Below are positions 1-48,683 of a stretch of DNA of 48,683 nucleotides, piece after piece. The DNA is from an uncultured Clostridia bacterium. Its GTDB lineage: Bacteria > Bacillota > Clostridia > Christensenellales > Borkfalkiaceae. The notes under the pieces are model-generated. The model saw nothing but the letters and a program-made list of their open reading frames with translations, made no database searches and was not told where the DNA came from. The position numbers and the translations under genes are program-made. The stretch spans positions 1-48,683 of the forward strand of contig CANQQM010000003.1 in NCBI GenBank assembly GCA_947626005.1, written 5' to 3'. The stretch's first letter is position 1. Each line of letters starts with the position of its first letter.

Positions 1-591
1 CTTGTGCGCACTCACCGAGTAGAGGTCGATCTCCTTCGGAAGGCGGAAGGGAATTTTTCCGAACGCCTGCACGCCGTCGCTGTGGAAGAGGGTGCGGGGA
101 TTTTTCGCCTTGACCGCCTTCGCAAGCGCCGCAACGTCGTTCACGGCGCCCGTTTCGTTGTTGACATGGACGACGGAGACGAGCGACGTCTTTTCGTCGA
201 CGAGGGAAAGAAGGGCGTCGGAGTCGACGCTCCCGTCCCTATTAAGGGGCGCAAAGCGGGGTTCGACCCCCCTGTTTTTGAGTTCGTTGAAGCTCCGAAA
301 GACGGCGGCGTGCTCCCCCGCCGTCGTGACGGCGTTCCCCCGCCGCGCCGCGCTGAATACGGCTTGGTTGTCTGCCTCCGTCCCTCCCGAAGTAAAGATG
401 AGGGAGAAATTCTCCCCGTCCGCGACAAGGGAACAGAGCCCCTGCCGCGCCTTCTTCAAGAGACTTTGCGCGGAAAATCCTCCGCTGTATTTGGCGGAGG
501 GATTGAAGAAGATCTCCTGCGTTTCCCGTTGTGCCCGCGCGAACGCCTCTTCGTTCGGCTTGGTCGTGGCGGCGTTGTCGAGATAGATCAT
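1..591 (-). CDS. Cysteine desulfurase (NifS/IscS-like), 3' end cut by window
   Basis: PLP-dependent class V aminotransferase that takes sulfur from L-cysteine for Fe-S cluster or tRNA thiolation. The minus-strand frame begins ATG-ATC-TAT-CTC and reads MIYLDNAATTKPNEEA, the classic N-terminus of the family. It continues with SGGTEADNQAV (cofactor phosphate region), GEHAAV and HVNNETGAV, and reaches SAHK exactly at the window edge. That lysine is the expected PLP-binding residue. About 197 codons are visible, roughly half of the usual 380-400. The start overlaps the stop of the upstream membrane protein gene as ATGA, which implies translational coupling at the end of the arginine operon. The exact subfamily (NifS, IscS or SufS) cannot be decided from this half. 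Confidence 0.93.
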   Translation of the reverse strand, partial: MIYLDNAATTKPNEEAFARAQRETQEIFFNPSAKYSGGFSAQSLLKKARQGLCSLVADGENFSLIFTSGGTEADNQAVFSAARRGNAVTTAGEHAAVFRSFNELKNRGVEPRFAPLNRDGSVDSDALLSLVDEKTSLVSVVHVNNETGAVNDVAALAKAVKAKNPRTLFHSDGVQAFGKIPFRLPKEIDLYSVSAHK

Positions 592-1208
592 TTCTGCTCC
601 AGCTTGGTCCTGCCCGCCGCGAGAACGAGATACTCGAGCAGCATCCGCCGACATTCGAGAATGTAGATCATCTTGGCGATGGACGTCGAATACACGATGT
701 AGATGAATTCCTTCCCCTCGATCGGTTCACGGTTCGAGGTGCATTTTTTGGGGCGCTTCCCGTCGAGGCCGCGGCAGGCGCGTTCGTAGGCGTCGCTCTC
801 CACCCAACCGATCTGGAGGATGCTGTCCGCCTTGAGCGTCGTGAGATATTTGCGCTTTTTTCCGTTGATGACCTTGGTGATGCGCAGTTCGTCCTCGACG
901 AAAACATAGTCGTAGCTCACGTTGAAGCGGTTTTTGAGGAACCAGAATATGAGTCCCACTCCGAGGAAGATCGCGATCATGCCGAACCACTGCACGAAGG
1001 CAAAGATGCGGGCGAAGGTGTAGACCGTCCCGTCCTCCGCGACCGTGGAGTCGAGCACGTTGACGACATAGGTGAAGGAGAAGGAGGCGATGAACGCCCC
1101 GATGACAAAGCAGATGACCGCCAAGATAAAGAATACGCGGTAATATTTTTCCTCCGTCTTGCTCCGCGCCGAGGTGGCGCTCTCCTCATAAAAACCGTCG
1201 CGGACCAT
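588..1208 (-). CDS. Two-TM membrane protein, unknown function
   Basis: A 206-residue protein I do not recognise. It has a short charged N-terminus, two hydrophobic segments at about residues 24-48 and 66-91, and then a soluble C-terminal part of about 110 residues rich in beta-prone stretches and basic residues. The arrangement resembles small bacterial membrane proteins with a PH-like tail, but this is only an impression. Its ATG overlaps the carB-dapF stop by one base (TGATG), and its TGA overlaps the desulfurase start, so it is translated as part of the arg-car operon. A second small protein with a similar layout lies at 12952-13398. No catalytic motif is visible. Confidence 0.8.
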   Translation of the reverse strand: MVRDGFYEESATSARSKTEEKYYRVFFILAVICFVIGAFIASFSFTYVVNVLDSTVAEDGTVYTFARIFAFVQWFGMIAIFLGVGLIFWFLKNRFNVSYDYVFVEDELRITKVINGKKRKYLTTLKADSILQIGWVESDAYERACRGLDGKRPKKCTSNREPIEGKEFIYIVYSTSIAKMIYILECRRMLLEYLVLAAGRTKLEQK

Positions 1209-4200
1209 CAGAATTCCACCGTCCCTTCATAGATTTTTTCGACGTTCCCCGTCAGCGTCACCGTACCGTCGAGGTGATAGCGCACGATGAGGTCTCCCCC
1301 GCGGAGTTTTACGGTGATATCCGTATCTGCGCGGCAATAGCCGTTGATAACGCTCGCGACCGCGGCGGCCGCCGCCCCCGTTCCGCAGGCGTAGGTCTCC
1401 CCGTTCCCCCGCTCCCAAACGCGCATTTTGACCGTGCTTTCGTTGACGACGCGCACGAATTCGACGTTTGTCTTTCCGGGGAAATATTCGCTCTCCTCGA
1501 TCTTGGGCCCGACGACGCCGACGGGCACGTCGTCCACCTTGTCGCAGAAGATGACGCAGTGCGGGTTGCCGAGATTGACGAGGGTGACTTTATACGTCTC
1601 CTCTCCGATGCGCATGGGCTTTCCGACGATGCGGTCCCCCTTCCAGACGGACGGGATCTTCTCGCCGCGGAGTTCCGCGACGCCGAGTTCGACGGTCGCC
1701 GAAGTGACGACGCCGCCGAAGCAATACACCTTGACCGTCTTGATGCCGCTCATCGTCTCGATGGTCATGACTTCCTTCTTCGCGATGCCCGACTCATAGA
1801 GATATTTGGCGACGCAGCGGATCGCGTTGCCCGCCATCAGCCCCTCCGAGCCGTCCTGATTGAAGATGCGCATGCGCGCATCGGCGACCGAAGAGCGTTC
1901 GATGAGCACGATCCCGTCCCCGCCGATGCCATAGTGGCGGTCGACGAAGTTGATCGCAAGCGATTCGGGGCAAGGGATCTGCCCGTCGAGGTTTTCGAAG
2001 TAGATATAGTCGTTCCCGCAGGACTGCATCTTGAGGAAGTGCAGCTCCGTCTTTTTGGTGCGGAGGCGGTTGATGTCGACAAGTTCGGTGTTGTATTCGG
2101 TGAATTTGCTTGCGATGATGTCGCAGAGCGCGTTCGCCGTGTCGAGCGACGTCAAGACGGTGATGCCGAGAAGGATCGCATGATGGTGAAGTTCGATGTA
2201 GTCGGCAATGGAATCGACGTCCGTCTTTCCCGTATAGATGATGTAATCGATCTTCCCGTCGTCCATGAGCTTGCACACCTGTTTGGTGGCTTTGAGCCGT
2301 TCGACGACGGTGACCTCGACGCCGAGGTCGGAGATGACTTTCGCCGTCCCCGCCGTCGCGTACAGGTTGCAGCCGAGGTCGGCGAACTTCTTCGCGATGG
2401 AGACGAGTTCGAACTTGTCCTGATCGTTGACGGTGAAATACACGCCGACGGGCTTTTGCGGCGTCGGATGGCACATTTTGAACCCCGCCGAGACAAGGCC
2501 CTTGAAGAGCGCCTCCTCGATCGTCTTGCCGATGCCGAGCACCTCCCCCGTCGACTTCATCTCGGGGCCGAGCTGGGAGTTGACGTCGTTGAGTTTTTCG
2601 AAGGAGAAAACGGGCACTTTGACGGCGACGTAGGGAGAATTGGGATAGAGCCCCGTCCCGTAGCCGAGCTTTTTGAGCTTCGCGCCCGCCATGATCTTGG
2701 TGGCGAGCTCCACCATCGGCACTCCCGTCACCTTGGAGATATACGGGATGGTGCGCGAGGCACGCGGATTGACCTCGATGACGTAAAGTTCGTTGCGGTA
2801 GATGAGATACTGGATGTTAATGAGCCCCTTCGTCTTGAGCTCGAGGGCAAGCTGGGTGGAGACCTCCACGATGCGCCCGAGCATCGCGTCGGTCAGGCGG
2901 TAAGGCGGATAGACGGCGATGGAGTCGCCCGAATGCACGCCCGCGCGCTCGACGTGCTGCATGATCCCGGGGATGAGTACGTCCACCCCGTCGGAAATGG
3001 CGTCGACCTCGAGTTCGCTCCCCATGAGGTATTTGTCGCACAGCACGGGGTTTTCGATGTGCTGGGCGAGAATGACGTCCATATAGCGGGAGATGTCGTT
3101 CTCGGTGAAGGCGATGGTCATGTTCTGCCCGCCGATGACATAGGAAGGACGGAGAAGCACGGGATAGCCGAGCTGTTCGGCGGCGCGGATCGCCTCCTCC
3201 TTCGTCATGACGGTGAGCCCCTTCGGACGGGCGATGTGGTAGCGCTCGAGAAGTTCGTCGAAGCGTTCGCGGTCCTCGGCGATGTCCACGCTGTCCGCGC
3301 TCGTGCCGAGGATGCGGACGCCCGCCTTTGCGAGATAGCCGCACAGCTTGATCGCCGTCTGGCCGCCGAAGGTGATGACGACCCCGTACGGCTTTTCGAC
3401 GTCGATGACGTTCTGAACGTCCTCGGGCGTCAGCGATTCGAAGTACAGCCTGTCCGCCGTGTCGAAGTCGGTCGAGACGGTCTCGGGGTTGTTGTTGATG
3501 ATGATGACCTCGTAGCCGAGCTCCTTGAGCGTCCACACGCAGTGCACCGAGGAGTAGTCGAATTCGATCCCCTGCCCGATGCGGATGGGCCCCGACCCGA
3601 TGACGATGACCCGACGCTTTTTGCTCTTCTCGACGAAGGGCTTTGCCTCGTCGTGGGCAAGGTCGTCGTAGGTCGAATAGAAATAGGGCGTGACCGCGGC
3701 GAACTCGGCGGCGCAGGTGTCGACCATTTTGAACGCCGCCCGACGGTGCGCCGGGAGTTTTTCGCCCGAGAAACGCGCAAGCGCGGCGTCGGTATAGCCG
3801 AGCCGCTTGCCCTCCGCGTATTGCTTCCGCGTGAGCTTCTTCCCCGCGATCGACGCCTCGAAGCGGACGAGGTTTTCGAGCTTATACAAAAACCACTCGT
3901 CGATCTTCGTGACGCTGTAGATCTCCCCGACGGAGATCCCGACTTTAAGGGCGGCGTACACCGCGAAGAGGCGTTCGTCTGTCTGTTTTGTGATTTCGAC
4001 CGCGAGCTGTTCGCGGTTCATCCCCTTGAATTTGGGGTGATTGAGGGTGTCGAGGGAAATTTCCGCCCCGCGCACCGCCTTCATGATCGCCTGCTCGAAG
4101 GAGGAGCCGATCGCCATGACCTCCCCCGTCGCCTTCATTCTCGACCCGAGCGCACGGCCCGCGTACAGGAATTTGTCGAAGGGCCACTTGGGGAGCTTGA

Positions 4201-5263
4201 CGACGACGTAGTCGAGGGTGGGTTCGAAGCAGGCGAAGGTCTTGCCCGTGACGTCGTTTTTGATCTCGTCGAGGGTGTAGCCGAGCGCGATCTTCGTCGA
4301 GACCTTTGCGATGGGATAGCCCGTCGCCTTACTTGCAAGCGCCGAGGAGCGCGACACGCGCGGATTGACCTCGATGACCGAATATTCGAAGCTGTCGGGA
4401 TAGAGGGCGAACTGGCAGTTGCATCCCCCTTCGATGCCGAGCTCGGTGATGATGTCGAGGGAGGCGGTGCGGAGCATCTGATACTCCTTGTCGGAGAGGG
4501 TGACGGCGGGCGCGATGACGATGGAATCGCCCGTGTGCACGCCGACGGGGTCGAAGTTCTCCATCGAACAGACGGTGAGCACGTTCCCCGCGCCGTCGCG
4601 CAAGACTTCGAATTCGATCTCCTTCCAGCCGCCGATGTACTTCTCGATGAGGACCTGCGTGATGGGAGAGAGCATGAGCCCGTTGTGCGCGATGAGGCGG
4701 AGCTCCTCTTCGTCTCTTGCGACGCCGCCGCCCGCGCCGCCGAGCGTGAACGCCGGGCGCACGATGACGGGATAGCCGAGCGCTTCCGCGATCGCGACGC
4801 ATTCGTCCTCCGTGTAGGCGACGTCGGAGGGAACGATGGGCTGGCCGATCTTCTTCATCGTCTCTTTGAAGAGCTCCCGATCCTCGGCGCGGTCGATGGC
4901 GTCGAGCTTGGTCCCGATGAGTTTGACCCCCCACTCGTCCAAAAATCCGCTCTTTGCGAGCTTACAGCCCATCGTGAGCCCCGTCTGCCCGCCGAGGGAG
5001 GCGAGAAGGGAGTCCGGCCGCTCCTTGATGATGATGCGCTTCAAGCTGTCCTCGGTGAGCGGCTCGAGGTAAATTTCGTCGGCAAGCATCTTGTCCGTCA
5101 TGATCGTGGCAGGGTTGGAATTGCAGAGAACGACGTTGACGCCCGCATCTTTGAGGACGCGGCACGCCTGCGCGCCCGCATAGTCGAATTCCGCCGCCTG
5201 TCCGATCACGATGGGACCGGATCCGATTACCAATACTTTTTTGATGTCGCTTCTCTTCGGCAT
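1208..5263 (-). CDS. carB: Carbamoyl-phosphate synthase large subunit fused to a DapF-like domain
   Basis: The first ~1065 residues are a complete CarB. They contain the N-terminal ATP-grasp half (VIGSGPIVIGQAAEFDYAG, RPAFTLGGAGGG), the oligomerisation region, the second ATP-grasp half (VIGSGPIRIGQGIEFDYSS, RPSYVIGGQNM, EVNPRASR) and the C-terminal MGS-like allosteric domain. CarB makes carbamoyl phosphate from ammonia supplied by CarA, bicarbonate and two ATP. Without a stop the frame continues from about residue 1073 into a full diaminopimelate epimerase fold of ~275 residues: QSCGNDYIYFE, MRIFNQDGSEG, NPHCVIF, ERGNGETYACGTGA. The second catalytic Cys (about residue 1293) is present. The first is Ala (residue 1144, MAGNAIRC instead of MCGNGIRC), so normal two-base epimerisation is doubtful. 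The start is set by AAGGTG 8 bases upstream of ATG; carA ends 34 bases before. A separate intact dapF lies at 25091-25936. Confidence 0.95.
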   Translation of the reverse strand: MPKRSDIKKVLVIGSGPIVIGQAAEFDYAGAQACRVLKDAGVNVVLCNSNPATIMTDKMLADEIYLEPLTEDSLKRIIIKERPDSLLASLGGQTGLTMGCKLAKSGFLDEWGVKLIGTKLDAIDRAEDRELFKETMKKIGQPIVPSDVAYTEDECVAIAEALGYPVIVRPAFTLGGAGGGVARDEEELRLIAHNGLMLSPITQVLIEKYIGGWKEIEFEVLRDGAGNVLTVCSMENFDPVGVHTGDSIVIAPAVTLSDKEYQMLRTASLDIITELGIEGGCNCQFALYPDSFEYSVIEVNPRVSRSSALASKATGYPIAKVSTKIALGYTLDEIKNDVTGKTFACFEPTLDYVVVKLPKWPFDKFLYAGRALGSRMKATGEVMAIGSSFEQAIMKAVRGAEISLDTLNHPKFKGMNREQLAVEITKQTDERLFAVYAALKVGISVGEIYSVTKIDEWFLYKLENLVRFEASIAGKKLTRKQYAEGKRLGYTDAALARFSGEKLPAHRRAAFKMVDTCAAEFAAVTPYFYSTYDDLAHDEAKPFVEKSKKRRVIVIGSGPIRIGQGIEFDYSSVHCVWTLKELGYEVIIINNNPETVSTDFDTADRLYFESLTPEDVQNVIDVEKPYGVVITFGGQTAIKLCGYLAKAGVRILGTSADSVDIAEDRERFDELLERYHIARPKGLTVMTKEEAIRAAEQLGYPVLLRPSYVIGGQNMTIAFTENDISRYMDVILAQHIENPVLCDKYLMGSELEVDAISDGVDVLIPGIMQHVERAGVHSGDSIAVYPPYRLTDAMLGRIVEVSTQLALELKTKGLINIQYLIYRNELYVIEVNPRASRTIPYISKVTGVPMVELATKIMAGAKLKKLGYGTGLYPNSPYVAVKVPVFSFEKLNDVNSQLGPEMKSTGEVLGIGKTIEEALFKGLVSAGFKMCHPTPQKPVGVYFTVNDQDKFELVSIAKKFADLGCNLYATAGTAKVISDLGVEVTVVERLKATKQVCKLMDDGKIDYIIYTGKTDVDSIADYIELHHHAILLGITVLTSLDTANALCDIIASKFTEYNTELVDINRLRTKKTELHFLKMQSCGNDYIYFENLDGQIPCPESLAINFVDRHYGIGGDGIVLIERSSVADARMRIFNQDGSEGLMAGNAIRCVAKYLYESGIAKKEVMTIETMSGIKTVKVYCFGGVVTSATVELGVAELRGEKIPSVWKGDRIVGKPMRIGEETYKVTLVNLGNPHCVIFCDKVDDVPVGVVGPKIEESEYFPGKTNVEFVRVVNESTVKMRVWERGNGETYACGTGAAAAAVASVINGYCRADTDITVKLRGGDLIVRYHLDGTVTLTGNVEKIYEGTVEF

Positions 5264-5297
5264 ATCTGCACCTTGATGGATTCGGATGACGCCCGCA

Positions 5298-6353
5298 TTA
5301 CCCTTTCATGCGGGCGAGAAAAGTATCGAAAAGGAAGTTCGCGTCGTGCGGGCCCGAGCACGCCTCGGGGTGGAACTGCACGGTGAACGCGTTGAGCTCG
5401 GGATAGTCGACCCCTTCGCAGGTGCCGTCGTTCCCGTTGACGAAGGAGAGCGTTCCGCACTTTAAGCAATCGCTCACGACTTCGTAGCCGTGGTTTTGGG
5501 AGGAGATGAATACCCGCCCCGTTTTGACTTCTTTGACGGGCTGGTTGGAGCCGCGGTGGCCGTACTTCATCTTGCGCGTCTGCCCGCCCATCGCGAGCGC
5601 GAAGAGCTGATGTCCGAGGCAGATGCCGAAGATGGGCTTCTTCCCCGCGAGCTTTGCGAGATTTGCGATGATCTCGGGGTTGTCGGCGGGATCGCCGGGG
5701 CCGTTCGAGAGCATGATGCCGTCGGGGCGGAGCGCAAGCGTCTCCTCCGCCGTATAAAAGGCGGGGACGACGGTCACGCGGCAGCCGCGGCGGACAAGTT
5801 CCCGTTCGATGTTGCGCTTGGCGCCGAAGTCGTATAAGACGACGTGCGGCCCCCCTTCCTTCCCCGAAGCGTAGGGCGCTTTGACGGTCGTCGCGCCGAC
5901 GGCGCCCGTCACGCGGTAGGCGGCAAGCGTTTCGAAGTCGTGAAAAGGACGGAAGGTGATCGCCGCGTTCATGACCCCCGCCTCCCGCACGATGCGGGTG
6001 AGTTCGCGGGTGTCGATGCCGTACACGGCGGGGATCCCCTGCCCTTTGAGATAATTTTCGAGCGTCGTCTCACTGCGGAAATTGGAGGGCGCGTCGCACT
6101 TCTCCCGCACGATATAGGCGCTCACCCAACACTTTTCGCTCTCGAAGTCGGCGGGGATCACCCCGTAGTTGCCGATGAGGGGAAAGGTCTGCGTGACGAT
6201 CTGTCCGAAGTAGCTCGGATCGGTGAGCGTCTCGAGATAGCCCGTCATGCCCGTCGTAAAGACGAGCTCGCCGACCGTCTCCCGTTCCGCGCCGAAGGAG
6301 ACCCCCTCGAACACCTTTCCGTTTTGCAGCGTGACGTAGATTTTTTTCTCCAT
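5298..6353 (-). CDS. carA: Carbamoyl-phosphate synthase small subunit (glutaminase)
   Basis: A 351-residue glutamine amidotransferase subunit that hydrolyses glutamine and channels ammonia to CarB for arginine and pyrimidine synthesis. The N-terminal CPSase small-chain domain (FTTGMTGYLETLTDPSY) is followed by a class I GATase domain with the nucleophile in GICLGHQ (Cys about 245) and the His/Glu pair in FHPEACSGP near the C-terminus. The start MEKKIYVTLQNG was chosen because longer upstream frames read into argF; GAGGAAGG lies directly before the ATG, a short spacing. The gene starts 10 bases after argF and precedes carB. Length is normal for the family. Confidence 0.97.
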   Translation of the reverse strand: MEKKIYVTLQNGKVFEGVSFGAERETVGELVFTTGMTGYLETLTDPSYFGQIVTQTFPLIGNYGVIPADFESEKCWVSAYIVREKCDAPSNFRSETTLENYLKGQGIPAVYGIDTRELTRIVREAGVMNAAITFRPFHDFETLAAYRVTGAVGATTVKAPYASGKEGGPHVVLYDFGAKRNIERELVRRGCRVTVVPAFYTAEETLALRPDGIMLSNGPGDPADNPEIIANLAKLAGKKPIFGICLGHQLFALAMGGQTRKMKYGHRGSNQPVKEVKTGRVFISSQNHGYEVVSDCLKCGTLSFVNGNDGTCEGVDYPELNAFTVQFHPEACSGPHDANFLFDTFLARMKG

Positions 6354-6363
6354 ACCTTCCTCT

Positions 6364-7269
6364 TCAGCGAAGGACCTTGCACAGGACCGCTTTCTGGGCG
6401 TGCAGACGGTTCTCCGCCTCGTCGAAGATCTCGTTCGCGTGCGCCTCGAACACCTCTGCCGTGATCTCTTCGCCGCGGTGGGCGGGAAGGCAGTGGAGAA
6501 CGATCGCATCCTTTTTGGCCGCGTGCATCACGGCGTCGTCTACGCAGAAGCCGCGAAACGCCGCCGCCCGCTTTTCCCGCTCTTCCTCCTGCCCCATCGA
6601 CGCCCAGACGTCGGTATAGACGACGTCGGCGTCCGAAGCCGCCTCTTCGGGGCTCTCCGTCTCGAAGTATTCCCCTTCCTTCTTCGCCCATTCGACGAGC
6701 TCCGCGTCGGGGGAATAGCCCTTCGGACAGGCGATCGAGAACTTCATGCCCATGCGGACGGCGCCGACGATGAGCGAATTCGCCATGTTGTTCCCGTCGC
6801 CGACAAAGCAGAGCTTTAAGCCCTTAAAGGAGCCCTTGTACTCGCGGATCGTCATGAGGTCCGCAAGCACCTGACAGGGATGGCAATAGTCGGTGAGCCC
6901 GTTGATGACGGGGATCGTCCCGTAGCGGGCAAGCGATTCCACTTCCTCCTGATCGAAGGTGCGGATCATGATCGCGTCGAGCATGCGGGAGAGCACCCTT
7001 GCGGTGTCCTGAACGGGTTCGCCCCGCCCGATCTGAAGGTCTCTCGAGGAGAGGAAGAGCGGACGGCCGCCGAGGTCGGACATGCCGACCTCGAAGGAGA
7101 CGCGGGTGCGCGTCGACGACTTTTGGAAGATCATGCCGAGCGTCTTTCCCTTGAGATAGCCCGTCTGGTCCACCCCGCTCTTGCGCTCGTATTTGAGCTG
7201 ATCGGCGAGGTTGAGGATGGAGAGGATCTCTTCGCGGGAGAGATCGCGGAGTTTGAGAAGATGTTTCAT
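6364..7269 (-). CDS. argF: Ornithine carbamoyltransferase
   Basis: Transfers the carbamoyl group from carbamoyl phosphate to ornithine to give citrulline. The 301-residue sequence has the carbamoyl-phosphate motif SSTRTR (residues 51-56), the HPCQ motif in DYCHPCQVLAD, and the ornithine-loop motif HCLPAHRGEEI near the C-terminus. Its ATG overlaps the argD stop (ATGA), and carA follows after 10 bases, so the enzyme and its carbamoyl-phosphate source are made from one message. The biosynthetic (ArgF) role is inferred from this operon rather than the catabolic one. Confidence 0.97.
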   Translation of the reverse strand: MKHLLKLRDLSREEILSILNLADQLKYERKSGVDQTGYLKGKTLGMIFQKSSTRTRVSFEVGMSDLGGRPLFLSSRDLQIGRGEPVQDTARVLSRMLDAIMIRTFDQEEVESLARYGTIPVINGLTDYCHPCQVLADLMTIREYKGSFKGLKLCFVGDGNNMANSLIVGAVRMGMKFSIACPKGYSPDAELVEWAKKEGEYFETESPEEAASDADVVYTDVWASMGQEEEREKRAAAFRGFCVDDAVMHAAKKDAIVLHCLPAHRGEEITAEVFEAHANEIFDEAENRLHAQKAVLCKVLR

Positions 7270-8429
7270 TTGAGTACCTCTTTGAGGATCGAAAGACCCT
7301 CGTCCATTTCAAGTTTTGTGATCGTGAGCGGAGGCACGAGGCGGAGTTTGTCGTGGGCGGTGAGGACGAGAAGCCCCCGCTCGAGGCACTGCCGCGCGAC
7401 CTCCTTGCTGTTCTTTTCGACGGAGAGCCCGATCATGAGCCCGATGCCGCTCACCCCTTTCACGCCGTCGAACTGCGCAAGTTTGGTGCGAAGATAGTCC
7501 GCTTTTGCCCGAACTTCGAGGAGAAGCGCCTCGTCGATGCGGGAAACGATATTGACCGCCGCCGCACAGGAGACGGGGTTCCCGCCGAACGTCGAGCCGT
7601 GGTCGCCCGCCGAAAAGACGTCTGCCGTCTTGCCGAAGAAGAGGCAGGCGCCGATGGGAAGTCCGCCCGCAAGCCCCTTCGCCGTCGTCACGAGGTCGGG
7701 GTGCAATCCGTAGTGCTCGTAGGCGAAGTATTTCCCCGTCCTGCCGTTCCCCGACTGCACTTCGTCGCAGATGAGGAGGATATCCCGCTTCTCGCATTCG
7801 CGGGCAAGGGCTCGGGTGAACGGGAGAGAGAGCTCGTTGACGCCGCCCTCCCCCTGCACGCATTCGATGATAATTGCGGCGACCCGCTCGTCGAGGGCCT
7901 TATTCAGCCCTTCCTCGGTCGGCGGGAAGGAGGCGACTTCGGGGACGAAGGGTCCGAAGTCGCGGTGAAATTCCTCCTGCCCCGTCGCCGTGAGGGTGAA
8001 GAGCGTCCTGCCGTGAAAGCTCCCCTCGAGGGAGAGGATGCGCTTCCGCCCCTCCCCGTATTTGACGGCGGCGTACTTTCTTGCCGCCTTGAAGGCGCAT
8101 TCGTTGGCCTCCGCGCCAGAATTTCCGAAGAAAACGCGGCTCGCGCCCGTCTTTTTGCAGAGGAGCTCGGCAAGTTTCGCCTGCGGCTCCTGATAGTAGT
8201 AGTTGCTGACGTGCTGGATGCGGTCGAGCTGGGCGATGACCGCCCTCTTCCACTCCTCGTCGCCCGCGCCGAACGCGTTGACGGCGATGCCCGCACCGAA
8301 GTCGATGTATTCCTTTCCGTCCGTCCCGATGAGGGTCGCGCCCTTGCCGCCCTCGAAGGCGACGGGATAGCGCGCATACGTCTTGGCGACGTATTCTCCG
8401 TCGAGCGCCATGATCTTGCTTAGTTCCAT
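7266..8429 (-). CDS. argD: Acetylornithine aminotransferase
   Basis: PLP enzyme of class III (387 residues) that converts N-acetylglutamate semialdehyde to N-acetylornithine; family members can also act in the succinyl-DAP pathway. It shows GNSGAEANECA (cofactor phosphate site), SFHGRT, ICDEVQSGNGRTG, and the PLP lysine in TTAKGLAGGLPIG at about residue 245. GGAGGAAC stands just ahead of the ATG. The gene is separated from argB by 57 bases that hold an intrinsic terminator hairpin, so argD and everything downstream may be made at a lower level than argJ-argB. Confidence 0.96.
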   Translation of the reverse strand: MELSKIMALDGEYVAKTYARYPVAFEGGKGATLIGTDGKEYIDFGAGIAVNAFGAGDEEWKRAVIAQLDRIQHVSNYYYQEPQAKLAELLCKKTGASRVFFGNSGAEANECAFKAARKYAAVKYGEGRKRILSLEGSFHGRTLFTLTATGQEEFHRDFGPFVPEVASFPPTEEGLNKALDERVAAIIIECVQGEGGVNELSLPFTRALARECEKRDILLICDEVQSGNGRTGKYFAYEHYGLHPDLVTTAKGLAGGLPIGACLFFGKTADVFSAGDHGSTFGGNPVSCAAAVNIVSRIDEALLLEVRAKADYLRTKLAQFDGVKGVSGIGLMIGLSVEKNSKEVARQCLERGLLVLTAHDKLRLVPPLTITKLEMDEGLSILKEVLK

Positions 8430-8466
8430 TTGTTCCTCCGCGCCGAAGCGCTTTTCCGCTATCGTG

Positions 8467-8491
8467 AAAAAAACTGATTTGAAAAATCAGT
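8467..8491 (-). terminator. Intrinsic terminator or attenuator between argB and argD
   Basis: On the minus strand an 8-bp stem ACTGATTT/AAATCAGT with loop TTC is followed at once by a run of T. The argB stop codon TGA lies inside the 5' arm, so ribosomes terminating at argB would mask the stem. I see no new promoter between it and argD, which suggests partial read-through control within the operon. Confidence 0.7.
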
Positions 8492-9344
8492 CTCCTTTCA
8501 CAAACATTGTCCCGAGGCCTTCGTCCGAGAGCAATTCCAATAAAATCGAATGTTTCACCCTTCCGTCGGTGATGAACACGCGGTTCACGCCGTTGCGGAT
8601 GGCGTCTTTACAGCACTGCACCTTGGGGATCATTCCCCCCGAGATGACGCCCGCCTTCATGAGCGACGGGATGTCGGAGACGTACACCTTGCGGATGAGG
8701 CTCTCCTCGTCCTCCCGATCTTCGAGCAGCCCGCGGGTGTCCGTCATGAGGATAAGGCTCTCCGCCTTGAGCGCTCCCGCGACGGCGGACGCCGCCGTGT
8801 CGGCGTTGACGTTGTAGATGTTGCCCTCGAGGTCCCCTCCGACGGAGGAAATGACGGGAAGATACCCCTTGTCGAGGCAATCGAGGATGATCCCCGTGTT
8901 CACCGTCTCGATCTTTCCGACGAAGCCGAGCTCCTCGGACTGCTTGCTGCAGAGGATCATATTGGCGTCGATCCCCGAAAGGCCGACCGACTGCGCCCCG
9001 TACGCCGAGAGCATATGCACAAGCGACTTGTTCACCTTCCCCGCAAGCACCATGCGGACGACCTCGGCGGTCGCCTCGTCGGTGTAGCGGAGACCGTTGA
9101 CAAAGCGGGATTCGATCCCCATCGATTTGAGCGTCTGGGAAATTTCGGGTCCCCCGCCGTGAACGAGCACGACGCGGATCCCGACGAAGCTCAAAAGGGT
9201 GAGATCGCGCATGACCGACTCCTTGAGTTCGTCGCCGAGCATCGCGCTCCCGCCGTACTTTATGACGAGGATCTTGTTCTGATATTTGCGAATATAGGGC
9301 ATCGCTTCAAGAAGAAACTCCGCCTGCTGTTCCTTTGCTGTCAC
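8487..9344 (-). CDS. argB: Acetylglutamate kinase
   Basis: Phosphorylates N-acetylglutamate in the second step of arginine synthesis. The amino-acid-kinase family signatures are present in the 285-residue protein: KYGGSAM at residues 29-35, VLVHGGGPEISQ, SRFVNGLRYTD, and AVAGALKAESLILMTD. It begins with GTG (a GGAGA element lies about 10 bases upstream), and this GTG overlaps the argJ TGA as GTGA. Feedback inhibition by arginine is common in the family; the N-terminal helix tied to that property seems present as AEFLLEAMPYIRKYQNK, so inhibition is possible but not proven. Confidence 0.97.
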   Translation of the reverse strand: MTAKEQQAEFLLEAMPYIRKYQNKILVIKYGGSAMLGDELKESVMRDLTLLSFVGIRVVLVHGGGPEISQTLKSMGIESRFVNGLRYTDEATAEVVRMVLAGKVNKSLVHMLSAYGAQSVGLSGIDANMILCSKQSEELGFVGKIETVNTGIILDCLDKGYLPVISSVGGDLEGNIYNVNADTAASAVAGALKAESLILMTDTRGLLEDREDEESLIRKVYVSDIPSLMKAGVISGGMIPKVQCCKDAIRNGVNRVFITDGRVKHSILLELLSDEGLGTMFVKGD

Positions 9345-10564
9345 GTTCTGTAATCTCCGTTGATCTTCACATAGTCATAGGTGAGGTCGCATCCCCACGC
9401 CGTAGCCCGCGCGGAGCCGTCATGGAGACGCACGTCGATCGAGATCTCCTTCTCGGAGAGCACCGATTTTGCAAATTCCTCCGAAAAAGGCACGTTGACC
9501 CCCGAGCGGTAGACGGGTACGACCCCCGACTTCGAACGGAAGTCGACGTCGATCCCTTTGGGATCGAGACGCGCCCCCGAGTAGCCGAGCGCACAGAGCA
9601 CTCTTCCGCCGTTCGCGTCCGCCCCGAAGATCATCGCCTTGACGAGGTTGGAGCAGACGACCGCCTTCGCGGCGAGATGGGCGTCCTTCGACGTCCGCGC
9701 CCCCTTCACGTTGCATTCGATGAGCTTGGTCGCTCCTTCGCCGTCGGCGGCAAGCATGCGGCAGAGCTCGGTCGTCACCTTTTTGAGCGCCCTGCGGAAG
9801 GCGGTGAAAGAGGGCCCTTCCGAGACGATCTCGGCGTTTCCCGCAAGTCCGTTTGCGAGGATGCAGAAGGTGTCGTTCGTCGAGGTGTCCGAGTCGACGC
9901 TCAGCATGTTGACGGAGTTGCGGATGTCCTGCGCAAGCGCCTTTTGGAGCATTTGGGAGGAAATTGCGACGTCCGTCGTCACAAAGAGAAGGAGGGTCGC
10001 CATGTTGGGGCAGATCATCCCCACTCCCTTTGCGATCGCGCCGATACGGCAGGTCTTGCCGTCGAGTTCGAATTCGTACGCCGTCTCCTTAAGGACGGTG
10101 TCCGTCGTCATGATGGCCTCTGCGGCGTGGCGGCTTCCCGACCAATCGGAGGTGAGGTCGTCGACGGCCATGGGCATCCCGTAGGCGAAGGGCTCGACGG
10201 AAAGTTTGAGCCCGATGACCCCCGTCGAGGCGATGATGACGTCGTTTGCGGGGATCCCCGCATACCGTTCGACGAGGGCGCAGGTCGCCTCGGCGATCTC
10301 TTCCCCGTCGGGATTGCAGGTATTCGCGTTGCCGCTGTTGACGACGACCGCCTGCGCATAGCCGTCCTCGAGGTGGCGCTTCGTCACGAGGATGGGCGCA
10401 CCCTTCACGAGGTTGGTCGTGTACACCCCCGCCGCGTGGCAGCGGACGTCGCTCACGATGAGGGCGAGGTCGCGTTTTATTTTGTTTTTGCGGATCCCGC
10501 AGTGCACACCGCCCGCGCGGAATCCCTTGGGGGCGCAAACGCCGCCCGAAATCTTGGAAATCAT
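9341..10564 (-). CDS. argJ: Bifunctional ornithine acetyltransferase / N-acetylglutamate synthase
   Basis: Recycles the acetyl group from N-acetylornithine to glutamate and may also use acetyl-CoA, so no separate argA or argE is required. The 407-residue precursor carries the autocleavage site in MICPNMATLLLF. By homology it is cut between Ala189 and Thr190, and Thr190 becomes the nucleophile of the beta chain. The N-terminus MISKISGGVCAPKGF is typical. It has its own promoter inside the end of argC, and its stop overlaps the argB start. Whether it is mono- or bifunctional cannot be told from sequence alone. Confidence 0.96.
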   Translation of the reverse strand: MISKISGGVCAPKGFRAGGVHCGIRKNKIKRDLALIVSDVRCHAAGVYTTNLVKGAPILVTKRHLEDGYAQAVVVNSGNANTCNPDGEEIAEATCALVERYAGIPANDVIIASTGVIGLKLSVEPFAYGMPMAVDDLTSDWSGSRHAAEAIMTTDTVLKETAYEFELDGKTCRIGAIAKGVGMICPNMATLLLFVTTDVAISSQMLQKALAQDIRNSVNMLSVDSDTSTNDTFCILANGLAGNAEIVSEGPSFTAFRRALKKVTTELCRMLAADGEGATKLIECNVKGARTSKDAHLAAKAVVCSNLVKAMIFGADANGGRVLCALGYSGARLDPKGIDVDFRSKSGVVPVYRSGVNVPFSEEFAKSVLSEKEISIDVRLHDGSARATAWGCDLTYDYVKINGDYRT

Positions 10565-10588
10565 CTTCTAAATTCCTTTATCTTAGCT

Positions 10589-10617
10589 ATTATATCATAA
10601 AGAAATGCTTTCGTCAA
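10589..10617 (-). promoter_or_regulatory. Sigma-A promoter for argJ, inside the 3' end of argC
   Basis: Minus-strand TTGACG at 10612-10617 and a perfect TATAAT at 10589-10594, spaced by 17 bases. The argC stop TGA lies immediately before the -10 box. The bases after the -10 (TATAATAGCTAAG) are identical to those after the argG -10, which hints at common control of the two promoters. Confidence 0.85.
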
Positions 10618-11521
10618 GCCCGCACGCAAGATTCATATTTTGAATTGCGGCGCCCGAGGCCCCTTTCCCGAGATTGTCGAAACGGGCGGCAAGGGTGATG
10701 CGCTCATCGTTCCCGCCGACGAAGATCTCGAGCTCGTTGGTGCCGCGGAAGCGGTTTGCGGAGAGGTAGCCCTCCTCCGAATTTTGCGTAACATGTATGA
10801 ACCTCTGCGTGGCATAGTACTCTGCAAAAAACGCAAATAGGTCCTCCACCCCCATCTTTTTCGCCAAGAGACGCCCGAAGAGCGGCACGGTGACGCACAT
10901 GCCGCAGTCGAAGTCGCCGACGGCGGGAAGGAAGGCGGGCGGGGAAGAAAGGCCTCCGATCGCCGTCATTTCCTTGAGGTGTTTATGCATCTGCCCGAGG
11001 CCGTAGACGCGGGGCGCGTCGAGAAGGGAGCTCCGCCCCTCCTCTTCGTAGGCGGCGATCATCTTCTTCCCTCCCCCCGTGTAGCCCGTGAGGGATGCGG
11101 CGACGAAGGGATAGTCGGGAGCGGCGATGCCGCACTTCACAAGCGGATAGACAAGCGCCAGAAACCCGCTTGCGTGGCACCCGGGATTGGCGATGCGCTT
11201 GCTTTTTTTAATTGCCTCGCGAAAGGAGGCGTCGAGTTCGGGGAAGCCGTAGGCCCACCCCTTCTCGGTGCGGTGCGCCGTCGAGGCGTCGATCACGACC
11301 GTATGCTCGTTCGAGAGCAGCCCCACCGCTTCCCGCGCCGCGTCGTCGGGCAGGCAGAGAAAGACGACGTCGCTCGAGTTGATGGCCTCCCGCCGCGCCT
11401 TCAAGGACTTCCTCTCCTCCTCGGGAAGGGTGATGAGCGAAACGTCCGTGCGGGCAAGAAGGCGGCCGCGGACGCCGAGCCCCGTCGTCCCCGCGCTCCC
11501 GTCGATAAATACATTCAGCAT
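10595..11521 (-). CDS. argC: N-acetyl-gamma-glutamyl-phosphate reductase, short type
   Basis: NADPH-dependent reductase of N-acetylglutamyl phosphate. At 308 residues it belongs to the short class of ArgC. It has the nucleotide-binding start MLNVFIDGSAGTTGLG, the catalytic Cys115 in IANPGCHASG, and the GYTGGGKKMI loop. No clear Shine-Dalgarno sequence precedes the ATG. The 40 bases after argG instead form a GC-rich hairpin (GGGCTCCGC/GCGGGGCCC), so its translation may rely on read-through from argG. Its last codons overlap the argJ promoter. Confidence 0.95.
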   Translation of the reverse strand: MLNVFIDGSAGTTGLGVRGRLLARTDVSLITLPEEERKSLKARREAINSSDVVFLCLPDDAAREAVGLLSNEHTVVIDASTAHRTEKGWAYGFPELDASFREAIKKSKRIANPGCHASGFLALVYPLVKCGIAAPDYPFVAASLTGYTGGGKKMIAAYEEEGRSSLLDAPRVYGLGQMHKHLKEMTAIGGLSSPPAFLPAVGDFDCGMCVTVPLFGRLLAKKMGVEDLFAFFAEYYATQRFIHVTQNSEEGYLSANRFRGTNELEIFVGGNDERITLAARFDNLGKGASGAAIQNMNLACGLDESISL

Positions 11522-11561
11522 AACGAAATCCGAGGGCCCCGCAATGCGGAGCCCGCGTCCT

Positions 11562-12791
11562 TTAATCCTTGCGTTTTTGGTCGAGCAGCGCCTTGACCTT
11601 GATAGGCAGCCCGAAGAGGTTGATAAAGCCCTCCGAATCCTTCTGCGAATAGGCGCCGCCGTCGTCGGAGAAGGTCGCGATGTCCTCGCTGTAGAGGGAA
11701 TAGGGCGACGTCACGCCGGCGTTGATGATGTTCCCCTTGTAGATGCACAGCTTCACATCGCCCGTGACGCATTCCTGCGTCTTGGTGACGAAGGCGGAAA
11801 GCGCCTCGCGAAGGGGGGTGAACCACTGGCCGTCGTACACCATTTCGCCGAATTTGACGGCGACGAGCTGCTTATAGTGCTGGGTCGCCTTGTCGAGGCA
11901 GATCGTCTCGAGGATGCGGTGCGCCTCATAGAGGATCGCGCCGCCCGGGGTCTCGTACACGCCGCGGGACTTCATGCCGACGAGGCGGTTCTCGACGATG
12001 TCCGCAAGCCCCACGCCGTTCCTGCCGCCGATCTCGTTGAGTTTCTCGATGAGGGCGACGGCGTCGTACGAAGTGCCGTCGATGGCGGTCGGGATCCCCT
12101 TCTCGAAGTGAAGGGTGAGGTATTCGGGCGCGTCGGGCGCACGGAAGGGAGAGACGCCGAGTTCGAGGAAGCCCTCCTTGTCGTACTGCGGCTCGTTTGC
12201 GGGATCCTCGAGGTCAAGCCCCTCATGCGAGAGGTGCCAGAGGTTTTTATCCTTCGAATAGTTGGTCTCGCGGTTGATGCGGAGCGGGATGTTGTGCGCC
12301 TCGGCGTACTCGATCTCCTCCTCGCGCGATTTGATGTTCCAGATGCGCCACGGGGCGATGATGGTCATTTCGGGTGCGAACGCCTTGATCGACAGTTCGA
12401 AGCGCACCTGATCGTTCCCCTTGCCCGTGCAGCCGTGGCAGATGGCGTCTGCCCCCTCTTTCTTGGCGATCTCGACGATCCCCTTCGCGATGACGGGGCG
12501 GGCAAACGACGTTCCGAGAAGATATTTTTCTTCGTAGACCGCCCCCGCCTGCATGGTCGGGAAGATGTAATCTTCGACGAATTCCTTCTTGAGGTCGAGC
12601 ACATAGAGCTTGCTTGCGCCCGTCTTTTTCGCCTTCTCTTCGAGCCCGTCGAGCTCGGTCCCCTGCCCGACGTCGCCCGAGACCGCGATGACCTCGCAAT
12701 TGTCGTAATTTTCCTTGAGCCAAGGGATGATGATGGATGTGTCGAGCCCGCCGGAGTAGGCGAGGACGACCTTGCGAATGGGTTTTTTCAT
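11562..12791 (-). CDS. argG: Argininosuccinate synthase
   Basis: Condenses citrulline and aspartate with ATP to argininosuccinate. The 409-residue protein has the ATP pyrophosphatase P-loop ([10 protein letters not shown], residues 10-19), DVGQG, and the citrulline/aspartate motif [13 protein letters not shown]. It is the first gene of the arginine operon; its own promoter lies 33-61 bases upstream and AAGGACGG serves as ribosome site. The partner argH, which would finish arginine synthesis, is not found in this window. Confidence 0.97.
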
Positions 12792-12823
12792 AAATTCCGT
12801 CCTTTTCCGAAGTTTCCTTAGCT

Positions 12824-12869
12824 ATTATACAAAGGGAAGGGGCGCAAGTCAAGCGTTTGCACCCCTTCC
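12824..12869 (-). promoter_or_regulatory. argG promoter with overlapping inverted repeat
   Basis: Minus-strand TTGACT at 12847-12852 and TATAAT at 12824-12829, spacer 17. An imperfect inverted repeat (GGAAGGGGTGCAA with TTGCGCCCCTTCC, arms 12857-12869 and 12835-12847) straddles the -35 box. It could be an operator or a weak terminator for the operon that ends at 12952. A stretch at 12942-12957 resembles half of an ARG box (TGAATATTTATT), but too weakly to call. Confidence 0.8.
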
Positions 12870-12951
12870 GAGACAAAATCTTTTTATATTTTCCGAATAT
12901 TTTTTTATGAGTGCCCTTCAAAAACAATATATATGCAAAATGAGTGAATAT

Positions 12952-13398
12952 TTATTGCTCTTTATAGGCGGGATAGAAGCGGAGGATCTCCTCTTTCGTG
13001 AACTGCTCACGGTACTTTGCGAAGGGAACGCGGCGGTAGAGGGTGAACTTTTCGCGGGAGGACTGCGTCTCGAACACGCAGATAAATTTGTTGCGCTTCG
13101 TTTTGACCGAAACGCAGCCCTCTTTTACGTCGTAGGTGAAGATCTTGCGCTTCGTCTTGACGTTGACGACTTCGGGGGAAATTTCCAGCCCGATCGCCGT
13201 TCCGAGGGTGAACTTCAAGGTATAGACCGCATAGACCGTAAGGAACACGACGAGGATCCCCGCCGCGACGAACCAAAAGGCGAGGTAGCCGCTGAAGGCG
13301 AACACGGCGCAGACCATGAACGCGGGGATCGTCACACAGCCGAACGCGACGAAGAAGTGCCGCATCACGGTGACGAAATGAATGATGTCCTCCTTCAT
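12952..13398 (-). CDS. Small two-TM membrane protein, unknown function
   Basis: A 148-residue protein with two hydrophobic segments (about 13-34 and 37-60) and a basic C-terminal tail of ~85 residues that alternates hydrophobic and charged residues (NVKTKRKIFTYDVKEGCVSV), like a beta-rich PH-type domain. The start MKEDIIHF was chosen because its ATG overlaps the upstream flavin reductase stop (ATGA); the longer frame reads through that gene. It ends an operon with the thioesterase and flavin reductase. I do not recognise the family. Confidence 0.75.
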   Translation of the reverse strand: MKEDIIHFVTVMRHFFVAFGCVTIPAFMVCAVFAFSGYLAFWFVAAGILVVFLTVYAVYTLKFTLGTAIGLEISPEVVNVKTKRKIFTYDVKEGCVSVKTKRNKFICVFETQSSREKFTLYRRVPFAKYREQFTKEEILRFYPAYKEQ

Positions 13399-13955
13399 TC
13401 CCCCTGCTCCTTGGCGGTAAACCCGTAGGTGCCGAGCATCTTGCCCGTCTCGAGGTATTTTCCGTTCGAATAGGTGACGAGCGCCCCCTCGGGAATGGCG
13501 ACGCGGCCCCCCTTCACATATTCCTCCGCCGCGCGGATGCCGAGGATCTCCCCGAAGAACACGGCGTGCGTGGGAAGGTCTACCCTGTTTATGACCTTGC
13601 ACTCGATGGAGAGCGGGCTCTCCTTCACGGAGGGACAGCGGACGTTCTTTCCCGCCTCACGCGAAATGCCCGCGCGGGGGAACTTGTCGCCGTCCCTTCC
13701 CGAGAGCACGCCGCAGCGGTCGAGGGAGCGGACGAGCTCCTTGGGAATGAGGTTGACGGTGAACTCCCCCGTCCTCTCGATGATGGGAAGAGAGTAGCGG
13801 GAATAGCGCACGGCGATCGTGAGGATGGGAGGCTCGGAATTGACCGTTCCCACCCATGCGAGGGTGATCGCATTGCTCTCCGCTTCGTCGCCGCAAGTGA
13901 CGATGACGGCGGGAAGAGGCGCAAGCGCCGTAGACGGTTTGAGATCGATCTTCAT
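13395..13955 (-). CDS. Flavin reductase-like FMN-binding protein
   Basis: A 186-residue protein of the flavin reductase / FMN-binding split-barrel family. It is recognisable from the opening PLPAVIVTCGDEAESNAITLAWVG, continuing NSEPPILTIAVR, and then FTVNLIP and HAVFFGEI. Such proteins bind FMN and often supply reduced flavin or act as small oxidoreductases; the substrate here is unknown. A good AAGGAG lies ahead of the ATG. It follows the acyl-ACP thioesterase by 15 bases and overlaps the membrane protein behind it. Nothing in the context fixes its role. Confidence 0.85.
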   Translation of the reverse strand: MKIDLKPSTALAPLPAVIVTCGDEAESNAITLAWVGTVNSEPPILTIAVRYSRYSLPIIERTGEFTVNLIPKELVRSLDRCGVLSGRDGDKFPRAGISREAGKNVRCPSVKESPLSIECKVINRVDLPTHAVFFGEILGIRAAEEYVKGGRVAIPEGALVTYSNGKYLETGKMLGTYGFTAKEQGE

Positions 13956-13970
13956 AAATTTCTCCTTGGC

Positions 13971-14702
13971 TTAAAATATCAATTCGCAGCGCGTGAACAC
14001 TTCTTCTTCGCTTCGGGCTTCGAGAAGGGTCGACGCGCCGCGGTCCTCGCGGCAGAGGGTGAGCTCGACGCCCTCCCGCGCCTGTCTTTCGTAGGCGATG
14101 CGGAAGGCCCGCACCCGACGGGAGGAGAGCTCGTCCATCGAAAAGCAATCGGTGAAGAAATCGAGGTAACGCGCGTTGTTCGCATGAAGATAGTGGTCGC
14201 AGACGCTGTTTCGCACCGTGAACGAATAGACCTTCTGCCCGTTTTGAAGGGGCGGGATCTTCCAATTCGGGACGGAGACGGCCTCCTCCGCGCGGTAGGG
14301 ACAGCGGTCGTGCACCTCCCCCATCCGTGCGGGAAGCTGAAGGGAGAAGTCGTCGAGGTCGACGAGACACCAGCGGGACGCGACGGCGGCGACCTCCTTC
14401 CCCGCACCGTCGAAGAGACGGGAATCGCGGCGGAAGATGAAGTGACGGGGCGGCAAGGGCCACGTTTCGACGGTGAGCGCGTCGCCGAGCACGATCGGGC
14501 AGAAGAGCTCCGCATAGGTGTGGACGATGAGAAAGCCGCACCGCTTTTGCTTGAGCGCCGTGTAGCCGAAGCCGAGCTCATCCGCACTCGCCCCCGCCGA
14601 TTCCTGCGTTAGGGCAAGAAGAGAAGAGAGCTTGAGCTCGTCCCGAAAGTCGAAATCGGAATGCTTGAGGTCGTATTTTTTGAAATTCGCATAACCGCTC
14701 AT
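13971..14702 (-). CDS. Acyl-ACP thioesterase
   Basis: Double hot-dog enzyme (243 residues) that releases free fatty acids from acyl carrier protein. Recognisable features are the first-domain segment LALTQESAGASADELGFGY, then TVETWPLPPRHFIFRRDSRL and SRWCLVDLDDF, and the second-domain segment NSVCDHYLHANNARYLDF. In the family an Asn/His pair plus a nearby acidic residue or Cys serves catalysis; here N and H occur in the last segment. The start MSGYANF was chosen because the promoter -10 lies only 6 bases upstream, so the mRNA probably has no leader. The upstream frame would run back through that promoter and into the amidase gene. Confidence 0.9.
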   Translation of the reverse strand: MSGYANFKKYDLKHSDFDFRDELKLSSLLALTQESAGASADELGFGYTALKQKRCGFLIVHTYAELFCPIVLGDALTVETWPLPPRHFIFRRDSRLFDGAGKEVAAVASRWCLVDLDDFSLQLPARMGEVHDRCPYRAEEAVSVPNWKIPPLQNGQKVYSFTVRNSVCDHYLHANNARYLDFFTDCFSMDELSSRRVRAFRIAYERQAREGVELTLCREDRGASTLLEARSEEEVFTRCELIF

Positions 14703-14708
14703 ACGCAA

Positions 14709-14737
14709 AGTATAGCATGCGCAAAGGAAAATGTCAA
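14709..14737 (-). promoter_or_regulatory. Sigma-A promoter of the thioesterase gene, predicts leaderless mRNA
   Basis: Minus-strand consensus TTGACA at 14732-14737, 17-base spacer, TGC-TATACT with the -10 at 14709-14714. Only six bases (TTGCGT) separate the -10 from ATG, so transcription would begin at or next to the A of the start codon. The TGA inside TTGACA is the amidase stop codon. Confidence 0.85.
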
Positions 14738-15441
14738 GCCGAAAGATTGCCCTCCGCAAGAAAGCCGAGAGCGCCGCGGAGAATGGCGTCGCAGAGCTTT
14801 CCGCGGTAGGCATCGTCAAGAAGAAGGGCCTCGTCCTCTGGATTGGATAAAAATCCGCATTCGACGATGACGGAGGGCGTCTCGGAGCAGTTGAGGACGA
14901 AGTAGTCCCCCTTGAGCGCTTCGCTCTTTTTGACGCACTCGGGCATTTCGTTTAGGGCCGTCTGAATGAGGCAGGCAAGCGTTTTCGAGGGCTCCGAGCT
15001 CTCCCTGTAAAAGACCTGTGCGCCGCGGCGGGAGGTCGCGGAGAAAAAGTTCTGATGCACGGAGATGACGGCGGCGGGCGACGTTTTGCGGATGATCTCG
15101 GCGCGGCGGTCCATGTCCCGACGCTTGTACCCCGCCGTCGCCGCCCCGTACAGCCCCGCCTCCGTCGGCCGCGTCTGAACGACGAGAAAGCCCGCGTCCT
15201 CGAATTTTTGTTGGAGGATGCGGGAGATCGCGAGGTTGATGTCGCTCTCCTTGGTTTTCGACTGCGTTCCGACGACCCCGCCGTCGACGCCGCCGTGCCC
15301 CGCATCGATGACGACGGTGAGGCGCTGCGACTCGGAGGCCGTCTTGGAGAGGGCAAAAAAGCAGAGAACAAACATCGCCGAGGCGGCAAGCGCGAGGCAC
15401 CACGCCCCCCATGCGGCCCTGTGGCGGGAAAAGAAGTTCAT
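14734..15441 (-). CDS. N-acetylmuramoyl-L-alanine amidase (Amidase_3, CwlD-like)
   Basis: Zinc amidase of 235 residues that cleaves the bond between muramic acid and L-Ala in peptidoglycan. A signal-anchor segment (about residues 13-33) is followed by the catalytic domain: VVIDAGHGGVDGG (zinc His), SDINLAISRILQQ, VISVHQNFF (second zinc His), and the catalytic Glu in PSVIVECGFLSNPEDE. Size and layout match CwlD of spore formers, which helps make muramic lactam in the cortex, but other cell-wall roles are possible. A TATAGT box 5 bases before the ATG could serve as a leaderless start; its -35 is poor. Confidence 0.93.
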   Translation of the reverse strand: MNFFSRHRAAWGAWCLALAASAMFVLCFFALSKTASESQRLTVVIDAGHGGVDGGVVGTQSKTKESDINLAISRILQQKFEDAGFLVVQTRPTEAGLYGAATAGYKRRDMDRRAEIIRKTSPAAVISVHQNFFSATSRRGAQVFYRESSEPSKTLACLIQTALNEMPECVKKSEALKGDYFVLNCSETPSVIVECGFLSNPEDEALLLDDAYRGKLCDAILRGALGFLAEGNLSA

Positions 15442-15465
15442 GCGCTACTATATGCGCGGACAAGG

Positions 15466-15496
15466 AAAAATAGAAGCGTCCGCGGCTTGCGGACGC
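15466..15496 (-). terminator. Terminator of nfnA-nfnB
   Basis: Minus-strand hairpin GCGTCCGC-AAGCC-GCGGACGC followed by TTCTATTTTT, right after the nfnB stop. Confidence 0.85.
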
Positions 15497-15500
15497 CCCT

Positions 15501-16874
15501 TCAACTTTCTTTGGAAAGGTCCTCGTCGATGGCGATCGCCGCGCGTTTTCCCGCCCCCATTGCGAGAATCACCGTCGCGGAGCCCGTGACGGCGTCCCCT
15601 CCCGCATACACGCGGGGAAGGGAAGTCCGCCCCCATTCGTCGGCGACGATCTCCCCGCGGGGCTTTACTTCGAGCCCCTCCGTCGTCCGCTCCACGAGGG
15701 GATTGGGGGAGGTCCCGAGCGCCATGATGACGGCGTCCGCCGGAAGGGTGAATTCGCTCCCCTCCTTCACGACGGGGCGCCGCCGCCCGCTTTCGTCCTC
15801 TTCGCCGAGGGTCATTCCGACGCAGCGGATCCCCGTCACCTTCCCCTCTTCCTCCAAGATGCGCACGGGGAGGGTGAGGAAGCGGAAACGCACCCCCTCC
15901 TCCTTTGCGTGCTCCACCTCCTCCTTGCGGGCGGGAAGCTCCTCTTCCGAACGGCGGTAGAGGACGGTCACCGACGCTGCGCCGAGGCGCACCGCACAGC
16001 GCGCCGCGTCCATGGCGACGTTGCCGCCGCCCACGACGATCACCTTCTCCGCCCGATAGACGGGGGTTTCGCTGTCCTTTTCGTAGGCGCGCATGAGGTT
16101 GGTGCGCGTCAGATATTCGTTTGCGGAAAAGACGCCGCTTGCGTTCTCTCCCTCGATCCCCATGAAGCGGGGAAGGCCCGCTCCCGTGCCGAGAAAGACG
16201 GCGTCGAACTTATCGAGAAGTTCCCCGACCGTCATCGACTGCCCGACGACGGCGTTCGTGACGATCTTCACCCCGCGGGAGGTGAGCGCGTCGATCTCGC
16301 GGCGGACGACCTCCTTGGGGAGGCGGAAATTGGGGATCCCATAGACGAGCACCCCGCCCGCGACGTGCAGCGCTTCAAAGATGACCGCCTCGTATCCCCT
16401 TGCGGTAAGTTCTCCCGCGCAGGCAAGCCCCGCGGGGCCCGATCCGACGATGGCGACCCTCCCCTTCTTCCCGACGGGCTTCGGCTTGGGGCGGGCGGCA
16501 CGGTCGGCGACGAACCGTTCGAGCCGTCCGATCGCGACCGCTTCGCCGCGGATCCCGAGGGTACACTTCCCCTCGCACTGCGTCTCCTGCGGGCACACTC
16601 TTCCCGAGACGGCGGGAAGGGAGGACGCCGAGACGATCTTTTCGTATGCTTCGCCGAACTTTCCCTCCGCGACGAGCGCAAGGAATTCGGGAATGGGCAC
16701 GCCCACGGGGCATCCCTTCGCGCAGGGGCGGTTTTTACAGCCGAGACAGCGCTTCGCCTCGGCGATCGCGGTCTCTTCGTCGTAGCCGAGCGCGACCTCT
16801 TCGAAGTCCGAACGGCGGGAAATAGGGTCGCGGACGGGCATCGGATTTCTGCCCCCCGTGTTTCTTTCGCTCAT
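15501..16874 (-). CDS. nfnB: NfnB / glutamate synthase small-subunit type flavoprotein
   Basis: A 457-residue FAD/NAD(P)-binding protein of the GltD family. The N-terminal cysteines CLGCKNRPCAKGCPVGVPIP and CPQETQCEGKC would hold [4Fe-4S] clusters. Two Rossmann motifs follow, VAIVGSGPAGLACAGEL (FAD) and VIVVGGGNVAMDAARCA (NADPH), with GGDAVTGSATVILAMGAGKRAA near the end. Next to the PyrK-like subunit, with an ATGA overlap, it fits NADH-dependent reduced ferredoxin:NADP oxidoreductase (NfnAB), which bifurcates electrons in anaerobes. The alternative, a lone glutamate synthase small chain, is less likely because no large subunit is nearby. Confidence 0.9.
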   Translation of the reverse strand: MSERNTGGRNPMPVRDPISRRSDFEEVALGYDEETAIAEAKRCLGCKNRPCAKGCPVGVPIPEFLALVAEGKFGEAYEKIVSASSLPAVSGRVCPQETQCEGKCTLGIRGEAVAIGRLERFVADRAARPKPKPVGKKGRVAIVGSGPAGLACAGELTARGYEAVIFEALHVAGGVLVYGIPNFRLPKEVVRREIDALTSRGVKIVTNAVVGQSMTVGELLDKFDAVFLGTGAGLPRFMGIEGENASGVFSANEYLTRTNLMRAYEKDSETPVYRAEKVIVVGGGNVAMDAARCAVRLGAASVTVLYRRSEEELPARKEEVEHAKEEGVRFRFLTLPVRILEEEGKVTGIRCVGMTLGEEDESGRRRPVVKEGSEFTLPADAVIMALGTSPNPLVERTTEGLEVKPRGEIVADEWGRTSLPRVYAGGDAVTGSATVILAMGAGKRAAIAIDEDLSKES

Positions 16875-17713
16875 TCCTCGGCCTCCTTGCGGTAGAGATT
16901 GCAATGGCGTTCCCGCGCCGCCGCCTCGAATTCCCGATAGGTAGAAGCGCGGCGGATGGCCTCGTCGAAGTCGATCTTGTGGGCGTCGAATTCGGGCCCG
17001 TCGACGCAGGCGAATTTGGTCTCTCCGCCGACGGTGAGGCGGCAGCACCCGCACATGCCCGTCCCGTCGATCATGATGGGATTCATGCTTGCGACCGTCT
17101 TGACGCCGAAGGGCTTTGTCTCGAGGGCGACGTACTTCATCATCGGAAGAGGGCCGATCGCGATGACTTCGTCGAAGGGCTCCTTTTCGAGAAGGCGCCG
17201 AAGCGGGGCGCAGACGTTCCCCTTCTCCCCCGCGCTCCCGTCGTCGGTCACAAGGAAGAGGCGGTCGGAGACGGCGCGGAAGTTCTCCTCGAGAATGACA
17301 AGTTCACGGCTCCGAAAGCCGATGACGGAGACGACCTCCGCCCCGAGGGCACGGAGCTTTTCGGCAATGGGGAGTGCGATCGCACAGCCGACGCCGCCGC
17401 CCACGACGATCGCCCTTTTGATCCCCTCAAGCGCGCTCGGCCTTCCGAGAGGGCCGACAAGATCGGCGATGCCGTCGCCGACGCTTAAACGGTCGAGGGA
17501 CATCGTCGCCCCGCCGACCACTTGAAAAATGATGGAAATAGATCCCCGTGCGCGGTCGATGGAGGCAATGGTGAGCGGGATGCGCTCCCCTCTTTCGTCC
17601 GCACGGACGATGACGAACTGCCCCGCCTGTGCCCGCCGCGCGACGAGCGGCGCCTCGACGAGCATGCGCACGGTGGAGAAATTCAGCTTCTCCTTTTCGA
17701 TGATCGTATACAT
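16871..17713 (-). CDS. nfnA: NfnA / ferredoxin-NADP reductase-like subunit
   Basis: A 280-residue protein of the PyrK/FNR family. An N-terminal flavin-binding barrel (GQFVIVRADERGERIPLTI) is followed by an NAD-binding part (AIVVGGGVGCAIALPIAEKL) and a C-terminal [2Fe-2S] site in MCGCCRLTVGGETKFACVDG. It is paired with NfnB, matching the two-subunit ferredoxin:NADP transhydrogenase of Clostridia. AAGGAG lies 6 bases before ATG. It is the first gene of the pair, behind a sigma-A promoter that faces away from degV. Confidence 0.9.
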   Translation of the reverse strand: MYTIIEKEKLNFSTVRMLVEAPLVARRAQAGQFVIVRADERGERIPLTIASIDRARGSISIIFQVVGGATMSLDRLSVGDGIADLVGPLGRPSALEGIKRAIVVGGGVGCAIALPIAEKLRALGAEVVSVIGFRSRELVILEENFRAVSDRLFLVTDDGSAGEKGNVCAPLRRLLEKEPFDEVIAIGPLPMMKYVALETKPFGVKTVASMNPIMIDGTGMCGCCRLTVGGETKFACVDGPEFDAHKIDFDEAIRRASTYREFEAAARERHCNLYRKEAEE

Positions 17714-17730
17714 TCCGTCTCCTTTTCATT

Positions 17731-17760
17731 ATTATACAATAATGAAATTCCTTTTGTCAA
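17731..17760 (-). promoter_or_regulatory. Sigma-A promoter of nfnA-nfnB
   Basis: Minus-strand TTGACA at 17755-17760 and TATAAT at 17731-17736, spacer 18. It is divergent from the degV promoter about 45 bases away. Confidence 0.85.
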
Positions 17761-17802
17761 CGGCATGGACGCGGCTTTTTTTGCAAAATATGGTTCAATC
17801 TG

Positions 17803-17831
17803 TTGACAATCAAAACGCTTTCGTCTATAAT
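17803..17831 (+). promoter_or_regulatory. Sigma-A promoter of degV
   Basis: TTGACA at 17803-17808 and TATAAT at 17826-17831, spacer 17. AGGGAGAG follows ahead of the start codon. Confidence 0.88.
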
Positions 17832-17864
17832 TGAGCTATTAAATAAATTTATAGGGAGAGTTGC

Positions 17865-18734
17865 ATGGCAAAAGTAAAAATTGTCACCGACTCGAACAGC
17901 GGCATCACCCAAGACGAGGCGAAGAAATTAGGGGTCTTTGTCCTCCCGATGCCCTTTCGGATCGACGACGATGATTATTTCGAGGATATCAACCTCACGC
18001 AGGAAGCGTTCTACGAGCATCTTCAGGCAGACGCTTCCGTCTCGACGTCCCAACCCGCGGTCGCCGACGTTACAGATCTTTGGACCAAGCTCCTCGAGGA
18101 CGGGAGCGAGATCGTCCACATTCCGATGTCGAGCGGGCTCTCCGAGTCCTGTCACGCCGCGGAGGGGCTTGCGAAGGAATTCGGCGGCAGGGTCGAAGTC
18201 GTCGACAATCAACGCATTTCCATCACCCAAAAGCAGAGCGTTCTCGACGCGAAACTGCTTGCGGACCGCGGCGCCTCGGCTGCGGAGATCAAGGAAGTCC
18301 TTCTTAAAACCAAGTTCGACAGCAGCATCTATATTTCGCTCGACACCTTGAAGTACCTCAAAAAAGGCGGTCGGCTCACCCCCGCCGCCGCGCTCATCGG
18401 GACCATTCTCAAAATCAAGCCCGTCTTGCAGATCCAAGGGGAAAAGCTCGACGCCTTCAAGAAGGTCCAGACGCTCAAAAAGGCGAAAGAGGTCATGATC
18501 GCAGCGCTTCGATCCGACTTCGAGACCCGCTTCCGCCCCTTTGTCGAGGCGGGAGAGATGAATATCGCCATCGCGCACACCAAAAACGACGAGGAGGCCG
18601 CCCTCTTCCACAGAGAACTCACGGCGGCGTTCCCGAATATCCCCGTCACCTTCTGCGATCCCCTCTCGCTCAGCGTCTCCTGCCACATCGGCCCGGGCGC
18701 TCTCGCCTGCGGGTGCATGCGCATCGTCCGATAA
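17865..18734 (+). CDS. DegV family fatty-acid-binding protein
   Basis: A 289-residue DegV protein. Family members bind a single fatty acid between two domains and, as FakB, present it to the kinase FakA for phosphorylation. It opens KIVTDSNSGITQDEAKKLG, has the ligand-loop VSTSQPAVADV and IPMSSGLSESCHAAE, and ends GPGALACGCMRI. It is a single-gene transcription unit with its own promoter and terminator. No fakA lies nearby, so the FakB role is inferred from the family. Confidence 0.93.
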   Translation: MAKVKIVTDSNSGITQDEAKKLGVFVLPMPFRIDDDDYFEDINLTQEAFYEHLQADASVSTSQPAVADVTDLWTKLLEDGSEIVHIPMSSGLSESCHAAEGLAKEFGGRVEVVDNQRISITQKQSVLDAKLLADRGASAAEIKEVLLKTKFDSSIYISLDTLKYLKKGGRLTPAAALIGTILKIKPVLQIQGEKLDAFKKVQTLKKAKEVMIAALRSDFETRFRPFVEAGEMNIAIAHTKNDEEAALFHRELTAAFPNIPVTFCDPLSLSVSCHIGPGALACGCMRIVR

Positions 18735-18737
18735 CGC

Positions 18738-18767
18738 AAAAGGACTTGCCGAAGCAAGTCCTTTTTT
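18738..18767. terminator. Bidirectional terminator between degV and the HEPN/CBS gene
   Basis: Hairpin AAAAGGACTTGC-CGAA-GCAAGTCCTTTT with T runs on both strands; it serves the two convergent genes. Confidence 0.88.
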
Positions 18768-18775
18768 CATACAGT

Positions 18776-19480
18776 TTACGCCTCGAGAAGTTCGAGAAGG
18801 CGGGGAAGATCGGTGCTCGTGATGAGGTTGAGGATGTGCTCCCCCACGGCGCCCGTCTCGGTGACGAGAACGGCAAGGAGCTTTCGGTTTTCCGTAAAGG
18901 CATCGACGGCGTCCTGCACGCTGTCGTCCTTTGCGAGGATCTTATAGAAGCGGGTGAGGTCCTCCTCCATGAGGATGGAGGAACAGGGCGCGGAGAGCAC
19001 TTCCTCCACGCTCTCGCCGCGGTCGAGCGCCCTTCCGAGCACGCGGACGAGGCGGCGGTTGTTGATCATCCCGATCATCCGCCCCTTGCGGTAGACGGGG
19101 AGGTTGGAAAAGTCGCTCTCGGAAATTTTGGAGACGGCCTCCGCGACGCTTGCCTCCGCGGAAATGCCCGTCACCCGCTTCTCCTTCAAAACGGAGAGCT
19201 TGGGCGGGGAGCAGAGAAGCGCCTCGATGTGGGCAAAGAGGCGGGTGACGTCGTCGCAGGGCTCGGCGATGATGCGGTCGCGGGAGCTGTCGTGGACGAT
19301 CGCATTGCGGAGTTTGGCGAACATCAGGAGGTCGTCCTCGTACTTTTTGACGGTCGGATTGAATTCGGCGCACCGCCGCACGAGATCGGAAAATTGCAGA
19401 TTCCCCTTCCCGCGGTAGAGGGCCCGAAGGCGTGCGTCCACCGCGTTGTAGGAGGAGATGAAGTCGATCGCATTGCTCAT
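18776..19480 (-). CDS. HEPN-like domain plus CBS-pair protein
   Basis: A 234-residue protein. Residues about 1-85 are helical and contain LRNAIVH, that is R58-x4-H63, the R-x4-6-H motif of HEPN ribonuclease folds. From about residue 92 two CBS repeats follow (SVAEAVSKISESDFSNLPVYRKGRMIGMI is part of the first), which usually bind adenosyl ligands and regulate an attached domain. I infer a nucleotide-sensing protein whose N-terminal part may be an RNase or only a structural HEPN. It has its own promoter, whose -10 sits six bases from ATG, and ends at a shared terminator. No antitoxin partner is evident. Confidence 0.75.
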   Translation of the reverse strand: MSNAIDFISSYNAVDARLRALYRGKGNLQFSDLVRRCAEFNPTVKKYEDDLLMFAKLRNAIVHDSSRDRIIAEPCDDVTRLFAHIEALLCSPPKLSVLKEKRVTGISAEASVAEAVSKISESDFSNLPVYRKGRMIGMINNRRLVRVLGRALDRGESVEEVLSAPCSSILMEEDLTRFYKILAKDDSVQDAVDAFTENRKLLAVLVTETGAVGEHILNLITSTDLPRLLELLEA

Positions 19481-19486
19481 ACCGAA

Positions 19487-19515
19487 ATTATACCACGAAC
19501 AGCGGGGGATTGCAA
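19487..19515 (-). promoter_or_regulatory. Sigma-A promoter of the HEPN/CBS gene, predicts leaderless mRNA
   Basis: Minus-strand TTGCAA at 19510-19515 and TATAAT at 19487-19492, spacer 17. The bases between -10 and ATG are TTCGGT, six in number, so the transcript should start at or beside the ATG. No Shine-Dalgarno sequence exists. Confidence 0.8.
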
Positions 19516-19516
19516 G

Positions 19517-20188
19517 TCAAAACCCCTCTTTTTTGCGCCTCGAAAACCCCCGCCGCCGCGTTTCGACGAGGTGATATTCCTGTTCGCGGGAAAATTCGAA
19601 AGAACACGGCGAAGCGGGAGAGGAAAAGGCAAGTTTCCCCGCAATGTCCGCCGCCGCGGCGAATCCGTACCCGCAGAGAAAGACGGGGACGCCGTAGAGA
19701 AAGGCCTCGGCGCGCATGAGGACCTGTTCGATCCCCCCGCACTCCTCGAAGATGCAGACGGTGAGCTCCGCCCCACAGACGGAGAGCGTCTCCGCGATGC
19801 GCGGAAAGTAGAGGTCCTCCGCAACGATGACCCCGATGCGTCCCGCCGCCGTGTCGAAGATCTTGACGCCCGCGCCGCAAGTAAAGTCCCCCGCGTCGAT
19901 GCGGTTGACCATATCCGAGACGCCGAGGATGCGCCCGCGGTCGGCGACGACGGCGGACTTGCGCTTCATGCCGTGCGCGTTCGTGTAGCACCCCGAGATG
20001 ACGACGCACTTCTCCTCCTTCGAGAGGAGCGCGACGTCCTCGAAGATGCTCGTCTCCCCGCGGAGTTCGCGCTCGTAAAAGACTTCACCGAGCGCCTGAA
20101 AGGGAAATGAGAGGATATCCTGCCCCCGCGCCTTATCCCGCTTTGCATATTCTTCGAGCGTGCCGCCCGTGACAAATCCCATCCGCAT
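19517..20188 (-). CDS. Nitrilase-fold protein lacking catalytic residues
   Basis: A 223-residue protein of the carbon-nitrogen hydrolase fold, recognisable from GRILGVSDMVNRID, FDTAAGRIGVIVAEDLYFPR and LSVCGAELTV. Active members use a Glu-Lys-Cys triad. Here the FPE motif reads FPF (residue 30), the Lys region reads SDMVNR without Lys, and the Cys of ICYD is Ala123 in VAED. It is therefore probably not a hydrolase. Three close starts exist (MICMRMGF); the middle ATG fits best with a -10 seven bases upstream. It stands between mscL and the HEPN/CBS gene; its role is unknown, perhaps ligand binding or protein interaction. Confidence 0.75.
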   Translation of the reverse strand: MRMGFVTGGTLEEYAKRDKARGQDILSFPFQALGEVFYERELRGETSIFEDVALLSKEEKCVVISGCYTNAHGMKRKSAVVADRGRILGVSDMVNRIDAGDFTCGAGVKIFDTAAGRIGVIVAEDLYFPRIAETLSVCGAELTVCIFEECGGIEQVLMRAEAFLYGVPVFLCGYGFAAAADIAGKLAFSSPASPCSFEFSREQEYHLVETRRRGFSRRKKEGF

Positions 20189-20195
20189 ACAAATC

Positions 20196-20225
20196 ATAGT
20201 ACGCGGGGACGGAAAAAAATGACAA
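20196..20225 (-). promoter_or_regulatory. Possible promoter of the nitrilase-like gene
   Basis: Minus-strand TTGTCA at 20220-20225 and TACTAT at 20196-20201, spacer 18. It overlaps the T tract of the mscL terminator. The -10 is weak (4 of 6), and the ATG is seven bases downstream. Confidence 0.5.
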
Positions 20226-20251
20226 AAGGTCCGCCCCGTAAGGCGGACCTT
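20212..20251 (-). terminator. Terminator of the purA-mscL operon
   Basis: Minus-strand hairpin AAGGTCCGCC / GGCGGACCTT just after the mscL stop, followed by TTGTCATTTTTTT. Confidence 0.85.
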
Positions 20252-20255
20252 TCTC

Positions 20256-20777
20256 TTACTTGTTTTCTTCCCTTGCGGCAAGGAGATCGCGGATCTGCGT
20301 GAGCAGTTCCTCGGTCGTGGGAGCGGGCGCGGGAGCGGGTTCCGCGGGTGCGGGAGCGGGCTCCGAAGCGGCCTGTGCGGCGGCTTCCGCGGCCTCTCTC
20401 TTTGCGCGGACCTCTTCGGCTTTCGCGTGCACTCTGTTCACCGTTCTCACGATGAGGAAGAGCACGAACGCCGTAAGAAGGAACGCCACGATCGCGGAAA
20501 TGACGATGCCGAAGTCGAGAATGACGGCGGGAGAAAGCTCCGCGCCCGTCTCGGCGTCGATCGTCGCCGCTCTCAGAACGACCTGAAGCGCACCGAACCC
20601 GTCGTCGCCCATTCCGGGAATGAGCTGCAGGAGAGGCGTCAGGATGTTGTTCACGAGCGCCGTGATGATCGCAGTGAACGCGCCGCCGATAATGATGCCG
20701 ACCGCCATATCGAGGACGTTGCCGCGGGTGATGAACTCCTTGAATTCCTTCCAGAAGCCCTTCTTTTCTTTTGCCAT
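20256..20777 (-). CDS. mscL: Large-conductance mechanosensitive channel
   Basis: A 173-residue homopentameric channel that opens under membrane tension to release solutes. The N-terminal helix FKEFITRGNVLDMAVGIIIG and TM1 are canonical, and TM2 lies at about residues 85-107. The C-terminal part is longer than usual, with a stretch rich in Ala, Pro and Glu (about residues 135-152) before a final amphipathic helix. Its Shine-Dalgarno GGAGG is formed by the last codons of malQ, so the two genes are coupled. It is the last gene of a six-gene operon. Confidence 0.96.
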   Translation of the reverse strand: MAKEKKGFWKEFKEFITRGNVLDMAVGIIIGGAFTAIITALVNNILTPLLQLIPGMGDDGFGALQVVLRAATIDAETGAELSPAVILDFGIVISAIVAFLLTAFVLFLIVRTVNRVHAKAEEVRAKREAAEAAAQAASEPAPAPAEPAPAPAPTTEELLTQIRDLLAAREENK

Positions 20778-20782
20778 GATAG

Positions 20783-22270
20783 TTACCTCCGATATATTTT
20801 TATCATTTTTTTCAAGTTGGTGAACGCATGCGCCGCGGGACGGCGGGCAAGGCGGAACTGCCAGTTCCCCTCTTCCGTCCCCGGGAAGTTCATGCGTGCC
20901 TCGTCGCCGAGGCCGAGGATATCCTGTATGGGAACGATCGCATACGCCGCTTTGGAGAAGAGCGCAAGGCGCAAAAATGCCTCCATGACCCCCTCCTCCT
21001 TCTCGCCGAGGTCGACGAGGATGCCGCATGCCTCGAGCTCCGCCGCCACCCGAGAGCGGAAGAGGATGAATTCCTCCGCGGAAAGCGAATCGAGGTAGCC
21101 GCGCACGGTCGCGTTGTCGTGCGTGCCCGTGTAGACGACGCAATTTTCGTTGTATTTATGGGGCAGATAGTCGTTCTCGGGGTTGCCGTCGAAGGCGAAG
21201 AGAAGGACTTTCATGCCGGGGAAACCCGTCTTTTTGAGGAGCGACCGAACGCCGTCGTCGATGGTACCGAGGTCCTCCGCGATCACCCGCCCCTTGCAAG
21301 GAAGGTGCGCAAAGAGCTCTTCCTTCGGGCCGTCCTGCCAGCGGCCGTCCTTCGCCGTCTCCGCGCCCGCGTCGATCTCGTAGTAGCGGTCGATGCCGCG
21401 GAAATGGTCGATTCGGACGAGGTCGAAGGTCTCGAACGCCCGCTCGAGGCGCTGCGTCCACCACGCGTACCCCTCTTTCCCGTGCGCCGCCCAGTCGTAG
21501 ACGGGATTGCCCCAGAGTTGGCCGTTCTCCGAAAAATAATCGGGCGGCACCCCCGCCACCTTTGCGGGTTTGAGCGCTTCGTCGAGCTTGAAAAGTTCGG
21601 GATGCGCCCAGACGTCGGCGCTGTCGTACGCGGCGTAGAGCGGAAGATCGCCGATGAGCGAAATGCCGCACTTGGCGCAGAAGGCGTGGAGAGCGTCCCA
21701 CTGCTTGCGGAACTCGTATTGGAGGAACTGCCAAAAGAGGTATTCTTCGTGGTATTCGGTGCGGAGCTTTTCGATCGCGTCGCCGTCGCGGCGCTTGACG
21801 GGCTCCTCCCAGTCGCAGAAGGGCGCCCCGCCGTACACCGTCTTGGCGGTCATGAAGAGGGCGTAGTCCTCGTACTTTCCCGTCTTGACGAAGGCGCGGA
21901 AGTCGGCGTTGTCGAAGGGAAAACGGGAGAACGCCTTACGAAGGAGCGGATAGCGGGTCTCGTACAGCGCGCAATAGTCGACCTTCCCGTCGCATTTCGA
22001 GGCCTTGAGCTCCTCCTTTTTGAGGAGCCCCTCCTCGGCAAGGAGGTCGAGGTCGATAAAATAGGGATTGCCCGACGTGCAGGAGACGGACTGATAGGGC
22101 GAATCGCCGTACCCCGTCTGCGCAAGCGGGAGAAGCTGCCAAACTTTGACGCCCGACTTATGCAAGAGCTTTGCAAAGCGGAACGCCTCTATGCCGAGCG
22201 ACCCGATGCCGTACTTCCCCGGAAGGGAGGAAATGTGGCAAAGGACGCCCGCCTTTCTCGTATTTTCCAT
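20783..22270 (-). CDS. malQ: 4-alpha-glucanotransferase (amylomaltase, GH77)
   Basis: Transfers alpha-1,4-glucan segments between maltodextrins. The 495-residue protein has the family start GVLCHISSLPGKYGIGSLG, the nucleophile Asp in VRIDHFRGIDRYYEI, the acid/base Glu in VIAEDLGTI, and the stabiliser Asp in YTGTHDNATVRGYL. It lies between dapL (8 bases upstream) and mscL, and no other glycogen gene is near, so its place in the operon looks accidental or tied to growth rate. Length is normal for bacterial MalQ. Confidence 0.97.
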   Translation of the reverse strand: MENTRKAGVLCHISSLPGKYGIGSLGIEAFRFAKLLHKSGVKVWQLLPLAQTGYGDSPYQSVSCTSGNPYFIDLDLLAEEGLLKKEELKASKCDGKVDYCALYETRYPLLRKAFSRFPFDNADFRAFVKTGKYEDYALFMTAKTVYGGAPFCDWEEPVKRRDGDAIEKLRTEYHEEYLFWQFLQYEFRKQWDALHAFCAKCGISLIGDLPLYAAYDSADVWAHPELFKLDEALKPAKVAGVPPDYFSENGQLWGNPVYDWAAHGKEGYAWWTQRLERAFETFDLVRIDHFRGIDRYYEIDAGAETAKDGRWQDGPKEELFAHLPCKGRVIAEDLGTIDDGVRSLLKKTGFPGMKVLLFAFDGNPENDYLPHKYNENCVVYTGTHDNATVRGYLDSLSAEEFILFRSRVAAELEACGILVDLGEKEEGVMEAFLRLALFSKAAYAIVPIQDILGLGDEARMNFPGTEEGNWQFRLARRPAAHAFTNLKKMIKIYRR

Positions 22271-22278
22271 AAAAAACC

Positions 22279-23481
22279 TTATTTGCGATCATATTGCGCG
22301 AAGAACTTTGCAAGACGGTCGCATGCTTCACGCGTATTCTCCGCCGTGCCGAATGCGGTCAGGCGGAAGTACCCTTCGCCGTTCTTCCCGAAGCCGCTGC
22401 CGGGGGTGCCGACGACGTTTGCCTCCTCGAGAAGGCGGTCGAAAAAGGTCCAGCTGTCGGTGTTTCCGGGGCATTTCATCCAAAGATAAGGCGAATTTTT
22501 TCCGCCCGTATAGGGGACGCCCGCCCCGTCGAGGCAAGCCGCGATGCGAAGAGCGTTTTCGCGGTAATAGGCAAGATTTTCGCGGATCTGGCGTTCGCCC
22601 TCCTCCGAAAAGACTGCCGCCGCCCCCATCTGCGAGACGTAGCTGACGCCGTTGAATTTGGTGGATTGGCGTCTCGCCCAAAGGCGGTTTAAGGAAGTCC
22701 CCTCCCGAACAAGCGCCTCGGGCACGACGGTATATCCGCAGCGCACGCCCGTAAAGCCCGCCGTCTTGGAATAGGAACACACTTCGATCGCGCATTCCTT
22801 CGCCCCTTCGATCTCGTAGATGCTGCGGGGAAGCGCCTTGTCGTCGATGAAATATTCGTAGGCGGCGTCGTAGAGGATGACGGCGTTCTCGCGGCGGGCG
22901 TAGTCGACCCACGCCTTGAGCCCCGCACGGTCGTACGCGGCGCCCGTCGGATTGTTGGGAGAGCAAATATAGATGAGGTCTGCCTTCTCCTTCGGGGGAG
23001 GGGGCAGAAAGCCGTTTTTCTCGTTGGCGTCCGCATAGAGGATGCGCCGCCCCGCCATGATGTTCGTGTCGACGTAGACGGGATAGACGGGATCGGGCAC
23101 GAGGACGGTGTTCTCCGTCGAGAAGATGTCGAGGAGGTTGCCAAGGTCGGATTTCGCGCCGTCCGAGATGAAGAGCTCCCCCTTTTCGAGGGTCACCCCC
23201 TTCCTTGCATAGCTGCCGAGGATGGAATCGAGCAGGGCGTCGTAGGCGTAGCAAGTCTGGTCGGGGCCGTAGCCGCGGAAGGTCTCGACGCGGGAAAGGT
23301 CGTCGACCGCGCGGTGCATCGCCTCGATGACGACGGGCGCAAGCGGCCGCGTGACGTCCCCGATGGAGAGTTTGATGACCTTCCTTTCGGGGTGCGCCTT
23401 GGTGTAGGCGGCGTATTTCGCCCCCACCGTCGCAAAGAGGTAGGAATCTTTGAGTTCGAGAAAGTGCCGATTGATCTTCAT
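22279..23481 (-). CDS. dapL: LL-diaminopimelate aminotransferase
   Basis: Class I/II PLP aminotransferase of 400 residues that converts tetrahydrodipicolinate directly to LL-diaminopimelate, bypassing the acylated steps. Typical are the start MKINRHFLELKDSYLF, KLSIGDVTRPLAP, CSPNNPTGAAYDRAGL, the PLP lysine region CSYSKTAGFTGVRCGYTV, and KNSPYLWMKCPG. With dapF two genes upstream, the operon supplies meso-DAP for lysine and peptidoglycan. It follows pyrG by 4 bases. Confidence 0.97.
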   Translation of the reverse strand: MKINRHFLELKDSYLFATVGAKYAAYTKAHPERKVIKLSIGDVTRPLAPVVIEAMHRAVDDLSRVETFRGYGPDQTCYAYDALLDSILGSYARKGVTLEKGELFISDGAKSDLGNLLDIFSTENTVLVPDPVYPVYVDTNIMAGRRILYADANEKNGFLPPPPKEKADLIYICSPNNPTGAAYDRAGLKAWVDYARRENAVILYDAAYEYFIDDKALPRSIYEIEGAKECAIEVCSYSKTAGFTGVRCGYTVVPEALVREGTSLNRLWARRQSTKFNGVSYVSQMGAAAVFSEEGERQIRENLAYYRENALRIAACLDGAGVPYTGGKNSPYLWMKCPGNTDSWTFFDRLLEEANVVGTPGSGFGKNGEGYFRLTAFGTAENTREACDRLAKFFAQYDRK

Positions 23482-23485
23482 AGTC

Positions 23486-25081
23486 TTACTTCCGATGCCG
23501 AACCGCGGCGCGGATGAATTCGCGGAAGAGCGGATGGGCGCAGTTGGGACGGGATTTGAATTCGGGGTGGAACTGGACGCCCACGAAGAAGTCGTTGCTG
23601 TCGAGTTCGACCGCCTCGCAGAGGTGCCCGTCGGGCGAAGTGCCTGCGATCGTCATCCCTCCCTTTTCGAACGCTTCGCGGTAGTCGTTGTTGAACTCGA
23701 AGCGGTGGCGGTGGCGTTCCTGCACGAGTTCCTGTCCGTACGCCTTTTTGAGGCGGTCGCCGAGGATGAGGCAGGGATAGGCGCCGAGGCGCATCGTCCC
23801 CCCCATCTTGACGCCGTACTGGTCGGGCATGAGGTCGATGACGGAGTGTTCCCCTTCGGGGACGAACTCCGAGGAGTTGGCGTCCTCGATGCCGAGCACG
23901 TTGCGGGCGAACTCGATGACGGCGACCTGCATGCCGAGGCAGATGCCGAGGTAGGGAATGTTGCGTTCGCGGGCGTAGCGGCAGGCCTCCACCTTCCCCT
24001 CGATGCCGCGGATGCCGAATCCGCCCGGGATGAGGACGCCGTCGACGCCGCAAAGGACCTCCTCCACGTTGGCTTTGGTGAGTTTTTCGGTGTCGACCCA
24101 GCGGATCTCCACCTTTGCGTCCGTCTCGTACCCGCCGTGCGCAAGCGCTTCGGCGATCGAGAGGTAGGCGTCGTGGAGCTGAACGTACTTGCCGCAGAGG
24201 GCGATCGTCACCGTCTTGCTCCGTGCATGGATGCGGGCAAGCATGTCCTCCCACTCCGAGGTGTCGATCTCTTTGGGATCGAGGCGGAGGATCCTGCATA
24301 CCGTCGAGGAGAAGTTGCTGCGCTCGAGCATCATGGGCGCCTCGTAGAGGACGGGCACGGTGAGGTTCTCGATACAGCACTCGGGGGCGACGTTGCAGAA
24401 CATCGCGATCTTCTCCCGTATGGAGGCGGGCATGGGTTCGTCGACGCGGGCGACGATGATGTCGGGGGAGATCCCCATCCCCTGCAATTCCTTGACGGAG
24501 TGCTGGGTGGGTTTGCTCTTGAATTCGCAGGAGCCCGAAATGTAGGGCACGAGGGTCACATGGATGAAGCAGCAGTTCTCGCGGCCGACTTCTCGGGCGA
24601 CCTGACGGATGGCTTCGAGGAAGGGCTGGCTCTCGATGTCGCCCGTCGTCCCGCCGATCTCGGTGATGACGATGTCGGCGTCCGTCGCCTTTCCCACTTT
24701 ATAGATGAACGATTTGATCTCGTTGGTGACGTGCGGAATGACCTGAACGGTCTGCCCGAGGTACTCCCCCGCACGCTCCTTGTTGAGGACGTTCCAATAC
24801 ACCTTCCCCGTCGTGAGGTTGGAGAATTGGTTGAGGTTTTCGTCGATGAAGCGCTCGTAGTGGCCGAGGTCGAGGTCGGTCTCCGCGCCGTCCTCGGTGA
24901 CGAACACTTCGCCGTGCTGGAAGGGACTCATCGTCCCCGGGTCGATGTTGATATAGGGGTCGAGTTTTTGCGAGGCGACCTTGTAGCCGCGCATTTTGAG
25001 GAGCCGTCCGAGCGACGCCGCCGTGATGCCCTTCCCGAGCCCCGAAACGACACCCCCCGTTACAAAGATGTATTTCGTCAT
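23486..25081 (-). CDS. pyrG: CTP synthase
   Basis: Amidates UTP to CTP with glutamine and ATP. The 531-residue enzyme has the synthetase domain ([40 protein letters not shown]) and a C-terminal class I glutamine amidotransferase domain with its nucleophile in GICLGMQ and the His/Glu motif in FHPEFKSRP. The family is usually feedback-controlled by CTP. It lies between dapF and dapL with gaps of less than 10 bases. Confidence 0.98.
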
Positions 25082-25090
25082 AGTAACCTC

Positions 25091-25936
25091 TTATCTCCCG
25101 ATTTCCACTTCTCCCGTGAAGGCGACCTCCGCGGGGCCGCGCATGAGAACGGTCGTCCCGTCGTAGACGATCGTAAGGTCCCCGCCCCGAAGGTGCACGA
25201 GGATGGGTTCCCCTTCCTTGCAGTAACCGTTCAGAATACTTGCGACGGCGGCGGCGCATGCGCCCGTGCCGCACGCCCAAGTCTCTCCGCTCCCCCGCTC
25301 CCAGACGCGCATCGAAAGCTCGTTTTTCCCTTCGACGCGGATAAATTCGGTATTTACCCGTTCGGGGAAGGCGGGAGAATGCTCGAAAGCGGGGCCGATA
25401 TGCTCTAAATCGAGCGCGGCGGGGTCCTCCGTAAAGACGACGCAGTGCGGATTGCCCATCGAGACGCATGTGACCTTGTATTCTCTTCCCATGACGGTGA
25501 GCGGAACGCCGACCGCGCGGGAGCCCGAAAAGCGTGCGGGGATCCGTTCGGGGACAAGTTCGGGCGCACCCATATCCACTTCCGCGGCAACAACTTCCCC
25601 GCCCCGAAGTTCGAGTTTGAGCGTCTTGACGCCCGAGAGCGTCTCGACGGTGAGAACGTCCTTACCTATCCCCTTGAAGTCGTGCAGGAATTTTCCGACG
25701 CAGCGGATGCCGTTCCCGCACATCTTCCCTTCGCTGCCGTCGGCGTTGAACATGCGCATTCTGCCGTCGGCGACGTCGCTCCTTTCGACGAGGATGATCC
25801 CGTCTCCCCCCACCGAAAAACGGCGCTCGGAGAGGCGGACGGCAAGCGCCGACGGGTCGGAAAAGGACCTGTCGAACGCGTCGAAATAGAGATAGTCGTT
25901 GCCGATGCCGTGCATCTTGACGAAGGGAACTTTCAT
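25091..25936 (-). CDS. dapF: Diaminopimelate epimerase, intact copy
   Basis: Interconverts LL- and meso-diaminopimelate without cofactor by a two-cysteine mechanism. In this 281-residue protein both catalytic cysteines are present: Cys73 in KMCGNGIRC and Cys222 in ETWACGTGA. The other conserved motifs MHGIGNDYLY, GNPHCVVF, VNTEFIRVE and WERGSGETW are present. It is the natural partner of dapL two genes downstream, and the true epimerase of this window, in contrast to the DapF-like domain fused to CarB. Confidence 0.97.
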   Translation of the reverse strand: MKVPFVKMHGIGNDYLYFDAFDRSFSDPSALAVRLSERRFSVGGDGIILVERSDVADGRMRMFNADGSEGKMCGNGIRCVGKFLHDFKGIGKDVLTVETLSGVKTLKLELRGGEVVAAEVDMGAPELVPERIPARFSGSRAVGVPLTVMGREYKVTCVSMGNPHCVVFTEDPAALDLEHIGPAFEHSPAFPERVNTEFIRVEGKNELSMRVWERGSGETWACGTGACAAAVASILNGYCKEGEPILVHLRGGDLTIVYDGTTVLMRGPAEVAFTGEVEIGR

Positions 25937-25966
25937 TCTTTTATGCTTGTCTTTCTCGTATTATGC

Positions 25967-27238
25967 TCAGAGTTTGATGACGGCGTCCCGCTCGGGGCCG
26001 ACCGCAACGTAGGTGATCTTGCAGGAGCACGCCCTCTCGAGGTAGGCGATATAGTCGAGCGCCTCCTTCGGGAGCTCCTCCTTTTTCCTGCACTTCGAAA
26101 TGTCGGTGTGCCAGCCCTTGACCTTCTCGTAGACGGGCTTGCAGCGGTCGAGAAGAGCGGGATACGGGAAGTCGGTGATGCGCTTGCCGTCGAGTTCGTA
26201 GGCGACGCACACTTCGATCTCCTCGTAGATGGAGAGGATGTCGAGCTTGGTGAGGACGACCTCGTCCGCCCCCTGACAGCGGATGCCGTAGGAGGAGGCG
26301 ACGACGTCGAAGGGACCGACCCTTCTCGGCCGTCCCGTCGCGGCGCCGTATTCCCCGCCCGCGGCGCGGAGCTTTTCGGCCTCTTCGCCGAAGTATTCCG
26401 CCGTGAAGGGGCCCTCTCCGACGCAGGTCGAATAGGCCTTCATGATGCCGATGGAGCGGTCGAGTTTGAGGTTGGGAACGCCCGCCCCGATGGGCGCATA
26501 GGCCGCGATCGTGAGAGAGCTCGACGTGTAGGGCCAGATGCCGTAGTCGACGTCGCGGAGGGCGCCGAGCTGGGCCTCGAACATGATTTTCTTGCCCGCT
26601 TTGGCGGCCTCGTTGAGGTAGAGGCCGACGTCGGTGATATATTCTTTGAGAGGTTCGCCGTACGTTTTGAAGTATTCGACGATCTCCTCCGCCGTGATGG
26701 GCGCATGGTGATACCCGCCCTCGATCGTGAGGTTCTTCCACTCGACGATCTCTTTCGCGCGGGAATAGAGACGGTCGGGCTCGAAGAGTTCGCCCATGCG
26801 GAAGCCCTTCTTCATGAAGCGGTCGGCGTACACGGGCGCGATGCCGCGGCGGGTGGAGCCGAACTTCTTATCCTTGAGCCGCTCCTCTTCGAGGCAGTCG
26901 AGAAGCACATGATAGGGCATCGTGATCTCGGCGCGGTCGGAAATTTTGAGGTTGGCGGGGGAAATTTTCACCCCCTTCTCCCGAAGGCGTGCCATCTCTT
27001 CCGCAAGGTGACGGATGTCGATGACCATCCCCATCCCGAGCACGTTGACGACGTTTTCGCGCAAGATCCCCGAAGGGAGCAGGTTGAGGACGAACTTCCC
27101 CCGTTCGTTGATGACGGTGTGTCCCGCGTTGTTGCCCCCTTGATAGCGGCAGACGATGTCGTAGTCCTCGGAGAGAAGGTCGACCATCTTGCCCTTTCCT
27201 TCGTCGCCCCAGTTGATCCCGCAGACAGATGTAAGCAT
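25967..27238 (-). CDS. purA: Adenylosuccinate synthase
   Basis: Joins IMP and aspartate with GTP, the first step from IMP to AMP. The start MLTSVCGINWGDEGKGK carries the GTP/IMP loop with the catalytic Asp; NNAGHTVI holds the catalytic His. GSTRRGIAPVYADR and GATGRPRRVG (usually T-G-R-x-R-R) also match the family. The start was placed here because GAAGGAG lies 6 bases upstream; an earlier in-frame ATG is inside the promoter. First gene of the operon purA-dapF-pyrG-dapL-malQ-mscL. Length (423 residues) is normal. Confidence 0.97.
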   Translation of the reverse strand: MLTSVCGINWGDEGKGKMVDLLSEDYDIVCRYQGGNNAGHTVINERGKFVLNLLPSGILRENVVNVLGMGMVIDIRHLAEEMARLREKGVKISPANLKISDRAEITMPYHVLLDCLEEERLKDKKFGSTRRGIAPVYADRFMKKGFRMGELFEPDRLYSRAKEIVEWKNLTIEGGYHHAPITAEEIVEYFKTYGEPLKEYITDVGLYLNEAAKAGKKIMFEAQLGALRDVDYGIWPYTSSSLTIAAYAPIGAGVPNLKLDRSIGIMKAYSTCVGEGPFTAEYFGEEAEKLRAAGGEYGAATGRPRRVGPFDVVASSYGIRCQGADEVVLTKLDILSIYEEIEVCVAYELDGKRITDFPYPALLDRCKPVYEKVKGWHTDISKCRKKEELPKEALDYIAYLERACSCKITYVAVGPERDAVIKL

Positions 27239-27255
27239 GCTTTCTCCTTCGGCTC

Positions 27256-27276
27256 CGGGGCGGAATTTTCGCCCCG
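27256..27276 (-). other. GC hairpin in the purA leader
   Basis: Minus-strand CGGGGCG-AAAATTC-CGCCCCG in the 5' untranslated region, 10 bases ahead of the ribosome site. There is no T run, so it is not a terminator; it may stabilise the message or affect translation. Confidence 0.5.
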
Positions 27277-27293
27277 AAACAAAATTACATACC

Positions 27294-27323
27294 ATTATAC
27301 TATGGAACGCGCGCGCTTGTCAA
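27294..27323 (-). promoter_or_regulatory. Sigma-A promoter of the purA operon
   Basis: Minus-strand TTGACA at 27318-27323 and TATAAT at 27294-27299, spacer 18. No purine riboswitch is evident in the leader of about 50 bases. Confidence 0.85.
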
Positions 27324-27473
27324 GCATTCGCGACGCACTTCCTTCGACCTTTTTGCCGAAGCGCGGAAGTTCGTTTTCGGAAGTTTTCGGACGATTTTTC
27401 CCTCTTTGGGGGCGGAATTTGCGATGATTTTACATAAATACTTTGTTTTTTGCATTTTTTTCACAGAAAAGGG

Positions 27474-27502
27474 TTGACAATCGCATTCCTTTGCGGTAAA
27501 AT
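27474..27502 (+). promoter_or_regulatory. Sigma-A promoter of the zinc-ribbon Nudix gene
   Basis: TTGACA at 27474-27479 and TAAAAT at 27497-27502, spacer 17. GGGAGGAG follows ahead of the ATG. Confidence 0.82.
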
Positions 27503-27531
27503 AATATGAAAACTACGGGAGGAGAAAAGGT

Positions 27532-28023
27532 ATGTTTTGCAGAGACTGCGGCGAAAAACTTTCGCTTCGTTTTCTCGAAAACGAAGGGCTCGTGCCCTAT
27601 TGCGACAAGTGCCGTAAATTCAAGTTCCCCTTCTTCCCCGTCGCCGTATCGATGGTTGTCGTAGACCGGTCGGAAAGCCGGATCCTTCTCGCAAAGCACG
27701 TCGGCGACGACGATTTCAAGCTCTTCGCGGGCTATGTGAAGAAGGGTGAGAGCGCGGAAAAGACGATCCCGCGCGAACTGCGCGAGGAGACCAACCTCGC
27801 CGCCGTCAAATGGCGGTATCTCGGGTCGCGCTATCACGACGCGAAGGATATCCTCATGCTCGGGTTCATCGTCACCGCCGAGGATGGCGAGATCTCCGCA
27901 GGCGAAGAGATCGCCGAGGCGCGCTGGTGTTCCTTCGAGGGTGCCAAGGAGATCATTCGCAAGAATTCCACCGCGGAGTACTTCCTCAACGCCGCCATTT
28001 CCGAACTTTCGAGAAGAAAATGA
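27532..28023 (+). CDS. Nudix hydrolase with N-terminal zinc ribbon
   Basis: A 163-residue protein. Two CxxC pairs (FCRDCG at the N-terminus and YCDKC about 20 residues later) form a zinc ribbon, followed by a Nudix domain with the box GYVKKGESAEKT...RELREETNL, which fits GX5EX7REUXEE. The architecture resembles the C-terminal two thirds of NudC-type NADH pyrophosphatases but is shorter. Likely hydrolyses a nucleoside diphosphate derivative; the substrate is not known. Monocistronic, with promoter and terminator. Confidence 0.9.
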   Translation: MFCRDCGEKLSLRFLENEGLVPYCDKCRKFKFPFFPVAVSMVVVDRSESRILLAKHVGDDDFKLFAGYVKKGESAEKTIPRELREETNLAAVKWRYLGSRYHDAKDILMLGFIVTAEDGEISAGEEIAEARWCSFEGAKEIIRKNSTAEYFLNAAISELSRRK

Positions 28024-28027
28024 TGCG

Positions 28028-28065
28028 AAAGCTCCCCTTTTTCGGGGAGCTTTCCTTGTTTTTTT
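28028..28065 (+). terminator. Terminator of the zinc-ribbon Nudix gene
   Basis: Hairpin AAAGCTCCCC-TTTTTC-GGGGAGCTTT followed by CCTTGTTTTTTT. Confidence 0.88.
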
Positions 28066-28125
28066 GCCCTTTTCGACTTATTTCGACTTTTTCTCACAAA
28101 ATTTGATTTTTCCCCGAAGAATCCC

Positions 28126-28154
28126 TTGACGGGGCTTTCCGAATGTGATAAGAT
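28126..28154 (+). promoter_or_regulatory. Sigma-A promoter of the yccF gene
   Basis: TTGACG at 28126-28131 and TAAGAT at 28149-28154, spacer 17. AAGGAGAG precedes the start codon. Confidence 0.75.
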
Positions 28155-28180
28155 AGTGAAAAACCTCCAAGGAGAGAATT

Positions 28181-28546
28181 ATGAAAACCATCGGCAACAT
28201 TCTTTGGTTCCTGTTCTCGGGGCTCTGGCTCGGGATCGTGTGGTTTGTCTATGGGATCGTCTGGTGCATCACCATCATCGGCATCCCCTTCGGCAAACAG
28301 TGCTTCAAGCTCTCGAAGCTCGCGTTCTGGCCCTTCGGCAGAGTCGCCGCCAAGAACTTCGGCAGCCACCCCATCGCAAACGTCATCTGGATCATCTTCG
28401 GCGGATTCGTGCTTGCGATCGGCTTCGGCCTTTCGGGGATCATCTGGTGCATCACCATTATCGGCATCCCCTTCGGCAAGCAGTGCTTCAAGCTCGCGGG
28501 GCTTGCCTTTACCCCCTTCGGCGCGACCGTCGAAAAGGTTGCCTGA
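28181..28546 (+). CDS. yccF: YccF family inner-membrane protein with two repeats
   Basis: A 121-residue membrane protein made of two YccF repeats. Each has a hydrophobic segment followed by the nearly identical signature WCITIIGIPFGKQCFKL, at about residues 28-44 and 88-104. The DNA of the two copies differs in very few positions over about 50 bases. Function of the family is unknown. It is a single gene with its own promoter and a terminator shared with yebC. Confidence 0.92.
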   Translation: MKTIGNILWFLFSGLWLGIVWFVYGIVWCITIIGIPFGKQCFKLSKLAFWPFGRVAAKNFGSHPIANVIWIIFGGFVLAIGFGLSGIIWCITIIGIPFGKQCFKLAGLAFTPFGATVEKVA

Positions 28547-28555
28547 ACAAGACAC

Positions 28556-28589
28556 AAAAAATCCGTCTGCCTCGGCAGACGGATTTTTT
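28556..28589. terminator. Bidirectional terminator between yccF and yebC
   Basis: Hairpin ATCCGTCTGCC-TC-GGCAGACGGAT flanked by A and T runs on both sides. Confidence 0.9.
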
Positions 28590-28598
28590 AATGCGCTT

Positions 28599-29339
28599 TT
28601 ATTCCTCTTCCTCGTCGTCGGGGAGGTCGACGTTGTGGTAGACGTTCTGCACGTCGTCGTTCTCCTCGAGCTTGTCGAGCATCTTGCGGAAGCTCTCGAG
28701 CTTTTCGCCGTCGAGGACGATCTTGCTCTGCGGGATCATCGTGAGCTCCGCCTGAAGGAAGGTGAGGCCCTTCCCCTCGAGGTACTTTCTTGCCTCGGAA
28801 AAGGCGGAGACCGACGTGTATATCTCGAAGGCGTCCTCCGCGGCGACGACGTCGTCCGCGCCCGCGTCCATCGCGTACTCGGTGATATCGTCCTCCGAGA
28901 GCCCTGCGGTGCGTTCCACGACGATGAGGCCCTTGTTGTCGAACATATAGGAGACGCTGCCCGTCGTGCCGAGTGCGCCGCCGCACTTGGACATGATCGC
29001 GCGGACGTCGCCCGCCGTGCGGTTGTTGTTGTCGGTGAGGGTGGAAATGATGACCGCCGCCCCGCCGACGCCGTACCCTTCGTAGGTGAGTTCCTTGAAC
29101 TCCCGATCGCCGAGTTCGCCCGCGGCGCGCTTTATCGAGCGTTCGATGTTGTCGTTGGGCATGTTGGCCGCCTTGGCCTTGGCGATGACGTCGGCAAGTT
29201 TGGAGTTGGTCGCGGGGTTCGGGTTCCCCTTTGCCGCGACGGCGATCTCCCTGCCGATCTTGGTGAACAGCCGCCCTCTTGCGGCGTCCGCCTTGCCCTT
29301 CTTTGCCTGAATGTTATGCCATTTGCTGTGTCCGGACAT
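28599..29339 (-). CDS. yebC: YebC/PmpR family protein
   Basis: A 246-residue member of the YebC family, with the classic start MSGHSKWHNIQAKKGKADAA and an acidic C-terminus. Members have been described as DNA-binding regulators and as translation factors acting at proline stretches. It follows the TrmH-like gene by 4 bases with the ribosome site AAAGGAG. Confidence 0.95.
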   Translation of the reverse strand: MSGHSKWHNIQAKKGKADAARGRLFTKIGREIAVAAKGNPNPATNSKLADVIAKAKAANMPNDNIERSIKRAAGELGDREFKELTYEGYGVGGAAVIISTLTDNNNRTAGDVRAIMSKCGGALGTTGSVSYMFDNKGLIVVERTAGLSEDDITEYAMDAGADDVVAAEDAFEIYTSVSAFSEARKYLEGKGLTFLQAELTMIPQSKIVLDGEKLESFRKMLDKLEENDDVQNVYHNVDLPDDEEEE

Positions 29340-29343
29340 GATT

Positions 29344-30120
29344 TTATCTCCTTTCCTGCTTTGCGTACCCCAAGAGGTACATCATGATCCCCGCGGAGAC
29401 CGCGGCGTTGAGACTTTCGACGGGTTCCCGCATGGGGATCCCGACGGTGTATTCCGCACGGGAGCGGACAAGTTCCGAAAGGCCGTTTCCCTCGTTCCCG
29501 ATGCAGATGCAATGCAATTCGGGCGGGAGGAAGGAAAAGACGTTCTCCCCCTCCATATCCGCCGCGATGAGGGGCACGCCCCCGAGCGCTTCCAAAAGTT
29601 CCTCCCTCGAGCCGCGCATGAGCTTGCAAAAGAACACGCCCGACATCGAAGCGCGCACGCTCTTCGGCGAATAGGGATCGGCGCAATCGGCAAGGTAGAT
29701 CTCGCGGTAGCCCGACGCGGCGGCAGTCCGTATGACTGCGCCCACGTTTGCGGGATCGGAGAGCCCGTCGAGGAAGAGGCAGCGCCCCGTCGGCGGCGCT
29801 GCTTCGACGCTCGGGATCCCGACCTCCGCGACGATGCCCTGCGGCGTCTTTTCGTCGGAGACGAAGCGGAAGGCGTCCTCCCCGAGAAGGACGACTTCGC
29901 CCCCCGAGAGGGCGTCCTTCAAAAAGGACGCTTTTGAGAGCGCGGCGCGTTCCTTCGTCGAAGCAAGGGCGAGCCGCACGATCCGCATGCCGCTTTCGAT
30001 GCACTCGAGGACCATTTTATCGCCCTCGACGAGGAAGGTCCCCCGCTCCCGCCGCCCCTTCTTTTCCTTGAGGGAGGCGAGCTCCTTTACGATGGGATTG
30101 TTTTTGGATGTGATGACCAT
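29344..30120 (-). CDS. TrmH/SpoU family RNA 2'-O-methyltransferase
   Basis: SPOUT enzyme of 258 residues that methylates the 2'-OH of rRNA or tRNA with SAM. An N-terminal substrate-binding part (TSKNNPIVKELASLKEKKGR) precedes the knotted domain with motif 1 LDGLSDPANVGAVIRTA, motif 2 CIGNEGNGLS and motif 3 IPMREPVESLNAAVSAGI. It follows the rplT terminator closely and has no clear promoter or strong ribosome site, so it may depend on read-through from the ribosomal operon. The target nucleotide is unknown. Confidence 0.92.
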   Translation of the reverse strand: MVITSKNNPIVKELASLKEKKGRRERGTFLVEGDKMVLECIESGMRIVRLALASTKERAALSKASFLKDALSGGEVVLLGEDAFRFVSDEKTPQGIVAEVGIPSVEAAPPTGRCLFLDGLSDPANVGAVIRTAAASGYREIYLADCADPYSPKSVRASMSGVFFCKLMRGSREELLEALGGVPLIAADMEGENVFSFLPPELHCICIGNEGNGLSELVRSRAEYTVGIPMREPVESLNAAVSAGIMMYLLGYAKQERR

Positions 30121-30130
30121 TTTCCGTGCG

Positions 30131-30153
30131 AAAAAAGCCTTTCATGGAAAGGC
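30131..30153 (-). terminator. Terminator after rplT
   Basis: Minus-strand hairpin GCCTTTC-CAT-GAAAGGC followed by TTTTTT. Confidence 0.8.
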
Positions 30154-30163
30154 CTTTCTCTTC

Positions 30164-30514
30164 TCAGAATGCAGCTTTCGCCTTCCCGCACAGTTCCGCA
30201 AATGCCTGCTTGTCGCTGTAGGCGAGGTCGGCAAGGACCTTGCGGTTGAGTTCGATGCCGGCGACTTTGAGCCCGTGCATGAACTTGGAATAGGAAAGCC
30301 CGTTCTCCCGCGCGCCTGCGTTGATGCGGGCGATCCAGAGACTGCGCATATCGCGCTTTCTTCTCTTTCTCCCGACATACGCATACTGCAGCGACTTCAT
30401 GACCGCCTGCCGCGCGATGCGATAGTTCTTGCTCTTGCAGCCGAAATAGCCCTTCGCAAGTTTGAAGATCTTTCTCCGCTTCTTGACTGCGTTTACGCCT
30501 CTTTTAATTCGCAT
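30164..30514 (-). CDS. rplT: Ribosomal protein L20
   Basis: A 116-residue basic 50S protein that binds 23S rRNA early in assembly. The sequence [20 protein letters not shown] and the [11 protein letters not shown] region are canonical. It is the last gene of infC-rpmI-rplT; in Firmicutes L20 represses this operon by binding its leader. Confidence 0.98.
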
Positions 30515-30529
30515 GGTCTCTCCCTCCCG

Positions 30530-30730
30530 TTAGTCCTTGTAAGGAATCATTCTCTTGACGGTGTTCTCCTGCGTTTCGGAGACAAGCGTCGACTGGCGAA
30601 GATTTCTCTTTCTCTTTCTGTTCTTGGTTTCCGCTTTGTGGTTCTTGCCGCCGTGGGCACGGTTCACCTTGCCGGTGCCCGTGAGCCAGAAGCGCTTCTT
30701 CGAACCGCTGTGCGATTTCTGTTTCGGCAT
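30530..30730 (-). CDS. rpmI: Ribosomal protein L35
   Basis: A 66-residue basic protein. The true start MPKQKSHSGSKKRFW lies five codons inside a slightly longer frame and has GGAGG-like bases upstream. It sits between infC and rplT, the universal order. Confidence 0.97.
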   Translation of the reverse strand: MPKQKSHSGSKKRFWLTGTGKVNRAHGGKNHKAETKNRKRKRNLRQSTLVSETQENTVKRMIPYKD

Positions 30731-30786
30731 ACCTTTATCCTCCAATGATTATGTTTTCGAATTTATTTTCGCCCGAAGGGGTGAAA

Positions 30787-31305
<519 letters not shown>

Positions 31306-31469
31306 ATTCCTCTCAGATATTTGGGTTCCCCCGCTTCGAAATAGAAAACGGGCTGCGCAAAAGCACAACCCGATCGAAGATGATGCGCGGCGGCCGCCGC
31401 GGCAATTCCGATTTCATTGACCCGTAGAGCGCTTGCCTGACGGGGAGAAGGGTCTGCTTCTGCTTGACA
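31306..31469 (-). promoter_or_regulatory. infC-rpmI-rplT leader with attenuator (L20-leader type)
   Basis: The 5' untranslated region is about 165 bases and highly structured. Near its end an intrinsic terminator lies on the minus strand: CGGGTTGTGC-TTTT-GCGCAGCCCG (31349-31372) followed by TTTTCTATTT, about 45 bases ahead of infC. Position and operon match the L20-responsive attenuation leader of Firmicutes. I have not checked the fit to the rRNA-mimic model. Confidence 0.7.
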
Positions 31470-31475
31470 AAGATA

Positions 31476-31504
31476 AGAATAGCACAAACGGGGAGCTCTG
31501 TCAA
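31476..31504 (-). promoter_or_regulatory. Sigma-A promoter of infC-rpmI-rplT
   Basis: Minus-strand TTGACA at 31499-31504 and TGC-TATTCT with the -10 at 31476-31481, spacer 17. Confidence 0.82.
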
Positions 31505-31560
31505 CTCATTTTAAGAACTTTTTCCGATCTTGTGCCGATTTTTCCGCAAAACCCTTGCGA

Positions 31561-31620
31561 AAAATAAAAATAAACGGCTTATAAGCAAATCTCCCCGCGG
31601 GGACCGCGGGGAGATTTGCT
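31561..31620 (-). terminator. Terminator of thrS
   Basis: Minus-strand perfect 17-bp stem (arms 31604-31620 and 31584-31600) with loop TCC, begins two bases after the thrS stop. A T-rich stretch follows after about 10 bases. Confidence 0.85.
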
Positions 31621-31623
31621 TTC

Positions 31624-33531
31624 TCAGAAGATGACTTTGTCGTCGTTTTGCTGTTTGACGAGGGCGAAGAAGTCCTCCTTGTTCATGGAGCCGATGTCCC
31701 CTTCGCCGCGTTTGCGCACGGAGACCGTGCCCGTCTCCGACTCCTTGTCGCCGATGACGAGTTTATAGGGCACCTTTTCGTTCTCGGCGTCGAGGATCTT
31801 CCTGCCGAGTTTTTCCTTGCGGAGGTCGGCCTCGGCGCGGATGCCGCAGCTTTCCATCTCCTTGACGAGGGCCTCGGCGTACTCGGCGGCGCGGTCGGTG
31901 ACGGGAAGCACTTTGACCTGTACGGGAGAGAGCCAAACGGGGAATTTCCCCGCGAAGTGCTCGATGAGGATGCCGATAAAGCGTTCGATGGAGCCGAACA
32001 CGACGCGGTGGATCATGATCGGGCGGTGTTTCTGCCCGTCCTCCCCCACGTACTCGAGCTCGAAGCGCTGCGGCATCTGGAAGTCGAGCTGAATGGTCCC
32101 GCACTGCCACGTCCGCCCGATGCTGTCCTCGAGGTGGAAGTCGATCTTGGGGCCGTAGAAGGCGCCGTCGCCCTCGTTGACGACGTACTTGAGCCCGAGT
32201 TCATGAAGCGCCGTTTTGAGGGCTTCGGTCGCGGCCTCCCAATCCTCGTCGCTGCCCATGCTGTTTTCGGGGCGGGTGGAGAGTTCGACGTGATAGCGGA
32301 AGCCGAAGAGGGAATACACTTCGTCGATGATCCGGACGACGCCCTTGATTTCATCGGTGATCTGTTCGGGGAGCATGAAGATGTGCGCATCGTCCTGTGT
32401 GAAGCAGCGCACGCGCATGAGGCCGTGGAGCTGGCCGCTCTTTTCGTGGCGGTGGACAAGTCCCAGTTCCCCCATGCGGATGGGGAGATCTTTATAGCTG
32501 TGCGGGTACAGTTTATAGACGAGCATGCCGCCGGGGCAGTTCATGGGCTTGACCGCATGATCTTCGCCGTCGATCTTCGTCGTGTACATATTGTCCTTAT
32601 AATGGTCCCAATGCCCCGAATTTTCCCAGAGGGAACGGGTCATGATGATGGGCGTCTGAACCTCGACGTACCCCTCACGCCGATGCAGCTGCCGCCAGTA
32701 GTCGACGAGGAGATTCTTTAAGATCATGCCGTTCGGGAGGAAGAACGGGAAGCCCTTGCCCTCGTTGAGGAGGGCGAAGAGTTTGAGCTCCTTGCCGAGC
32801 TTGATGTGGTCGCGCTTCTTCGCCTCTTCGAGCATGGCGAAGTACTCGTCCATCTCCTCCTTCTTCGCAAAAGCGGTGCCGTAGATGCGGGTGAGCATCT
32901 TCTTCTTTTCGTCGCCGCGCCAATAGGCGCCCGCGATGGAGATGAGCTTGAAGGCCTTGATTTTTCCCGTCGAGGGAAGGTGCGGGCCGCGGCAGAGGTC
33001 GGTGAACGCCCCTTGGCGGTAGAAGGAGAGCTCGGCGTCCTCGGGAAGGTCCTGAATGAGTTCCACCTTGTAATTTTCGTGGTACTTGCTCATGAGGGCG
33101 ATCGCCTCCTCTCGGGGGAGGGTGAAGCGCTCGATGGGAAGATTGCTCTTGATGATCTTCTTCATCTCCGCCTCGATCTTGGAGAAGTCCTCGAGCGTTA
33201 TGGGCGTCTTGAAGTCGACGTCGTAGTAGAAGCCGTTCTCGATGACGGGGCCGATCGCAAGTTTGCAGGTGGGGAAAACCGTCTTGAGGGCCTGCGCAAG
33301 GACGTGCGCGCAGGTGTGGCGGTAGACTTCGAGCCCCTCCTTTTCCTTTAGGGTGACGATCTCGAGCGAATCGCCCTCCGAAAGCGGAGAGGTGAGGTCG
33401 ACAAGTTTGCCGTTTACGCGGGCGGCGACGGCGGCGCGGGCAAGGCCCTCCGAAATTTCCTGTGCGGCGGCAAGTGCGGTCGCACCTTCTTCGAGAGAGA
33501 GCGTATCCCCGTTTTTCAGCGTGATGTTCAT
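31624..33531 (-). CDS. thrS: Threonyl-tRNA synthetase
   Basis: Class II synthetase of 635 residues that charges tRNA-Thr and edits mischarged Ser. It contains the TGS domain (first ~60 residues), the editing domain with HTCAHVLAQAL, the catalytic core with the three class II motifs (MRVRCFTQDDAHIF is part of motif 2, and GSIERFIGILIEH is motif 3), and a C-terminal anticodon-binding domain. Controlled by a T-box leader upstream, so it is induced when threonine-tRNA is uncharged. Confidence 0.98.
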   Translation of the reverse strand: MNITLKNGDTLSLEEGATALAAAQEISEGLARAAVAARVNGKLVDLTSPLSEGDSLEIVTLKEKEGLEVYRHTCAHVLAQALKTVFPTCKLAIGPVIENGFYYDVDFKTPITLEDFSKIEAEMKKIIKSNLPIERFTLPREEAIALMSKYHENYKVELIQDLPEDAELSFYRQGAFTDLCRGPHLPSTGKIKAFKLISIAGAYWRGDEKKKMLTRIYGTAFAKKEEMDEYFAMLEEAKKRDHIKLGKELKLFALLNEGKGFPFFLPNGMILKNLLVDYWRQLHRREGYVEVQTPIIMTRSLWENSGHWDHYKDNMYTTKIDGEDHAVKPMNCPGGMLVYKLYPHSYKDLPIRMGELGLVHRHEKSGQLHGLMRVRCFTQDDAHIFMLPEQITDEIKGVVRIIDEVYSLFGFRYHVELSTRPENSMGSDEDWEAATEALKTALHELGLKYVVNEGDGAFYGPKIDFHLEDSIGRTWQCGTIQLDFQMPQRFELEYVGEDGQKHRPIMIHRVVFGSIERFIGILIEHFAGKFPVWLSPVQVKVLPVTDRAAEYAEALVKEMESCGIRAEADLRKEKLGRKILDAENEKVPYKLVIGDKESETGTVSVRKRGEGDIGSMNKEDFFALVKQQNDDKVIF

Positions 33532-33643
33532 GGTTTTTCTCCTTTTTGGAAAATTCGAGCGTTTTGGGGCAAAATATGCGTTTTTTGCGACCGTATCGCG
33601 GTTTTATGTCTGGCATAGTACTTCGCGAAACGGCTTATAACAA

Positions 33644-33848
33644 TAAAAAACGCCCTTAAAATCCCCCTTTCCGGGGAAAATTTAAGGACGCAATTTCTCG
33701 CGCGGTTCCACCTTAATTGCGCCGCTTTTGCGGCGCCGCTCAACTTGAGTTTTTCGTGCGGGAGCGGTTTCGCCTTCCGTGCCTTCCGCAAACCTCACAG
33801 CCGAGGGTCTGCTCTCTGGGGGATGGGCGCGGCGCTACTTGTCTCCGT
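33644..33848 (-). promoter_or_regulatory. T-box leader (threonine) of thrS
   Basis: The leader begins ACGGAGACAAGTAG, contains AGAGAGC of Stem I, a plausible specifier ACC (33766-33768, read on the minus strand, in GCGAA-ACC-GC) for Thr, and the T-box AAGGTGGAACCGCG at 33701-33714. It ends in a terminator hairpin (33651-33690: CGTCCTTAAATTTTCC with GGGGGATTTTAAGGGCG) followed by TTTTTT. Uncharged tRNA-Thr should stabilise the antiterminator. The specifier is an inference; the T-box and terminator are clear. Confidence 0.9.
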
Positions 33849-33855
33849 GGTTTTT

Positions 33856-33884
33856 ATTGTAGGACTTTCTTTTGCGTTTGTCAA
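33856..33884 (-). promoter_or_regulatory. Sigma-A promoter of the thrS T-box leader
   Basis: Minus-strand TTGACA at 33879-33884 and TACAAT at 33856-33861, spacer 17. The TGA within TTGACA is the ytxC stop codon. Confidence 0.85.
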
Positions 33885-34573
33885 GAAAATATCGCGCGGT
33901 CCGCATAATATTTTTGAAGAAAATCTCCCACCGCGCCGTCGACCTCCCCGAGGCAGTAGACAAACCCCGCGTCCGAGAGGAGGATCTCCGTCTCGACGTC
34001 CTCCTCCCCCGTGAGGCGGCTCCTTCGAAGGGGTGCAAAGTTCTCCCCGAAAACGACGTTCCCCTTAAGGTAAATTTTGTGCGTGCTCTCCCCCACGAGG
34101 AACTCGCAGAACTTTTTAAGGTCCGCCGAGGAGAAACTTACGGGGACGTACTCCGCGATGCGCGTCCACTTCTCGCGGAGGGCCGCAAGGCGGAAGGAAT
34201 AAAATCCGTCGATGTGAAAGGCGCTCCCCTTCTCCATTCTGCCGCGGATGAAGCGGAGGTCCCCCTCGAGGTCGGCTGCGATGAGTGCGGCGGAGAGCAG
34301 CTTTTCCTCCCGCGAGGAGAGCTGCGTTTTGAGTTTTTCCCGAAGGAAGAGGTACTTATATCCGATGCCGACGACCTCGGCGATTTTACTAAAAAGGAGG
34401 GAAACGGCGCCCTTTCCTCCTTCCGGGAGGCGGAGACGGAGGGCGGTCCTGTCGTCGCCGAAGAGGAGCTCCCCGCTCCCGCCCTGCCGCACGGCCTCCC
34501 CCACGACCGCGTTGTATAAATAGGTGATGAAGGAGCTTCTTTCGCTCCCGTCCGAAACCGTAATTTCTTCCAC
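33881..34573 (-). CDS. ytxC: YtxC-like sporulation protein
   Basis: A 230-residue protein that I assign to the YtxC family from the central segment HIDGFYSFRLAALREKW, its size, and its place directly upstream of thrS, as in Bacillus. Its biochemical role is unknown; the family is tied to sporulation. It starts with GTG, with AAGG just ahead. No convincing sigma-A promoter is seen upstream; a sporulation sigma factor may act. It ends inside the thrS promoter. Confidence 0.7.
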   Translation of the reverse strand: MEEITVSDGSERSSFITYLYNAVVGEAVRQGGSGELLFGDDRTALRLRLPEGGKGAVSLLFSKIAEVVGIGYKYLFLREKLKTQLSSREEKLLSAALIAADLEGDLRFIRGRMEKGSAFHIDGFYSFRLAALREKWTRIAEYVPVSFSSADLKKFCEFLVGESTHKIYLKGNVVFGENFAPLRRSRLTGEEDVETEILLSDAGFVYCLGEVDGAVGDFLQKYYADRAIFS

Positions 34574-34661
34574 AACCTTATTGTATGCCGATCGCGGCGA
34601 TTTATTTATCGGCTTTTTGCCCCTTCCGACGATAAAATCGGGAAATATATGGGAGTCTCGC

Positions 34662-34690
34662 TTGACTTTCCCTTTTTTATCGTGTAAAAT
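34662..34690 (+). promoter_or_regulatory. Sigma-A promoter of leuS
   Basis: TTGACT at 34662-34667 and TAAAAT at 34685-34690, spacer 17. The -10 region ATCGTGTAAAATAGA resembles that of the tRNA-Ser promoter. No T-box is present in the leader of about 30 bases. Confidence 0.8.
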
Positions 34691-34725
34691 AGAATAGAAC
34701 GTATTTATAGAGGTTTCTTTTCGTT

Positions 34726-37158
34726 ATGGATTTCAAATCGGTCGAACGCAAGTGGCAGCAGCGCTGGGAGAAAACGAAGCTCAATCACTTCGACAGGAAG
34801 TCGGACACCCAAAAGCTCTACGTCCTCGAGATGTTCTCCTACCCTTCGGGGGCGAAACTGCATGTCGGGCACTGGTACAACTACGGCCCCACGGATAGCT
34901 ATGCCCGCTTCAAGCGCATGCAGGGCTACAATGTGTTCCAGCCGATGGGATTCGACGCGTTCGGGCTCCCCGCGGAGAACTATGCGATTAAAACGGGCGT
35001 GCACCCCAAGGATTCCACCGAGAAGAACATCGAGACGATGGAACATCAGCTCCGTGCGATGGGTGCGATGTTCGACTGGTCGGCGGAGGTCAGGACCTGC
35101 GACGAGAGCTACTACAAGTGGACGCAGTGGATGTTCCTCCAGCTGTATAAAAACGGCCTCGCCTACCGCAAGGAGGCGCCCGTCAACTGGTGTCCTTCCT
35201 GCAATACCGTGCTCGCGAACGAACAGGTCGTCGAGGGGAAGTGCGAACGCTGCTCGAGCGTCGTCGTGCGGAAAAACCTCACGCAGTGGTTCTTCAAGAT
35301 CACCGAGTATGCGGAGGAGCTCCTTTCGGGGCTCGACGGCCTCGATTGGCCCGAAAAGACAAAGAATATGCAGCGCAACTGGATCGGGAAGTCCACCGGC
35401 TGCGAGATCGAATTCGAAACGGAGAGCGGAGAGCCCATCCGCGTCTATACGACCCGCTGCGACACCGTGTTCGGCGTCACCTACGTCGTCCTTGCGCCCG
35501 AGCATCCCCTCGCACGCAAGCTGACGACCCCCGAACAGAGGGAGGAAGTCGAGGCGTACATTCTCGAGGCGTCCAAGGCAAACGAGATCGAACGGCTCTC
35601 CTCCACCCGCGAAAAGACGGGGGTGTTTACGGGCTCGTATGCGATCAATCCCGTGAACGGGAACCGCATCCCCATCTATCTTGCGGACTATGTGCTCGCG
35701 ACCTACGGCACGGGTGCGGTGATGGCCGTCCCCGCACACGACGAGCGCGACTTTGCCTTTGCGCAAAAGTACGGCCTCCCCATCGTCAAAGTCATCGAAA
35801 AACAGGGCGGGGAGACCGAACTCCCCTTCTGTGAGGACGGCATCGTCCGCGGTTCCCTCAACTTCGACGGGCTGTTCGGCGACGAGGCGCGGGACGCGAT
35901 CGCGGCGTACATCTCCAAGATCGGCAAGGGCGGGAAAAAGGTCAACTACCGCCTGCGCGACTGGCTCGTCTCCCGCCAGCGCTACTGGGGCGCCCCCATT
36001 CCCATTATCCACTGCGAAAAGTGCGGCGCGGTGCCCGTTCCCGAGAAGGAACTGCCCGTCAAGCTCCCCTACGACGTCGAATTCCGTCCCGACGGGAAGT
36101 CCCCCCTCGCAAAACACGAAAAATTCATGAATACGACCTGTCCGAAGTGCGGCGGGAAGGCCCTTCGCGACCCCGACACCCTCGATACCTTCGTCTGTTC
36201 GAGCTGGTACTATCTGCGCTATGCGGACGCGAAGAACGACCACGAGCCCTTCAGCCGTGAAGAGGTCGACCGCATGCTCCCCGTCGATACCTACGTCGGC
36301 GGCGCGGAGCACTCCTGCATGCACCTCCTCTATGCGCGGTTCTTCACCAAGGCGCTTCGGGATATGGGCTATCTCGACTTCGACGAGCCCTTCCTCCGCC
36401 TCGTGCATCAGGGGGTCATCCTCGGGCCCGACGGAAACCGCATGAGCAAGTCGCACGGCAACATCGTCTCTCCCGACGAATACGTCGAGACGTACGGTTC
36501 GGACGCCTTCCGCCTCTACCTCATGTTCGGGTTCTCCTATACGGAGGGCGGGCCGTGGAACGACGACGGCATCAAGGCGATCGCAAAGTTCCTCGACCGC
36601 GTCGAAAAACTCGTCTTAAAGATCGCCGAATATAAAGTTCCCAAGACCGAACAGGACTACGGCGCGGAGGAAAAGGCGCTCGACTATGCGCGCAACTATG
36701 CGATCTCCCGCGTCGCACGGGACATGGAGGCGTTCTCCTTCAATACCGCGATCGCGCGGATCATGGAGTTCGTCAACGCCCTCGCAAAGTACGACAACCT
36801 CGCGAACAAGAACTTCGCCCTCATCCGTGCGGCGGCGAAGGACCTCGTCCTTCTCCTTGCCCCCTGCGCGCCCCACTTCTCGGAGGAGCTGTGGGAGACG
36901 ATCGGCGACCGCGGCTCCGTCTTTGAACAGTCCTACCCGAAGGAGGATCCCGACGCCCTCCGTCTCGACGAAAAGGAATACGCCGTCCAGATCAACAGCA
37001 AGATCGTCGCAAAGGTCATGATCCCGAGCGATTACGACGCCGCCAAGGTCGAAGCGTTCGTCCGCGCCCTTCCCGAAATTGCCGAACGCATCGAGGGAAA
37101 GACGGTAAGAAAGTGCGTCGTCGTCCCCGGGCGCCTCGTCAATCTCATCGTCGGATAA
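34726..37158 (+). CDS. leuS: Leucyl-tRNA synthetase
   Basis: Class I synthetase of 810 residues. HVGH (residues 46-49) is the HIGH motif, [14 protein letters not shown] and CERCSS form a zinc site, the CP1 editing domain holds [13 protein letters not shown] [13 protein letters not shown] and [15 protein letters not shown], and RMSKSHGN is the KMSKS loop. A C-terminal anticodon-binding domain follows. It is transcribed alone and ends at a terminator shared with the convergent ATP-grasp gene. Confidence 0.98.
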
Positions 37159-37169
37159 TTTGATATGCA

Positions 37170-37206
37170 AAAGCCCGCCGTCTGCCATGGACAGACGGCG
37201 GGCTTT
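37170..37206. terminator. Bidirectional terminator between leuS and the ATP-grasp gene
   Basis: A 15-bp stem (37170-37184 with 37192-37206; AAAGCCCGCCGTCTG) with A and T runs at the two ends. Confidence 0.9.
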
Positions 37207-37212
37207 CTTTGC

Positions 37213-38076
37213 TTAAAGGCGCATTTCTCTGCAGATATGGTCGGCAAACGCCCCCGCGACGTCCTTTCCCGTCGCCTTTTCGATGCCGCCGAAGAAGGCG
37301 TTGGAGTTGACCTCGCAGACGGTGAGCCCCTCCTTCGAGAAGAGGAAGTCGATCCCGCAATAGTCGAGAGAGAGGGCCTTCGAGACGAGACGGGAAAGCG
37401 CTCTTGCCTCCGACGGGACTTCGCACCCCTCCCCCTTCCCGCCGAGCCCGATGTTCGAGCGGAAATCGCGGGGAGAAGTTCGGATCATCGCCGCGACGGG
37501 CTCTCCGCCCACGCAGATGACGCGAAGGTCCCGCCCCGCGCTCTCCTTTATAAACTTCTGATAGAGGTGCGGCACGCGGAGAAGGCGGCGGCTGAGCGCC
37601 GCGAGCTCTTCGGGCGTCTTAGCAAGGTAAACTTGCTTCCCGAGGGAGCCGTAGCACTCCTTGACGACGACGGGCAGCCCGAGCCTTTCCGCAATTTCCT
37701 CCGCCCGCTCGTCGGCGCCGTCCGTATAGCAGAGGGGCGCGGCGATCATGTCGGGCGTCGGAATGCCGTGTTTTACGAGTTCGATGGCGGTGAGCGCCTT
37801 GTCGTCGCACAGCTCGACCGCCTCGGCACGGTTGAAGAGGCGTAAATTCGCCCCCTCGAGGATGCGGTGGGCGTACTTATCCTTGTCGAAATAGACGCCG
37901 AAGTCGAATCCTTCGAGAAAAGAAGAAAACTTCCCGTCGGAGATCGACGTGAGATAGCGGTTTTCGAGCAGGGTGCAGAGGACGCCGCGGGCACTCAGCG
38001 CGGAAGAGAGGCGCTTCGGCTGATAGCGTTCGGCCTCCGACTTCGAATAGGGATTGACGAGGAGAAAACACTTCAT
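37213..38076 (-). CDS. ATP-grasp ligase, RimK-like
   Basis: A 287-residue ATP-grasp protein related to RimK and similar glutamate or peptide ligases. It has an N-terminal domain, FNRAEAVELCDDKALTAIEL, the nucleotide-binding VVVKECYGSLGKQV loop, YQKFIKESAGRDLRVICV, and the metal-binding VCEVNSNAFFGGIEKATG. Such enzymes join an amino group to a carboxyl group through an acyl phosphate; here the substrate is unknown. It is the last gene of the operon with the ECF S component, coaX and the homoserine dehydrogenase-like gene. A hairpin that includes its ribosome site precedes it. Confidence 0.88.
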   Translation of the reverse strand: MKCFLLVNPYSKSEAERYQPKRLSSALSARGVLCTLLENRYLTSISDGKFSSFLEGFDFGVYFDKDKYAHRILEGANLRLFNRAEAVELCDDKALTAIELVKHGIPTPDMIAAPLCYTDGADERAEEIAERLGLPVVVKECYGSLGKQVYLAKTPEELAALSRRLLRVPHLYQKFIKESAGRDLRVICVGGEPVAAMIRTSPRDFRSNIGLGGKGEGCEVPSEARALSRLVSKALSLDYCGIDFLFSKEGLTVCEVNSNAFFGGIEKATGKDVAGAFADHICREMRL

Positions 38077-38083
38077 AGCAAAA

Positions 38084-38101
38084 CTTCCCCTTGCGGGGAA
38101 G
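38084..38101 (-). other. Intercistronic hairpin ahead of the ATP-grasp gene
   Basis: Minus-strand CTTCCCC-GCAA-GGGGAAG followed by TTTT. The 3' arm contains the only ribosome site for the next ATG, 8 bases away, so the stem could lower translation or cause partial termination. Confidence 0.55.
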
Positions 38102-38106
38102 CGGTT

Positions 38107-39387
38107 TCAGCGTACGACGCGGAGGACGGAACCCGCCCTTCCGAGGTCCATCGCGGCAAGTTTTGAAACGGCGGTCTTAAGCGCCTGTTCGTGCGTTTCG
38201 CGGGTGACGATCGCAAGGGTCGCCCGCCCCTCCTCCGCGCCGCCGTCGCGGCGGACGATGCGATCGAAGGAGATGCCGCTCCGCGCAAACACGGAGGCGA
38301 GTTTCGCAAGCGTGCCCGTTCCGTCGGATATGGTGAGACGGAGATAGTACGCGCCGCGGAAGTCGGTGACGAACTTTACGTCCTTCTCCGCCGCCGCAGT
38401 CGTGTTTTTGAAGGGAGAATAGCGGAGTTCGGTGTGCGTCGCCGCATATAAGATGTCGGAGACGACGGAGCTTCCCGAGGAGAGTTCCCCGCCGCCCTCC
38501 CCCGAGAGGAGGAGTTCGCCGCCCCAATCCCCCGAGAGACAGACGGCGTTATTCGTTCCGCGCACGTCGGAGAGAGGATGGGTCTTTTTGACAAATGCGG
38601 GATGGACGCGCACTTCGATCCCTTCGCGGGAACGCTTCCCGACGGCAAGATACTTCAAGGTGTAGCCGAGCGCGGCGGCGTCGGCGGCGTCCTCCGCGGA
38701 GATCCCCTCGATGCCCTCGCGGGTGACCTTCGTGAAGGGAATTTTCGTGTGAAAGGCAAGGGAGGAGAGAATGGAGAGCTGATAGGCGGCGTCTAAGCTG
38801 AGTTTTTCCGAGAAGGCGCCGACCTCCTCTCTTCCCGAAAGCGCCTCCTGAAGGGCCTGTGCGTGCCCCGCGCCGTTCTCCATGCGGGTGAAGAAGTCGT
38901 TCGCCGTCCCGTTGACGACGGCAATGACGGAGGAGATCGCATTCGACTGCACCCCGTCGAGGAGGGTCCGAACGGCGGGAACGCCGCCCACGCAGCTCGC
39001 GCCGAAGAAGAGCCCTGCATTGTGCCGCTTGGCCGCCCGTTCGAGCTCGTGCGAATACTTGCTGTAGAGCTCCGCGTCGGAGGTGACGACGGTCTTTCCC
39101 GCGTTGAGCGCCGCCAGTGCGTACTCCCGCGCCCGTTCGACGTCGCCGATGCACTCGACGACGATGTTGACGTCGGGATCGGAGACGATCTCGGCGATGT
39201 TCGAGCAGGAGAGCTCTTCGGGAATGCCGAGCTCGTTAAGGCGTGCGGCGTTTGTCTCGAGCACGCTCTCGACGAAGAGGTCGACCGCCTGCGTGTTGCG
39301 GTAGAACTCCCTGTTTTGCGTCAGGATCCGATATGCGCCCCCTCCGACCACGCCGAGCCCGAGAATGGCGACCCCCACCTTCTTCAT
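38107..39387 (-). CDS. Homoserine dehydrogenase homologue with altered active site
   Basis: A 426-residue protein with the full homoserine dehydrogenase layout: NAD(P)-binding VGVAILGLGVVGGGAYRIL, catalytic domain, and a C-terminal ACT domain (LRLTISDGTGTLAKLASVF). Normal enzymes turn aspartate semialdehyde to homoserine with two conserved Lys. The first, in VTANKAL, reads VTSDAEL here (Ala105); the second, in DAAxKLAIL, reads DAAYQLSIL (Gln203). NGTTN is NGTAN, and the substrate loop is also different. It may have lost activity or changed substrate. The start MKKVGVAIL overlaps the coaX stop (ATGA). Confidence 0.85.
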   Translation of the reverse strand: MKKVGVAILGLGVVGGGAYRILTQNREFYRNTQAVDLFVESVLETNAARLNELGIPEELSCSNIAEIVSDPDVNIVVECIGDVERAREYALAALNAGKTVVTSDAELYSKYSHELERAAKRHNAGLFFGASCVGGVPAVRTLLDGVQSNAISSVIAVVNGTANDFFTRMENGAGHAQALQEALSGREEVGAFSEKLSLDAAYQLSILSSLAFHTKIPFTKVTREGIEGISAEDAADAAALGYTLKYLAVGKRSREGIEVRVHPAFVKKTHPLSDVRGTNNAVCLSGDWGGELLLSGEGGGELSSGSSVVSDILYAATHTELRYSPFKNTTAAAEKDVKFVTDFRGAYYLRLTISDGTGTLAKLASVFARSGISFDRIVRRDGGAEEGRATLAIVTRETHEQALKTAVSKLAAMDLGRAGSVLRVVR

Positions 39388-40172
39388 TTTGCTTCCTCCG
39401 TGCAATTGAGATCGTATAGATATTTGAGACCGTAGAGCGTCAGCGTCTTGTCGATGACGTCGATGCAGGAGGTCTCGTGTGCGATCGTCTCCGAAAAGCC
39501 GCCCGTCGCGATCGTCGTGACGTCGCTCTCCTTCAGTTCCCGCTTGATGCGCTTTACGATGTATTCGACGAGCCCCGCGAACCCGAACACGATGCCCGCC
39601 TGCATGTTGGTGACGGTGTTCGTCGCGATGACGCTCTTCGGCGCCGCGATCTCGACGCGCGGCAGCTTCGCCGTGCCGCCGACAAGGCTGTCGAGAGAGC
39701 CCTTGATCCCGGGGGCGATGACGCCTCCGATGAATTCGCCCTCACTGTTTAAGATGTTGAAAGTCGTCGCCGTGCCGAAGTCGACGATGACGATCGGCTT
39801 GCCGCAGCCGTACTTTTTGAGTGCGGCGACGTTGTTGACGACGCGGTCCGCCCCCACCTCTTTTGCGTTGTCGGCGCGCATTCTCAGCCCCGTTTTGAGC
39901 CCGGGCGCGATCTGCATCGGCTTGATGCCGAGGTAGACGCGGAGCATGTGGTCGATCGTATAGTCGAGGGACGGAACGACGGAGGAGAAGATCCCGCCCG
40001 TGACCTTCTCCTTCCCGACGCCCGCGATGGAGAGCATTCCGATGAGCTGTGCGCCGTATTCGTCGGACGTACGCTTGAGATCGGTCGCGACGCGGAAGGA
40101 AAAGCTGAGCTTCTCCCCGTCGAAGAGGGCATACTTGATGTTGGTATTCCCGATGTCGATGCAGATGATCAT
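39384..40172 (-). CDS. coaX: Type III pantothenate kinase
   Basis: Phosphorylates pantothenate in the first step of coenzyme A synthesis. It is of the ASKHA fold. In the 262-residue protein the phosphate loop MIICIDIGNTNIKYALFDG, the GADRVVNNVAA segment and VDFGTATTFNIL are typical. The ECF S component gene overlaps it by ATGA, and this pairing suggests that the transporter brings in pantothenate. Confidence 0.96.
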   Translation of the reverse strand: MIICIDIGNTNIKYALFDGEKLSFSFRVATDLKRTSDEYGAQLIGMLSIAGVGKEKVTGGIFSSVVPSLDYTIDHMLRVYLGIKPMQIAPGLKTGLRMRADNAKEVGADRVVNNVAALKKYGCGKPIVIVDFGTATTFNILNSEGEFIGGVIAPGIKGSLDSLVGGTAKLPRVEIAAPKSVIATNTVTNMQAGIVFGFAGLVEYIVKRIKRELKESDVTTIATGGFSETIAHETSCIDVIDKTLTLYGLKYLYDLNCTEEAK

Positions 40173-40855
40173 ACGTTTCCGGAATCGGAGCCCTCTGCCG
40201 CCGTTTCGGCTTGGGGCTCCCCATGTTTTTTGTTCTTATAGAGTTGCCTCTCGACGACGGTCACTACGCGGTGAATGGCGGGAGAGAGGGCAAGATTGAT
40301 CGCGAACTCGATGAAAAAATTAAAGGAGACGAGCCCGACGAGGATAAAGACGAAGAGGTCGAACCCGCCGACGCCGCCGAAGTCGCCGATCGTGCCGCTC
40401 ATGCACAGGCATCCGACGATAAACAGCCCCGTGTTGATGACGGGGACGAGCGCGGACGCCACGAACACGGCGACGAGCGAATTCTTCTTCGCGATGAGGC
40501 GGTAGACGATCCCCGCGACGAGCCCCGCCGCCGTCGTCTTGACGATGCAGGTAAACGTCGTCACGACGGGAGAGTTGGTCCAGATCGCAAGATAGAAGGG
40601 ATTGCCCGCAAGGACGATGACCTGTATGAGGACGACGATCCCGCAGGCAAGCCCCAAGAACATTCCGCCGAGGGGGCCCAAGAGGATCGCGCCGAGGACG
40701 ATCGGGACGAGGGAGAAGTTGAGCGTCGCGCCCGTCTGTCCGACGGGAATGGCGCTTGCCCAGATCTGAAGGACGATGACGAGGGCGAGGAGCACTGCGA
40801 GATAGGCGATGTTCTTCGCCGTAAAAAAGCGTTTGAGTTGCATGTTTGCCTCCAT
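40169..40855 (-). CDS. ECF transporter S component, probably pantothenate
   Basis: A 228-residue membrane protein with about six hydrophobic segments and the S-component pattern near the N-terminus (FTAKNIAYLAVLLALVIVL), which binds the vitamin and docks to the shared energy-coupling module. The substrate is inferred from the overlap with coaX; other vitamins cannot be excluded. Two starts are possible: ATG at 40855 (ribosome site GGAAGGGG in a hairpin) and ATG at 40843 (GGAGG five bases upstream). The C-terminal tail is hydrophilic. The energy-coupling genes are not in the window. Confidence 0.88.
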   Translation of the reverse strand: MEANMQLKRFFTAKNIAYLAVLLALVIVLQIWASAIPVGQTGATLNFSLVPIVLGAILLGPLGGMFLGLACGIVVLIQVIVLAGNPFYLAIWTNSPVVTTFTCIVKTTAAGLVAGIVYRLIAKKNSLVAVFVASALVPVINTGLFIVGCLCMSGTIGDFGGVGGFDLFVFILVGLVSFNFFIEFAINLALSPAIHRVVTVVERQLYKNKKHGEPQAETAAEGSDSGNV

Positions 40856-40951
40856 CGGATCCCCTTCCTCGGGGTATCCGCAGAAAAATGTATTCGGGAA
40901 CGTCCGTAAGGGATACGACCGAGCGTATCGTTCCCTCATGGGGACGGCCCT
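40856..40951 (-). promoter_or_regulatory. Structured leader of the ECF transporter gene, possible riboswitch
   Basis: A leader of about 100 bases between the -10 box and the first ATG. It can form GATACG/CGTATC (40912-40929) inside CGTCC/GGACG (40901-40905 with 40942-40946), or instead GGGAACG/CGTTCCC (40896-40902 with 40929-40935); the two folds exclude each other. A last hairpin, CGGAT-CCCC with GGGG-ATCCG and loop GAGGAA (40856-40880), holds the ribosome site next to the ATG. I do not recognise any known riboswitch consensus. Confidence 0.55.
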
Positions 40952-40957
40952 TTTCTT

Positions 40958-40986
40958 ATTATAGCAAGAAATGCGCCCTTTTGCAA
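40958..40986 (-). promoter_or_regulatory. Sigma-A promoter of the ECF-coaX operon
   Basis: Minus-strand TTGCAA at 40981-40986 and TGC-TATAAT with the -10 at 40958-40963, spacer 17. Confidence 0.8.
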
Positions 40987-41092
40987 CTAAATGAACGGGC
41001 TCGGGAACATTTTTCGCCCCTTTCCCATATGATGAAACAGAAAACCGCAGACTTCACGACTACATACTCTGCGGCAAATAGGAGGAAACACC

Positions 41093-41302
41093 ATGAATTG
41101 TCTCTCTGGCAACAACTGCCTTTGGATGCTGATCGTCCTGCTCATCCTCGGGACGTGCGGGAACAACCTTCTCACCTCGCGCGCACTCACGGGATGCGGC
41201 TGGCCCATCCTTGCCGCCTGCCTCTACTGCCTCTGCAAGAACGGAACGCTTACGGAGCTTTGGAACACCCTCCGCGGCGGCTGCGGCTGCAACAACGGTT
41301 AA
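41093..41302 (+). CDS. Small Cys-rich hydrophobic protein
   Basis: A 69-residue protein with one or two hydrophobic segments, nine cysteines and a Gly/Cys/Asn-rich tail (RGGCGCNNG). I do not recognise a family. AGGAGG lies 5 bases ahead of the ATG, and an intrinsic terminator follows directly, so it is a real single-gene unit. The upstream sequence has CATACTCT but no good -35; a sporulation sigma factor is conceivable. Size and Cys content recall small spore or envelope proteins, but this is a guess. Confidence 0.75.
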   Translation: MNCLSGNNCLWMLIVLLILGTCGNNLLTSRALTGCGWPILAACLYCLCKNGTLTELWNTLRGGCGCNNG

Positions 41303-41310
41303 GGCAAAAC

Positions 41311-41340
41311 GATCCCCGCTCGGCGCGGGGATCTTCTTTT
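41311..41340 (+). terminator. Terminator of the small Cys-rich gene
   Basis: Hairpin GATCCCCGC-TCGGC-GCGGGGATC followed by TTCTTTT. It also lies at the end of the convergent Nudix gene. Confidence 0.82.
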
Positions 41341-41344
41341 CGGT

Positions 41345-41881
41345 CTATTTTCCGAGGATGCGGAGGGAATAGTCGAGAACGGCTGCGATCGTCTTGGCGT
41401 CGCGGATCTTATCCGAACGGATCATCTCCAACACCTCTTCGACGGGGACAAAGCGGACGTCGAGGAATTCGTCGCCGTCGGGGTGGGCGTCCCCTTCCCG
41501 AAGGCCCTCCGCCTCGAAGATGTAGATCTTCTCGTCGGTGTAGCCCGGGCTCGGATAGAGGACAAAGCGGAGGCAAACGCGCTCCGCGGTGAGCCCCGTC
41601 TCCTCCGAGAGTTCCCGAAGGGCGGCCTTTTCGGCGTCCTCCCCCCTCTCGAGCTTGCCCGCGGGGATCTCGAAGAGCTCCTCCATATAGGCGTAGCGGA
41701 ACTGCTTTACGAGGGCGACCTTCCCTTCCCTTACGGCGAGGATCGCCGCCCCGCCGGGGTGCTCGACCACTTCGCGGGTACAGGGCTTGCCGTCGGGCAG
41801 CATCGCCTCGTCGCGGCGGAGGGTGACGATCTTCCCCTCGAATAAAACGTGCTTTTTGACGGTCTTTTCCTTAAGGTCCAT
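41345..41881 (-). CDS. nudF: Nudix hydrolase, ADP-ribose pyrophosphatase type
   Basis: A 178-residue enzyme that likely cleaves ADP-ribose to AMP and ribose 5-phosphate. It has the N-terminal beta strands (FEGKIVTLRRDEAMLPDG), VEHPGGAAILAV, KQFRYAYMEELFEIPAGKLE typical of ADPRases, and the Nudix box GKLERGEDAEKAAL...EETGL. It follows the hypothetical gene at 41914 by 32 bases, with AAGGAAGGGAG as ribosome site. The gene symbol reflects the closest well-known family. Confidence 0.93.
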   Translation of the reverse strand: MDLKEKTVKKHVLFEGKIVTLRRDEAMLPDGKPCTREVVEHPGGAAILAVREGKVALVKQFRYAYMEELFEIPAGKLERGEDAEKAALRELSEETGLTAERVCLRFVLYPSPGYTDEKIYIFEAEGLREGDAHPDGDEFLDVRFVPVEEVLEMIRSDKIRDAKTIAAVLDYSLRILGK

Positions 41882-41913
41882 CCCCTTCTCCCTTCCTTTC
41901 GGATGAAATCGAA

Positions 41914-42630
41914 TTACAGCCGTGCGGCGAGGCGGAAGAGCTCGGCGCTGTTTTTGTCCTCCCCGCCGACGTAGCGGAGAAGATACTTATACCCCGCAAG
42001 GAGGGCGACGAGAGCGGAAATTTCCCGTCTTGCCGCCGCGGCCGCGGCCTCCGAGAGAAGGACGTCGACCGCCGTCTTTTCTTCTTCGCGGAGGGCAAAG
42101 CCGTTGAGGCGGGCCTTCTCGGCGGGGATGATGCGGGCGATCGCGCCGACGAGCTCCTCCTGCTCCCGACGCTCTTTTTCGAACTTCCCGCGCCTGCCGA
42201 CGTCGGGATAGCAATCGCGCACGATGTCGCGGAAGGGCTTGACGAGGCGCTCGGTGAACACCGAAAAGCTCGCCGTGTAGCTTCCGTCCACATAGAAGTA
42301 GCGGAGGAGAAAATCGTTGAAGGGAAGCGCGCCCGCGTCGATCTCCACGAAGAGACAGAAGATGAAGGCAAGCGTCTCGCTTCGGTCGGCGGGAAGGTAT
42401 GCGACGCCGTGCGCCGCGCCCTCCGCAGCGGGGAAGCGGAGATAGTTGCGCTTGGCCGCGGAAAAGTCGAAGCCTTGGGTGACGGCGGAAAAGAGTTCGG
42501 TAAGATCCCTGCTCCCCGCGATGGCGGCAAGCACTTCCGAGATCTTCGTGTCCGCGTTGATGAATTTTCCCTCGATGAGCTCGGTTGAAACGCTTAAAAA
42601 TTTTTCGATGCGTTCGATGCGTTCGTCCAT
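41914..42630 (-). CDS. Hypothetical protein, mostly helical
   Basis: A 238-residue soluble protein I do not recognise. It begins with a helix of charged residues (MDERIERIEKFLSVSTEL), has a middle part of mixed hydrophobic segments, and ends with Ala-rich helices. No catalytic motif or signal peptide is visible. The start was chosen for GGAGG nine bases upstream; an earlier in-frame ATG has no such site. It is the first gene before the ADP-ribose pyrophosphatase. Confidence 0.75.
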   Translation of the reverse strand: MDERIERIEKFLSVSTELIEGKFINADTKISEVLAAIAGSRDLTELFSAVTQGFDFSAAKRNYLRFPAAEGAAHGVAYLPADRSETLAFIFCLFVEIDAGALPFNDFLLRYFYVDGSYTASFSVFTERLVKPFRDIVRDCYPDVGRRGKFEKERREQEELVGAIARIIPAEKARLNGFALREEEKTAVDVLLSEAAAAAARREISALVALLAGYKYLLRYVGGEDKNSAELFRLAARL

Positions 42631-42683
42631 GAAATGTCCTCCGTGCGCGGGCAAAAAGCGCCGCGCTTCATTCGTTCCCCACC

Positions 42684-42689
42684 ATTATA
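42684..42689 (-). promoter_or_regulatory. -10 box ahead of the hypothetical-nudF pair
   Basis: Minus-strand TATAAT in an AT-rich stretch, about 55 bases upstream of the start. The -35 (TTTAAT at 17 bases) is poor. Confidence 0.5.
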
Positions 42690-42731
42690 ACATAAAAACA
42701 AAAAATATTAAAGAATTTTTTCGGAAATATC

Positions 42732-42760
42732 TTGATTTTATCAGAGAATTTGGTTATAAT
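42732..42760 (+). promoter_or_regulatory. Sigma-A promoter of the HPr-like gene
   Basis: TTGATT at 42732-42737 and TATAAT at 42755-42760, spacer 17; AGGGAGG precedes the start. Confidence 0.82.
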
Positions 42761-42793
42761 AGGGTAAAATTAAGATTCAGGGAGGAATCCACC

Positions 42794-43021
42794 ATGAAAT
42801 CCATCAACATTTCTCTTGAGAAATCGAGCAGCGTCAAAGAATTCGTCAACATCACGCAGAGCTACGACTACGAGATCGTGATCCGCAGCGGCCGCTATGT
42901 CGTCGACGCGAAGTCCATCCTCGGCCTCTTCAGTCTCGACACGACCAAGCCCCTCACCGTTGAGATCTACAGCGACGACTGCGCCGACCTTCTTTCCAAG
43001 CTCGAGAAGTTCATGGCGTAA
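42794..43021 (+). CDS. HPr-like protein without the phosphorylated His
   Basis: A 75-residue protein with the HPr size and fold pattern: VNISLEKSSSVKEFVNITQ, IRSGRYVVDAKSILGLFSL, and an acidic C-terminal helix. The family's phospho-accepting His in the HARP motif is absent, since no His occurs in the protein. The Ser46-like region (KSILGLFSLD) remains. So it cannot act as a normal PTS phosphocarrier; a regulatory role is possible. GGAGG is eight bases ahead. Promoter and terminator make it a single unit. Confidence 0.85.
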   Translation: MKSINISLEKSSSVKEFVNITQSYDYEIVIRSGRYVVDAKSILGLFSLDTTKPLTVEIYSDDCADLLSKLEKFMA

Positions 43022-43046
43022 CTTAAGGCTAACTTTTGAGACAGGC

Positions 43047-43079
43047 AAGTCGCTTAAAAATTTAAGCGACTTATTTGTC
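43047..43079 (+). terminator. Terminator of the HPr-like gene
   Basis: Stem AAGTCGCTTAAA / TTTAAGCGACTT followed by ATTTGTCT. The T run is weak. Confidence 0.65.
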
Positions 43080-43114
43080 TCTCGTTCGATTCGATCCGAG
43101 AAAGAGGGTCCCCC

Positions 43115-43639
43115 ATGCAAGTAAAAGGCGAGACTTCCGTCAACAAGTTAATGCTCTTGTTTGTGTTCGACAAGATGGAAAGCCCGCTTTCCGAGCGGAC
43201 CATTCTCGACATGTGCACGTCGTCCAACGATTGGATCAATTATATGGACTGCGTCGTGCTCATCCACAAGCTCCTCTCGGACGGATTCATCTGCGAGATC
43301 CCGGGGGCGGACGATCCCCTCTACACCATCACCCCGGAGGGGCGGGAGACGCTTGCCAACTTCTATACGCAGATCCCGCGGAGCTCGCGGGAGGATATTT
43401 CGCGCTTCGTCAAGAACAACAGCACGAAGTTCCGCACGCGGCAGGAGTGCAAGTCGGACTACTATCAGAATAAGGACGGAACTTATACCGTCTTTTTGAA
43501 GATCCTCGCCCCCATCCAACCCATGCTCGAGCTCAAATTCGTCGTCCCCGACAAAAAGACCGCCAACCGCATCTATAAGAAGTGGGAGGACAAGGCCTCC
43601 GAGCTCTACAACGTCGTCTACGAAACGCTCGTGGATTAA
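43115..43639 (+). CDS. DUF4364 family protein (winged-helix-like)
   Basis: A 174-residue protein of the DUF4364 family, common in Clostridia. The N-terminal half (NKLMLLFVFDKMESPLSERT, LSDGFICEI, YTITPEGRETL) reads like a winged helix; the C-terminal half is alpha/beta. It is probably a transcription regulator of unknown target. It is followed after 10 bases by the TSCPD gene and probably shares its transcript. Confidence 0.85.
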   Translation: MQVKGETSVNKLMLLFVFDKMESPLSERTILDMCTSSNDWINYMDCVVLIHKLLSDGFICEIPGADDPLYTITPEGRETLANFYTQIPRSSREDISRFVKNNSTKFRTRQECKSDYYQNKDGTYTVFLKILAPIQPMLELKFVVPDKKTANRIYKKWEDKASELYNVVYETLVD

Positions 43640-43649
43640 AGGAGAAACT

Positions 43650-43898
43650 ATGGTAACCTATTCGACAAAAGGCACCTGCTCCAAGCAGATCGTGTTCGAT
43701 CTCGATGAGCAGAACCGCATCCACAACGTGAAGTTCATCGGCGGATGCAGCGGCAATCTGCAGGGCATCGGAAAGCTCGTCGAGGGCAGAACGCCCGACG
43801 AGATCTATCCCCTTCTCCGCGGGATCCGCTGCCGCCAGAACACCTCCTGCCCCGATCAGCTTGCGCTGGCGCTTGAGCCCTACCTCACGAAAAAATAA
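43650..43898 (+). CDS. TSCPD domain protein (TIGR03905 type)
   Basis: An 82-residue protein consisting of a TSCPD domain: STKGTCSKQIVFDLDEQNR, VKFIGGCSGNLQGIGKLVEG and NTSCPDQLALAL. The domain also occurs at the end of some ribonucleotide reductases, where it binds a metal; the function of the stand-alone form is unknown. AAAGGAG lies six bases ahead of the ATG. Confidence 0.93.
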   Translation: MVTYSTKGTCSKQIVFDLDEQNRIHNVKFIGGCSGNLQGIGKLVEGRTPDEIYPLLRGIRCRQNTSCPDQLALALEPYLTKK

Positions 43899-43908
43899 AC
43901 GGAATATG

Positions 43909-43936
43909 AAAAGAGCGGGTCGCCCCGCTCTTTTTT
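43909..43936. terminator. Bidirectional terminator between the TSCPD and serine dehydratase genes
   Basis: Stem AAAAGAGCGGG / CCCGCTCTTTT with a TCGC loop and T run on either strand. Confidence 0.9.
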
Positions 43937-43943
43937 CATGCCC

Positions 43944-45152
43944 TCAGTCGCAGCTTTTATAGATGGCGGCGAGCCCCCCTTCCGAGGTCTCGCGGTAGCG
44001 GGCGGAGAGGTCCCGCCCCGTCTCGTACATCGTCTTGACGACGGTATCGAAGGAGATCTTGCGCGTTCCCGAGAGGACGCGGCTCAGCTCCGCGCTCGTG
44101 AGCGCCCGAAGGGAGGCGACGGCGTTGCGCTCGATGCAGGGGATCTGCACGTATCCCCCCACCGGGTCGCAAGTGAGCCCGAGTTGGTGCTCGAGGGCGA
44201 TCTCGGCGGCGTATTCCGTTTCGTCGATGCCCGCCTCGAAGAGACGGCAGACGGCCGCCGCCGCCATGGCGGTCGCCGTTCCGACCTCCGCCTGACAGCC
44301 CGCTTCCGCCCCCGAGACGGAGGCGTTTTGCTTGACGGTCACGCCGACCAGTCCCGCCGATGCGAGAGCGGCGAGGACGCGGTCCTCCGAAAAGCCGTGC
44401 TTACGGCTCAGATAGAACAGGACGGCGGGAAGCACGCCGCTTGCGCCGCATGTGGGTGCGGTGACGACGGTGCCGCCGCCCGCGTTCTCTTCGCTCGTCG
44501 CGAAGGCGAAACTGCAGAGGTGCCGCTTCTCGCGAGCCTCGGGTTCCTCGTCCTCCGCGACCGTCTCGAAGAGCGTCTTTGCCTTCCTCTCGACCCCGAG
44601 CGGCCCCGGGAGCCGACCCGACGCCTCGATCCCGCGGCGGATCGTCTGCACCATCGTGTGCCAGACTTCGCGGAGGAACTCCTTGATCTCCTCCCCCTCG
44701 AAGGCGTACACCACCCCGTCGAGGGTACAGCCGTGCGCCTTGCAATAGTCCATGATCTCCCCGAAGGTGCGGAAGGGATAGACTTCCCGCTTTTCGGGCT
44801 CCGCCTCGCCGTCGCGGCGGATGGTGCCGCCGCCCACCGAGAGATAGCGCACCCTCCCGAGCGAAGTTCCCGACCCGTCGAAGCCCTCGATGTCGAGGGT
44901 GTTGGGGTGCGGGAGCGGGAGGTCGCGGTAGTCGAAGAGAACTTCGGCAAGGCGGGGCGAAACGGCCTCCTTTAAGGCGGCGTCCGTCAAATGCCCCTTC
45001 CCCGTGTGGGCGAGAGAGCCGTATAGCACGATGCGGAAGCGCGATGCTTCCGCATGAGAATTCGAATAGTCGAGGATGGCGCGGACGGGACCCATCGTGT
45101 GCGAGCTCGAGGGGCCTTTCCCGATTTTATACAGTTCCCGAAGCGATTCCAT
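43944..45152 (-). CDS. sdaA: L-serine ammonia-lyase, single chain, iron-sulfur type
   Basis: Deaminates L-serine to pyruvate using a [4Fe-4S] cluster. The 402 residues join the beta domain (GPSSSHTMGPVRA, GSLAHTGKGHLTD) and the alpha domain (PTCGASGVLPAV, GAEAGCQAEVGTATAMAAAA, GLTCDPVGGYVQIPCIERN) in one chain, as in gamma-proteobacterial SdaA; many Firmicutes have two separate genes. The three cluster cysteines are present. It lies 9 bases after purH; the link between the two is not obvious. Confidence 0.95.
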   Translation of the reverse strand: MESLRELYKIGKGPSSSHTMGPVRAILDYSNSHAEASRFRIVLYGSLAHTGKGHLTDAALKEAVSPRLAEVLFDYRDLPLPHPNTLDIEGFDGSGTSLGRVRYLSVGGGTIRRDGEAEPEKREVYPFRTFGEIMDYCKAHGCTLDGVVYAFEGEEIKEFLREVWHTMVQTIRRGIEASGRLPGPLGVERKAKTLFETVAEDEEPEAREKRHLCSFAFATSEENAGGGTVVTAPTCGASGVLPAVLFYLSRKHGFSEDRVLAALASAGLVGVTVKQNASVSGAEAGCQAEVGTATAMAAAAVCRLFEAGIDETEYAAEIALEHQLGLTCDPVGGYVQIPCIERNAVASLRALTSAELSRVLSGTRKISFDTVVKTMYETGRDLSARYRETSEGGLAAIYKSCD

Positions 45153-45161
45153 GGTGTTTCC

Positions 45162-46691
45162 TCAATTTTTGAAGTGGCGCTCCTCGCTGACGAGGACGGC
45201 GATCTTCTTTTCGTTGCAGAGGGCAAGGGCGTCGGCATCGGGTTCCCCCGTACAGACGACCGCCGTGATCCCCGCGCGGACGCATTCTTCGAAGTATTCC
45301 TTGCTCGCAAAGGAGGCCTCCGAGGCAAGGACCGCCCCCTTCGTCTTGTCCCCCGCGATCTGAAGAGCGGCGGAGAGTGCAAGAGAGCGGCTCACCTGTC
45401 CCGTCCCGACGCCATAGGTGACGTCCTCCGTGCCGATGACGACCGCGCTCGAGAGCGCATGTTTTGCGACTTTGTAGTTGAAAACGAGGGCCCGCGCCTC
45501 CCCTTCGGTAGGCTTGCGCTTGGTCACGCAGGAGAGCGTCCCGCAGAGGGAAGTGTCGTAGTTTTGCACGAGGAGCCCGCCGTAGATCTTGGTCATATCG
45601 AAGGTGGAGAAGAGCACTTTGCTGCGGATGTCGGGCATCTCGAGGAGGATGAGTTCGCGGGAGTAGCGGAGTTCCGCCATCGCCTCGGGGGTGAAGCCGA
45701 CCGCGATCACCGCTTCGATCGCGTACTTTGCGATCTCGGCGGCAACGCGTGCGTCGACGACGGCGTTGATCGCGACGATCGCGTTTTGAAGCTTGAGCGG
45801 ATCGCTCTCGGCGACCCGTCCGAACGCCTCCCATACGCCGACGCCCGTCCCCACGCATGAGGGCGCGCAATGTTTGCAGACGACGACGGTCGGGAAGTCG
45901 AATTCCTTTACGAGCTCGAGCGCCGTGTTCGCGTCGCCGAGGCTGTTGTAGGTGAGGGCGGGGCCCGCAAGCTGCTTCGCCCGCGCAAGAGAGCCCTCTT
46001 TGAGGAGAGGTTCGCGGTAAACCGCCGCCTTCTGATGGGGATTTTCGCCGTAGCGCATGTCCTGCGCCTTCTCGAAGGTCACCGTGAGCGTCTTGGGGAA
46101 GGAGATGCGGAGGGCGCGGGAAAGATACTGCGCGACGAGGGCGTCGTACGCCGCCGTGTAGGAAAATGCCTTGTAGGTGAGGTATTTCCGCTCGTCCTCG
46201 GGGATCGCCCCCGCCGCAAGGTTGCAGAGCACTCTGTCGTAATCCTCGGGATCGCACACGGTGACGGTGTGCATGAAGTTCTTCGCCGCCGCGTCGAGGA
46301 GGGCCACGCCGCCCGCGTCGATGTGGGAAGCCGCCTCCTCGAAGGAGACGCCCGCCTCCATGTCCTCACGGAAGGGATAGAGGTTGACGACGACGAGCTG
46401 GATGGGAAAGACGTCTTTATCGTCGAGCTCGCGGAGCTGTTCGGGGGTGAGGCGGCTCGCGATGATCCCCGTGTAGATCGCGGGGTGCACCGCGCGGACC
46501 TTGCCGCCGAGGGGTTCGGGGTAGCCCGTGAGGTCGTGGGCGGACAGGACGGGAATGTCGTTTTCGCGGAGTTTGTTCGCCGTCCCCTCCGTCGCGACGA
46601 GTTCGTAGCCGTATTCGACGAGGTAGCGGCAAAAATCCACGATGCCCGTCTTGTCGTAGACGCTGATATACGCCCGTTTCTTCTCTTCCAT
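45162..46691 (-). CDS. purH: PurH-like bifunctional AICAR formyltransferase / IMP cyclohydrolase, divergent
   Basis: A 509-residue protein with PurH layout: an MGS-like cyclohydrolase domain (YISVYDKTGIVDFCRYLVEYG, LVVVNLYPF) and an AICARFT domain (MRYGENPHQKAAVYRE, VVVCKHCAPSCVG, VTKRKPTEGEA). Several usually strict motifs differ: STGGTA reads ATEGTA, KHANPCG reads KHCAPSC, AGQMSR reads TGQVSR, and QPGGSIRD reads CTGEPDAD. The Lys-His pair of the transferase remains. It may be a functional divergent enzyme or a paralogue with changed activity. The start MEEKKRAYISV has GGGAG upstream. It heads an operon with sdaA. Confidence 0.85.
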   Translation of the reverse strand: MEEKKRAYISVYDKTGIVDFCRYLVEYGYELVATEGTANKLRENDIPVLSAHDLTGYPEPLGGKVRAVHPAIYTGIIASRLTPEQLRELDDKDVFPIQLVVVNLYPFREDMEAGVSFEEAASHIDAGGVALLDAAAKNFMHTVTVCDPEDYDRVLCNLAAGAIPEDERKYLTYKAFSYTAAYDALVAQYLSRALRISFPKTLTVTFEKAQDMRYGENPHQKAAVYREPLLKEGSLARAKQLAGPALTYNSLGDANTALELVKEFDFPTVVVCKHCAPSCVGTGVGVWEAFGRVAESDPLKLQNAIVAINAVVDARVAAEIAKYAIEAVIAVGFTPEAMAELRYSRELILLEMPDIRSKVLFSTFDMTKIYGGLLVQNYDTSLCGTLSCVTKRKPTEGEARALVFNYKVAKHALSSAVVIGTEDVTYGVGTGQVSRSLALSAALQIAGDKTKGAVLASEASFASKEYFEECVRAGITAVVCTGEPDADALALCNEKKIAVLVSEERHFKN

Positions 46692-46720
46692 GGTGATCTC
46701 CCGCGAAAAAATTTTCAAAG

Positions 46721-46737
46721 CGCACATACTGTGTGCG
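46721..46737. promoter_or_regulatory. Palindrome between divergent purH and DUF1294 genes
   Basis: CGCACA-TACTG-TGTGCG, a perfect 6-bp inverted repeat with 5-base centre in the only intergenic space of the two divergent genes. It could be an operator; it does not look like a PurBox. Confidence 0.4.
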
Positions 46738-46739
46738 GT

Positions 46740-47030
46740 ATGACGTTCTTTTATGTCCTCTTCTCCGTGTACATCCTCGCCGTCAACTTCTACGGGTTCC
46801 GTTTCCTCAAAGGGCAGCGGGACGCGGCGGAGGCGGGGGAACAGGTCCCGGGGGACGGAAAACTGCTGCTTGCCGCCCTGCTTGGGGGGTCTGTCGCCAT
46901 CTATGCGGCGATGTTCTGTATGAAGTACCGCTTGGGAAGTCTTGCGCTCATGCTTGTCCTCCCCCTTCTTTCCGTGTTCAACCTCTACTGCTTTTTCCTC
47001 GGCTTCCGCGGGATCTACCTCTTCCTATGA
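46740..47030 (+). CDS. DUF1294-like membrane protein
   Basis: A 96-residue membrane protein with three hydrophobic segments. The central GKLLLAALLGGSVAIYAAMF matches the LLLALLGGS pattern of DUF1294, whose function is unknown. No ribosome site is seen; a TACTGT box seven bases upstream would make its mRNA leaderless. Its stop overlaps the stop of the convergent HAD gene by six bases. Confidence 0.75.
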   Translation: MTFFYVLFSVYILAVNFYGFRFLKGQRDAAEAGEQVPGDGKLLLAALLGGSVAIYAAMFCMKYRLGSLALMLVLPLLSVFNLYCFFLGFRGIYLFL

Positions 47031-47858
47031 GCGGAACTCGCGGTCGAAGTTCTCTTCGAGCCACTTCGCGACGCCGTCCTCCTCGCAATAGCCGACGACG
47101 CCCGTCGCCTTCTCTTTGAGCCATGCGTCGGCGTTCATGACGGCGTACTTTTCGTCGCAGACGTCGAACATATCCGAATCGTTGGAGGTGTCGCCGAAGC
47201 AGACTACCCTCTCGCAGCCGAGACGCTCCTTCAAAAAGCGCACGCCGTTTGCCTTGGTCGCCTCGCGCGGGGAGATCTCCATCCAGAAGTCGTTCTGATA
47301 GACTTCCTGATGGAAGATGCAGATGAAGCGCGGGTCGTACTTGAGAATGTTCCAGGCGTTTTCGAGCTGTTCGCGCGGCCCGATGCACTTGAAGTAGAAG
47401 ATGTAGCCGTCGAGGAGCTCCCCGTCGGTGTGGGCGGGAACGAGACGGTCGTCGCCCCGCCTTCTATAGAGGTAGCGGCGGATGCCGAAGGTCTCGGCGT
47501 CGGCGTTCCAAGTCAGCCGCTCCCTCCCCTCGATCGCGCCGAATACGACGGCGGGAATAGAATATTCGCGCAAGACGGAGAGAACATAGTACTTCTCTTC
47601 GTCGGAAAAGGTGTGATAGGAGAGCGTCTCGCCCGTGCCGAAATGATAGATGAGCCCGCCGTTGTAGAGGATGGCGGGAACGTTGAGGCGGAGCCCCTCC
47701 ACCGCCCGAAGCGCACTCGACGCAGAGCGCGCGGTCGCAAAGGTGAGGAGAAGCCCGCGGCCGATGAGCGCATTCAGGTGCTCACGGCTGTAAAGAGAGA
47801 CTTTTTCCTCCTTCGTGAGGAGGGTCCCGTCGAGGTCGGTCACGAACAGTGTTTTCAT
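47025..47858 (-). CDS. Cof-type HAD phosphatase
   Basis: A 277-residue haloacid dehalogenase-like phosphatase of the Cof type. Motif I is FVTDLDGTLLT, motif II lies near TFATARSAS, and motif IV is CFGDTSNDSDMFDV (usually GDxxND). A C2-type cap sits between. Such enzymes dephosphorylate sugar phosphates or nucleotides such as FMN; the substrate cannot be read from sequence. AAAAGGA lies ahead of the ATG. Confidence 0.93.
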   Translation of the reverse strand: MKTLFVTDLDGTLLTKEEKVSLYSREHLNALIGRGLLLTFATARSASSALRAVEGLRLNVPAILYNGGLIYHFGTGETLSYHTFSDEEKYYVLSVLREYSIPAVVFGAIEGRERLTWNADAETFGIRRYLYRRRGDDRLVPAHTDGELLDGYIFYFKCIGPREQLENAWNILKYDPRFICIFHQEVYQNDFWMEISPREATKANGVRFLKERLGCERVVCFGDTSNDSDMFDVCDEKYAVMNADAWLKEKATGVVGYCEEDGVAKWLEENFDREFRS

Positions 47859-47890
47859 AGTGTCCTTTTCGGTCGAATTTCTCTATCATT

Positions 47891-47899
47891 ATTATAGCA
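47891..47899 (-). promoter_or_regulatory. Extended -10 promoter of the HAD gene
   Basis: Minus-strand TGC-TATAAT with no convincing -35 box. Confidence 0.6.
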
Positions 47900-48072
47900 T
47901 AACCGAATGATAAATTGCACGCAAAATCGAAGAATTTCCCGAAGGAATTTTTTTGTGAGCATCAAACAGTTTTCCCCCGCGGCAAAGTGCGTTTTACACA
48001 TTCCGACTTTGCGAATGAAAAAGTCTGCAAAAAAGTTTTTTGGGTAATTTCTCGAAAAGACGCCTAAATCGG

Positions 48073-48101
48073 TTGATTTTCCGTTGGCTTTCGTGTAAAA
48101 T
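48073..48101 (+). promoter_or_regulatory. Promoter of tRNA-Ser
   Basis: TTGATT at 48073-48078 and TAAAAT at 48096-48101, spacer 17, about 13 bases before the tRNA 5' end. Confidence 0.82.
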
Positions 48102-48114
48102 AGAGCTTGACTTT

Positions 48115-48205
48115 GCAGAGATGTCTGAGAGGCTTAAGGAGCGCGATTGGAAATCGCGTGACGGTGGTGAATCGTCCGGAGGTTCGAATCCTCTTCTCTG
48201 CGCCA
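48115..48205 (+). tRNA. tRNA-Ser (anticodon GGA)
   Basis: Acceptor stem GCAGAGA/TCTCTGC, anticodon loop TTGGAAA giving GGA (reads UCC/UCU), a long variable arm as expected for class II tRNA, T loop TTCGAAT, discriminator G, and an encoded CCA. Length 91 bases including CCA. Confidence 0.97.
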
Positions 48206-48269
48206 CGGAAATGCGGCGGGTTGTTACCCGCCGCATTTCCGTAATATGCGCGCAGAGAAGAGGATTCGA
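48184..48269. repeat. Long inverted repeat that includes the tRNA-Ser 3' end
   Basis: Twenty bases of the tRNA 3' part (48184-48203, TCGAATCCTCTTCTCTGCGC) recur as an exact inverted copy at 48250-48269. Between them a perfect 16-bp stem (48206-48221 with 48226-48241, loop TGTT) is formed. There is no T run after the inner stem, although it may act as tRNA terminator. Confidence 0.9.
48241..48265 (+). repeat. Direct repeat, copy 1 (25 bp)
   Basis: Begins GTAATATGCGCGCAGAGAAG and ends GAGGAT; identical to 48453-48477. It carries the inverted copy of the tRNA-Ser acceptor and T-stem bases. Confidence 0.92.
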
Positions 48270-48279
48270 GTGGAGACAA

Positions 48280-48422
48280 GCCGATTGCACGCCCTTCCAC
48301 GCGTGCAATCGGCGCAGGTCGGCGGGCTCTACCGCCGACTTGACCAGCCCTGTGGGCTGTCAATCGTGCGCGCCGCTCAAGGCGCGAATCCTCACGCATT
48401 GGCGGAGTTCCTATGCCAATGC
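48280..48422. repeat. Array of five perfect hairpins
   Basis: Consecutive stems: GCCGATTGCACGC at 48280-48313 (13 bp), GTCGGCGG at 48318-48339 (8 bp), CAGCCC at 48345-48359 (6 bp), CGCGCC at 48369-48386 (6 bp), GCATTGGC at 48396-48422 (8 bp). No coding frame is credible here. The stretch is framed by the 25-bp direct repeats and could be an RNA, a folded mobile or repeat element, or a recombination remnant. Confidence 0.8.
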
Positions 48423-48452
48423 GTTTGGTTGGAATATTTATTGCGGGTTGTT

Positions 48453-48477
48453 GTAATATGCGCGCAGAGAAGAGGAT
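48453..48477 (+). repeat. Direct repeat, copy 2 (25 bp)
   Basis: Exact copy of 48241-48265. The ten bases before it, GCGGGTTGTT (48443-48452), also match 48216-48225, so copy 2 looks like copy 1 with the right arm of the hairpin (15 bases) removed. Confidence 0.92.
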
Positions 48478-48489
48478 GTAGTTGTTGAA

Positions 48490-48683
48490 AGCCGCCCCAC
48501 CTCAGTCACTTCGTGACAGCTCCTCCCACAGAGGAGCCAAGAATAAGGTGATACTTCGACTCCGCTCAGTATGACAGATTGGAATGCCCCCCATCCGTCA
48601 CGGCTGCGCCGTGCCCGTTTCGGCAGCAGGGACTGCCGAAACCCCCGTCGGGCTTGCCAGCCCTCCTGTCGCGCGCCACTCAC
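48490..48683. repeat. Hairpin-rich, REP-like noncoding sequence to the window end
   Basis: Short inverted repeats follow each other: AGTCAC-TTC-GTGAC, GCTCCTC-CCACA-GAGGAGC, CACGGC-TGC-GCCGTG and TTTCGGCAG-CAGGGA-CTGCCGAAA. The string CTTCGACTCCGCTCAGTATG is similar to dispersed repeats seen in many gut bacterial genomes, by memory only. I see no gene. Confidence 0.65.

Follow-up and report, generated by a model that had tools for sequence, protein, structure and literature searches.

On the minus strand of the window (the whole 48,683-nucleotide stretch of DNA that was analyzed), a single gene encodes a carbamoyl-phosphate synthase large subunit (CarB) that continues into a protein fold of the diaminopimelate (DAP) epimerase, DapF. 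The coordinates of this gene, its parts, and its neighbors are collected in Table 1.

Table 1. Features of the fusion gene and its surroundings in the window
Feature	Position	Strand	Basis
carB::dapF fusion gene, 1351 aa	1208..5263	-	one open reading frame without internal stop
CarB part, residues 1-1060	2084..5263	-	TIGR01369 and PRK05294; boundaries by codon reading
MGS-like effector domain of CarB, residues 952-1038	2150..2410	-	PF02142
Linker, 13 residues, 1061-1073	2045..2083	-	codon reading
DapF-type tail, residues 1074-1351 and stop codon	1208..2044	-	TIGR00652
Ala1144, codon GCG, at first catalytic Cys position	1832..1834	-	codon reading
Cys1293, second catalytic Cys, retained	1385..1387	-	codon reading
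carA	5298..6353	-	PF00988, PF00117; start codon picked within longer ORF 5298-6509
argF-like ornithine carbamoyltransferase	6364..7269	-	PF00185, PF02729
argD-like aminotransferase	7266..8429	-	PF00202
argB-like kinase	8487..9344	-	PF00696
argJ	9341..10564	-	PF01960
argC-like semialdehyde dehydrogenase	10595..11521	-	PF22698, PF01118
argG	11562..12791	-	PF20979, PF00764
dapL, LL-diaminopimelate aminotransferase, next after pyrG	22279..23481	-	TIGR03542
pyrG, CTP synthase, next after separate dapF	23486..25081	-	TIGR00337
Separate dapF, both catalytic Cys present	25091..25936	-	profile match and residue reading

Both NCBIfam models of CarB were matched above their curated cut-offs (TIGR01369 over residues 2-1048 and PRK05294 over residues 1-1053). 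The TIGR01369 match was full-length, with 1391.5 bits against a cut-off of 1027, and the CarB part is complete, as both halves and the MGS domain were matched. The DapF model TIGR00652 was also matched over its full length (residues 1075-1349) with 252.2 bits, compared to a curated cut-off of 114.65. That CarB is joined to a DapF fold in one gene is certain. An earlier note, made from the sequence alone, had described the joining of CarB to a full DapF fold in one stop-free frame of 1351 codons, an Ala where the first catalytic Cys would be, with the second Cys and the substrate residues kept, and an intact two-Cys DapF elsewhere in the window; the model matches and codon readings bore out all three statements.

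By codon reading, the tail retains Asn1084, Asn1135, Gly1145, Asn1146, Asn1233, His1235, Asn1266, Glu1284, and Arg1285, as well as Gly1294 and Thr1295 next to Cys1293. The residues for DAP recognition, as listed in excerpts of PMC5296763, are all present. The first catalytic Cys of the DapF signature (PROSITE PDOC01029, as quoted in excerpts of PMC8225329) is absent, and Ala1144 occupies its place. The AlphaFold2 model of the tail, calculated with an alignment of 53 sequences, was confident (mean pLDDT 94.1, pTM 0.91), and a phmmer search of the PDB with the tail matched 17 distinct sequences, of which 2otn was the best. Opposite the entire fusion gene, the plus strand has an antiparallel open frame of 1370 aa (1274-5386), which very probably arises from codon usage.

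The carA gene is located directly upstream of the fusion gene. Because argG, argC, argJ, argB, argD, argF, and carA all lie upstream on the same strand, the arginine cluster ends with the fusion. Directly after the fusion gene, a 206-aa ORF (588-1208, minus strand) had no Pfam or NCBIfam match; a relative of this ORF adjoins the fusion in 12 of the 66 named loci that span 12 kb or more. The promoter/terminator scan and the Rfam search of the window yielded no result relevant to the fusion. DapB and PyrB are encoded in the genome to which the window belongs, and no match to DAP dehydrogenase was found in this genome, which is estimated to be 90.75% complete.

When the tail was used as a protein query, 4999 proteins with E ≤0.001 were obtained among 7991 scored candidates, and CarB domains together with PF01678 were present in all of the 120 best of those 4999. 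Genomes were also drawn at the level of the order, the class, and the phylum; the draws overlap, and all carrier counts are lower bounds. No more than two candidates per genome were scored in the whole-protein searches, so that the window's genome could harbor a second CarB. A stop-free frame through the DapF end was found in at least 90 of 297 genomes in the order-level draw (87 nearly full-length and three cut at the front by a contig end). The fusion was present in at least 44 of 393 genomes at the class level (one cut at residue 1315) and in at least 12 of 299 at the phylum level, and its range thus exceeds the class. Carriers among the best 80 loci included Oscillibacter ruminantium, Oscillibacter valericigenes, Gemmiger sp. 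An120, Candidatus Borkfalkia faecigallinarum, Candidatus Coproplasma avicola, and Ruminococcus MAGs. Confinement of the fusion to the window's genus was rejected by all three draws. An artefact of assembly or a frameshift, which the earlier note had entertained along with absence of the fusion from relatives, and a chance occurrence were excluded by stop-free fusions of the same length in many other genomes, among them the single-contig assemblies G068, G526, G897, and G920. In the few carriers whose annotation was inspected, the protein was named only “carbamoyl-phosphate synthase large subunit”; pathway reconstructions may therefore miss dapF in such genomes.

The state of the two catalytic Cys residues was typed in fused domains, with pieces shorter than about 180 residues excluded. 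Among the rows of the CarB tree (described below) that had a readable tail, 51 carried both Cys, 124 had lost the first, and two had lost only the second. The first Cys was replaced by Ala in 80 of the 124, by Gly in 24, by Ser in 19, and by Thr in one. Loss of the Cys as a companion of the fusion, which the earlier note had wanted to see checked for the Cys-to-Ala change, was therefore rejected: many relatives have a two-Cys fused domain, which is their sole DapF match. Two-Cys motifs in close homologues had been named there as grounds for refutation, and this condition is partly borne out, since such motifs do occur in relatives, although these belong to other families; within the window's genus, Cys was at the first position in none of 30 fused domains.

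The complement of DapF proteins was scored in two samples of carrier genomes. In the first (121 genomes), a two-Cys fusion was the sole DapF match in 39 of 41 genomes; another DapF match was present in 66 of the 80 Cys-defective genomes, and DAP dehydrogenase in 12 of the other 14. The corresponding figures for the second sample (39 genomes) were 15 of 18, 15 of 21, and five of the remaining six. The combined sample of 159 genomes consisted of both samples minus one double; G336 (the genome of G269) and G338 (the genome of G260) were dropped as duplicates. G071, G215, and G657, in which the first Cys is present and the second lost, were scored as Cys-defective. The second DapF matches of G175 (a 62-residue contig-end fragment below the cut-off) and G339 (partial) were scored as another DapF, and 33 of the Cys-defective genomes with a further DapF match were left out of the DAP dehydrogenase search. 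Counted in this way, and bearing in mind that the carrier genomes are related and such co-occurrences are not independent trials, the two-Cys fusion was the sole DapF match in 54 of 59 genomes (another DapF in five of 59). Another DapF match was found in 80 of the 100 Cys-defective genomes, 17 had DAP dehydrogenase only, and three (G199, G278, and G657) had neither, i.e. no other detected route to meso-DAP. DapB was found in 30 of the 31 genomes tested. Tree contrasts between Cys state and the presence of another DapF numbered three independent ones on supported branches and six on all branches; averaged across 200 pairings of these three, another DapF accompanied Cys loss in 2.1 contrasts, the opposite held in 0.0, and there was no difference in 0.9, and with only three supported contrasts the significance of this association cannot be claimed.

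Because the two-Cys fusion is the sole DapF match in most of its carriers, two-Cys fused domains very likely function as DAP epimerases. No DAP dehydrogenase accompanied the fusion in 29 of these 54 genomes, and the enzyme was present in the other 25; an alternative route alone thus does not bring about Cys loss. In L245 and L246 (from G071 and G215), the first Cys is present, the second position is Ser, there is no other DapF match, and DAP dehydrogenase is present; this pattern indicates that either Cys can be lost first.

The window's tail, by comparison with its homologues, very likely no longer serves as the epimerase of the cell. According to excerpts of PMC5296763, mutation of either catalytic Cys of Corynebacterium glutamicum DapF to Ala almost completely abolished activity, as did Ala mutations of the DAP contacts. 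Because these Cys-to-Ala mutants of a homologue are almost inactive, the tail has presumably lost its activity as well. The same observation argues against continued epimerization by the tail with some other residue or acid substituting for the first Cys. The three Cys-defective genomes without another detected route could be accommodated by such an enzyme, but they may be incomplete or may not need meso-DAP, and another route exists in 97 of the 100 Cys-defective genomes; we consider a persisting epimerase hardly credible. A general role of the tail as a partner subunit of a separate DapF is also unlikely, because in 17 Cys-defective genomes DAP dehydrogenase was found but no DapF match besides the fusion.

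The history of the fusion was addressed using FastTree on the CarB part, tail excluded, with 201 rows. Fused rows formed essentially one clade (186 rows, support 89) with some unfused rows inside. A deep Cys-less clade (112 rows, support 100) was composed of 104 Cys-less fusions and eight rows that carry the label unfused, in two cases (L054 and L100) because a contig end truncates them. Two-Cys rows branch around the deep Cys-less clade, and smaller Cys-less groups emerge among the two-Cys rows. Seven changes on the CarB tree were needed to account for Cys versus no Cys in all fused rows, and six for both-Cys versus defective in the typed genomes. The order of events on this tree suggests that the fusion predates the loss of Cys. 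Of the unfused rows nested among fused ones, L260-L263 were well placed, and L269, L270, and L277 were on long branches with unsure placement. The nested unfused proteins stop in or near the linker, showing that the tail can be lost.

An unfused pyrG-carA-carB-dapF-dapL order was observed in two distant relatives, L218 and L219 (in the latter, one additional ORF separates pyrG and carA), and an order of this type may have been the source of the fusion. Among 23 distinct two-Cys loci that were examined (L132 and L292, a single locus, were entered once), pyrG was nearby in 16 and dapL in 11, and none of the arginine genes used as queries was near any of them. Among the 62 named Cys-less loci that span 12 kb or more, 41 had argF on the piece, many of the pieces being cut by contig ends. 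In G184, a Ser-type fusion occurs alongside a set of unfused carB, dapF, and dapL genes whose dapF encodes two Cys, and these constitute a natural pair for comparing fused and unfused forms. In a weakly resolved tree of the domain, 19 of 20 standalone DapF copies clustered (support 88) close to the two-Cys fusions; the separate dapF might be a gene that was set free from a fused one in the recent past.

The effector site for UMP in the MGS domain was compared after transfer of its positions, by alignment, to E. coli numbering. Besides Thr977 and Lys993, the site includes other positions (e.g. 1015 and 1017). The roles of Thr977 and Lys993 are those given in excerpts of PMC6245113. The window has Arg989, Tyr1010, and Gly1012 where E. 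coli has Lys993, Asn1015, and Thr1017. Among rows retaining the first Cys, one UMP-site signature was common to 48 of 53, and Lys993 was present in 53 of 53. The smaller Cys-less groups had exactly that signature in 14 of 20 rows; Lys993 was found in only 14 of 104 rows of the deep Cys-less clade. In the deep clade, therefore, the missing Cys goes together with a missing UMP signature and, in many cases, with a place in an arginine cluster. At position 892 of the ornithine site, almost every row has Val whether or not the protein is fused, and the position is thus uninformative.

Selection on the tail was estimated by comparing the window to eight relatives. The dN/dS of the tail was 0.11-0.26 in seven of the eight comparisons (the other was saturated, and many dS values were high), and that of the CarB part was 0.03-0.16. 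Throughout the fusions, tail sequences have diverged more rapidly than CarB, and the difference is larger in Cys-less ones; at like CarB distance, the tail-to-CarB ratios were 3.43, 2.53, and 1.59 in Cys-less fusions against 2.26, 1.78, and 1.43. In the 124 Cys-less rows, pocket residues were retained as follows: Gly218 in 124, His159 and Asn64 in 123 each, Glu208 in 117, Cys217 in 116, Asn11 in 111, Arg209 in 107, and Asn190 in 104. All 12 pocket residues other than the first Cys were present in 79 of these 124 rows, compared to 51 of 51 two-Cys rows, and at least one was missing in 45. Over the 124 rows, whose summed CarB tree length is 18.4 changes per site, pocket sites averaged 4.6 changes versus 23.9 for all tail sites. 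They were slower than the average tail site (p 1.6e-5); compared to other sites that are conserved in two-Cys rows, no significant slowdown was found (p 0.19). Within the window's genus, the pocket was intact in 22 of 30 fused domains, differed at one to three residues in three, and was largely gone, Cys1293 included, in five that are still in frame and full-length. A sister genus of the same family (L045-L053 and kin) has shared pocket changes, in which Gly74 is replaced by Ala, Asn190 by Tyr or Phe, and Arg209 by Lys; these look as if the ligand had been altered or the pocket were failing. Taken together, the substitution patterns are consistent with a folded tail under selection whose ability to bind a DAP-like ligand could have survived in most lineages.

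These data bear on what the Cys-less tail might do. A passenger in slow decay would have no current function, its frame persisting since truncation has not yet been fixed. The rapid divergence of the tail relative to CarB, especially in Cys-less rows, and the loss of the pocket in several lineages and of the domain in some are in keeping with such decay; the dN/dS far below 1 and the slow change of pocket sites speak against it, and it is possible but unlikely. The suggestion in the earlier note that the fused copy has another task stands insofar as a non-catalytic role is plausible; another racemase or a one-base enzyme is not favored because the DAP-recognition residues are retained. In the latter case, the one remaining Cys would act on an amino acid and catalyze either an elimination or a proton exchange. 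The persistence of Cys217 is compatible with that chemistry, and excerpts of PMC8142540 report elimination of chloroglutamate by a glutamate racemase in which Ser replaces one Cys. However, the elimination substrates known from those excerpts are made analogues, DAP has no leaving group, and no new neighboring enzyme hints at a product; a one-base enzyme is very improbable.

A purely structural tail would stabilize or assemble the synthase and would require the folded domain but no ligand. It would explain why the tail remains full-length and in frame even in the five members of the genus with much pocket loss, and it agrees with the confidently predicted fold and with the dimeric state and conserved interface of DapF proteins (excerpts of PMC5296763). 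Retention of the 12 other pocket residues in most Cys-less rows exceeds the needs of a bare scaffold, and CarB proteins without the tail exist. A sensor of an amino acid, which the earlier note had also put forward, is possible; the five of 30 genus domains with much pocket loss do not suit it. We give the structural tail and the sensor about equal weight, each being possible but less likely than not.

Our preferred reading is that the tail is the former epimerase of a bifunctional carbamoyl-phosphate synthase/DAP epimerase and is now non-catalytic, which we regard as probable. In an ancestor, a dapF adjoining carB would have become fused to it, and the fused domain would have acted as a DAP epimerase. 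In the window's lineage, the epimerase job would fall to the separate dapF and the fused domain would have lost its first catalytic Cys; the synthase, its UMP site altered, now ends an arginine cluster. The former epimerase would persist, folded and in frame, as a non-catalytic C-terminal tail that would bind DAP or a DAP-like amino acid without turnover, thereby modulating or stabilizing the synthase. The last element, ligand-dependent regulation by the tail, is put forward only tentatively. Against this reading are the nested tail-less CarB proteins: the tail is dispensable in some. Further points against it are the pocket losses in five domains of the genus and in 45 of the 124 Cys-less rows, the lack of a significant slowdown of pocket sites relative to other conserved sites, the three Cys-defective genomes with no other detected route, the 25 genomes that have DAP dehydrogenase beside a sole two-Cys fusion, and the small number of supported contrasts. 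A narrower proposal, that the Cys-less tail is a DAP sensor replacing the usual UMP site of the synthase in a clade of gut Clostridia, is doubtful. If it were true, DAP abundance would control how much carbamoyl phosphate goes to arginine and how much to pyrimidines, the pyrimidines concerned being those for UDP-linked wall precursors; any sensing of DAP by the tail would couple cell-wall and lysine synthesis to the supply of arginine and pyrimidines. Apart from regulation, the fusion spans two pathways, is widespread, and appears to supply the sole DAP epimerase in many gut bacteria, and the repeated loss of a catalytic residue with the domain kept provides a natural replicate series for the transition from enzyme to non-catalytic domain.

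No description of a CarB-DapF fusion was found in the open-licence PMC literature. With DapF (TIGR00652, PF01678), the window's tail shares the model match, the second Cys, and the DAP contacts; it is unlike DapF in having Ala for the first catalytic Cys and in being fused to CarB. The protein resembles CarB over the full length of the latter, including both halves and the MGS domain, and differs from the usual CarB in its additional C-terminal DapF-type domain and in the altered UMP-site positions of its clade. PddB and other DapF-related racemases, as presented in excerpts of PMC8225329, have the DapF-type fold in common with the tail; in PddB both Cys are present and the residues for the distal carboxylate are changed, whereas the tail lacks one Cys and has these residues unchanged. 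A parallel is offered by human CPS1, a synthase of the same family that, according to excerpts of PMC4655335, retains a glutaminase-like domain in which the catalytic Cys is replaced by Ser294. The CPS1 domain, however, is the ancestral glutaminase of the synthase, whereas the window's tail comes from an enzyme of the DAP pathway that is foreign to the synthase, and the catalytic residue of such tails was lost repeatedly.
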